Assembly: GCA_018304165.1 (NCBI GenBank)
Contig: JAGVWS010000018.1
Span: 1 to 33,113, forward strand
Reading direction: 5' to 3'
Length of the DNA stretch: 33,113 nt
Source: Candidatus Pacearchaeota archaeon
Lineage (GTDB): Archaea > Nanobdellota > Nanobdellia > Pacearchaeales > GW2011-AR1
Below the pieces are notes generated by a model. That model ran no database searches. It had not been told where the DNA came from and saw only the letters and a list, made by a program, of their open reading frames with translations. How positions within the stretch are numbered: the first letter of the stretch is position 1; every line of letters begins with the position of its first letter. Below are positions 1 to 33,113 of the stretch, piece after piece. Both the position numbers and the translations under genes were made by a program.

Positions 1-33
1 GCTAATAGATATTCTGTCTCTAAAATTCTTGCT

Positions 34-468
34 TCAGAAGTGTGCCTGTGGCCCCTTTCTTCCCGGAATTAAAGATGGCTCAACCCTGAAAGTATCTCTT
101 TCATAATCGCTTCCGCCCCTCAACCCTAAACTGAATGTTATGAACTCTGTACCATCCTCAAGTATTCTTAAAGAATGAATTTCCATGGGGGGATTAGTTA
201 CTAAATCTCCAGCCCTTGCTACTACCATTCTTGGCTCTTCATTGCTGCCTGCCGGTTTATACCATACTTCCATGCTTCCTTTAATCATCAGCATGTGCTG
301 AGTAGTTTCTTTGTGATAGTGGTCTCCCCTCAATGCTCCTTTGCTTGATACTATGGAATTTACATGATTGATATTTTCCTTGAAGAAGATATCAACAATT
401 TTTCCCCTGTCATCTTCGTGGAGTTCTAGGGGCTCCGGAACATCTTTCCATATATTTCTTATTATCAT
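34..468 (-). CDS. Cupin-fold sugar-nucleotide epimerase/ketoisomerase-like protein
   Basis: This is a 144-residue single-domain cupin. The block RGDHYHKETTQHMLMIKG (residues 47-64) carries H50, H52 and H58, and H98 lies in the second cupin motif. This is the arrangement of dTDP-sugar 3,4-ketoisomerases (FdtA/WxcM) and RmlC-like epimerases, so it probably acts on a nucleotide-linked deoxysugar in the cytoplasm. The exact reaction cannot be read from sequence. It is last in a minus-strand operon with a C-methyltransferase, a second cupin, a glycosyltransferase and an SDR. Its upstream neighbour stops only 22 nt away. A TTTATAAA box at 490-497 is centred 25.5 nt before the ATG, and AAGGAG lies just before the start, so it may also be transcribed on its own. 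Confidence 0.75.
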   Translation of the reverse strand: MIIRNIWKDVPEPLELHEDDRGKIVDIFFKENINHVNSIVSSKGALRGDHYHKETTQHMLMIKGSMEVWYKPAGSNEEPRMVVARAGDLVTNPPMEIHSLRILEDGTEFITFSLGLRGGSDYERDTFRVEPSLIPGRKGPQAHF

Positions 469-489
469 TATGCTCCTTGCTTTTTTAAG

Positions 490-497
490 TTTATAAA
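490..497 (-). promoter_or_regulatory. Candidate TATA box for the cupin gene at 468
   Basis: TTTATAAA is centred 25.5 nt upstream of the ATG at 468, the spacing expected for a leaderless archaeal transcript. It overlaps the stop codon of the upstream methyltransferase, so it would be an internal operon promoter. Confidence 0.5.
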
Positions 498-1735
498 TTA
501 TGTTCTTTCCACGGCGTTATAAACTGGATGTTTGGATTAATCTTCTGCAGTATTGCTTTTATCTGTTCGCTGATATTCCATGAGAGTATGAGTGCATGAG
601 GTTTCTCATATTTTGAGAATATTTCATCTCCTGTTATGGGTACCCTTGTTGCGGGAGTGTACTTGCCTTGCTTGTGCGGTGAGGAATCCGTAACAAAATC
701 CAGAATGCCTGAATTAAGATTGTAATAAGTTAGCATGGTATTGCCTTTAGCTGCCGCCCCCACCCCGATAATCTTCCCCCCGTTATTCTTGATATGATGA
801 ACTTCCTCCATGAACCTGTTTCTTTTATTAATCACTGAGCTCATTAATTCATTATATCTCTCAACTCTGAATAGCCCTTCCCTTTCTTCATCATTAATCA
901 TCTTTAATGCTTTCTCACAATGCTCTTCATTTCCTTCCTTCAGCTTGGCGTAAATCCTCAACGATCCTCCATGATAGTCTACAACTTCTGCGTCATGAAT
1001 ATACATTCCGGCTCTTTCAGTTATTGCAGCTGAGGATTTTACTGTAAAATAGCTCACATGCTCATGATATATCTGGTCAAACTTTTCATCTTTTACGCTG
1101 ATATACCAGTAAGGCATTTCGTAAACGAAAGTTCCATTGTCTTCAAGTATTTCTGCTGCAGCTCTGGCAAATTCTAGGGGCTCATTAGAATGGTTGAAGA
1201 CATTATTGGCTATTACCAGTCCTGCTTTCCCGTGCTCACTTAAGATTTTCCGGGCTGTCTCTTTATTGAACAGTCCCACTATAGTTTTTACTCCCTCTTT
1301 TTCTGCCAGTTTTGCCATATAATCAGAGGGGTCAACTCCCAGAACTTTATTGCCTCTTAATAAGAACTGCTTTGTCAGGAATCCGTCATTTGACCCGGCC
1401 TCAACAACTAATTTCCCGGGATTTAATGACAATCTGCTGATTATAGTGTTTGCAAATTCTTCCCAGTGTTTTCTTGAAAATTTCGAGTTTGATGAAGTAT
1501 AAGAATAATCATGTCCCATATACCTTTCTTTAGGGTCAGTCACTGCCCTTAGCTGCACTTGTCCGCAGCTCATGCACAAATCGCATATTAATGGATATAA
1601 TTTTTCCGGCTCTTCTAAATCTTCTTTTCTGAGGAAAGTATCAGCAAAATTATGCAGTCCAAGATTGATAATCTCTTTCATGTCTGAAGAATTGCATACC
1701 ATGCAGTTTCTTCTGAACATTTTACTGCCCTTCAA
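491..1735 (-). CDS. SAM-dependent sugar C-methyltransferase (TylC3/TcaB9-like)
   Basis: This 414-residue protein has three parts. An N-terminal zinc-binding domain carries C11, C14, C51, C54 and C57. A Rossmann SAM domain has motif I VEAGSNDGFL (111-120) and the block IYHEHVSYF (222-230), which matches the catalytic Tyr/Glu/His set of C-3' methyltransferases of deoxysugars. A C-terminal domain contains GGKIIGVGAAAKGNTML. The family adds a methyl branch to carbon 3 of a nucleotide-linked keto sugar, so this locus probably makes a branched-chain sugar for the surface glycan. The start at 1735 overlaps the upstream cupin by 14 nt; Met6 (1720) is an alternative that still keeps the first zinc cysteines. 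The flanking cupins suit a keto-sugar pathway. Confidence 0.85.
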   Translation of the reverse strand: MKGSKMFRRNCMVCNSSDMKEIINLGLHNFADTFLRKEDLEEPEKLYPLICDLCMSCGQVQLRAVTDPKERYMGHDYSYTSSNSKFSRKHWEEFANTIISRLSLNPGKLVVEAGSNDGFLTKQFLLRGNKVLGVDPSDYMAKLAEKEGVKTIVGLFNKETARKILSEHGKAGLVIANNVFNHSNEPLEFARAAAEILEDNGTFVYEMPYWYISVKDEKFDQIYHEHVSYFTVKSSAAITERAGMYIHDAEVVDYHGGSLRIYAKLKEGNEEHCEKALKMINDEEREGLFRVERYNELMSSVINKRNRFMEEVHHIKNNGGKIIGVGAAAKGNTMLTYYNLNSGILDFVTDSSPHKQGKYTPATRVPITGDEIFSKYEKPHALILSWNISEQIKAILQKINPNIQFITPWKEHNL

Positions 1736-2138
1736 TGCCCGCCTTATCTCTTTCTTTCCCAGGATATGGGCCGTTCTTTATTTCATAAAGTTTAGTATTG
1801 TCTTTTAAAGACTTGATTCCATGCCCGCCACCATAACTGACATAACAGTCTCCCTCTTTCAGTATGGCTCTTTCAATAAAGGAGCCATCAATATCATAAA
1901 ATTCAGCCATTAATTCTCCTTCGATAACGCAGACAAATTCCTGGGTAGTACTGGTAGTTCTCGCGTTTTCTAAGTGTCTGTGAGCCGGCACTTGCTCGTC
2001 TTTCTTAAGCATTATCGTAGCTGCCTGAATTACTTCATTTGCGCCGGCAAATTCCTCTCTCCGGGAGGTTATCTCTTTCTTCCTGCAGATTGTGTGAAGC
2101 AGCTTTTTCGGCTCTATTTTTGAGTAAATTTTTTCCAT
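1722..2138 (-). CDS. Cupin-domain protein
   Basis: This is a 138-residue single cupin. Motif 1 carries H53 and H55 (VPAHRH) followed by QEF (66-68). Motif 2 is EGDCYVSYGGGHG with H106. The layout resembles WbuC-type and small sugar-modifying cupins found beside LPS or exopolysaccharide genes, but the substrate is not evident. It overlaps the methyltransferase start by 14 nt, so the two are probably translationally coupled. A TATA-like box at 2160-2166 is 25 nt before the ATG, pointing to a leaderless start here. It probably works on the same sugar as the neighbouring C-methyltransferase. Confidence 0.7.
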   Translation of the reverse strand: MEKIYSKIEPKKLLHTICRKKEITSRREEFAGANEVIQAATIMLKKDEQVPAHRHLENARTTSTTQEFVCVIEGELMAEFYDIDGSFIERAILKEGDCYVSYGGGHGIKSLKDNTKLYEIKNGPYPGKERDKAGIEGQ

Positions 2139-2159
2139 CTCTGTAATAAAAGCAGACTG

Positions 2160-2166
2160 TATAAAA
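2160..2166 (-). promoter_or_regulatory. Candidate TATA box for the cupin at 2138
   Basis: TATAAAA on the plus strand (TTTTATA on the coding strand) is centred 25 nt before the ATG at 2138. This fits a leaderless promoter in the 57-nt gap after the glycosyltransferase gene. Confidence 0.5.
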
Positions 2167-2195
2167 GCTTTTGTATGATTAATTGCCGCCTCTTA

Positions 2196-3356
2196 TTATC
2201 TGCTTGTAGCTCTGTCAAATATCTGCTTCAGCTTTTCCTGTTTTCTTTCAAAAGAGTGTTTTTCCTTAAACAGCTTTTGACATTCTTCGCTAAATTTTTT
2301 TAAGAGTTCTCTGTTTTCAACCAATATTGAAACTTTTTCCGCAAGCTTCCCGATTACTTCAGGATCTCCTCTTTTTATGATATTAGTGAATTCCGGAGTT
2401 ATGGCATTTACAGGGTAATCATCGCGGTTTATAGGCAGCAGTTTTGATGGCTTTACTGTAAAACCATTCCTTCCATCATGAATGAACTCAGAAACGCCAT
2501 AAGTGTCCAGAGCAATGACTGGAATTCCGTAAGAAAATGCCTCCAGATAGGCCATTATAAAATAATTATAGCCGGGGCTTATCAAAACATCTGAATTTTT
2601 GTATAGATTATCCATTTCCTCATCACTCAGCCTTCTTTCAAGGAATTCTACATTTCTTAATTTGCCGTATTTACTGATTATCTCTCCTGGTATTTTACAC
2701 CTCATTATCAGTTTGATATTTTTATATTTCTCACTAAGCTTTTTGAAGGTTTCCAGGGCTTCAATACCTCCCTTTAAGTAAAATACTTCCGGATTGTTTG
2801 TAGAGCCCATGAATAGTATGGTAAACTCTCTGCCCGAGTGGAAAGGCCTTGCTTTGATTTCTCCGGGAATTGCAGGAATTACAACAGTTACTTTTTTCGC
2901 TACTTCTTTTGAGAAATACTTTTCCATAAGATTTTTGGAAGCTTCCGTGTGAACAATGATTGCTTTGCAATTATCAGAACTTAGGGCATTCTCGAGGTGG
3001 TTAAGATTTTTTCTGAACAAGTGATAATCATTGCCTGCCATCGCAAAGGGGTTATCAAGAATTTTTATTATCCACGGCATGTTTTCTTCAATTATTGAGT
3101 CTGTAGAAAAGATTAAATCAATGCCTTGCGGCGCTGTCTTGCTTCCTTTATTTATGAATTCCCATGCATTAAAGAATCTCTTTATTAAGCGCTTATAAAG
3201 AAAGTTTACAATCCTGTTACCCCTCAGCCTGTCTATCAGCGCTTTCTTCTTATTATCGACGCTTATTATGAATTCATAACCTTCCGGGGGATTGTCTAAT
3301 AAGTTTTTTATGTAATTATGAACAAATACTCCGCTGTAATATATTTTTTTAGCCAT
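2196..3356 (-). CDS. Glycosyltransferase family 4 (GT-B fold)
   Basis: This 386-residue protein has GT-B architecture. The acceptor-side domain is poorly conserved. The C-terminal donor domain starts near residue 178 (FTILFMGSTNNPEVFYLKGG) and has the typical late block SDVLISPGYNYFIMAYLEAFSYGIPVI (255-281), including the donor-binding acidic residue E272, followed by EFIHDGRNGF. It probably transfers a sugar from a nucleotide donor to a lipid-linked glycan at the cytoplasmic membrane face. Donor and linkage are not predictable. It overlaps the upstream SDR by 8 nt and so belongs to the same operon. The SDR's product, or the methyl-branched sugar, could be its donor. Confidence 0.8.
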   Translation of the reverse strand: MAKKIYYSGVFVHNYIKNLLDNPPEGYEFIISVDNKKKALIDRLRGNRIVNFLYKRLIKRFFNAWEFINKGSKTAPQGIDLIFSTDSIIEENMPWIIKILDNPFAMAGNDYHLFRKNLNHLENALSSDNCKAIIVHTEASKNLMEKYFSKEVAKKVTVVIPAIPGEIKARPFHSGREFTILFMGSTNNPEVFYLKGGIEALETFKKLSEKYKNIKLIMRCKIPGEIISKYGKLRNVEFLERRLSDEEMDNLYKNSDVLISPGYNYFIMAYLEAFSYGIPVIALDTYGVSEFIHDGRNGFTVKPSKLLPINRDDYPVNAITPEFTNIIKRGDPEVIGKLAEKVSILVENRELLKKFSEECQKLFKEKHSFERKQEKLKQIFDRATSR

Positions 3357-4281
3357 GTTTTTTGAGATAGTCTTCCACAGTTTTTCTTAAGCCTTCCTTA
3401 ATTTCTGTTTTAGGCTCAAATCCGAGCTCTTGTTTCATTCTGGTAACGTCAAAGCATCTCCTTGATGCTCCTTCTCCGGAACCTTCCCATTTTATTCTTC
3501 CCCTGAACTTCATCAGCCTTATTAACTCTTCCATAACTTCTTTCAATAGGATACTCTTTCCTGTCCCTATATTCAGGGGCAGAGGGCTGTTATATTTCCC
3601 GGCTGCAGCAACAATTGCCCGTGCAGCATCTTCAACATATAAGAATTCCCTGGAATTATTACTTCCCCTCATAATTATTTCTTCATCATTATTCTTTATT
3701 GCTTCACTGAGCCTGACTATTGTTGCAGGAATAACGTGCCCTATTTCCAGGCTATAATGGTCTCCCGGTCCGTAGAGGTTAGCAGGGATTAAATAAATGG
3801 AATCAATTCCGTATTCTTTTCTTAAATACATGGAGTATTCTAATAACGCCCTGCTTGACAGCCCATAGGGGGCCGCCGTCTCTTCAGGATAGCCGTCAAA
3901 TATAGATCTCTCCTGGTAAGGTATTGCTGCTGTTCTTGGATATGCCAGCCCTGTTCCGATTATTACTATCTTTTCTAATTTTCTCTTTCTTGCGGCTTCC
4001 AAAAGATTAATTCCCATTTTGAGGTTATCATGATAAATGGCTGCAGGATGGGCCTTATAGTAATCTGCGCCCCCGGTATTTGCTGCCAGATGAAATAAAA
4101 TATCTGCCTTAGAATCATCAAGCATTCTCTCAACAGCATTCTCATCCCTCAAATCATAATCTTTGGAGCGCGGAACATATATTTTCTTCATGTCAGCCCC
4201 GCATTTCACTAATTCATTGACTACGCATGTTCCTAAGAAACCAGCCCCGCCTGTAACGGCTATATTCTTGTTTTTGAGCAT
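3349..4281 (-). CDS. NAD(P)-dependent SDR epimerase, GDP-fucose-synthase-like, lacking the catalytic Lys
   Basis: This 310-residue extended SDR has the nucleotide-binding motif TGGAGFLG (10-17). The overall pattern follows GDP-L-fucose synthase: IIGTGLAYP (catalytic Ser replaced by T110), then PYGLSS (138-143), then PANLYGPGDHY and a HVIPA segment. In the family the active site is Tyr-x-x-x-Lys. Here Y139 is present but the Lys position is S143, followed by R144. The enzyme may be a binding or regulatory paralogue, may use R144, or may carry out only part of the reaction. It is the first gene of the minus-strand sugar operon, with a TATA-like box 25.5 nt upstream of its ATG. Confidence 0.8.
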   Translation of the reverse strand: MLKNKNIAVTGGAGFLGTCVVNELVKCGADMKKIYVPRSKDYDLRDENAVERMLDDSKADILFHLAANTGGADYYKAHPAAIYHDNLKMGINLLEAARKRKLEKIVIIGTGLAYPRTAAIPYQERSIFDGYPEETAAPYGLSSRALLEYSMYLRKEYGIDSIYLIPANLYGPGDHYSLEIGHVIPATIVRLSEAIKNNDEEIIMRGSNNSREFLYVEDAARAIVAAAGKYNSPLPLNIGTGKSILLKEVMEELIRLMKFRGRIKWEGSGEGASRRCFDVTRMKQELGFEPKTEIKEGLRKTVEDYLKKHG

Positions 4282-4303
4282 TTTTAATCTATTTATTGCA
4301 GGC

Positions 4304-4309
4304 TTTTAA
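4304..4309 (-). promoter_or_regulatory. Candidate TATA box for the sugar operon starting at 4281
   Basis: The coding strand reads CCTTAAAAGCC. The TTAAAA core is centred 25.5 nt before the ATG at 4281, matching the leaderless spacing seen at several other genes in this window. Confidence 0.5.
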
Positions 4310-4380
4310 GGTTTTCTAATAAATGAGCAGACGGCAAAGTTGATAATAATATTAGAAAGAGGGTTAAACTTAAGCAAGAA

Positions 4381-4405
4381 ATCCGTCCCCTTTTAAGGGG
4401 CGGAT
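4381..4405. repeat. Left-end subterminal hairpin of the IS
   Basis: ATCCG-T-CCCCTT pairs with AAGGGG-CGGAT, giving an 11-bp stem with one bulged T and a very short loop. It lies about 150 nt upstream of tnpA, where Y1 transposases recognise the left end. Confidence 0.6.
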
Positions 4406-4552
4406 GAATTGCTTCTCATCATAGATAATTACTTATTTCTAAAATAATTATGAAGTAATGAGCAAGAGCTCAATAACCGAACACTAATTTGAGCGTCTTG
4501 TTCTAAATAAATGTTTGCACTGGTTTACAATAGCTGGTGCTGTGGAGAAAAA

Positions 4553-4969
4553 ATGGAAACCCAATACAAACATTATGAAAGCTCTGTAGGCAACAACTTG
4601 CAGACGATACAGATAACAACGAAGTACAGATATGCGATGATGCAAAAGGAGGTAATTGAAAATTATTGCAAGATTGCAATACAAGAAGCATGCAAAAGGC
4701 ACAAAATCGAAGTGGTTATCATTGAAGTTTTGAAAGAACATGTGCACATGATTGCAAATTGTCCAAGAACGTTATCTCAAGCAGAAATGATGCAGATAAT
4801 TAAGGGATTATCAGCATACATTATTTTTAGGCTATGCCCTAACCTTAGAAAAAGATATCCTAAGGGACATTTTTGGAGCGAAGGATACTTTTGCGAAGGG
4901 TGTGGAAGTGATTTTGAAAGAGCATTGAGTTATGTAAAAAACCAGAAACAGCACCACTCCCTTAATTAA
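4553..4969 (+). CDS. tnpA: IS200/IS605-family Y1 (HUH) transposase TnpA
   Basis: This transposase is 138 residues from the ATG at 4553. The open frame extends back to 4511, but the 4553 start follows GGAG at a good distance and matches the usual length of about 140-150 residues. The HUH metal-binding pair is the HVH in KEHVHMIANCP. The catalytic Tyr is in ALSYVKNQ near the C-terminus, with a downstream Gln as in Y1 enzymes. The intervening GHFWSEGYF block is typical of the family. It nicks and rejoins single-stranded DNA at hairpin-marked ends. Unlike IS605, no tnpB accompanies it, so it is IS200-like or a domesticated REP-type (RAYT) relative. Confidence 0.88.
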   Translation: METQYKHYESSVGNNLQTIQITTKYRYAMMQKEVIENYCKIAIQEACKRHKIEVVIIEVLKEHVHMIANCPRTLSQAEMMQIIKGLSAYIIFRLCPNLRKRYPKGHFWSEGYFCEGCGSDFERALSYVKNQKQHHSLN

Positions 4970-4974
4970 TGACG

Positions 4975-5028
4975 CCGTCCTCCGAGCGAAGCGAGGATTT
5001 GCCCGAAGGGCAAACCTTTAGGGGACGG
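4975..5028. repeat. Right-end cloverleaf-forming sequence of the IS
   Basis: An outer stem CCGTCC (4975-4980) pairs with GGACGG (5023-5028). It encloses three abutting hairpins: 4981-4997 (TCC-GA-GC-GAA-GC-GA-GGA), 4998-5014 (TTTGCCC-GAA-GGGCAAA) and 5015-5022 (CC-TTTA-GG). No nucleotide is left unpaired at the junction. It begins 5 nt after the tnpA stop. Confidence 0.65.
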
Positions 5029-5174
5029 AGAATGTCACATAGCTAAGAACCTATCCTTATAGGTAGGGGTTGATTGTTTTGTTGTTAATAGATAGGACAG
5101 CCCATAACCTTCAAAACTTCAAGATTGTTAAATCTTACAAATAACTACTATTAAAATACGACAAAATAGAAACA

Positions 5175-5182
5175 TTTATAAA
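5175..5182 (+). promoter_or_regulatory. TATA box of unknown gene A
   Basis: TTTATAAA is centred 25.5 nt before the ATG at 5204, with no Shine-Dalgarno sequence between. This supports a leaderless transcript and the chosen start. Confidence 0.6.
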
Positions 5183-5203
5183 ACAAAGAATATGTAAAAT
5201 AGA

Positions 5204-6034
5204 ATGGCTGATGAAGAACGAAGCATTAAGTTGATTCCAAGAGAATTGCTTGAGATAGGCTTTCCCATAGCAAGATTTCTCTCTGAAGAAGAGCATGGCG
5301 CTTACGAAGATAAATGCGGGGGGTTTGGCGAAAAGGGAAGAAAGTCTCTTGATATTTCAAGAAGAGGCTCTAATCTGTTTAAAGTTTTTCTTTTAAACCA
5401 GATGGGCATTAAAACTACAAGCATTCAGGACCTGGATTCTATTGCTTTTGGCAATCCTGATTTTTTAAGAGGTACTTATGAAGATGCGCCTGCAGTTGCT
5501 TTGAGAAGCAATGGCGATTATTACAGTCCTAATGATGGCATTGCGAAAGGCTTAGCAAAGCTGGCTGGCAGGACGGAATTTCCAGATACAGCAGTTATTG
5601 AAGGCTTGAAAGTAGTTGATGATGATAATTCTTATTATGGCTTATCATTGAATGCTGGAGATAGTTTCAGGGTTTTTGAGGCTCCTGATTTCAACAATTC
5701 TAATGATGGAAGAAGATTTAAGAGAATTAATCCTGATTATTCAATTGATTTTGATGACGAAGGAAGAAAGAAACTCCATACTAGGGATGTGGGCTTGTCT
5801 GGGGTTTACCTGTACAGTGATCTTGACCTGAATTCCGGGGACGACGGCCTTGCTAACTCCGATGATAGTGGCAGGGTGCTTGTTGTAAGCGCCGGAGGCG
5901 CTTCGCACGAAAAAATCGATCTTCTTATTTCTGATTTAAAAGCTGAAAGAGACAGGCAAAGAGCAGGGGTTGATAAGAAGTATGATGACGCCTTAAAGGC
6001 CGGATTAGAAATCATGAAAGGAAAGCGCAATTAA
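5204..6034 (+). CDS. Protein of unknown function, paralogous family member A
   Basis: This is a 276-residue soluble, acidic protein with no signal peptide or membrane segment, and I do not recognise the family. It aligns over most of its length with the protein at 27691 (B). Shared blocks are GSNxF (55-59 here), ALR-S/T-xxDxYxxNDxxAKxLA (around 99-121), SYYGL (143-147), LxGxYL (198-203) and GRVxVVS (223-229). A charged, probably coiled-coil tail follows (236-276; EKIDLLISDLKAERDRQRAG then KYDDALKAGLEI). It is a single gene next to the IS and convergent with a glycosyltransferase. The even spacing of conserved aromatic, Asp and Asn residues suggests a folded ligand-binding domain, but no catalytic motif is evident. 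Confidence 0.7.
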   Translation: MADEERSIKLIPRELLEIGFPIARFLSEEEHGAYEDKCGGFGEKGRKSLDISRRGSNLFKVFLLNQMGIKTTSIQDLDSIAFGNPDFLRGTYEDAPAVALRSNGDYYSPNDGIAKGLAKLAGRTEFPDTAVIEGLKVVDDDNSYYGLSLNAGDSFRVFEAPDFNNSNDGRRFKRINPDYSIDFDDEGRKKLHTRDVGLSGVYLYSDLDLNSGDDGLANSDDSGRVLVVSAGGASHEKIDLLISDLKAERDRQRAGVDKKYDDALKAGLEIMKGKRN

Positions 6035-6100
6035 TTTAAAGCATTCTGCTGTAATTTTTATGCCAGCTTAGAGCCGAGCCACACGCCGAATTTACGATAA

Positions 6101-6949
6101 TTATCTCCAAACTCTGTTTAAAAATACAGCTTCCGCAACTCCATTAATATATCCAATGAACTTCACCATATAATAAACTAATTTCTGTTTTAATGTTATT
6201 CCCTCAACTCTTGTTATTAATGCTCTCGCTATGAATAACGGCATGTACAGAACATATAATCCCAGCACGGCTAAATAATTTATTATGGGCATACTGAATA
6301 TTTTAAAACGCTTCTTCCAGCTCTTGCCTATCCATCTTGCCTGCCCGTATGTTGCTCTTAATGTCTCTGGATTTTTATGGTAGCATGTGGTATTTTTCGC
6401 TACCATTGGTTTAATATTGTATTTATACCAGAAGGTCTGGTCATCAGCATATCCATACTTTGGGTCAAATCCCCCCAACTCAAGGAATTTGTCCTTTCTT
6501 ATTGCCCTGAATATCCTGACTTCGCGGGCGTTTTCCTTGCTAACTCTAATCTCTCCATACATCCTGCTCCAGGGGCTTTTGAGATTAGTAGCAATTTCAT
6601 GCTCATGGGTTGTTCCAATAATCTTACCAGTTTTGTCCCCAGTTATTGGCTTTATGAGGTTCTTAATATAATCCTTATCAAAATGCATGTCCGCGTCAAT
6701 AAGTACAAGTATCCTCCATTTTGCTTTTCTTGCCCCAAGGTTTCTTGCTCTTCCCGGGCCCCCATGATTCTGCCTAAAAATTTTAACCTTTTTAAACTTG
6801 GATGCAGCAGAAATTGTTTTGTCAGTTGAGCCGTCATCAACAACTATTATCTCAAAATCTTTAAAGCTCTGTTTCATCAGGGATTTTATGCATTCCTCTA
6901 TGTCGCTCTCTTCATTATATGCAGGTATTATCACCGAGACGAGGGGCAT
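6101..6949 (-). CDS. Glycosyltransferase family 2, membrane-anchored
   Basis: This 282-residue GT-A enzyme begins with the canonical PLVSVIIPAYNEESDIEECIKSL. It has the nucleotide-binding DDGSTDK (38-44), the DxD motif as LIDADMHFDKDYI (near 93-105) and a late GGFDPKYGYADD acceptor/base segment. A hydrophobic stretch near residues 220-245 (LAVLGLYVLYMPLFIARALI) probably anchors it in the membrane. It probably extends the lipid-linked glycan, with donor unknown. It is divergently transcribed from the GT4 gene at 7000, and the two share one palindromic TATA element. The end converges with unknown gene A, 66 nt away. Confidence 0.85.
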   Translation of the reverse strand: MPLVSVIIPAYNEESDIEECIKSLMKQSFKDFEIIVVDDGSTDKTISAASKFKKVKIFRQNHGGPGRARNLGARKAKWRILVLIDADMHFDKDYIKNLIKPITGDKTGKIIGTTHEHEIATNLKSPWSRMYGEIRVSKENAREVRIFRAIRKDKFLELGGFDPKYGYADDQTFWYKYNIKPMVAKNTTCYHKNPETLRATYGQARWIGKSWKKRFKIFSMPIINYLAVLGLYVLYMPLFIARALITRVEGITLKQKLVYYMVKFIGYINGVAEAVFLNRVWR

Positions 6950-6970
6950 GGCGAAGTAAACTCTATTAAC

Positions 6971-6978
6971 TTTATAAA
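6971..6978. promoter_or_regulatory. Palindromic TATA box shared by two divergent genes
   Basis: TTTATAAA has its dyad at 6974.5. The A of the minus-strand ATG is at 6949 and the A of the plus-strand ATG is at 7000, so both are exactly 25.5 nt from the dyad. No other TATA-like box lies in this 50-nt spacer, so one element appears to serve both directions. Confidence 0.6.
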
Positions 6979-6999
6979 TCCTTTTTAGTTATTTCTATA

Positions 7000-8106
7000 A
7001 TGAAAATCTTGGAGATATGCGAGTTTTCTGCGGGCATATGCGGAGTGTGGACTAGGGTCTTTCATGAATCAAAACTCCTTCAGAAGTTAGGGCATGAAGT
7101 ATATGTTTTTTCATCAGATATAGAAAAAGGAACAGGAAAGAAAGTTTCTTTAAAGGAATTAAGAGAGAAAATAGAAATTTGTCGCTTTCCTTCAAGGAAG
7201 ACATATTTCTCAGGAAATGTCCATGCCTTTAATTTTGAAAAAGAACTAAAAAAACTAAAGCCCCACATCGTAATAACTCATCTAATTCATCCGCATTCAT
7301 TTAGGGCTCTGAAGCTTTGCAGGGAGATGCAGATACCATGCATTATTGTTACTCATGCGCCGTTTGATGTTAAGAGAAATTTTCCTCTAAATATTATTAC
7401 TTGGGCTTACTATAATTTTCATGTTAAGAAAAAGATTAGGGGTTTTGACAAAGTTATAGCGATCACTAAGTGGGAAAGCCCGCATCTTTTGAAGATGGGA
7501 GCCTCTCCTAATAAAATTATTTATCTTCCAAATGGAATTCCCTCTGAATTTTTCAGGCAGAAGATTAAGCCATTCAGAAGAAAAAAATTAATGTTTCTCG
7601 GAAGAGTTGCTCCAGTCAAGAAATTAGAGACGCTAATAGCCTCTTTTAATAAAATAGAGGATAAACATTTAGTCTTGGAGATAGTCGGCCCTGTTGAGAA
7701 GGGTTACGAAGAAATAAAAAATTATAGCAGCCAAAGAATAATTTTCTCTCCAACTATCCGCAGTTTAAATGCCAAGATTAAAAAACTGCAGGAAGCAGAC
7801 ATCTTTATTCTTCCGAGCATGCGTGAAGGCCTGCCCCAATCACTAATTGAAGCAATGGCACTTGGAAAAATAGTTGTCTCCTCTGATACTGCCGGAGCTA
7901 AGGAAGTAATAATTGACGGGAAGAATGGTTTCTTATTCAATATTGGCGACAAAGATGATTTGGCTGAGAAAATTAAGCATGTTTTAAAGATGCATAACTC
8001 AGATATTGCTAAAATGCAGAAAGCAGCCCGTAATAGCGTCAGGGGTTTTGACTGGAAGATTGTTATAAACAAACTGAATAAATTAGTTAAGAGTTATAAA
8101 AAATGA
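7000..8106 (+). CDS. Glycosyltransferase family 4 (GT-B fold)
   Basis: This is a 368-residue GT-B enzyme. The N-terminal domain starts MKILEICEFSAGICGVWTRV and has the acceptor-side block VITHLIHPHSFRALK (91-105). The donor domain starts near 194 (KKLMFLGRVAPVKKLETLI) and has the retaining-enzyme EX7E motif as EGLPQSLIE (276-284), followed by KEVIIDGKNGFLF. It probably works at the cytoplasmic face on a lipid-linked oligosaccharide. The start is leaderless, with a TATA box 25.5 nt upstream. The 3' end runs into a repeat region in which the last codons of this gene appear to be copied again. Confidence 0.88.
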   Translation: MKILEICEFSAGICGVWTRVFHESKLLQKLGHEVYVFSSDIEKGTGKKVSLKELREKIEICRFPSRKTYFSGNVHAFNFEKELKKLKPHIVITHLIHPHSFRALKLCREMQIPCIIVTHAPFDVKRNFPLNIITWAYYNFHVKKKIRGFDKVIAITKWESPHLLKMGASPNKIIYLPNGIPSEFFRQKIKPFRRKKLMFLGRVAPVKKLETLIASFNKIEDKHLVLEIVGPVEKGYEEIKNYSSQRIIFSPTIRSLNAKIKKLQEADIFILPSMREGLPQSLIEAMALGKIVVSSDTAGAKEVIIDGKNGFLFNIGDKDDLAEKIKHVLKMHNSDIAKMQKAARNSVRGFDWKIVINKLNKLVKSYKK

Positions 8107-8165
8107 TAAGCATAATAATAAATTTTGCTTAGCAATAGTAAAGGAAAAATGATAAGCATAATAAT
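8099..8165 (+). repeat. Imperfect duplication of the 3' end of the GT4 gene
   Basis: A 21-nt string beginning AAAAATGATAAGCATAAT occurs at 8099-8119 and again at 8145-8165. The first copy contains the GT4 stop codon. Before each copy the frame reads a similar tail: LVKSYKK-stop in the gene and IVKEK-stop in the second copy, each followed by TAA. Confidence 0.6.
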
Positions 8166-8407
8166 CAATAAGTCAAATCATGCTATAAATAATTTAAGTT
8201 GGAAAGGAGTTGATTAATAACTAATAAAGTCAGCAATATTTTGAGCATACTATGGCTAAAATTAATCTATAGTAGCTTAATAATTATTGATAAACCTGTA
8301 ACCTGAATAAATAACAGAAGATAAAACAATTAACTAAATTGAATAACCTGCAACCTGAATAAATAACAGAAGATAAAACAATTAACTAAATTTAATAATA
8401 ACTAAAA
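8107..8407. other. Gene-free spacer between the GT4 and GT2 genes
   Basis: This 301-nt spacer holds the tail duplication above and a 52-bp direct repeat, with many stops in all frames. No ORF, RNA gene or clear promoter was found. A weak AT-rich box (AAATTTAATA) lies just upstream of the GT2 start. Confidence 0.6.
8293..8396. repeat. Two tandem copies of a 52-bp repeat
   Basis: Units at 8293-8344 and 8345-8396 begin AACCTGTAACCTG and AACCTGCAACCTG respectively. They differ at only two positions (T/C near the start, G/T near the end). The array ends 11 nt before the ATG of the GT2 gene. Confidence 0.9.
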
Positions 8408-9310
8408 ATGAAAATCAGCATTATCATCACAGCTTATCATGAAGAGAAAACTATTGGAAGGGCGCTCGAGGCATTCCTAAAACAGAAGATTCCTGAGAAT
8501 TATGAGATAATCGGAGTCTGCCCCGACGGGGAAACTGCAGGAGTCATTAAAAAATATGCAAAGAAGAACAGGAGAATAAAATATATAAAAGACCCGCACA
8601 AAGGAAAACCGACTGCCCTTAATTTGGCTTTTAAAAGAGCTAAGGGCAATATACTGATTCTTACTGACGGAGATGTTTATTCTTCAAGTAATTCTGTTAA
8701 AGAATTGCTGAAGCTCTTCATTGATAAAAAAGTTGGTGCTGTCGCAGGCAGGCCAGTATCAATAAGCCCGCGCAATAATATATATGGTTATTGGTCGCAT
8801 GTTCTTACTAACATAGCTCATGAGTTGAGGCTTGAAGCCAGCGAAAGAAACTCATTCATTCACTGTACGGGTTATCTATATGCAATAAGAAGGGAAGCAT
8901 TAAAGAAAATTCCGGTAATACCATCAAATACTCTGGCAGATGACGGTTATATTTCTCATAAGCTTTTTGATGCGGGCTCCAAAATCGGCTATGCTCCAAG
9001 AGCGGAAGTTTATATTAGATATCCTGATAATTTTAAGGACTGGGTTAAGCAGAAGAAGAGAAGCACTGGAGGATATAACCAGCTTAAAGAATTTGGAATA
9101 AAGCACAAAGAACAGCGAAGCTTTATATGGGAAAGCCTTGGTTTCTGGAGAGTTTTAAAATTTGCCAGAAGCCCGAAGGAGTTATTATGGAGTATTGCTC
9201 TCTTATTATCAAGACTCTATCTCTGGCTCTTGATTTACAGAGATGTCAATGTTCACAAAAATAGGCTCTTTGGCAGGTATGGCTGGGAGAGAATTGAATC
9301 GACTAAGTAA
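8408..9310 (+). CDS. Glycosyltransferase family 2
   Basis: This 300-residue GT-A enzyme opens with MKISIIITAYHEEKTIGRAL. It has a DxD-type motif ILTDGDVYSSS (near 92-102), GKPTALNLAF typical of processive-type GT2 enzymes, and an ADDGYISHKLF acceptor/base block (near 177-187) followed by the QKKRSTGGYNQ segment that resembles the QxxRW region. A hydrophobic segment near 255-275 may touch the membrane. It probably adds a sugar to the cell-surface or N-linked glycan. Its upstream spacer contains short ATG-initiated strings reading M-I-S-I-I-I, like the start of this protein; these may be chance or decayed duplications. Confidence 0.85.
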   Translation: MKISIIITAYHEEKTIGRALEAFLKQKIPENYEIIGVCPDGETAGVIKKYAKKNRRIKYIKDPHKGKPTALNLAFKRAKGNILILTDGDVYSSSNSVKELLKLFIDKKVGAVAGRPVSISPRNNIYGYWSHVLTNIAHELRLEASERNSFIHCTGYLYAIRREALKKIPVIPSNTLADDGYISHKLFDAGSKIGYAPRAEVYIRYPDNFKDWVKQKKRSTGGYNQLKEFGIKHKEQRSFIWESLGFWRVLKFARSPKELLWSIALLLSRLYLWLLIYRDVNVHKNRLFGRYGWERIESTK

Positions 9311-9345
9311 GTTGCATTCTGTATAAGGCAAGGCACAACATTCCG

Positions 9346-9456
9346 AATAGCTTAAATAGTTAAAAATGTCACCAAGCAATCAAATAGCTTAAATAGTTAA
9401 AAATGTCACCAAGCAATTGAATAGCTTAAATAGTTAAAGATGCCCTCAAGCAATTG
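9346..9456. repeat. Three tandem copies of a 37-bp repeat
   Basis: Units start at 9346, 9383 and 9420, each beginning AATAGCTTAAATAGTTAAA. The first two then read ATGTCACCAAGCAAT and the third ATGCCCTCAAGCAAT. Each unit carries a TATA-like TTAAATA and an ATG 12 nt after it. The junction sequence ATTGAATAGCTTAAATAG resembles the end of the upstream gene (ATTGAATCGACTAAGTAA). Confidence 0.9.
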
Positions 9457-9481
9457 GAAAAAGAATATGGCGGAAAAATAA
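9440..9481 (+). other. Possible 13-codon mini-ORF before the methyltransferase
   Basis: The third 37-bp repeat opens an ORF encoding MPSSNWKKNMAEK. It stops 1 nt before the ATG of the next gene. It could be a leader peptide or an abandoned gene start; there is no independent evidence that it is translated. Confidence 0.2.
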
Positions 9482-9482
9482 T

Positions 9483-10037
9483 ATGATACAGAAGAGATTT
9501 ATACTTATTGAACATTTTTGCAGAGGAGAAGTTCTGCATCTTGGAGGGGGAGAGCCGGAACGCGGGATATCCCTCAACAATCTATTAAAAGAAAAGCATA
9601 AGGTCTGGAGCGTGGATATACAAAGAGGAGCAGATTATGTGAGAGACCTTAATGCTAAAGACTGGAAGATAAAACGGACTTTTGATACTGTTCTGGCTCC
9701 GGAGATTATAGAGCATGTTGGCAATCCTATCAGCTTTATCCGCAACTGCGCACGGCTTACTAAGAAAGGTGGCATTTGTGTCGTAAGCACGCCCAATGCA
9801 TCAAGCCTAATCTATCTTTATAATCCCAGGTGGTGCGTGACGGACCCTTATCTGGGGCTCGTGCATATTCATGCATTTACTAAGCCTATGATTGAGGAGA
9901 TAATGAAAGCAGGTGGCTTCAAGATTGTGTATAGTTCATACTTAAATGAATTCTTGTATAATCCCTTCGGACGCCTTATATGCCACATCTTTCCCCGTTT
10001 AAGGGGAGATATATTTATTGTAGGAAGAAAACTCTGA
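9483..10037 (+). CDS. Class I SAM-dependent methyltransferase
   Basis: This 184-residue Rossmann protein has SAM motif I as EVLHLGGGEPERG (16-28), motif II VWSVDIQRG (near 38-46), and a motif IV region TVLAPEIIEHVGNPISFI. These are followed by LTKKGGICVVSTPNA, as in Methyltransf_11/23 enzymes. The target is unknown. Its place between glycosyltransferases suggests O-methylation of a glycan sugar or of a lipid-linked intermediate. No Shine-Dalgarno sequence is evident. The ATG is 1 nt after a mini-ORF arising from the upstream repeats, and the family's N-terminal motif lies close to this start, so the N-terminus could extend elsewhere in related genomes. Confidence 0.8.
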   Translation: MIQKRFILIEHFCRGEVLHLGGGEPERGISLNNLLKEKHKVWSVDIQRGADYVRDLNAKDWKIKRTFDTVLAPEIIEHVGNPISFIRNCARLTKKGGICVVSTPNASSLIYLYNPRWCVTDPYLGLVHIHAFTKPMIEEIMKAGGFKIVYSSYLNEFLYNPFGRLICHIFPRLRGDIFIVGRKL

Positions 10038-10087
10038 AAACCTTCTAAGCAAAAACTATCTCTAGAGGGGGAAGGCTCGGTAAAACA

Positions 10088-10095
10088 TATTTAAA
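10088..10095 (+). promoter_or_regulatory. Candidate TATA box for the GT39-like gene
   Basis: TATTTAAA lies about 29 nt before the ATG at 10121, with no good Shine-Dalgarno sequence between. It is probably a leaderless or near-leaderless promoter. Confidence 0.45.
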
Positions 10096-10120
10096 GGGAG
10101 ATGCAATAAAATTAATTAGG

Positions 10121-11848
10121 ATGGACGCCAAGGATTCTGCAGAACCGAAGAGCAGCAGGGCAAATGAGACTGAAGAGGATAATACTATAGAGATAAGAAA
10201 AGACCGCATAAAAAAGCTGATTAAGGATAATGAGAATCTGTTGCTAATTCTCCTGCTCGGCTTTACAATAATATTCAGGCTTTATTATTTTTTCAAGCTC
10301 GGAAACCAGCCGATATGGTGGGATGAAGGGGATTATCTTGCGATAGCAAAAGTATGGGCACTGAATCTTCCCACTCCAGAATGGATGGCGCACTTCACGG
10401 GCATGCGTCCTTTATTCCTGCCCCTCCTCTGGACTCTGTTCTTTAAGATAGGTTTTGGAGAATCATTAGTCAGATTCTTCACTCTCTTGCTTCCAAGCAT
10501 TGGCTCAGTCTATGTGCTTTACCTTCTTGGAAGGGATATGTACAGCAAAAAAGTCGGGTTAGCGGCAGGAATGATGCTTTCTACATATTGGGTCTGGAAT
10601 TTCTATTCTTTCAGACTGCTTACTGACATTCCGGCAGTTTTCTTTGGACTGCTGTCATTTTACTTTTTCTGGAGTTGGTATGAAAAACAAGGAAAGCCGA
10701 AAGGCCTCTACCTGTCAATGTTATTCGGAGTCTTGGCTTTCTCAACGAGATTTCCTTATGCTTTAGTTCCCGTAACATCTTTTGCCTACCTCTTTATCAC
10801 GAGAAAGTTTAGTATATTTAAAGATAAAACAATATGGAAGGCAGTGCTTCTTGCATTAATTCTTCTACTGCCTTACCTGATTTATCTCGCAAGCATTAAT
10901 TTCGCTCCTCTTCAATTCTATTTTGGAGAGAAGGCAGTTTCTATCAAGAATCCAATTCAATGGAACCTGATACCAATGAGCTTTTCTCTGCTCCATGGGT
11001 TCTGGTTAATACTCTCAATAATAGGCCTGGTGGCGCTTGCCCCTCTATTCCTGGGTTTTGATTTGGTTTGGAAGCAGAAAGATAAGTCAATGAATCCAAG
11101 CTTGTTATTAGTTTTGTGGATGTTAATCCATTTCTTATTCTACATCGCAATAATCCGGGCAGGCAATGACCGCTGGCTATTGATGATAACAATGAGTCTA
11201 TTCATTTTGGGAGCAAAAGGAATGGTGCTTATCTATGAATATGTCAAGAAATATTCCAAAATTGTCGGAATAATAATAGCACTAATTATCTTATTGGGCG
11301 GCGCTTACCAGAATATCGCTCATTCGGTTGACTTAATTGAAGGCAAGAAAACAAGTTATATTGCAGTCAGGGAGGCTGGATTATGGCTTAGGGAAAACAC
11401 GCCTCAAAATGCCAGGATAATTACTCCTTCAATAGTCCAGAATCAATATTATTCCGAAAGGGACAGCTACGATTTATTTTATAATAATAGCCTTCTGCCG
11501 GAGGGATGCATGGACCTCTATGGAGCAACAGTTGTAAACGACAGCTGCCAAAAAGCTTCAGAAGAGCTATTCAATGAAAAAGTTGCTGTTGTAAAGCCGG
11601 ATTATTATGTCATCTCAGTTTATGAGCCCGTCTTTACCCCTCAATGGGCTTATTCTTATCCCCAAAGGAATAATCTTGCTTTCATAAATGCCTTCTTCCA
11701 GCCGGAAAATCAACAGCAGGCTGTGCTGGTTATCTACAAATTTCCGGAAGACTTCATTCCTGTTGCGCCCGGAGAAAGCAACTGCAAATTCTACGAAGAG
11801 GGGTTCTACATCCAGCACTGCAAATTCTACATCAAGCAATATCTCTAA
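10121..11848 (+). CDS. Polytopic dolichyl-phosphate-sugar glycosyltransferase (GT39/ArnT-like)
   Basis: This 575-residue protein has a charged cytoplasmic N-terminus (1-40), about ten or more membrane helices from residue 41 on, and a soluble C-terminal domain (from about 420). The first extracytoplasmic loop carries the acidic signature of the GT-C superfamily as IWWDEGDYLA (65-74), with D68/E69 as the likely catalytic pair. Such enzymes use polyprenyl-phosphate sugars on the outer face of the membrane. It may add a terminal sugar to the glycan or modify proteins directly. Two cysteines lie near the C-terminus (NCKFY and HCKFY). The GT2 at 16495, a dolichyl-phosphate sugar synthase type, could supply its donor. 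Confidence 0.82.
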   Translation: MDAKDSAEPKSSRANETEEDNTIEIRKDRIKKLIKDNENLLLILLLGFTIIFRLYYFFKLGNQPIWWDEGDYLAIAKVWALNLPTPEWMAHFTGMRPLFLPLLWTLFFKIGFGESLVRFFTLLLPSIGSVYVLYLLGRDMYSKKVGLAAGMMLSTYWVWNFYSFRLLTDIPAVFFGLLSFYFFWSWYEKQGKPKGLYLSMLFGVLAFSTRFPYALVPVTSFAYLFITRKFSIFKDKTIWKAVLLALILLLPYLIYLASINFAPLQFYFGEKAVSIKNPIQWNLIPMSFSLLHGFWLILSIIGLVALAPLFLGFDLVWKQKDKSMNPSLLLVLWMLIHFLFYIAIIRAGNDRWLLMITMSLFILGAKGMVLIYEYVKKYSKIVGIIIALIILLGGAYQNIAHSVDLIEGKKTSYIAVREAGLWLRENTPQNARIITPSIVQNQYYSERDSYDLFYNNSLLPEGCMDLYGATVVNDSCQKASEELFNEKVAVVKPDYYVISVYEPVFTPQWAYSYPQRNNLAFINAFFQPENQQQAVLVIYKFPEDFIPVAPGESNCKFYEEGFYIQHCKFYIKQYL

Positions 11849-12059
11849 TTTTACTAAATAGCTCTGGTGAATTCATCCATTCAGATCAGAAGAAAATTAA
11901 ACACATCATAACTTTTTGAGCACTATCTCTATCTCTTCAACCAAATTAAATCTTCATCATGACTACTTCTACTTCTCCAACCAAATTATATAGTTAATTA
12001 TGTTTTAGGTCTTTTTCATAATTAATTCTATCTCTCCAACCAGATTATTTAGCTTAATC
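11849..12059. repeat. Spacer holding three extra degenerate copies of the methyltransferase 3' end
   Basis: On the minus strand, the last codons of the gene at 12060-12497 read VGEIEIVLKKI-stop. Three downstream copies read NLVGEIELIMKKT-stop (12005-12046), NLVGEVEVVMMKI-stop (11946-11987) and NLVEEIEIVLKKL-stop (11906-11947). Each copy keeps frame and its own stop codon. Confidence 0.75.
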
Positions 12060-12497
12060 CTAAATCTTCTTAAGCACTATCTCTATCTCTCCAACAGGGA
12101 TTATCCAGCAAAGAAACCTTTCATAAAGATTAAATTTTTTATTATAATATCCCTCTAATAGCTGATGAAATGTAAACCATCCGAAAAACCTCTTGTGGCT
12201 TAAATCATTGTAGCCGTTTCCGTTTGAGAAGTGAGGCACTCTTATGTGCATTCTTCCGCCAGTCTTTAATATCCTTTCTATTTCCCCGAGAGTTTTGAAC
12301 AAGTCATTTACATGCTCTAGTATGTGCGAGCAGTAAATATAATCAAATTCTTCTTTTTTGAAGGGAAACGGAAATTTATCCAGATCGTGAATAACGTCTG
12401 CTTTGTATTGTGAATTATAATCCAGATTAACCCATCCTTCTCTTGGATTTTTATAATCTTTTCCGCACCCAATGTTTAATTTTTTTATCTTATTCAT
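12060..12497 (-). CDS. Small class I SAM-dependent methyltransferase
   Basis: This 145-residue protein has SAM motif I LNIGCGKDYKN (7-17), the acidic motif NLDYNSQYKADVIHDLD (24-40), and FDYIYCSHILEHVNDLFKTL then ERILKTGGRMHIRVPH, typical of Methyltransf_11-type enzymes. It is short but contains the full core. It probably methylates a glycan or a lipid-linked intermediate. It overlaps the upstream GT2 by 4 nt (ATGA), which implies translational coupling as the last gene of the operon starting at 15470. The C-terminal tail VGEIEIVLKKI is copied three more times in the downstream spacer. Confidence 0.8.
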   Translation of the reverse strand: MNKIKKLNIGCGKDYKNPREGWVNLDYNSQYKADVIHDLDKFPFPFKKEEFDYIYCSHILEHVNDLFKTLGEIERILKTGGRMHIRVPHFSNGNGYNDLSHKRFFGWFTFHQLLEGYYNKKFNLYERFLCWIIPVGEIEIVLKKI

Positions 12498-13447
12498 TCT
12501 ATATTAAATGGCGATTTTATGTAGTTGTAAACATATATGCTTAGCTCCCCTAAACATGCTATTGGGTGGAATAGCCATGCGCTTTCAGGCTTCTTTATGA
12601 ATCCCCTGATAGTGTCAATTATTACAGGTATTATTAATGCTATGTAAATGCTCGCTCTTAACAGGTTCTTCTTGGTCATGCCATAATTATATTTTATTCT
12701 CACCTCTTTAGCAACTCTCCTCTTAATTCTTCTTATCTTGTTAGAGAAGAATCTCGGCTGATTATGGATTATTCCTGTCTTGACCTTTGCAAATGAGTTA
12801 TAACCATTATTCACCAGCTCATAAATTAAATCTGAGTGTATGAATGTTTCTTTCACGAACTTTCTTAGTATCTTGGTTCTTATTAGGAACCCATTTGAAC
12901 CCATTGGCGGAACTTTTTTATTGTTTAATAATCTGCATTTTAGATAGTCTCCTCTATCTAAGTCTTCATGGGGATAATCAGTCCAGTCACCATACAGGTA
13001 GCACCAGCGATTATACAATCCCAAGTACATTGCGAGGGGATCATCTCCGCCTATTAGCGCCTGGTACTTTACACCCCACTTATCATTCTTCCTGTATGAA
13101 AAGTACAGCGTGTCTGCAAAGAATATTCTTTTGTCGCTGAATGGTCTCATCATCCTGGTAATCCAGTCCTTCCCCATAAGGATGTTGTCAGCATCAATGA
13201 AAGCAATAATTTTTCCCCTTGCTTTTTTTATTCCTATTATTCTTGCTGCTTCCTCAACTCTTTTAGGATTATTGATTATCTTGACAGGATATTTCTTGGC
13301 AATTATTAATGTATTATCCGCAGAACCGCCGTCAATAAGCAGAACCTCATACTTGCTCATGGAATAATCCTGCGAGAATATGCTTTTCAGGCACTCATTG
13401 AGTGTTCTTTCATTATTGTATGTCGGAAGGATTATTGTAAGATTCAT
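12494..13447 (-). CDS. Glycosyltransferase family 2, membrane-anchored
   Basis: This 317-residue GT-A enzyme starts MNLTIILPTYNNERTLNECL. It has a nucleotide-binding region LLIDGGSADNT (36-46), a DxD motif AFIDADNILMG (near 82-92) and a C-terminal hydrophobic segment ASIYIALIIPVIIDTIRGF that likely anchors it. It overlaps both neighbours by ATGA (4 nt), so it sits inside a tightly coupled operon with an upstream paralogous GT2 and a downstream methyltransferase. It probably elongates the lipid-linked glycan on the cytoplasmic side. Donor and acceptor are unknown. Confidence 0.85.
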   Translation of the reverse strand: MNLTIILPTYNNERTLNECLKSIFSQDYSMSKYEVLLIDGGSADNTLIIAKKYPVKIINNPKRVEEAARIIGIKKARGKIIAFIDADNILMGKDWITRMMRPFSDKRIFFADTLYFSYRKNDKWGVKYQALIGGDDPLAMYLGLYNRWCYLYGDWTDYPHEDLDRGDYLKCRLLNNKKVPPMGSNGFLIRTKILRKFVKETFIHSDLIYELVNNGYNSFAKVKTGIIHNQPRFFSNKIRRIKRRVAKEVRIKYNYGMTKKNLLRASIYIALIIPVIIDTIRGFIKKPESAWLFHPIACLGELSIYVYNYIKSPFNIE

Positions 13448-14490
13448 TTTGGTTTTTCAGTCACCAATTTTTCTTTTGAGTGCATTCCATCTCTTGTTGG
13501 TCCATCCTCTCCTGCGAATAATCCTCTGATCATTCCAACTGCATACATTATTTGTGTTATAAATGTTAAGAGTATCACTGGGAGAAACATCTTGCTGCTT
13601 CTGCTTCTTATTCCTGTTATTATCAGGAATAATACATAGATTCCCAGTAATGTCATATAAATATAGGATATTGGTTTGAATATTAGTGATAGTATTCCTC
13701 CAATGACTAATCCCGATAAGAATAATAATGGCATGAAAAATGTTAGCTTTCTTGAGTTTTGCGGGTATAATTTCATGAAGAATCCTCTCCACATTCCCCA
13801 GAACAATACCTGTCTTAAGTGGTTTCTTAATGATGCTCTTGGATGATGATACACTAGTACTTCTGGATCATAAATTATCTTTTTTCCACTTTTTATTAGT
13901 GAATAGCATATCTGTGTATCTTCTCCACCCCAATACTTTGAGTCAAAGCCTCCGGTATTATCAAATTCTTTCTTCCTTACTAAAAAATTACATGTTGGCC
14001 AATCATCAATTTCCCTTTTTTTCCCCTTTTCGTATCTTATTCCCGTGAATTTTGAGCTTAATGCATATACCTTATTTGACAGTTTCTGGAAGAATGTTGC
14101 TCCTTTGGGCAATACTCCCGGTCCCCCTATTCCTATGACGTTTATATTATCAAATACCCTTTCTGCATTCTTCAGCCAGTCTTTTTCTGGGTATGCATCG
14201 TCGTCTATGAATGCCAGTATTTCTCCCCTGGCATGCTTAGCCCCTATATTTCTTTTTATTGCAGGTGAAACTTTCCCGGTATTTATTATTTGTACATTTT
14301 CTATATTTTTGAATTCATTTGTCCCATCAGCATTTGGAAGTATTATTAGTTCAAAATTTTTGTATGTTAATCTTTCATAATAGGGTATTGCTGTCCTGAA
14401 ATAATCGCTTATTTTCTTCATCGGGATTATTATAGAATATCTTATCTTATTCCTTGTTTTTTTGATTAGTGTAGGTTTTTTTTGTACCAT
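13444..14490 (-). CDS. Glycosyltransferase family 2 with C-terminal membrane helices (paralogue of 15537)
   Basis: The frame opens at 14538, but Met17 (14490, MVQKKPTLIKK) limits overlap with the upstream gene to 25 nt and still precedes the GT2 core RYSIIIPMKK; I favour it. Core motifs are RNIGAKHARGEILAFIDDDAYPEK (the DxD region), the TGGFDSKYWGGEDTQIC acceptor block, and YHHPRASLRNHLRQ. Three or so helices close the protein. It is closely related to the GT2 at 15537, including a 65-nt stretch of identical DNA over the DxD region. The stop overlaps the next GT2 start by ATGA. Confidence 0.85.
   Translation of the reverse strand: MVQKKPTLIKKTRNKIRYSIIIPMKKISDYFRTAIPYYERLTYKNFELIILPNADGTNEFKNIENVQIINTGKVSPAIKRNIGAKHARGEILAFIDDDAYPEKDWLKNAERVFDNINVIGIGGPGVLPKGATFFQKLSNKVYALSSKFTGIRYEKGKKREIDDWPTCNFLVRKKEFDNTGGFDSKYWGGEDTQICYSLIKSGKKIIYDPEVLVYHHPRASLRNHLRQVLFWGMWRGFFMKLYPQNSRKLTFFMPLLFLSGLVIGGILSLIFKPISYIYMTLLGIYVLFLIITGIRSRSSKMFLPVILLTFITQIMYAVGMIRGLFAGEDGPTRDGMHSKEKLVTEKPK
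14174..14238. repeat. 65-bp sequence identical to 16231-16295
   Basis: The sequence is identical at both positions, inside two paralogous GT2 genes, and covers the codons for GAKHARGEILAFIDDD and the following YPEKDWL region. Flanking DNA diverges at once on both sides. Confidence 0.9.
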
Positions 14491-15470
14491 TGGAATGTTT
14501 CTGATAATCCTTCTCGTAATTCTATTCTTGGGTGCCATCCAAGAGTTTCTTTTGCTTTTGTTATGTCATGATACTGGTCTTTTCTTTCAAAATTTCTTGC
14601 CTCTTCAGTTAATTGTAGTTTATTATACCCTGTTTCTGAAATTTCTATTAGCTGTTCTACTACTTCCCTGGTCGTGTTTGGTTTTTTTGATCCTATATTA
14701 AACACCTCTCCTGGTAACAATCCTCTTATTTGTGATCCTATGGATATCATTCCTTCTATTGCATCACTTACATGTACAAAGCTTCTTCTCACTGCTCCGC
14801 TGTCCTCTAGGACAAATGGTTCATCACTTAATATCCTCTTTATTGCAACTGGTACGAGTCTTCTTATTGGCATGTCTGCAGGTCCATAAACATTGGATAG
14901 TCTTGCTATTCCTATGGGTAATCTGAATGCTTTTCCATAAGTTCTTGCTACCATGTCTGCTCCAAGAATTGATGTTTCATAGGGATATTGGTGATCTGCT
15001 ATTAATGGTAGGTTTTCTTTATAGGGCAATTCTTTAGACCCATTATACGCATTTATTGAGGAACAAACCACTATTCCCTGTATTCCTTCTTCATTATTTG
15101 CTCTTTGTGATTGTTTGCATGCTTGGAGGACTCCCGCTGTTCCTACCATGTTTAGCCTGATTGTTCCAAAAGGGTCTTTCATTGCTTCTTCTAATAATGG
15201 TTGTCCTGCAAGGTGGAATATGTGTGTCATGTTTCCTTCATCAATTACTTTCCTCAATGATTCTGGATCCGGATTTTCCAAATCCATCGTTATTACCTCC
15301 ACTTCTTTTTCTAGCCCTAATAATAAGAATGGGCTTCCTGGGACTGGTTTTTTTGATGCAAGTGTTGCAACTACCACCTCTTTTTGCAATAATTTTTTTA
15401 CTAAGTGCGATCCTAAGAATCCGGTTCCCCCTGTGACCAATACTCTTTTTCCCTTCCAATAATCAGTCAT
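14466..15470 (-). CDS. NAD-dependent SDR, CDP-glucose-4,6-dehydratase-like, lacking the catalytic Lys
   Basis: This 334-residue extended SDR has the nucleotide-binding motif TGGTGFLGSH (13-22). FHLAGQPLLEEAMKDPFGTI (85-104) is characteristic of the RfbG / GDP-mannose dehydratase branch. VVCSSINAY (134-142) holds the active-site Ser pair, and LSNVYGPADMP follows. The Tyr-x-x-x-Lys motif reads YETSI (164-168): Tyr is kept but Lys is Ile168. As with the SDR at 3349, ordinary dehydratase or epimerase catalysis is doubtful. It is the first gene of a four-gene minus-strand operon. A Shine-Dalgarno GGAGG lies about 10 nt upstream of the ATG, and TTTAAA near 15510 may be its TATA box. Confidence 0.8.
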   Translation of the reverse strand: MTDYWKGKRVLVTGGTGFLGSHLVKKLLQKEVVVATLASKKPVPGSPFLLLGLEKEVEVITMDLENPDPESLRKVIDEGNMTHIFHLAGQPLLEEAMKDPFGTIRLNMVGTAGVLQACKQSQRANNEEGIQGIVVCSSINAYNGSKELPYKENLPLIADHQYPYETSILGADMVARTYGKAFRLPIGIARLSNVYGPADMPIRRLVPVAIKRILSDEPFVLEDSGAVRRSFVHVSDAIEGMISIGSQIRGLLPGEVFNIGSKKPNTTREVVEQLIEISETGYNKLQLTEEARNFERKDQYHDITKAKETLGWHPRIELREGLSETFQWYKKNLH

Positions 15471-15536
15471 TTATTTATTGCCTCCGCGTGAGCACTGAGT
15501 AAAATTAGTTTAAAAGCTTTATTAGATTACATAATA

Positions 15537-16511
15537 TTATCGTAATTTGGTCTTAAGTTTTCTTTTTAACAGTCCTCTAATTATTCCTATTCCATAAGTT
15601 GTATGAGTTATGAATGACAATCCGATGAAGGGTATTATCAATGACAGTTTTTTTGGCTTTAATGATTGAATTATCAACAATGCTATGTAGATTGTGAGTA
15701 CTGCAAGGTATGCTGTTCTAATAATTTGTGATTCTCTTGATGCAAAAAACCCCCCTATCAATCCTATTAGGAATAATGATGGTATCAAATACCTTATTTT
15801 TAAAGATGTTTCAGGGTATTTTTTCATGAAATATCCCCTGTGAGTTGCGTAGCTGAATATCTGCTTGATATATCCTTTGAATGTTCTTCTTCTATGATGA
15901 TATACCCCTATTTTTGGGTCATATAAGATTTTCTTCCCTGTTTTTTTTATGTCTAAACACAATTTTGTATCTTCTCCGGGCCAGAATGAGGTGTTAAATC
16001 CTCCTACTCTTTTGAAAACTTCTTTCTTTACAAATAAGTTGCAGCTTGGAAGATCGTAATACTCTGTTAATTTTCCTTTGATATATCTCTTGCTTTCCGG
16101 TCCACTAACAATTGGTGATGCAAGAACATATCCTGATAACATCTGAAAGAAATTACTTTCTATCGGTGTAAATTGTGGACCTCCAACTGCACCTACATTT
16201 TCTATTTTTAGTACTTTTAGGGCGTTTTTTAGCCAGTCTTTTTCTGGGTATGCATCGTCGTCTATGAATGCCAGTATTTCTCCCCTGGCATGCTTTGCTC
16301 CAATATCCCTTTTTTGTGCTGGTCCTACATTTCCTGTTTTTATTATTCTTGTTTTGTTCATTTTGAATTTGTCTATAGGAGATTCGTTTGGTATTATTAT
16401 TATTTCGAAGTTCTGGTATGTCTGCTCTAGAATTCTGACTGTGTAGTTTCTTATGTAATCGTTTATCTCCTTAACTGGTATTATTATAGAAAATTTAGGT
16501 TTTTTTGTCAT
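15537..16511 (-). CDS. Glycosyltransferase family 2 with C-terminal membrane helices (paralogue of 13444)
   Basis: This 324-residue GT-A enzyme opens MTKKPKFSIIIPVKEINDYI. It shares with its paralogue the DxD core GAKHARGEILAFIDDD (followed by AYPEKDWLKNA), the GGFNTSFWPGEDTKLC acceptor block, YHHRRRTFKGYIKQ, and about three C-terminal helices (from near 240). It overlaps the upstream dolichyl-phosphate sugar synthase by 17 nt and follows it in the operon from 19567. The pair of paralogues suggests two successive additions of similar sugars, or recent duplication followed by local gene conversion. Confidence 0.87.
   Translation of the reverse strand: MTKKPKFSIIIPVKEINDYIRNYTVRILEQTYQNFEIIIIPNESPIDKFKMNKTRIIKTGNVGPAQKRDIGAKHARGEILAFIDDDAYPEKDWLKNALKVLKIENVGAVGGPQFTPIESNFFQMLSGYVLASPIVSGPESKRYIKGKLTEYYDLPSCNLFVKKEVFKRVGGFNTSFWPGEDTKLCLDIKKTGKKILYDPKIGVYHHRRRTFKGYIKQIFSYATHRGYFMKKYPETSLKIRYLIPSLFLIGLIGGFFASRESQIIRTAYLAVLTIYIALLIIQSLKPKKLSLIIPFIGLSFITHTTYGIGIIRGLLKRKLKTKLR
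16231..16295. repeat. 65-bp sequence identical to 14174-14238
   Basis: This is the second copy of the shared segment, in the same orientation and reading frame within the paralogous GT2 gene. Confidence 0.9.
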
Positions 16512-17226
16512 AGTATTTTAGTATCCTTAATCTATAAAATATTGCTGCCACGTCAATTACCATATTTATTATATCTCTCTTCTTAATTCCGCTGCTGAAT
16601 TTAAAGTCAAGCCTTATTGGAATCTCCCCTATTTTATATCCAAGCTTGTGCGCCAGCACAAGCAGTTCAACATCAAAAGCATATCTCTTGACAAGCATTT
16701 TTGGCAAAACTCTTTTTAACACTTCATGTCTAAACAGTTTCATCCCGACTTGTGTATCTCTCACGTTGAGCCCAAATAGGATTCTTGTTATCATCTGAAA
16801 TGTCCAGCTCATGAGCCTTCTCGTAAGAGGATAGTAGACTTGAGATTCTTTGAATCTCTTGCTTCCAATAATTATATCTGCTTTGCTCTTCTTCATCTCC
16901 TCTATAAAATTCCTTAATTGATATGGCGGAAGCTCAAGGTCAGCATCCATGAATGCAATATAGTCTCCTCCGCAGAACTGAAAACCATGTTTTAGGGCGT
17001 GCCCCTTCCCCATATTCTTTTTGTATCCAATTACTCTGATTTTTCTGGATTTTACTCTTCTTGCTTCTGAAATGCAGTCCACTCTGCTCCCGTCATCGAC
17101 GACAATCACTTCAAAAGCATATCCTGCCAGATTTTTATCCAAAACTTTCAGCACTTCTCTTAAATTGCTCTTTATATTCTTCTCATTGTACATGGGAATT
17201 ATCACAGATATCTTTTCTTTCTTCAT
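16495..17226 (-). CDS. Dolichyl-phosphate sugar synthase-like GT2 (Alg5/DPM1 type)
   Basis: This 243-residue GT2 starts MKKEKISVIIPMYNEKNI. It has VIVVDDGSRVDC (41-52), NMGKGHALKHGF, the DxD motif YIAFMDADLELPP, and the family signature NVRDTQVGMKLFRHEVL with KRYAFDVELLVLAHKLGY. This combination is typical of dolichyl-phosphate glucose or mannose synthases. It would load a sugar from a nucleotide onto a polyprenyl phosphate at the inner membrane face, to be used outside by GT-C enzymes such as the GT39-like protein at 10121. There is no C-terminal membrane domain, as in the short Alg5/DPM1 type. It lies 46 nt after the flippase gene and overlaps the next GT2. Confidence 0.85.
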   Translation of the reverse strand: MKKEKISVIIPMYNEKNIKSNLREVLKVLDKNLAGYAFEVIVVDDGSRVDCISEARRVKSRKIRVIGYKKNMGKGHALKHGFQFCGGDYIAFMDADLELPPYQLRNFIEEMKKSKADIIIGSKRFKESQVYYPLTRRLMSWTFQMITRILFGLNVRDTQVGMKLFRHEVLKRVLPKMLVKRYAFDVELLVLAHKLGYKIGEIPIRLDFKFSSGIKKRDIINMVIDVAAIFYRLRILKYYDKKT

Positions 17227-17272
17227 TTTCTCTCCGAAGTCTCTTTTTCTAAAAGAGAGCTCTTTTCTTTCT

Positions 17273-18544
17273 TCATCTTTGCTGCTCCGCCTTTCTCTTG
17301 GCTGTAGCTATATATGCTGACCATAAAAGTATCATAATATTGATGATTATAAAGTAAATAGCAAATTTAGTGATGGAATTTTCTGAGAAGAATCCAAGGA
17401 GGATTATTTCTGCTGCGAAGAGTAATATAAACGGCAGGGAAGACCTCTTGGTGAATCTATTCTTGGATATCCCATAGAGGATAAATAAGTTTGAAATGGA
17501 AAGGAGGCTGAATGCAATTATTACATATAGAAGAGCATAATAAACATCTGTGTAGGTAGTTCCGAACAGGATTTTTATTACTAGAGTAGGAAATAAGCCG
17601 GTTATTATTACTGCTGCGATGCAAAGCATGAGGGTTATAATGAGGGACTTTTTGAAGACATCTGATGACTCTTTCTTCTCTTCAAATCTCTGTGATGATA
17701 TTGGAAACATGACCTTGCTTATCCCGCTCGTCCCGTAGAATATCATCTTTCCTATCATTGAAAGGACTGCATATTTTCCGGCTAGTTCTGGCTCAAATAC
17801 AGCCTTTGCAATTATTATGTCCGAGCTGAAGAATATAAATACTGCCGCGACTGCCAGCCATATATTTAGGTTTCCAAAGTACAGCCCCCCAGACTCAACT
17901 TTCTCTCTTCTTGCCGACACTATTTCTCTTATAAAAGCGAATGATAATGCAAGAACAGCAATGACAGCTACAATGACCCCTATTATAGCTCCATAAACCC
18001 TCCATCCGATGTATACAAAGATGGCAGAAAGCCCGACCTTGAGTATTGCTTCAAGGAACATTGTCCATCCAAGTGCAGAAAATTTCTTCCTTCCCTGTAT
18101 TATTCCTCTTGTTACAGGCACGAGGAACATGGCAAATATCAGGAGATTTCCTATTGTCAGCAGGAGCGCATTTATTTTTAGTATTTCTGAGAAGAGCGTA
18201 AAAGACAGAATAGTAAACACGATAAAAACAGCCAGCGATACGAAAGCCCCATTCTTTAGAGATTTGTACATCATGTCCTTCATCTTTCCGAAATCTTTTC
18301 CGACGTTGAGTTTGGATGTATTTCTGGATATTACTGTCTGGATTGCTTCTGATGGGATGGCATAAATCAAAACGAAAGACATCAACACTGCAAAAATTCC
18401 ATAGTCAACCGGGCCAAGCATTCTGGCCATTATAAGATGCTGGATGTACCCAAACAAATTAAACAAATTAATGAGAATAAACAGTGTAAAACTTCCCCTT
18501 ATAAGCTCGTCCTTCCTTATTTTTCCGAGAATTTTTCTAATCAT
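17273..18544 (-). CDS. Lipid-linked oligosaccharide flippase (Wzx/MurJ-like, MVF superfamily)
   Basis: This 423-residue polytopic protein has about 12-14 hydrophobic helices. The N-terminal block is typical of the polysaccharide transporter family: amphipathic start, then GSFTLFILINLFNLFGYIQH, then MARMLGPVDYGIFAVLMSF. It would move the polyprenyl-linked glycan across the membrane so that AglB can use it. It lies 12 nt downstream of the Alg7-like transferase and 46 nt upstream of the dolichyl-phosphate sugar synthase, in the same operon. This order matches the pathway logic: priming enzyme, flippase, glycosyltransferases. Confidence 0.85.
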   Translation of the reverse strand: MIRKILGKIRKDELIRGSFTLFILINLFNLFGYIQHLIMARMLGPVDYGIFAVLMSFVLIYAIPSEAIQTVISRNTSKLNVGKDFGKMKDMMYKSLKNGAFVSLAVFIVFTILSFTLFSEILKINALLLTIGNLLIFAMFLVPVTRGIIQGRKKFSALGWTMFLEAILKVGLSAIFVYIGWRVYGAIIGVIVAVIAVLALSFAFIREIVSARREKVESGGLYFGNLNIWLAVAAVFIFFSSDIIIAKAVFEPELAGKYAVLSMIGKMIFYGTSGISKVMFPISSQRFEEKKESSDVFKKSLIITLMLCIAAVIITGLFPTLVIKILFGTTYTDVYYALLYVIIAFSLLSISNLFILYGISKNRFTKRSSLPFILLFAAEIILLGFFSENSITKFAIYFIIINIMILLWSAYIATAKRKAEQQR

Positions 18545-18556
18545 TTTATCATCCTC

Positions 18557-19567
18557 TTACATAAAGAAATCATTTTTCATTATTAACAGTCCGATGATGA
18601 TAAAGATTAACTGGAACGCGTGTATTACATAGACAACACCCCTTTCAGTGACTTTCTTCCTGAATTTTTTAAGGATTAATATTGCCAGATGCTCTAAGCC
18701 GTATACTTTGCTGTAAGGCATGTCCAGATTATTATTTTTGTCTGGTTTTCCGAAGGAGTGCATCATCAGCCTGCCCCTTACTTTAAGAATTACTTCTAGA
18801 ATATAGGGTATAAAGAAAATTATCGCTATCTTTTCTATATTCCCAAGTATGGCAATTATTGCTATGAGTCCTCCTATTGGGTAGGTCATTACATCTCCAG
18901 GGAAGACTTTCGCGGGATATTTGTTAAAAAACCAGAAACCCAGAAGTGAAATAACAACAAGCAGGCTTATGAAGGAGAGCCATGCATTTCCTGTAACGTA
19001 AGTAACTAATGCCAGCGCCGAAAATATCATTATCCCCTGCCCGGTCTCGAGTCCGTTGAATCCTGCGAGGAAATTAAAAGTAGTAGATGTTGCAACAATT
19101 CCGAGAGGAATGGCGACTATTATATACAGTACTCCAATATCTACAGCTCCAAGGAACGGCAGAGTTATTTTTGAGATGCCTGAGTTTATAACGATTAAAG
19201 GAATTGCTGCAAACAAGCAGAGTGCCATTCTCAGCCTTCTTCTTAGACCTCCTTTTATCCATCCAAGCAGGTCATCAATGAGCCCTATTCCTGCGAGTAT
19301 TAATATAGATGTCGTTAAGGCAAATATCTCTATCGCATTTCCGCTTCCCTTGAAATAGAATGTATGAATTGCTATGTAAGCTAAAATGCCGAATATCAGC
19401 CCCGAAATAACTATTATTCCTCCGCTTCCTGCAACGTGGGATTTTTTATGCTTGTTCATGTCCCGCCATAAGAGTCCTGCCCGCCTGGCCTTCTTTATCC
19501 AGCTCGGAAGCAGGAGAATTACAGTCAGAAAGCTTATTGCTATAGGTATTAAAAGTATAGGCTCCAT
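18557..19567 (-). CDS. Polyprenyl-phosphate GlcNAc-1-phosphate transferase (Alg7/DPAGT1/AglH-like)
   Basis: This 336-residue protein has about ten membrane helices. Diagnostic motifs are the Mg-binding pair in GIGLIDDLLGW (D98, D99), NFLAGFNGLETGQG (165-178) and KVFPGDVMTYPIGG (220-233), the archaeal/eukaryotic Alg7 pattern rather than MraY. The protein would transfer a HexNAc-1-phosphate from UDP to dolichyl phosphate, the first committed step of N-glycan assembly. It heads the operon that includes the flippase and the GT2 genes down to 15537. A candidate TATA (TTTAAA at 19602-19607) lies about 37 nt upstream of its ATG, giving a leader of roughly 10 nt. Confidence 0.88.
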   Translation of the reverse strand: MEPILLIPIAISFLTVILLLPSWIKKARRAGLLWRDMNKHKKSHVAGSGGIIVISGLIFGILAYIAIHTFYFKGSGNAIEIFALTTSILILAGIGLIDDLLGWIKGGLRRRLRMALCLFAAIPLIVINSGISKITLPFLGAVDIGVLYIIVAIPLGIVATSTTFNFLAGFNGLETGQGIMIFSALALVTYVTGNAWLSFISLLVVISLLGFWFFNKYPAKVFPGDVMTYPIGGLIAIIAILGNIEKIAIIFFIPYILEVILKVRGRLMMHSFGKPDKNNNLDMPYSKVYGLEHLAILILKKFRKKVTERGVVYVIHAFQLIFIIIGLLIMKNDFFM

Positions 19568-20068
19568 TTTCAGTATTTTTTATACATTTTTATCTTCTAA
19601 ATTTAAATAACTATTAATACTTATTAATCTAGCAACATTACTGCCTGCTCATCTTATATATTTTAGGAATTCCTTTTCTACCAGCCAACTATTATTTTAC
19701 TGCATACATCTTCTATCAACCAACTATTATTTTACTGCATACATCTTCTATCAACCAACTATTATTTTACTGCATACATCTTCTATCAACCAACTACTTT
19801 ACGTTTCTCTTGATTAATTATACTTTAGCCATAATCCTGACTGCTTTAATCATCTATCTTCAGTATTTTTAGGCGTATTAATTTAGTTATCCTTGCTTAA
19901 CCATATTAGCTGCATTAATTTAATCTAATTGTAATTGTTTATTCTTAGCATTATTTTACATTAATTATCGCATCTCTCTTTATTTATCTATCTTCATTAT
20001 TGTTAGTAATTTCGCTCTACAGTGATTATTACTGCTTTAATTACATTTATGCTCATCCATAATCATCT
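19568..20068. other. Gene-free, repeat-rich spacer between aglB and the Alg7-like gene
   Basis: This 501-nt AT-rich spacer has no long ORF in any frame. It contains the 35-bp array at 19685-19800, looser repeats of an ATTAAAGCAGT motif (coding-strand sense, near 19840 and 20035), and the promoter of the downstream gene near 19602. No tRNA-like fold was seen. Confidence 0.6.
19685..19800. repeat. Three and a half tandem copies of a 35-bp repeat
   Basis: Units start at 19685, 19720, 19755 and 19790 (partial), each beginning CCAACTATTATTTTACTGCA. The full copies are identical. Read on the aglB strand, each unit contains K-M-Y-A-V-K-stop, comparable with the AglB C-terminus K-E-L-Y-V-V-K-stop. 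The DNA core TGTATGYAGTWAA is also shared with the aglB end. Confidence 0.9.
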
Positions 20069-22798
20069 CTACTTAACTACATACAATTCCTTTCTTGGAT
20101 ATTTCGTTTCCAGGTATTCTGGTTTTGCTTTTATGTCAGGATATGCTGAATAATCAACTTCCCATATCTTTATCGGCCCTCTCAATCCGTCAAAGTACAC
20201 GAAGTCCTTTATGTCAGAGCCCTGGCTCTTCAGGTTTGCAACGATGAAATCATCCTCGCTATGCACAAGATTGAACCCGTCTCCTTCCTCTCCAAACAGG
20301 TATAGCCTTGCAAGATTCCCATTGACAACTCTCTTGCTCAAATAAAGGGCTATTCCTAATGGATTGATGTTTACTCCATTTCCTGATTGCGCTGCCAGGG
20401 GAATTATAAACATTCCTGCTTCAATTCCTGACTTGAAATCATATAGTTTATTGTTAAAGTACACATATCTTATAGGAACTTTATACTGGATTCCCTGGTC
20501 AACGAATATTCCTTCCGGCCTGCCGATGCTTGAGTTTGTCATCGTCAGTAAAATTCCTCCAAGACCCGCTCTTCCGGCAGGCAGGAATATTTTCCTGCTG
20601 GTATTTCCCTCTTTGCTTTCATATATAATATCTTCATCCAGCCCAAACCCCGCGCTGTAGAAGTAAGTCGTTCCGTTTGATGTTTCCTGAGTTGCTCTCT
20701 GGTCCATGCCCATTGTGGGTATGTATGAAGCCCGGTCATAATTCTCGTCGCTACCTATATTTGAGAATGCAGAATATTTTCCTATGTCTGTAGAGTCAAT
20801 AAGCAAGTGAGTTACATTGAGAGTATACAAATATTCTAAAGCGTCCTTCTTTGACGGGCTTGTAAGGACATGCCTCCCGACTAAATGATCCCAATAAGGC
20901 CACTCATTTCCTCCGTCTACTATGCTTGCCCTTTCCCCTATGCTCTGCACCCAGTATCCATAGTCCCACCAATGAGAGAATACGGCATCGCTTGAAGTAT
21001 TCTCACGGACCCACGCCATTGCTTTCTGCCATTGCTGTGTATAAGAATTTGGTATAAATCCGCCGGCCTGATAATAGCTTGATAAAGTGTAATTGTAAGC
21101 TGTATAAATGCCTGCAATCAAAACTATTCCCGCAATAAGGAACCATATCAGCTTCATTGATTCCTTTCTCCTGCTCATAGCTTTAAACAACAGGGATAAT
21201 GTGAAGTATGACACTATTATTGCTGCCGGAGGCCCAAGAACCATCATCAGTCTTATCGCGCTTCTCGACCCCACAATGGATATAAGGAAAAATGCGAACA
21301 CCAGGACCTGAGAGAAATCTATCTTCCTCAAAATGTCAACTTCGTTTCTTTTGAAGTGAGCCCATGCTACATGCCCAAAAACCGCAATTATTAACAGCAT
21401 TCCTCCAAAGTAAACCAGCCTGCTCGTCCCGCTTGTTCCGTTGAATACGCTGCTTCCGCTGTACTTGCTGAATATCAGAGCAAAAAGGAATATTGTGTAG
21501 GCGCCAACAAGCTTCCATCTGTCTTTTTTATGCAAGTGGCTTACCATATCATTGAATAAATATATGGAGCCTACGAAGAATAGCCAGAAGAACAAAGGCA
21601 GCCCCCCCACAATAGGCCCAAAGCTTCCTCTCCACTCATCTATAAAGAAAGGCTGCCTGTTTTCTGCGACTGTAAATGACAGCCTGTCAGAATAGGGAGT
21701 TGTCAGCCTGTTTACAGGGTCGGATATGAATGACCAGAATATTGACGGACCAAAGAATATTGTAAGAAGAATTCCCGATACTACTATTGCAGTTATGATG
21801 GATATAACCTGCCTGGGCAGTTTCGGGCTCATTCTGTTTTTGAATTTTTCTCCGATATTTGTTTCATAAATTATATAATCTACCAATAAAAATCCAAGAA
21901 CTACGAATGCCATTCCGGTTGACGACGATCCGAAAAGGTCTCCCAGGCTATAGCGCTCAGTGAATGGAACTAAGAATATTATTGAAGAAATGAGCCATGA
22001 CGCATAAGTATACACCTGCCGTTTCTTTATTGCCCCGAAAATAAAGGAGGCAAGGGTGGCCAGGGCTATTGAGATATAAACATAAATTGAGCCTCCCCAT
22101 GCATGAGCCATCAGGGCAGTGGACATTCCGGAGAGCACACCAAATAGTATATAATTTCTGATTTTCTCTTCCTTCCACGCTTTAATGAAGAAGTAGAAAG
22201 AAAGGAACATGAACAGAAATCCCAGCCCCTCTTTTTCAGGTATTCCCGCGACTGTTCTCGGGAGGATGAGAGGAATTACTGCAAGGAAGAATGACGATGC
22301 CAAAGCTATTAAGTTAGGAATGTGCTTGTTCTCAAACCTGTCCTTGAATATCTCCCTGGCGAAAAAGAAGAAAGCAATGATTGTCAGTGCAAAAACAAAT
22401 ACCGGCATGATTACTGCAGAATATTCAATAGTATAATCTCCAAAGAAATTAATTAATTTATGGAACCACGTTATAGCATAAGGAACTAATTTTAGTTCTG
22501 CCGAAGTATTAAATCCTAATGGGACATACCTCATCGTGTCATGCACCATTAAGCTTCCGTTTTCAATAATATACTTAGCCCACCTCAGGAATAAAAAAGG
22601 GTCTAAATCTGGTCCCAGCGTCCACCTTCCCGTTGTAATATCCTTAAGCCCGTACAAGTTTCTTGTCCTTATATTACTTGCAATCCAGACTATTACTGCT
22701 AATAGCGCCAAGTAGACAGGCAGTGTTTTCTTTCTTATGAACTCGGCAACTTTCCTCTTTCTTTCTTCAATTATCTCAATATTATTCTCTTCGGGCAT
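20069..22798 (-). CDS. aglB: Oligosaccharyltransferase AglB (STT3 family)
   Basis: This 909-residue protein transfers the lipid-linked glycan to Asn in N-x-S/T sequons on the outer face of the membrane. The N-terminal half is polytopic. The first acidic metal motif lies in GPDLDPF (62-68), with D64 and D66. The second is AGIPEKEG (184-191), with E188 and E190. The flexible loop motif reads TVAEN (376-380), with Glu379 equivalent to the SVSEN-type glutamate. The sequon-binding WWDYGYW motif is at 610-616, at the start of the large soluble C-terminal domain. The length is within the archaeal AglB range. The C-terminal DK/MI-type motif could not be assigned with confidence. TTTAAA lies 28.5 nt before the ATG. 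Confidence 0.95.
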   Translation of the reverse strand: MPEENNIEIIEERKRKVAEFIRKKTLPVYLALLAVIVWIASNIRTRNLYGLKDITTGRWTLGPDLDPFLFLRWAKYIIENGSLMVHDTMRYVPLGFNTSAELKLVPYAITWFHKLINFFGDYTIEYSAVIMPVFVFALTIIAFFFFAREIFKDRFENKHIPNLIALASSFFLAVIPLILPRTVAGIPEKEGLGFLFMFLSFYFFIKAWKEEKIRNYILFGVLSGMSTALMAHAWGGSIYVYISIALATLASFIFGAIKKRQVYTYASWLISSIIFLVPFTERYSLGDLFGSSSTGMAFVVLGFLLVDYIIYETNIGEKFKNRMSPKLPRQVISIITAIVVSGILLTIFFGPSIFWSFISDPVNRLTTPYSDRLSFTVAENRQPFFIDEWRGSFGPIVGGLPLFFWLFFVGSIYLFNDMVSHLHKKDRWKLVGAYTIFLFALIFSKYSGSSVFNGTSGTSRLVYFGGMLLIIAVFGHVAWAHFKRNEVDILRKIDFSQVLVFAFFLISIVGSRSAIRLMMVLGPPAAIIVSYFTLSLLFKAMSRRKESMKLIWFLIAGIVLIAGIYTAYNYTLSSYYQAGGFIPNSYTQQWQKAMAWVRENTSSDAVFSHWWDYGYWVQSIGERASIVDGGNEWPYWDHLVGRHVLTSPSKKDALEYLYTLNVTHLLIDSTDIGKYSAFSNIGSDENYDRASYIPTMGMDQRATQETSNGTTYFYSAGFGLDEDIIYESKEGNTSRKIFLPAGRAGLGGILLTMTNSSIGRPEGIFVDQGIQYKVPIRYVYFNNKLYDFKSGIEAGMFIIPLAAQSGNGVNINPLGIALYLSKRVVNGNLARLYLFGEEGDGFNLVHSEDDFIVANLKSQGSDIKDFVYFDGLRGPIKIWEVDYSAYPDIKAKPEYLETKYPRKELYVVK

Positions 22799-22823
22799 TT
22801 CACTTTCTTACTCAAATAACCCA

Positions 22824-22829
22824 TTTAAA
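22824..22829 (-). promoter_or_regulatory. Candidate TATA box of aglB
   Basis: The coding strand reads GGTTTAAATGGG, with the core centred about 28.5 nt before the ATG at 22798. This suggests a leaderless or nearly leaderless transcript. Confidence 0.45.
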
Positions 22830-22877
22830 CCTTTCGAGAATTTGTTAGTATGAAAATTATTTCTTCTTATTATGGAT

Positions 22878-23037
22878 AACTGCACAAGTTAGGTTACAAG
22901 AAGGTGCAGTTAGACAGATAGGAACTGCAAAAAGCGGGTAACATAAGTAACGCAGTTGTTTATATCTTACAGTTTATCTGCATAGGGTTAGCTATAAGCA
23001 ATTTATCAACTAAAAAACAATTTAACCCTTGCTTATA
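22878..23037. other. Cluster of inverted repeats; possible structured RNA
   Basis: The spacer between aglB and spoIIM holds AACTGCAC (22878-22885) with GTGCAGTT (22904-22911), and AACTGC (22923-22928) with GCAGTT (22952-22957). It also holds two interleaved pairs: GGGTTA (22985-22990) with TAACCC (23023-23028), and TATAAGCAA (22993-23001) with TTGCTTATA (23029-23037). There is no ORF. It may be a small RNA, a processed 3' UTR of spoIIM, or DNA-level structure. Confidence 0.35.
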
Positions 23038-23063
23038 ATGGCATGTTCTTAGCTTAAGATTCT

Positions 23064-23927
23064 TCAAAACAGCACCGGCGTCACAAATACTTCAATCAAT
23101 GCTGCTATCAGCAGCATTACCACTGCCAGTATTATTAAGTTTAGGGAGTCCTGCATGATATCCCAGAACTTTCCCTTTGCCATGTCTCTCCTTATTATTG
23201 CCACGCTTAAAATCCCTCCAGCCAGAGCTCCTATAAAGTACGCGGCTATCTCCGGAATCCCATGTATCAGATACCGCGCAAGTCCGAGAGGCAGGTTCTT
23301 TAAGTTAGACTGGGTGAAGATTCCGACAGCAGCCGCTATAACGCTTGCATTCCACGCCAGTATGAATATTGCCCCCGCCCCGAATATGAGCGAAAATAGC
23401 AGAGTGAATATGAGCACGTAGATATTATTGGCGAATATCATGAAAACTTTTTCTTTGGAAGTTATGAATCCTGTTGTTTTCTTGAATCCGCCGACTCCAT
23501 ACTGCTCAAGGCAGTTCTGGAATGCAGACTGTGACGGCCTGTTTATCTGGCAATAAACGCTTACCTGCGCGTCAAGAATTCCGGAGCCTGAAAATAATAT
23601 GCTCCAAAAAGAATAGGCAACTATGAATCCCATGAAGAGCCACATGAACATCAACAGCGCTCTTCTGTGCTCCAGAAGAAGCCTCATGAATCCTGAAGTC
23701 TCAAGGTCTTTCTGCTCTTCATTCTTTATTGCATAATACATAAAAGGCAGGGAGAACATTACTGTAAAAGTTACAATGAGAATTCCGGAATAATTGGAAA
23801 GAACAATGTCTTTGGCAAATATCCATCTCACCAGAAGTATTGATAATGAGGCATACACCAATCCAACTAAGAACATTTCTGCAGGGTGCCTTTCAGCTCT
23901 TTTTGGGTTTAAAAGCATTTCAAACAT
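23064..23927 (-). CDS. SpoIIM-family (DUF95) integral membrane protein
   Basis: This 287-residue protein has about six membrane helices. It fits the stage II sporulation protein M family: a short cytoplasmic N-terminus, a long central loop after the third helix (near 118-155, with C129 and C138), and the conserved segment NNIYVLIFTLLFSLIFGAGA followed by LARYLIHGIPEIAAYFIGALAGG. In bacteria SpoIIM acts in peptidoglycan remodelling. The archaeal members are uncharacterised, so only membership is claimed. GGTGAT precedes the ATG, and one of two duplicated promoter-like elements lies 36-55 nt upstream. Confidence 0.85.
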   Translation of the reverse strand: MFEMLLNPKRAERHPAEMFLVGLVYASLSILLVRWIFAKDIVLSNYSGILIVTFTVMFSLPFMYYAIKNEEQKDLETSGFMRLLLEHRRALLMFMWLFMGFIVAYSFWSILFSGSGILDAQVSVYCQINRPSQSAFQNCLEQYGVGGFKKTTGFITSKEKVFMIFANNIYVLIFTLLFSLIFGAGAIFILAWNASVIAAAVGIFTQSNLKNLPLGLARYLIHGIPEIAAYFIGALAGGILSVAIIRRDMAKGKFWDIMQDSLNLIILAVVMLLIAALIEVFVTPVLF

Positions 23928-23962
23928 TTTACATCACCAGATACAAGTAAATTAACCACATT

Positions 23963-24043
23963 AAATAGTTTTTTATATCTATCGGGCATATGATTATTAT
24001 AAAATTATGATAAAAAGAGCGCCAAATAGTTTTTTATATCTAT
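23963..24043. repeat. Duplicated promoter-like element between divergent spoIIM and fba
   Basis: AAATAGTTTTTTATATCTAT occurs at 23963-23982 and again at 24024-24043, 61 bp apart. Read forward it offers TTTTATAT for fba; read in reverse it offers GATATAAAA for spoIIM. Each gene thus has one copy at a plausible promoter distance. Confidence 0.7.
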
Positions 24044-24065
24044 TGGACTATGATTTATTATGCAA

Positions 24066-24072
24066 AGAGGTG
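24066..24072 (+). promoter_or_regulatory. Shine-Dalgarno site of fba
   Basis: AGAGGTG ends 4 nt before the ATG at 24077. The TATA copy centred near 24036 would give a leader of about 14 nt, so this gene is led rather than leaderless. Confidence 0.6.
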
Positions 24073-24076
24073 TTAA

Positions 24077-24835
24077 ATGGTTAATCTATCAGGTATAATG
24101 AAGGAGGGTAAAGCTTTCTATCTTGCCTATGATCAGGGGCTGGAGCATGGGCCGGAAGAGTTTAATGACAGGAATGTTGACCCATTATTCATTATTAAAA
24201 TTGCTAAGGAAGGCCGTTACAACGGGCTTATTGTTCAGAAAGGCATTGCTGATAAGTATCACAGGGAAATTAAGGCAAGCAAAGTGCCTTTAATAATAAA
24301 ACTGAACGGCAAGACTGCTCTTGTTAAGGGAGAGCCAATTTCTCCCCTATTATGCACTGTTGATGAAGCTGTAAAGCTTGGAGCAAGGGCAGTTGGTTAC
24401 ACAATTTATATTGGCAGTGCTCATGAATCATTAATGATGAAGGATTTTGAGAAAGTTTTAAGGGAAGCTCATTCTAAGGGCTTGCCAGTAATAGCCTGGG
24501 TTTATCCGAGGGGAAAATCCATCAAAGGGAAATCAGAAAGGGAATTAATGGCTTATGCAGCGAGGGTTGGGCTTGAAATTGATGCAGACATGATTAAAAT
24601 AAAGTACGACGGAAATCCTAAAGATTTGAAGTGGGCTATTAAAGCAGCCGGAAGCGGAAGAGTTAAATTAGTCATTGCCGGAGGCAGCAAGGTTAATGAA
24701 GAATTATTTATTAAGAATATCAGGGATATAATTAAAGCAGGAGCTGCAGGCGTTGCTGTTGGGAGGAATGTGTGGAAGAGTGATAATCCAATAAAACTTA
24801 GCAAAAAAATTCGCAAAATAATATTCAAAAAATGA
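24077..24835 (+). CDS. fba: Class I fructose-bisphosphate aldolase, archaeal DhnA type
   Basis: This 252-residue TIM-barrel enzyme would reversibly cleave fructose 1,6-bisphosphate to dihydroxyacetone phosphate and glyceraldehyde 3-phosphate through a Schiff base. Visible landmarks are YDQGLEHGP (18-26, with the conserved Asp19), WVYPRG (141-146, Trp and Tyr of the active site) and ADMIKIKY (170-177), where K174 is the likely Schiff-base lysine by spacing to W141. Phosphate-binding IAGGSK and GVAVGRNVW follow. The length is typical of the archaeal form. It starts the plus-strand sugar-phosphate cluster, followed by a possible coupled small ORF and tpiA. Confidence 0.93.
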   Translation: MVNLSGIMKEGKAFYLAYDQGLEHGPEEFNDRNVDPLFIIKIAKEGRYNGLIVQKGIADKYHREIKASKVPLIIKLNGKTALVKGEPISPLLCTVDEAVKLGARAVGYTIYIGSAHESLMMKDFEKVLREAHSKGLPVIAWVYPRGKSIKGKSERELMAYAARVGLEIDADMIKIKYDGNPKDLKWAIKAAGSGRVKLVIAGGSKVNEELFIKNIRDIIKAGAAGVAVGRNVWKSDNPIKLSKKIRKIIFKK

Positions 24836-24984
24836 TGTCATTAGTTAGAAAAAGAAATAGAGAGGATGTAATTAATTATAATACTCATCATCAACTTAAT
24901 AAGTCTGTTGAACCGTTTAACTTAATAATTTACATCAGCGGTGTATTTATGTTAATTAATTCTGATTGGAAGGTTAATCTATGA
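24835..24984 (+). CDS. Possible small ORF filling the fba-tpiA gap
   Basis: This ORF encodes 49 residues (MSLVRKRNREDVINYN..., ending SDWKVNL). Its ATG directly abuts the fba stop, with an alternative ATG at 24832 that overlaps it. Its stop overlaps the tpiA start as ATGA, so it would be translationally coupled at both ends. There is no recognisable domain and no evidence of translation. The AT-rich sequence makes chance openness plausible, and the tpiA Shine-Dalgarno GGAAGG lies inside it. Confidence 0.25.
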   Translation: MSLVRKRNREDVINYNTHHQLNKSVEPFNLIIYISGVFMLINSDWKVNL

Positions 24985-25631
24985 AGCCTCTTGTCGTTGT
25001 TAATTTCAAGAATTATGTTTCCGGAAAAGATGCCTTGGACTTAGCCAGGAAAGTTGAGATTTACTGCGGTAATGCAATAGTTGCAGTTCCCTTTTTAGAC
25101 ATTAAGGAGATAGCTTCGCAGGTTAATCTTCCTGTTTACGCCCAGCACATTGACTACTTTGAGCAGGGGCGTTCAACAGGTTACATAACTCCGGAATCTT
25201 TATTGAATGTTGGAGTTGCCGGAAGCCTTCTTAATCATTCAGAGCACAAATTGAGTTTTACATCTATAAAGAAAACCATTGACAGATGCAATAAGCTGAA
25301 CCTCAAGTTGATTGTCTGCGCATCCACTCTGAAAGATGCTCAGAAGATTATCGGGCTCAAACCCTATGCTATTGCTTTTGAAGACCCTAAATTAATAGCA
25401 ACGGGAAACTCAATAGCTAAGTATGATTCATCAGCAGTTTCAAGCTTCGCAAAAATGCTTGAAGGAATAAATATTATTCCTCTTTGCGGTGCAGGAATAT
25501 CAAGCGCAGAAGATGTTGCCAAGGCAGTTATCCTCGGATGCAAGGGAGTTCTTGTCTCATCTGCAGTAGCTCATCCTTCCGTCCCGCAAGAAGGAGAGAA
25601 ATTCTTAAAAGAAATATCACAATTATTTTAG
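24981..25631 (+). CDS. tpiA: Triosephosphate isomerase, archaeal short form
   Basis: This 216-residue TIM barrel is shorter than bacterial enzymes (about 250), as in archaea. It interconverts dihydroxyacetone phosphate and glyceraldehyde 3-phosphate. Catalytic residues are visible: N8 and K10 in VVNFKNY, H86 in LLNHSEHK, and E134 in AFEDPKLIATG. The phosphate-binding LCGAGISS and GVLVSSAV blocks follow. GGAAGG lies 7 nt before the ATG. It is adjacent to the aldolase whose products it interconverts, and a membrane-protein gene follows after 3 nt. Confidence 0.95.
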   Translation: MKPLVVVNFKNYVSGKDALDLARKVEIYCGNAIVAVPFLDIKEIASQVNLPVYAQHIDYFEQGRSTGYITPESLLNVGVAGSLLNHSEHKLSFTSIKKTIDRCNKLNLKLIVCASTLKDAQKIIGLKPYAIAFEDPKLIATGNSIAKYDSSAVSSFAKMLEGINIIPLCGAGISSAEDVAKAVILGCKGVLVSSAVAHPSVPQEGEKFLKEISQLF

Positions 25632-25634
25632 AAA

Positions 25635-26333
25635 ATGAATTACAATTATTTTTATATTTCATGGGCGGTGCTTTATTTATCAATATGGTTGCTCTTATTT
25701 ACTTTAAGAAAAGATATTAGAAGAGAGATGCTATTTGTCAGCCCCTTGTTTGGGTTGGCTGGCATTATCTCTCAAGCAGTTTATTTAAACGACTGGTGGA
25801 AACCAATTACCCTTACTGGAACATTTATTGGAATTGAAGATTTTTTAATAGGATTCTCTATTGGTGGAATTGTTGCAGTGCTATATGAGGAGATTTATAA
25901 GAAGAAGATAAAGGTCAGGAAAAATGAACCTATTATTCATAATAAACAATTCTATGTTCTATTTATGTTGCCCCTAATATTCTTGTCGGGCTTCTACATT
26001 TTTAAAATAAATTCTGTATATTCCTCTTTTTTAGCTTTTGGAATTACCTCTCTTGTAATATGGTTTAGGAGAAGAGACCTGATTATTGATTCTCTAATCT
26101 CTGGATTCTTGTTTGTGATATTGGGAAGTATCCTGTACATTATTTTAACAATTTTCTTTCCGGGATTCATTCAACAATTCTGGTTCCTACCAGATATCTG
26201 GTATTCCAAATTATTTTTAGGGTTGCCAGTAGCAGAGTATATCTGGCATTTTCTGGTAGGAGCTTTGATTGGTCCTCTCTACGAATTCTGGCAGGAAGGA
26301 AGGCTTGTAAATCTGGAAAAATCTAAGAAATAG
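25635..26333 (+). CDS. Membrane protein with lycopene-cyclase-like (CarR/CrtYcd) domain
   Basis: This 232-residue protein has six to seven helices in two similar halves. Each half holds an acidic motif at a helix start: GIEDFLIGFSIGGI (66-79) and LPVAEYIWHFLVGA (197-210). These resemble the P-x-E-E repeats of heterodimeric-type lycopene cyclases, but each half has only part of the acidic pair. The family includes carotenoid cyclases and many uncharacterised archaeal proteins. No other carotenoid genes are in the window, so an isoprenoid or lipid role is possible but unproven. The ATG lies 3 nt after the tpiA stop, so the two are probably co-transcribed. Confidence 0.55.
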   Translation: MNYNYFYISWAVLYLSIWLLLFTLRKDIRREMLFVSPLFGLAGIISQAVYLNDWWKPITLTGTFIGIEDFLIGFSIGGIVAVLYEEIYKKKIKVRKNEPIIHNKQFYVLFMLPLIFLSGFYIFKINSVYSSFLAFGITSLVIWFRRRDLIIDSLISGFLFVILGSILYIILTIFFPGFIQQFWFLPDIWYSKLFLGLPVAEYIWHFLVGALIGPLYEFWQEGRLVNLEKSKK

Positions 26334-26339
26334 CAAACC

Positions 26340-26346
26340 TTATAAT
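26340..26346 (+). promoter_or_regulatory. Candidate TATA box of rpiB
   Basis: CCTTATAATC is centred 25 nt before the ATG at 26368. It supports a leaderless start at that codon rather than at Met13 (26404), and an internal promoter in the cluster. Confidence 0.45.
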
Positions 26347-26367
26347 CATATCACTACAACATATATT

Positions 26368-26853
26368 ATGAAAAGGGCAGAAAAGTCAAAGATTAAGATA
26401 ATTATGGAAAAAGTGGCTAAAATTAAAATCTTCTTGGGCGCAGACCATGCCGGATATGATTTAAAGAATAAAATTTACAAATACCTTCAAAACCATGGAT
26501 TAGCAGTCGTAGATCTATCCCCGGATTTCATCAAAGGCGATGATTATCCGAAGCCTGCATTCAAGGTTGCCCATGCTGTTCGCCAAAACACCGGCTCGCG
26601 GGGAATTCTTATCTGCGGCTCTGGAGTTGGAGTAGCTATTGCCGCTAACAGAATAAAAGGCATCAGAGCTGTAGAAGCCTGCGACGAGTATACTGCCAAG
26701 ATGTCCAGAAAAGATGAGGATTCAAACGTCCTCTGCCTGAGAGCAAGGTTTTTTCCGGAAGCTAAGATCCGCAAGATTATTCACGCATGGCTTTCAGCAA
26801 AGTTCAGCAACAAGGTTCGCCATAAGAGAAGAATTAAAGAATTGGACGCTTAA
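26368..26853 (+). CDS. rpiB: RpiB/LacAB-family sugar-phosphate isomerase
   Basis: This 161-residue protein probably interconverts ribose 5-phosphate and ribulose 5-phosphate in the non-oxidative pentose phosphate pathway. Motifs are FLGADHAGYDLK (22-33) and LICGSGVGVAIAANRIKGIRA (81-101), with C83 the likely catalytic base, then EYTAKMSRKDEDSNVLCLRAR. In E. coli RpiB this last block reads SRQHNN, and the His opens the sugar ring; here that position is Asp116. The enzyme may use another residue or a different substrate. The first 19 residues precede the fold proper, and the TATA position supports keeping them. rpe and tkt nearby agree with the pathway. Confidence 0.85.
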   Translation: MKRAEKSKIKIIMEKVAKIKIFLGADHAGYDLKNKIYKYLQNHGLAVVDLSPDFIKGDDYPKPAFKVAHAVRQNTGSRGILICGSGVGVAIAANRIKGIRAVEACDEYTAKMSRKDEDSNVLCLRARFFPEAKIRKIIHAWLSAKFSNKVRHKRRIKELDA

Positions 26854-26859
26854 TTAATA

Positions 26860-26988
26860 ATGAAAATCCAAATTATTAAGGAGAAGACCTGCAATGTTCA
26901 GCTTAGTAGCTTGAGCAACTCGTCGAGTGAGCGGATTAAGTTTAATAGCAATATCTTCTCTAAAGTAAATAATTTATCTATCCTTTAA
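26860..26988 (+). CDS. Possible small ORF between rpiB and rpe
   Basis: This ORF encodes 42 residues (MKIQIIKEKTCNVQLSSLSN...). It starts 6 nt after the rpiB stop and ends 1 nt before the rpe ATG. There is no recognised domain. A hairpin ACTCG-T-CGAGT lies inside it. Openness may be chance; the tight fit to both neighbours is the only support. Confidence 0.2.
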   Translation: MKIQIIKEKTCNVQLSSLSNSSSERIKFNSNIFSKVNNLSIL

Positions 26989-26989
26989 G

Positions 26990-27670
26990 ATGAATCATAT
27001 AATACCCACCGTTTTTGCGACTTCTAAAAGAGAATTTACTGACAGATTTAACAAACTAATAAAAGTATCAAAAGCTCTTCAGATTGATTTCATGGACGGA
27101 AAGTTTGTTAGGAATAAATCAATATCATTATCAGTTATTCCCGATCTTAAAGGATACAACAACAATTTTGAAGCTCATTTAATGGTAAATAATCCGCAAA
27201 AATGGATTAGCAAACTAAGGAAAAAAGGCTTCAAAAAGCTCATCTTTCATTATGAAGCTGTTGAGGAAGATAATAAAGCCGTAAAATTAATTAATAAAAT
27301 TAAATCTTTAAAAATAAAAGCCTTTATCGCTATCAATCCTGAAACTTCAATTAATAAAATTAAAGATATAATTAACAAAGCAGATGGTGTCCTTTTGATG
27401 GGCGTTCATCCGGGAAAGGAGCACCAGCAGTTTATTCCATCAATTTACAATAAAGTCAAGCTGATAAGAAAGCTCAATAAGAAAATTCCAATCCAAATTG
27501 ATGGCGGCATTGATTTCAGTATAGCGAAGAAGCTTGGAAGGTTAGGCGTTAAATGCATTAATTCCGGCTCATTTATATACTGCTCAGCAAATCCGGGAGA
27601 AACAATAAAGAGATTAAACTCCTATCTTGTTACTACTCATAAATTATCTATAATCAAAAGGTTTAAATAG
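26990..27670 (+). CDS. rpe: Ribulose-phosphate 3-epimerase-like TIM barrel
   Basis: This 226-residue protein follows the RPE pattern: IIPTVFA (4-10, for the usual PSILSA), QIDFMDGKFVRN (31-42), FEAHLMVNNP (60-69), a GVHPGKEHQQFIP loop, and IQIDGGI (168-174). The four metal ligands of RPE are His, Asp, His, Asp. Here D33, H63 and D171 are present but the first His is Gln31, and NPG of the phosphate loop is HPG. It probably interconverts ribulose 5-phosphate and xylulose 5-phosphate, but metal use or substrate may differ. Its stop lies inside the TATA box of the next gene. Confidence 0.75.
   Translation: MNHIIPTVFATSKREFTDRFNKLIKVSKALQIDFMDGKFVRNKSISLSVIPDLKGYNNNFEAHLMVNNPQKWISKLRKKGFKKLIFHYEAVEEDNKAVKLINKIKSLKIKAFIAINPETSINKIKDIINKADGVLLMGVHPGKEHQQFIPSIYNKVKLIRKLNKKIPIQIDGGIDFSIAKKLGRLGVKCINSGSFIYCSANPGETIKRLNSYLVTTHKLSIIKRFK
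27662..27669 (+). promoter_or_regulatory. TATA box of unknown gene B
   Basis: TTTAAATA is centred 25.5 nt before the ATG at 27691 and overlaps the rpe stop codon. The spacing matches the promoter of paralogue A exactly. Confidence 0.6.
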
Positions 27671-27690
27671 TGGTTTTTGCTTGAAACTGC

Positions 27691-28347
27691 ATGGCAAGAG
27701 AAACTGTTTTGTATGAAGTATCAAAAACATTGGAAATAGTAAGGGTGTTAGATGCTTCTGTATTAAATGAGTATAATGAATCTGTAAGATCTGCTTATAA
27801 TTCTGATAGAGCAAGGGCAGTTTTAAGCAGATTCGGAGAATTTAAAGGAGAATTAACTGGCTCAAATACTTTTATGCTCGTCCACCTTCAGAATGCTGGA
27901 CTAGCTAAGGGGAGAATTGCAACAAGGGCAGATTTGGAAAAGGCATTGAGATTTGGCCTGAATCTCTCGGGAAATTATGTTAATTTTGGACTGGCTTTAA
28001 GAACGGCAAGGGATTCTTATTTACTTAATGACCTGCTTGCTAAGACACTGGCAGGACAATTAGACAAGAGAGAAGTTAAGATTGGAGAAGGAAAATTTAT
28101 TCCTATCTCTGCATTAGGGCTAAGAGAAGTTCCAGATTCTTATTATGGATTAGTGTTTGATTTAAAAGATGGAGCAGAAGTTGAAGATTTATCTAAACAA
28201 AGATGGAATTATGTTAAAGAAGAAGGTCTTGTCGGGGCTTACCTTGTTAGGGGCGGCGACTGGTATTCCAATGATCGTTACTTGGACAGTTCCAGTGGCA
28301 ATGGCAGGGTAGTTATTGTTAGTGGCGAAGCCACCGCAAAAATTTAG
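27691..28347 (+). CDS. Protein of unknown function, paralogous family member B, frame interrupted near the C-terminus
   Basis: This is a 218-residue soluble protein, homologous to the protein at 5204 (A). Shared blocks are GSNTF (57-61), LALRTARDSYLLNDLLAKTLA (101-121), DSYYGL (149-154), LVGAYL (180-185) and GRVVIVSGE (205-213). It stops after ATAKI, just where A continues into a 40-residue charged tail. The missing tail is present in the -1 frame directly afterwards. I do not recognise the family and no catalytic motif is evident. The leaderless promoter is like that of A. It ends the plus-strand sugar-phosphate cluster and converges on the PfkB gene. Confidence 0.7.
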   Translation: MARETVLYEVSKTLEIVRVLDASVLNEYNESVRSAYNSDRARAVLSRFGEFKGELTGSNTFMLVHLQNAGLAKGRIATRADLEKALRFGLNLSGNYVNFGLALRTARDSYLLNDLLAKTLAGQLDKREVKIGEGKFIPISALGLREVPDSYYGLVFDLKDGAEVEDLSKQRWNYVKEEGLVGAYLVRGGDWYSNDRYLDSSSGNGRVVIVSGEATAKI

Positions 28348-28457
28348 AAGGTGTAATAATAGAAAGTATAGGCAGAAATATTCAAAGTGAAATAGAAAAA
28401 CTTAATGCAGGAATATTATCTGCTAAAGAAGCTGCACTTAAATCCTTAAGAGGTTAA
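28341..28457 (+). pseudogene. Out-of-frame C-terminal tail of unknown gene B
   Basis: In the -1 frame relative to B, 38 codons are open: NLEGVIIESIGRNIQSEIEK, then LNAGILSAKEAALKSLRG, then stop. Length and helical, charged composition match the tail of paralogue A (residues 236-276). The shift occurs at a run of five A (28338-28342). One missing A, a sequencing error or programmed frameshifting would each explain it. Confidence 0.6.
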
Positions 28458-28491
28458 TTGTAGAATATTTTTTCTTCTGAAGTTAGATGAA

Positions 28492-29430
28492 TCACACAGC
28501 AATTCTTCTCAATAGCTTTTCCTTGGCCCCGACATACTTCAGCGTTGCTCTTGCCTCTTCGCATCCATAATCAAGGGCTTTTACTGGAGCGATGCCCTTG
28601 CTCAACGCATAAATGAATCCCGCCGCAAATGCATCCCCTGCTCCTGTTGCATCAATGACTCTGGCCTTCCTAACTTTCTTTACATGAAGCCTTGAGGAAG
28701 CAGACTCATAAAGATAAATAGGATTTGGGCCATCAGTAATAATGATTATTCCATGCATGCAGATTGATATTCTTCTTATAGCTTCTCTTAAATTGTTCTT
28801 GCTTTCACTGCATCCCGCTAATGTCATTGCCTCGCTCTTATTCATTATTAAAACATCTGCCCTTGAAAGCAGGCTTGATAATTTTTTTAATCCTTTCTTT
28901 GCCAGGTACTGGCTCATATTCATGGCAATCTTCCACTTCTTGTTTTTCGCATACAAGGAAACCATTTCTATTGCCTTGAATCCGCGGTTTCTCAAAGTAG
29001 ATATATAGAGCCACTTGGTTTCAACTCCTCTCAGCTTTAAATCAGAGAAGTTGAGCTCATTGTTAACTCCTGAATAAACAAGAATCGTCCTGTCCGTTGG
29101 GCCGGGAAGGACTACAGAGTATCCTGTTTTGCCTTTCTTAACCACTCCTAAAAATTCAACACTTTCTCTTTTCAGCTCATCAAGGACTAATTTTCCGTTT
29201 ATGTCATTTCCGACGGCTGTTATTATTCCTGCCTTGAGTCCAAGCCTTGAAAATGCTACGGATGTATTAGTTGCTCCGCCCCCTGTTGAAATAACAAGGT
29301 CTTCAACAGGCAGCTTATCCCCAAGATGGTAGCACATATTATCATTGCTCTCTATATTGTAGCTTCCTTTAGACATTTTCACAAACACATCAATTGTTGA
29401 GCTTCCAAAGGATATTATATCAAATTTCAT
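28492..29430 (-). CDS. PfkB-family carbohydrate/nucleoside kinase
   Basis: This 312-residue ribokinase-fold protein has an N-terminal glycine-rich substrate block STGGGATNTSVAFSRLG (48-64) and the C-terminal signature RVIDATGAGDAFAAGF (257-272), with D266 as the catalytic base and an anion hole formed by GAG. It phosphorylates a sugar or nucleoside using ATP. The substrate cannot be fixed from motifs; ADP-dependent archaeal phosphofructokinase is a different family. It is last in the minus-strand operon after transketolase and the D-2-hydroxyacid dehydrogenase, with a 20-nt gap, and converges with unknown gene B. Confidence 0.85.
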   Translation of the reverse strand: MKFDIISFGSSTIDVFVKMSKGSYNIESNDNMCYHLGDKLPVEDLVISTGGGATNTSVAFSRLGLKAGIITAVGNDINGKLVLDELKRESVEFLGVVKKGKTGYSVVLPGPTDRTILVYSGVNNELNFSDLKLRGVETKWLYISTLRNRGFKAIEMVSLYAKNKKWKIAMNMSQYLAKKGLKKLSSLLSRADVLIMNKSEAMTLAGCSESKNNLREAIRRISICMHGIIIITDGPNPIYLYESASSRLHVKKVRKARVIDATGAGDAFAAGFIYALSKGIAPVKALDYGCEEARATLKYVGAKEKLLRRIAV

Positions 29431-29450
29431 TTTTCTTTACTCTTGCCTTT

Positions 29451-30443
29451 CTAATAAACATTATTGATTATTTTGTTTTTAAGGAACAATTTTATGTTAT
29501 TTATTGTTTCTCTTAGAAGCTTTTGCCTTGATTCTCTGCTGCTAAAAGCTATATGCGGCGTGAATATTACATTTTCTCGGTTTAATAATTTGTGATCCAT
29601 AGCCAGTTGCCTGAAAGATTTAACATTCAATTTCTTATGTGCCTGCTTGTTTTTTATTAATTCTTCTCCTTCTAAAACATCAAGTCCGGTAGCGTAGATT
29701 TTTTTATCTTCTAACGCCTTAACTAATGCTGGCGTGTCAATTATTCTTCCTCTTGCAGTATTTATTATTACTACCCCTGTTTTCATCTTTTTTATTGCCT
29801 TTTTATCAATTAAGTGCTCGGTTTCTCTAGTTAGCGGCGTGTGCAGAGTTATTACATCTGATTTTTTCAGCAATTTGTCAAGGTTTACATACTTGAATCC
29901 TAATCTTGCCTCTAAATGTTTGTCTCTCTTTCTGCTGAATGCTAAAACCTTCATTTCGAATCCTCTTGCTATCCTTATCACATGGGAGCCTATATGCCCG
30001 GTTCCTATTACTCCTATTGTTTTTTCGTTTAAGTCAAATCCTTCCAATCCTTCTATTGAAAAATTGTTTTTATGAATTCTATTATAAGTTTTAGTTATAT
30101 TTCTTGATATTGATAATAACAGCGCGAATGTATGTTCTGCTACTGAATGTTCGGAATATGTCGGCACATTTGATACAATGATATTATTTTTTTTGCAGTA
30201 TGCTAAATCTATTTTATCATAACCAGTACATCTCGCGGCTATCATTTTTAGGTTACCAATACTCTTGATAATTTTTTCAGTAACTTCTGAGCCTGTCTCT
30301 ACAGATATTATATCAAACCCGCGGATTTTGCTAAAATTGGTGTTGTCCAGTATTCCTTTGAAAAATAATAATGTATGATTTTTTAGCCCATCTCGTAATA
30401 TTTTCTCTTCATTCTTATCAGTTTCAAAGAATGCTATCTTCAT
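29451..30443 (-). CDS. D-isomer-specific 2-hydroxyacid dehydrogenase (D-lactate dehydrogenase-like)
   Basis: This 330-residue NAD-dependent enzyme has the Rossmann motif GVIGTGHIGSHV (144-155), INTARGRIIDT (227-237) with catalytic R231, GLDVLEGEE (253-261) with E260, and FTPHIAF (294-300) with H297. The VAEHTFALLLSISRN segment (101-114) is typical of the D-LDH branch. It probably reduces pyruvate or another 2-oxoacid, giving a fermentation end reaction that regenerates NAD. It overlaps the transketolase stop by ATGA (4 nt), so translation is coupled. Substrate choice between lactate, glycerate and others is not settled by sequence. Confidence 0.87.
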   Translation of the reverse strand: MKIAFFETDKNEEKILRDGLKNHTLLFFKGILDNTNFSKIRGFDIISVETGSEVTEKIIKSIGNLKMIAARCTGYDKIDLAYCKKNNIIVSNVPTYSEHSVAEHTFALLLSISRNITKTYNRIHKNNFSIEGLEGFDLNEKTIGVIGTGHIGSHVIRIARGFEMKVLAFSRKRDKHLEARLGFKYVNLDKLLKKSDVITLHTPLTRETEHLIDKKAIKKMKTGVVIINTARGRIIDTPALVKALEDKKIYATGLDVLEGEELIKNKQAHKKLNVKSFRQLAMDHKLLNRENVIFTPHIAFSSRESRQKLLRETINNIKLFLKNKIINNVY

Positions 30444-32326
30444 TTTATCATCCCGCTTACTTTATTCACTATGCTCTTCGCATCAATTCCGTGCGTGCGC
30501 AGCAGTTCCTCTGTTGTTCCGGAGTGAGGAATTCCATGAACAGCCAGGTGCTCTGTTCTTATTCTGGCGCTTCCTGCATCTCCTGAATCTCCAAGAGCGC
30601 TTCTTACAGCATCTCCAATTCCCCCTTCGGGATGATGGTCTTCAGCTACAATGCACCTGCTTCCATGCATTAAAATAAATTCCCTTAATTCCCTGCCATT
30701 CAGCGGCTTGATGCAATACAAATCAATTACCGCCGTATTAATTCCTTTTTTCCTGAGTTCTTTATATGCAGAGAGGCATTCATGCAGTGTAACTCCTGCT
30801 CCAATCAGGACAGCAGAATCCTTTGCAGATTCTTTAATTACTTTGAACTTTCCGGCTTCAAACTTTTCCCTCCTGTCTTTAATATCATAAATAACAGGAG
30901 TTCCGTTTTTGGTAGTTCTTATATATTTAATTCCGGGAATTTTTCTTCCATTGCCGCTTGCGCATAATTCCACTATTTTCTTGGTGCTTACAGCATCGCT
31001 TGGGTAAAATATTGTTGAATTTGGGAGAGTCCTGAAAAAAGCAATGTCTTCAAGCCCCATTTGCGAAACTCCGTCGGCTCCTATTGAAACTCCGCTATGC
31101 GAGCCGCAGACTGTTAGGTTATTTCTCGGGGATGAAACAGCAGCCATTCTGAGCTGGTCGTGTGCTCTGGTAAGGAATGCGGAGAATGTTGATGCAAAAA
31201 CATTAAATCCCTTAATGCTCAATCCATGAGATACTCCTATCATATTCTGCTCTGCTATGAATGCATTTATGAATTGCTGCGGCCTGACTTTTTTTACTTC
31301 TTCAGACTTCGTTGAATTTCCTACGTCTCCGTCAATTGATATTATCTTCCTATCCTTAACAGCAGCTCCCGCAAGAGCTTTTCCATAAGCTTCTCTCGTG
31401 GGTATTACCTTTCCCTTAGTCATTTTTAATTCTTCAACTTCGGCTTTTTCAAGCTTAACTTTGACTTCCTCGCACTTTTCAGGTTTATTTATGGAAAAGT
31501 TTGGCATTTTTTTGTTAGGGATTTCCCTGAGGGCCTGCCTTAATTGTTCTTTATCAAGAGCCCTGCCATGCCATCCTTCCTGGTTTTCCATAAATGAAAC
31601 ACCTCTTCCTTTGAAGGTCTTTGCCAGTATTGCTGTTGGTTTCTCATAGCCCTTTAACGAAGAGAAAGCGTCCAGCAGATGTTTGGTATCATGCCCATCG
31701 ACGATTACAGCCCTCCATCCAAATGCTTCAAACCTTCTCTTGTAAGCATCCAAATTATGCCCCTCAATTGTCTCTCCGCTCTGTCCGAGTCTGTTAACAT
31801 CTACTATTGCGCAGATATTCTTAATGGAATATTTCTTTGCAAACTCCAGCGCCTCGTATATTGAACCCTCTGCTATTTCCCCGTCTCCAAGAAGGACATA
31901 AGTTCTGTACTTCCTTCCATTGAGTTTTGCAGCTAAAGCCATGCCTGCTCCAACTGATAGCCCCTGCCCGAGGCTGCCCGAGGCTGCTTTGACCCATTTA
32001 AGTGAGCGGGGCATGGGATGCCCTTCAAGGCTGCTTCCTGCCTTTCTTAATGTTTTAATGTCATCCCTGATGCATCCTGACCTTGCCAATGCTGAATAAA
32101 GTATTGGAGCAGCATGCCCCTTGCTCAATATGAATTCGTCATTGTCTTCGTCGTCGGGATTCTTTGTATTATAATTCATAACCTTAAACCATAAAACTGC
32201 CATTATCTCTGCACATGACAGGCAGGAAGTAGGATGCCCGCTTCCGGCGGCCGTCGTTGATATTAGGGAGTCCCTTCTCAGAGTATCTGCTATCGTTTTT
32301 AGTTCATCAGCGCTTAATTCATTCAT
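30440..32326 (-). CDS. tkt: Transketolase, single-chain
   Basis: This 628-residue thiamine-diphosphate enzyme of the non-oxidative pentose phosphate pathway moves two-carbon units between sugar phosphates. The N-terminal domain has GSGHPTSCLSCAEIM (28-42), H71 and H103, and the ThDP/metal motif LLGDGEIAEGS (146-155) running to DVN (176-178). The pyrimidine domain has NAFIAEQNMIGVSHG (354-368), with E359 the likely cofactor-activating Glu. The C-terminal domain ends near HGIPHSGTTEELLRTHGID. Many archaea encode transketolase as two half-genes; here both halves are one chain. It is the first gene of the operon with the dehydrogenase and PfkB kinase. GAGG lies shortly before the ATG. Confidence 0.95.
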   Translation of the reverse strand: MNELSADELKTIADTLRRDSLISTTAAGSGHPTSCLSCAEIMAVLWFKVMNYNTKNPDDEDNDEFILSKGHAAPILYSALARSGCIRDDIKTLRKAGSSLEGHPMPRSLKWVKAASGSLGQGLSVGAGMALAAKLNGRKYRTYVLLGDGEIAEGSIYEALEFAKKYSIKNICAIVDVNRLGQSGETIEGHNLDAYKRRFEAFGWRAVIVDGHDTKHLLDAFSSLKGYEKPTAILAKTFKGRGVSFMENQEGWHGRALDKEQLRQALREIPNKKMPNFSINKPEKCEEVKVKLEKAEVEELKMTKGKVIPTREAYGKALAGAAVKDRKIISIDGDVGNSTKSEEVKKVRPQQFINAFIAEQNMIGVSHGLSIKGFNVFASTFSAFLTRAHDQLRMAAVSSPRNNLTVCGSHSGVSIGADGVSQMGLEDIAFFRTLPNSTIFYPSDAVSTKKIVELCASGNGRKIPGIKYIRTTKNGTPVIYDIKDRREKFEAGKFKVIKESAKDSAVLIGAGVTLHECLSAYKELRKKGINTAVIDLYCIKPLNGRELREFILMHGSRCIVAEDHHPEGGIGDAVRSALGDSGDAGSARIRTEHLAVHGIPHSGTTEELLRTHGIDAKSIVNKVSGMIK

Positions 32327-32653
32327 ATTATTAATCCTCTTTTATAATAAAATAGTTTAGCATATCAAACCTCTAATTCATTCATAGAGCCTGCCTCTTT
32401 TATCCTATAGCATATGACTTAATAAATTAAGCATTTTTGTCATTTGCTATATTCGGAAAACATAAATGGTCTTGCTCAATTATTTATGTTTTACGTTATA
32501 AATTCAGGAATAACTGATATAAAAATATGTGGGTGGGGTTTCCTGTCTGGAAAAACTGTCAAATATCTTGTATAAAATCCTCTACAAAGAGAGTAGAGCA
32601 GGGTAGCATTTATTAAGGGGTTATTCTTCTGTATATAGGAGGTAAGAAGTAAA
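32327..32653. other. Spacer with divergent promoters of tkt and the small membrane protein
   Basis: No ORF is supported here. On the plus side TATAAAA (32571-32577) would give a leader of about 50 nt containing a hairpin CTCTAC-AAAGAGA-GTAGAG and then the Shine-Dalgarno site. On the tkt side the AT-rich stretches near 32341-32352 and 32410-32425 are candidate TATA boxes, but neither is clear. Confidence 0.45.
32638..32643 (+). promoter_or_regulatory. Strong Shine-Dalgarno site of the small membrane protein
   Basis: GGAGGT ends 10 nt before the ATG at 32654. It is the strongest ribosome-binding site in the window and is the main evidence that this short ORF is a gene. Confidence 0.7.
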
Positions 32654-32824
32654 ATGTGTAAAAGTTGGTGTGAGCTCATACTTGGCCTGGTAATTATAGT
32701 ATTTGCTCTGTGGCAGACGAGCTTCTCCGTGTGGGTTGTCCTGATTGCAGGCATAGCTTTAGTCATACATTCCTTCACGTGCACGAAGTGCTTTGGTCAC
32801 ATGGAGAGAGCCAGAAAAAAATAA
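32654..32824 (+). CDS. Small Cys-containing membrane protein
   Basis: This 56-residue protein begins MCKSWCELILGLVIIVFALW and ends HSFTCTKCFGHMERARKK. Two hydrophobic helices (about 8-20 and 26-39) are separated by QTSFS. Cys pairs flank them: C2 and C6 at the N-terminus, C43 and C46 at the C-terminus, all probably on the same side of the membrane and able to bind metal or form disulfides. The basic C-terminus fits a cytoplasmic location. There is no recognised family. A strong GGAGGT precedes the ATG. It converges with pgk, the stops being 4 nt apart. Confidence 0.7.
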   Translation: MCKSWCELILGLVIIVFALWQTSFSVWVVLIAGIALVIHSFTCTKCFGHMERARKK

Positions 32825-32825
32825 A

Positions 32826-32860
32826 ATCTTAATTTTTCTTTTTTCTTTTTTTATTGATTT
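32826..32860. terminator. T/A-rich termination region between converging genes
   Basis: Runs of T on the plus strand (ATTTTTCTTTTTTCTTTTTT) directly follow the small-protein stop, which is how archaeal transcription ends. The same bases encode the Lys-rich tail of pgk on the other strand. Confidence 0.4.
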
Positions 32861-33113
32861 TGTTGAATTTAGAATTTTTTACTGTTAGCAATCCTGGCAG
32901 CTTATTCTCTCCTCCCGTAAGGTATGCTATTGTTGCTCCTCCGGCAGGGCTTATATGGGTGAACCTTAAAGATTTATCCTGATAAGCTGTGGCCGTTAAG
33001 TGTCCTCCCCCTATGAGAACAGGGATGCCTTTTTTGGAATGCAGGTAGGAAAGATATCTCAGGATTTCTTCAGTTCCATACTTGTAATTCTTAAATTCAG
33101 AAAATCCCAGCGG
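32829..33113 (-). CDS. pgk: Phosphoglycerate kinase, C-terminal part (5' end beyond the window)
   Basis: The last 94 residues of the protein are visible. IPVLIGGGHLTATAYQD followed by FTHISPAGGATIAYLTGGE and KLPGLL is the conserved C-terminal nucleotide-binding region of phosphoglycerate kinase, in which the GGG-H/D and GGGAS-type turns bind ATP. A Lys-rich tail KINKKRKKKN follows. The enzyme makes ATP from 1,3-bisphosphoglycerate in glycolysis, in keeping with fba and tpiA nearby. The S-P-A-G-G form, in place of the common S-T-G-G-G, is a small deviation. The N-terminal half lies outside the window. Confidence 0.88.
   Translation of the reverse strand, partial: PLGFSEFKNYKYGTEEILRYLSYLHSKKGIPVLIGGGHLTATAYQDKSLRFTHISPAGGATIAYLTGGENKLPGLLTVKNSKFNKINKKRKKKN

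Follow-up and report, generated by a model that had tools for sequence, protein, structure and literature searches.

A probable decayed tandem-duplication array derived from the end of a methyltransferase gene in an unusually repeat-rich archaeal genome

Prokaryotic minisatellites, or VNTR loci of the MIRU type, are intergenic arrays with units of tens of base pairs whose copy number shifts by slippage or recombination, and the MIRU units are members of an interspersed family. The Borg elements, giant elements of archaea, carry many unique head-to-tail arrays in their spacers, some of which begin inside the end of an ORF (PLoS Biol 2023, PMC9879509). Unit lengths of Borg repeats are divisible by three within ORFs and mostly are not in intergenic regions, and the repeats are nearly absent from related and host genomes; the arrays are perfect, A-rich, made by definition of at least three units, and located on extrachromosomal elements (PMC9879509). 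Repeat-rich species are a minority among Archaea, since more than 4 satellites per Mb were found in only 21 of 142 archaeal species (PMC6749651), in a survey whose own definition of a satellite makes its densities not directly comparable with the 33 arrays in 0.40 Mb that we describe below. We analysed a stretch of 33,113 nucleotides (hereafter the window) from a Candidatus Pacearchaeota archaeon, in which the end of a methyltransferase gene is followed by diverged copies of itself.

The methyltransferase gene (12060-12497, minus strand; 145 aa; Methyltransf_11, PF08241, Pfam E = 8e-10) lies in a glycan-assembly cluster with glycosyltransferases and an STT3-type oligosaccharyltransferase, and converges with the gene of a PMT_2-family glycosyltransferase (10121-11848, plus strand). 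The 211-bp spacer between the two (11849-12059) holds the array. Its source unit is the 3' end of the methyltransferase gene, of which approximately the last 12 codons recur in three extra, diverged copies located 3' of the stop (12060, minus strand). Copy 1 is the live gene end, VGEIEIVLKKI-stop (12060-12095; minus-strand DNA, from 12095 to 12060: GTT GGA GAG ATA GAG ATA GTG CTT AAG AAG ATT TAG). The others, all on the minus strand, are copy 2 (VGEIELIMKKT-stop, 12005-12040), which is non-coding and lies 55 nt further downstream, in a frame other than that of the gene; copy 3 (VGEVEVVMMKI-stop, 11946-11981), also non-coding; and copy 4 (VEEIEIVLKKL-stop, 11906-11941). Over its first 30 nt, copy 2 is identical to the gene tail at 23 positions, copy 3 at 22 and copy 4 at 27. 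The sum is 72/90, and when the spacer was shuffled 5000 times with its dinucleotides preserved, no sum exceeded 56. Hence, the four tandem gene-end copies reported by a previous sequence-only reading are correct in sequence and coordinates, and chance is refuted. The source assembly is fragmented (867 kb in 42 contigs, 79% complete), as an artefact would have it, but identity between copies ranges from 67% to 90%, and differences at 10-33% of the sites are most unlikely to come from assembly. Artefact or chance is thus the least credible of all the explanations we considered.

The same reading held that each copy keeps frame and a stop. The frame is preserved within every copy, but not between adjoining ones: the distances from start to start are 55, 59, and 40 nt, none of which is divisible by 3, so that the frame changes from one copy to its neighbour. 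The stop is retained in two of the copies, whereas copy 4 ends in a stop (TTATGA) that has no homology with the other stops and arose accidentally by a 1-nt shift near the end. The homology of the copies extends upstream by about 9 nt more (ATAATC..TGGTTGG), across a 1-nt indel. Since it reaches past the codons and through an indel, it was the DNA itself that was duplicated, and not a codon cassette. Copies 2 to 4 lack an ATG start and are absent from the list of ORFs of at least 60 aa; the distal copies are presumably untranslated.

The explanation that we favour, with a probability of roughly 0.83, is that of an ancient array of tandem duplications, now decayed, in a genome unusually rich in repeats. 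A stretch of 40-59 bp, bounded on one side by a breakpoint within the final codons of the methyltransferase gene and on the other by one in the spacer, would have undergone several rounds of head-to-tail duplication. The live gene would have retained the proximal tail and its stop, leaving the distal copies as untranslated relics. We infer both the order of the duplication events and their molecular mechanism, either replication slippage or break-repair duplication. Ku-dependent end joining was considered as a source and discarded, because no Ku was found in the genome (in an assembly that is 79% complete).

The genome as a whole seems prone to such events, a tendency specific to its lineage. 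We searched for arrays with Tandem Repeats Finder (period of at least 20, score of at least 100) in 402 kb of its stretches (L039-L052, L081-L088, and the window; 76.3 kb non-coding) and in 741 kb of stretches from 35 relatives (111.5 kb non-coding). The coding fractions are approximate, because gene calling simply took the longest ORF, and some contigs of the relatives were chosen for chance matches to the array, a bias that, if any, favours finding repeats there. The non-coding arrays numbered 33 in this genome against 4 in the relatives, i.e., 4.3 versus 0.36 per 10 kb of non-coding sequence, an approximately twelve-fold difference (P = 1e-9), and shuffled sequence of this genome gave none. 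They sit on many contigs of the assembly, which has homologues in common with nanoarchaeotal MAGs, and have periods of 27-88 bp, usually 2-3.5 copies, and 76-100% identity. Besides the methyltransferase array, the window has three intergenic arrays, at 8286-8398 (52-bp unit, 2.2 copies, 93%), 9345-9456 (37 bp, 3.0 copies, 90%), and 19676-19796 (35 bp, 3.5 copies, 97%). A gene edge is overlapped by 9 of the 33. The period is divisible by three in 7 of the 8 coding arrays and in only 6 of the 33 intergenic ones (Fisher P = 5e-4), which suggests that duplication is general, arises everywhere, and is filtered by selection inside genes. Duplications would thus be frequent and hit genes and spacers alike, with arrays persisting in spacers and at gene edges because out-of-frame duplications in genes are purged by selection. 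This abundance of intergenic arrays, some of them over gene ends and nearly absent in relatives, supports repeated partial gene duplication, one of the possibilities raised from the sequence alone.

How do these arrays relate to the known systems? As in Borgs, there are many independent, locus-specific head-to-tail arrays that are rare in relatives, and their periods are divisible by three in genes and rarely so in spacers. Unlike those of Borgs, they are imperfect, many have only 2.0-2.6 copies, and they belong to the genome assembly of a small archaeon; the methyltransferase array is, in addition, strongly diverged. By analogy, we would describe the pattern as Borg-type in kind, yet we stop short of classing it among the Borg repeats. 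The arrays resemble MIRU-type loci in being intergenic and tandem, with units of tens of base pairs. They differ from them in that most units are unique to their own locus in the genome sample, where the unit of the methyltransferase array, used as a query, had no significant match outside the array. A few units belong to dispersed families, which recur at as many as 9 further sites in the sample (L041 15568-15656, L083 6481-6631, and L087 2077-2177).

Other gene edges have been duplicated in this genome. A scan of 269 genes, comparing tails of 48 nt with the following 250 nt, revealed four clear cases. The methyltransferase shows the greatest divergence of the four, and another case concerns a doubtful ORF of 110 aa built of short repeats. 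In a flippase gene (Polysacc_synt, 524 aa; L041 16765-18339), the stop and roughly the last 15 codons are repeated in an array with a 47-bp unit and 97% identity (L041 18293-18386). A gene of 290 aa (L040 1187-2059) ends inside an array with a 41-bp unit (L040 2027-2134). Such fresh copies keep peptide and stop, just as in the sequence-only description, because the DNA has only just been duplicated. At L039 5709-5833, the repeated 52-bp unit runs from the end of one gene into the start of its neighbour. In this last array, the start is present in two almost identical copies that encode MI[EG]LLLALVIGII, whereas the real start reads MIELFLAFFVGII; many of the differences between the copies and the real start appear to be synonymous.

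The relatives indicate the direction of the process. The orthologous proteins in L053, L054, and L010 end in YERFLCWI[FL]PVGEIE... (WVLP in L010). This shared ending identifies VGEIEIVLKKI as the native C-terminus of the family and shows that the copies in the spacer come from the gene rather than the reverse. The sequence-only reading had asked for the same spacer in relatives. The gene order of L053 is the same, with two GT2 genes, the methyltransferase gene, and the convergent PMT gene, but the stops of the last two abut (5522/5523), with a spacer of 0 bp and no tail copies. In L010, the approximately 85 bases that separate the stop from a run of N contain no tail copy. The L053 junction, devoid of spacer and copies, implies that the array was inserted in the present lineage, and it is most simply taken as a derived feature of this lineage. 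Both flanking proteins differ from those of the relatives. In alignments with the L053 and L054 orthologues, the methyltransferase misses exactly 32 aa, in frame, and the C-terminus of the PMT_2-family protein extends some 32 aa beyond theirs. The junction between the two genes has been rearranged repeatedly, and the 145-aa methyltransferase, short of these 32 aa, may be impaired. AlphaFold models had low confidence (mean pLDDT of 44 for the methyltransferase and 58 for the L053 orthologue). They put the tail on a C-terminal strand and have the missing 32 aa span a strand and helices, a prediction too weak to lean on. The extension of the PMT_2-family protein (window 11750-11848) holds a near-repeat in which TGCAAATTCTAC occurs twice.

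A more delicate point is the conservatism of the changes between copies, which had been judged excessive for neutral decay. The minimum numbers of changes at the three codon positions are 5, 3, and 9. An excess at third positions was tried as proof of coding constraint and rejected (9/17 minimum changes, P = 0.075; 7/14 without the last two codons, P = 0.15). In neutral simulations, the observed similarity of the peptides was rarely attained when scored by BLOSUM (P 0.0001-0.0022) and somewhat more often when scored by identity of amino acids (P 0.02-0.07). The tests are post hoc, on 30 sites, and the statistical case for the claimed excess is weak to moderate; it is partly accounted for if selection acted on the live end between duplications. 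We also built a mixed model, with live and dead branches, in which the deep split among the copies occurred while the tail was still the live end; its tree and accepted changes were picked by us, from our own reconstruction. With it, the BLOSUM result weakens to P 0.01-0.03 and identity to P 0.11-0.16, and the changes assigned to dead branches are spread over codon positions as 3/3/5, with no significant bias. The mixed model makes a partly coding-like look expected and leaves a residual conservatism. Under the duplication-and-decay reading, this look would come from short divergence and probably from changes gained while the tail was the live end between duplications.

A number of observations count against a simple relic. 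First, neutral simulations seldom yield peptides this similar, and the P values of the mixed model are still low by BLOSUM. Second, the live tail is best matched by the copy farthest from it. Simple stepwise duplication would not lead one to expect this; a conversion event, or a larger duplication with a later deletion, is compatible with it. Third, most other arrays are 90-100% identical, so that the methyltransferase array, far more diverged, is an outlier in age. Alternatively, the spacer might be a reservoir of C-termini, in which silent copies recombine with the live tail, or convert it, and so swap the last strand of the methyltransferase. Every copy encodes a plausible full-length tail with a stop, changes are conservative, and a conversion tract would give copy 4 its 27/30 identity against 22-23/30 for the intermediate copies, the one hint of such exchange in the data. 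Yet the swaps would exchange near-synonymous residues in a structural strand, with no obvious benefit of diversification; neighbouring copies are mutually out of frame; the L053 orthologue has no array; similar arrays of this genome occupy spacers, mostly without a gene end; and no other gene in the genome sample has diverged, complete tail cassettes. We consider such a reservoir very unlikely. The same low credence goes to the silent tails acting as real donors, with occasional conversion renewing the last strand and constraint acting when a copy becomes the live end, even if this fits the similarity between copies 1 and 4 and the conservative changes. On present evidence, the array is not a store of spare protein ends.

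The conservative changes would also be accounted for if the copies were the tails of diverged alleles left behind by recombinational gene replacement, each having once been coding in a different lineage. The diverged gene head of the L039 array, with differences that are coding-like on inspection, goes in the same direction. But a short piece of the spacer further upstream (ATAATC..TGG) is common to the copies, a sign of local head-to-tail duplication, and a duplication model with live and dead branches yields a partly similar pattern, so we give xenologous remnants little credit.

A last alternative leaves the protein aside. The repeat might be selected as DNA or RNA, as a terminator or as a processing or binding element between convergent genes, and overlap the gene end by chance. 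Its location and the pyrimidine-rich plus strand of each unit agree with this, but neither strand forms a more stable fold than shuffled sequence does (z = 1.55 and 0.00), and scans of the window for Rfam families and tRNAs gave no matches. The unit has no copy elsewhere in the genome sample, and the array used as a DNA query against 180 genomes of the family, with no second member of the genus among them, retrieved no related element, just short AT-rich chance matches. Nor are arrays concentrated in convergent spacers in the genome sample (4/50, against 22/143 for tandem and 3/51 for divergent spacers). It is therefore improbable that such an element explains the repeat, and the RNA-level selection at gene ends that had been proposed from the sequence finds no support in folding, in Rfam, or in the relatives.

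In itself, a decaying copy of a gene end in a spacer is a modest curiosity. What gives it broader relevance is that short tandem duplications arise and persist in this genome at about 12 times the non-coding density of its relatives, also across the starts and ends of genes. The lineage could be used to study the growth of spacers, the lengthening and shortening of gene ends, and the replication or repair trigger of the duplications, a question common to Borg elements. Judged by eye, the window also encodes a 152-aa ORF resembling IS200/IS605-type (Y1) transposases (4511-4969) and two paralogue-like ORFs (5204-6034 and 27691-28347) that share YYGL and SGRV-like motifs near their ends.
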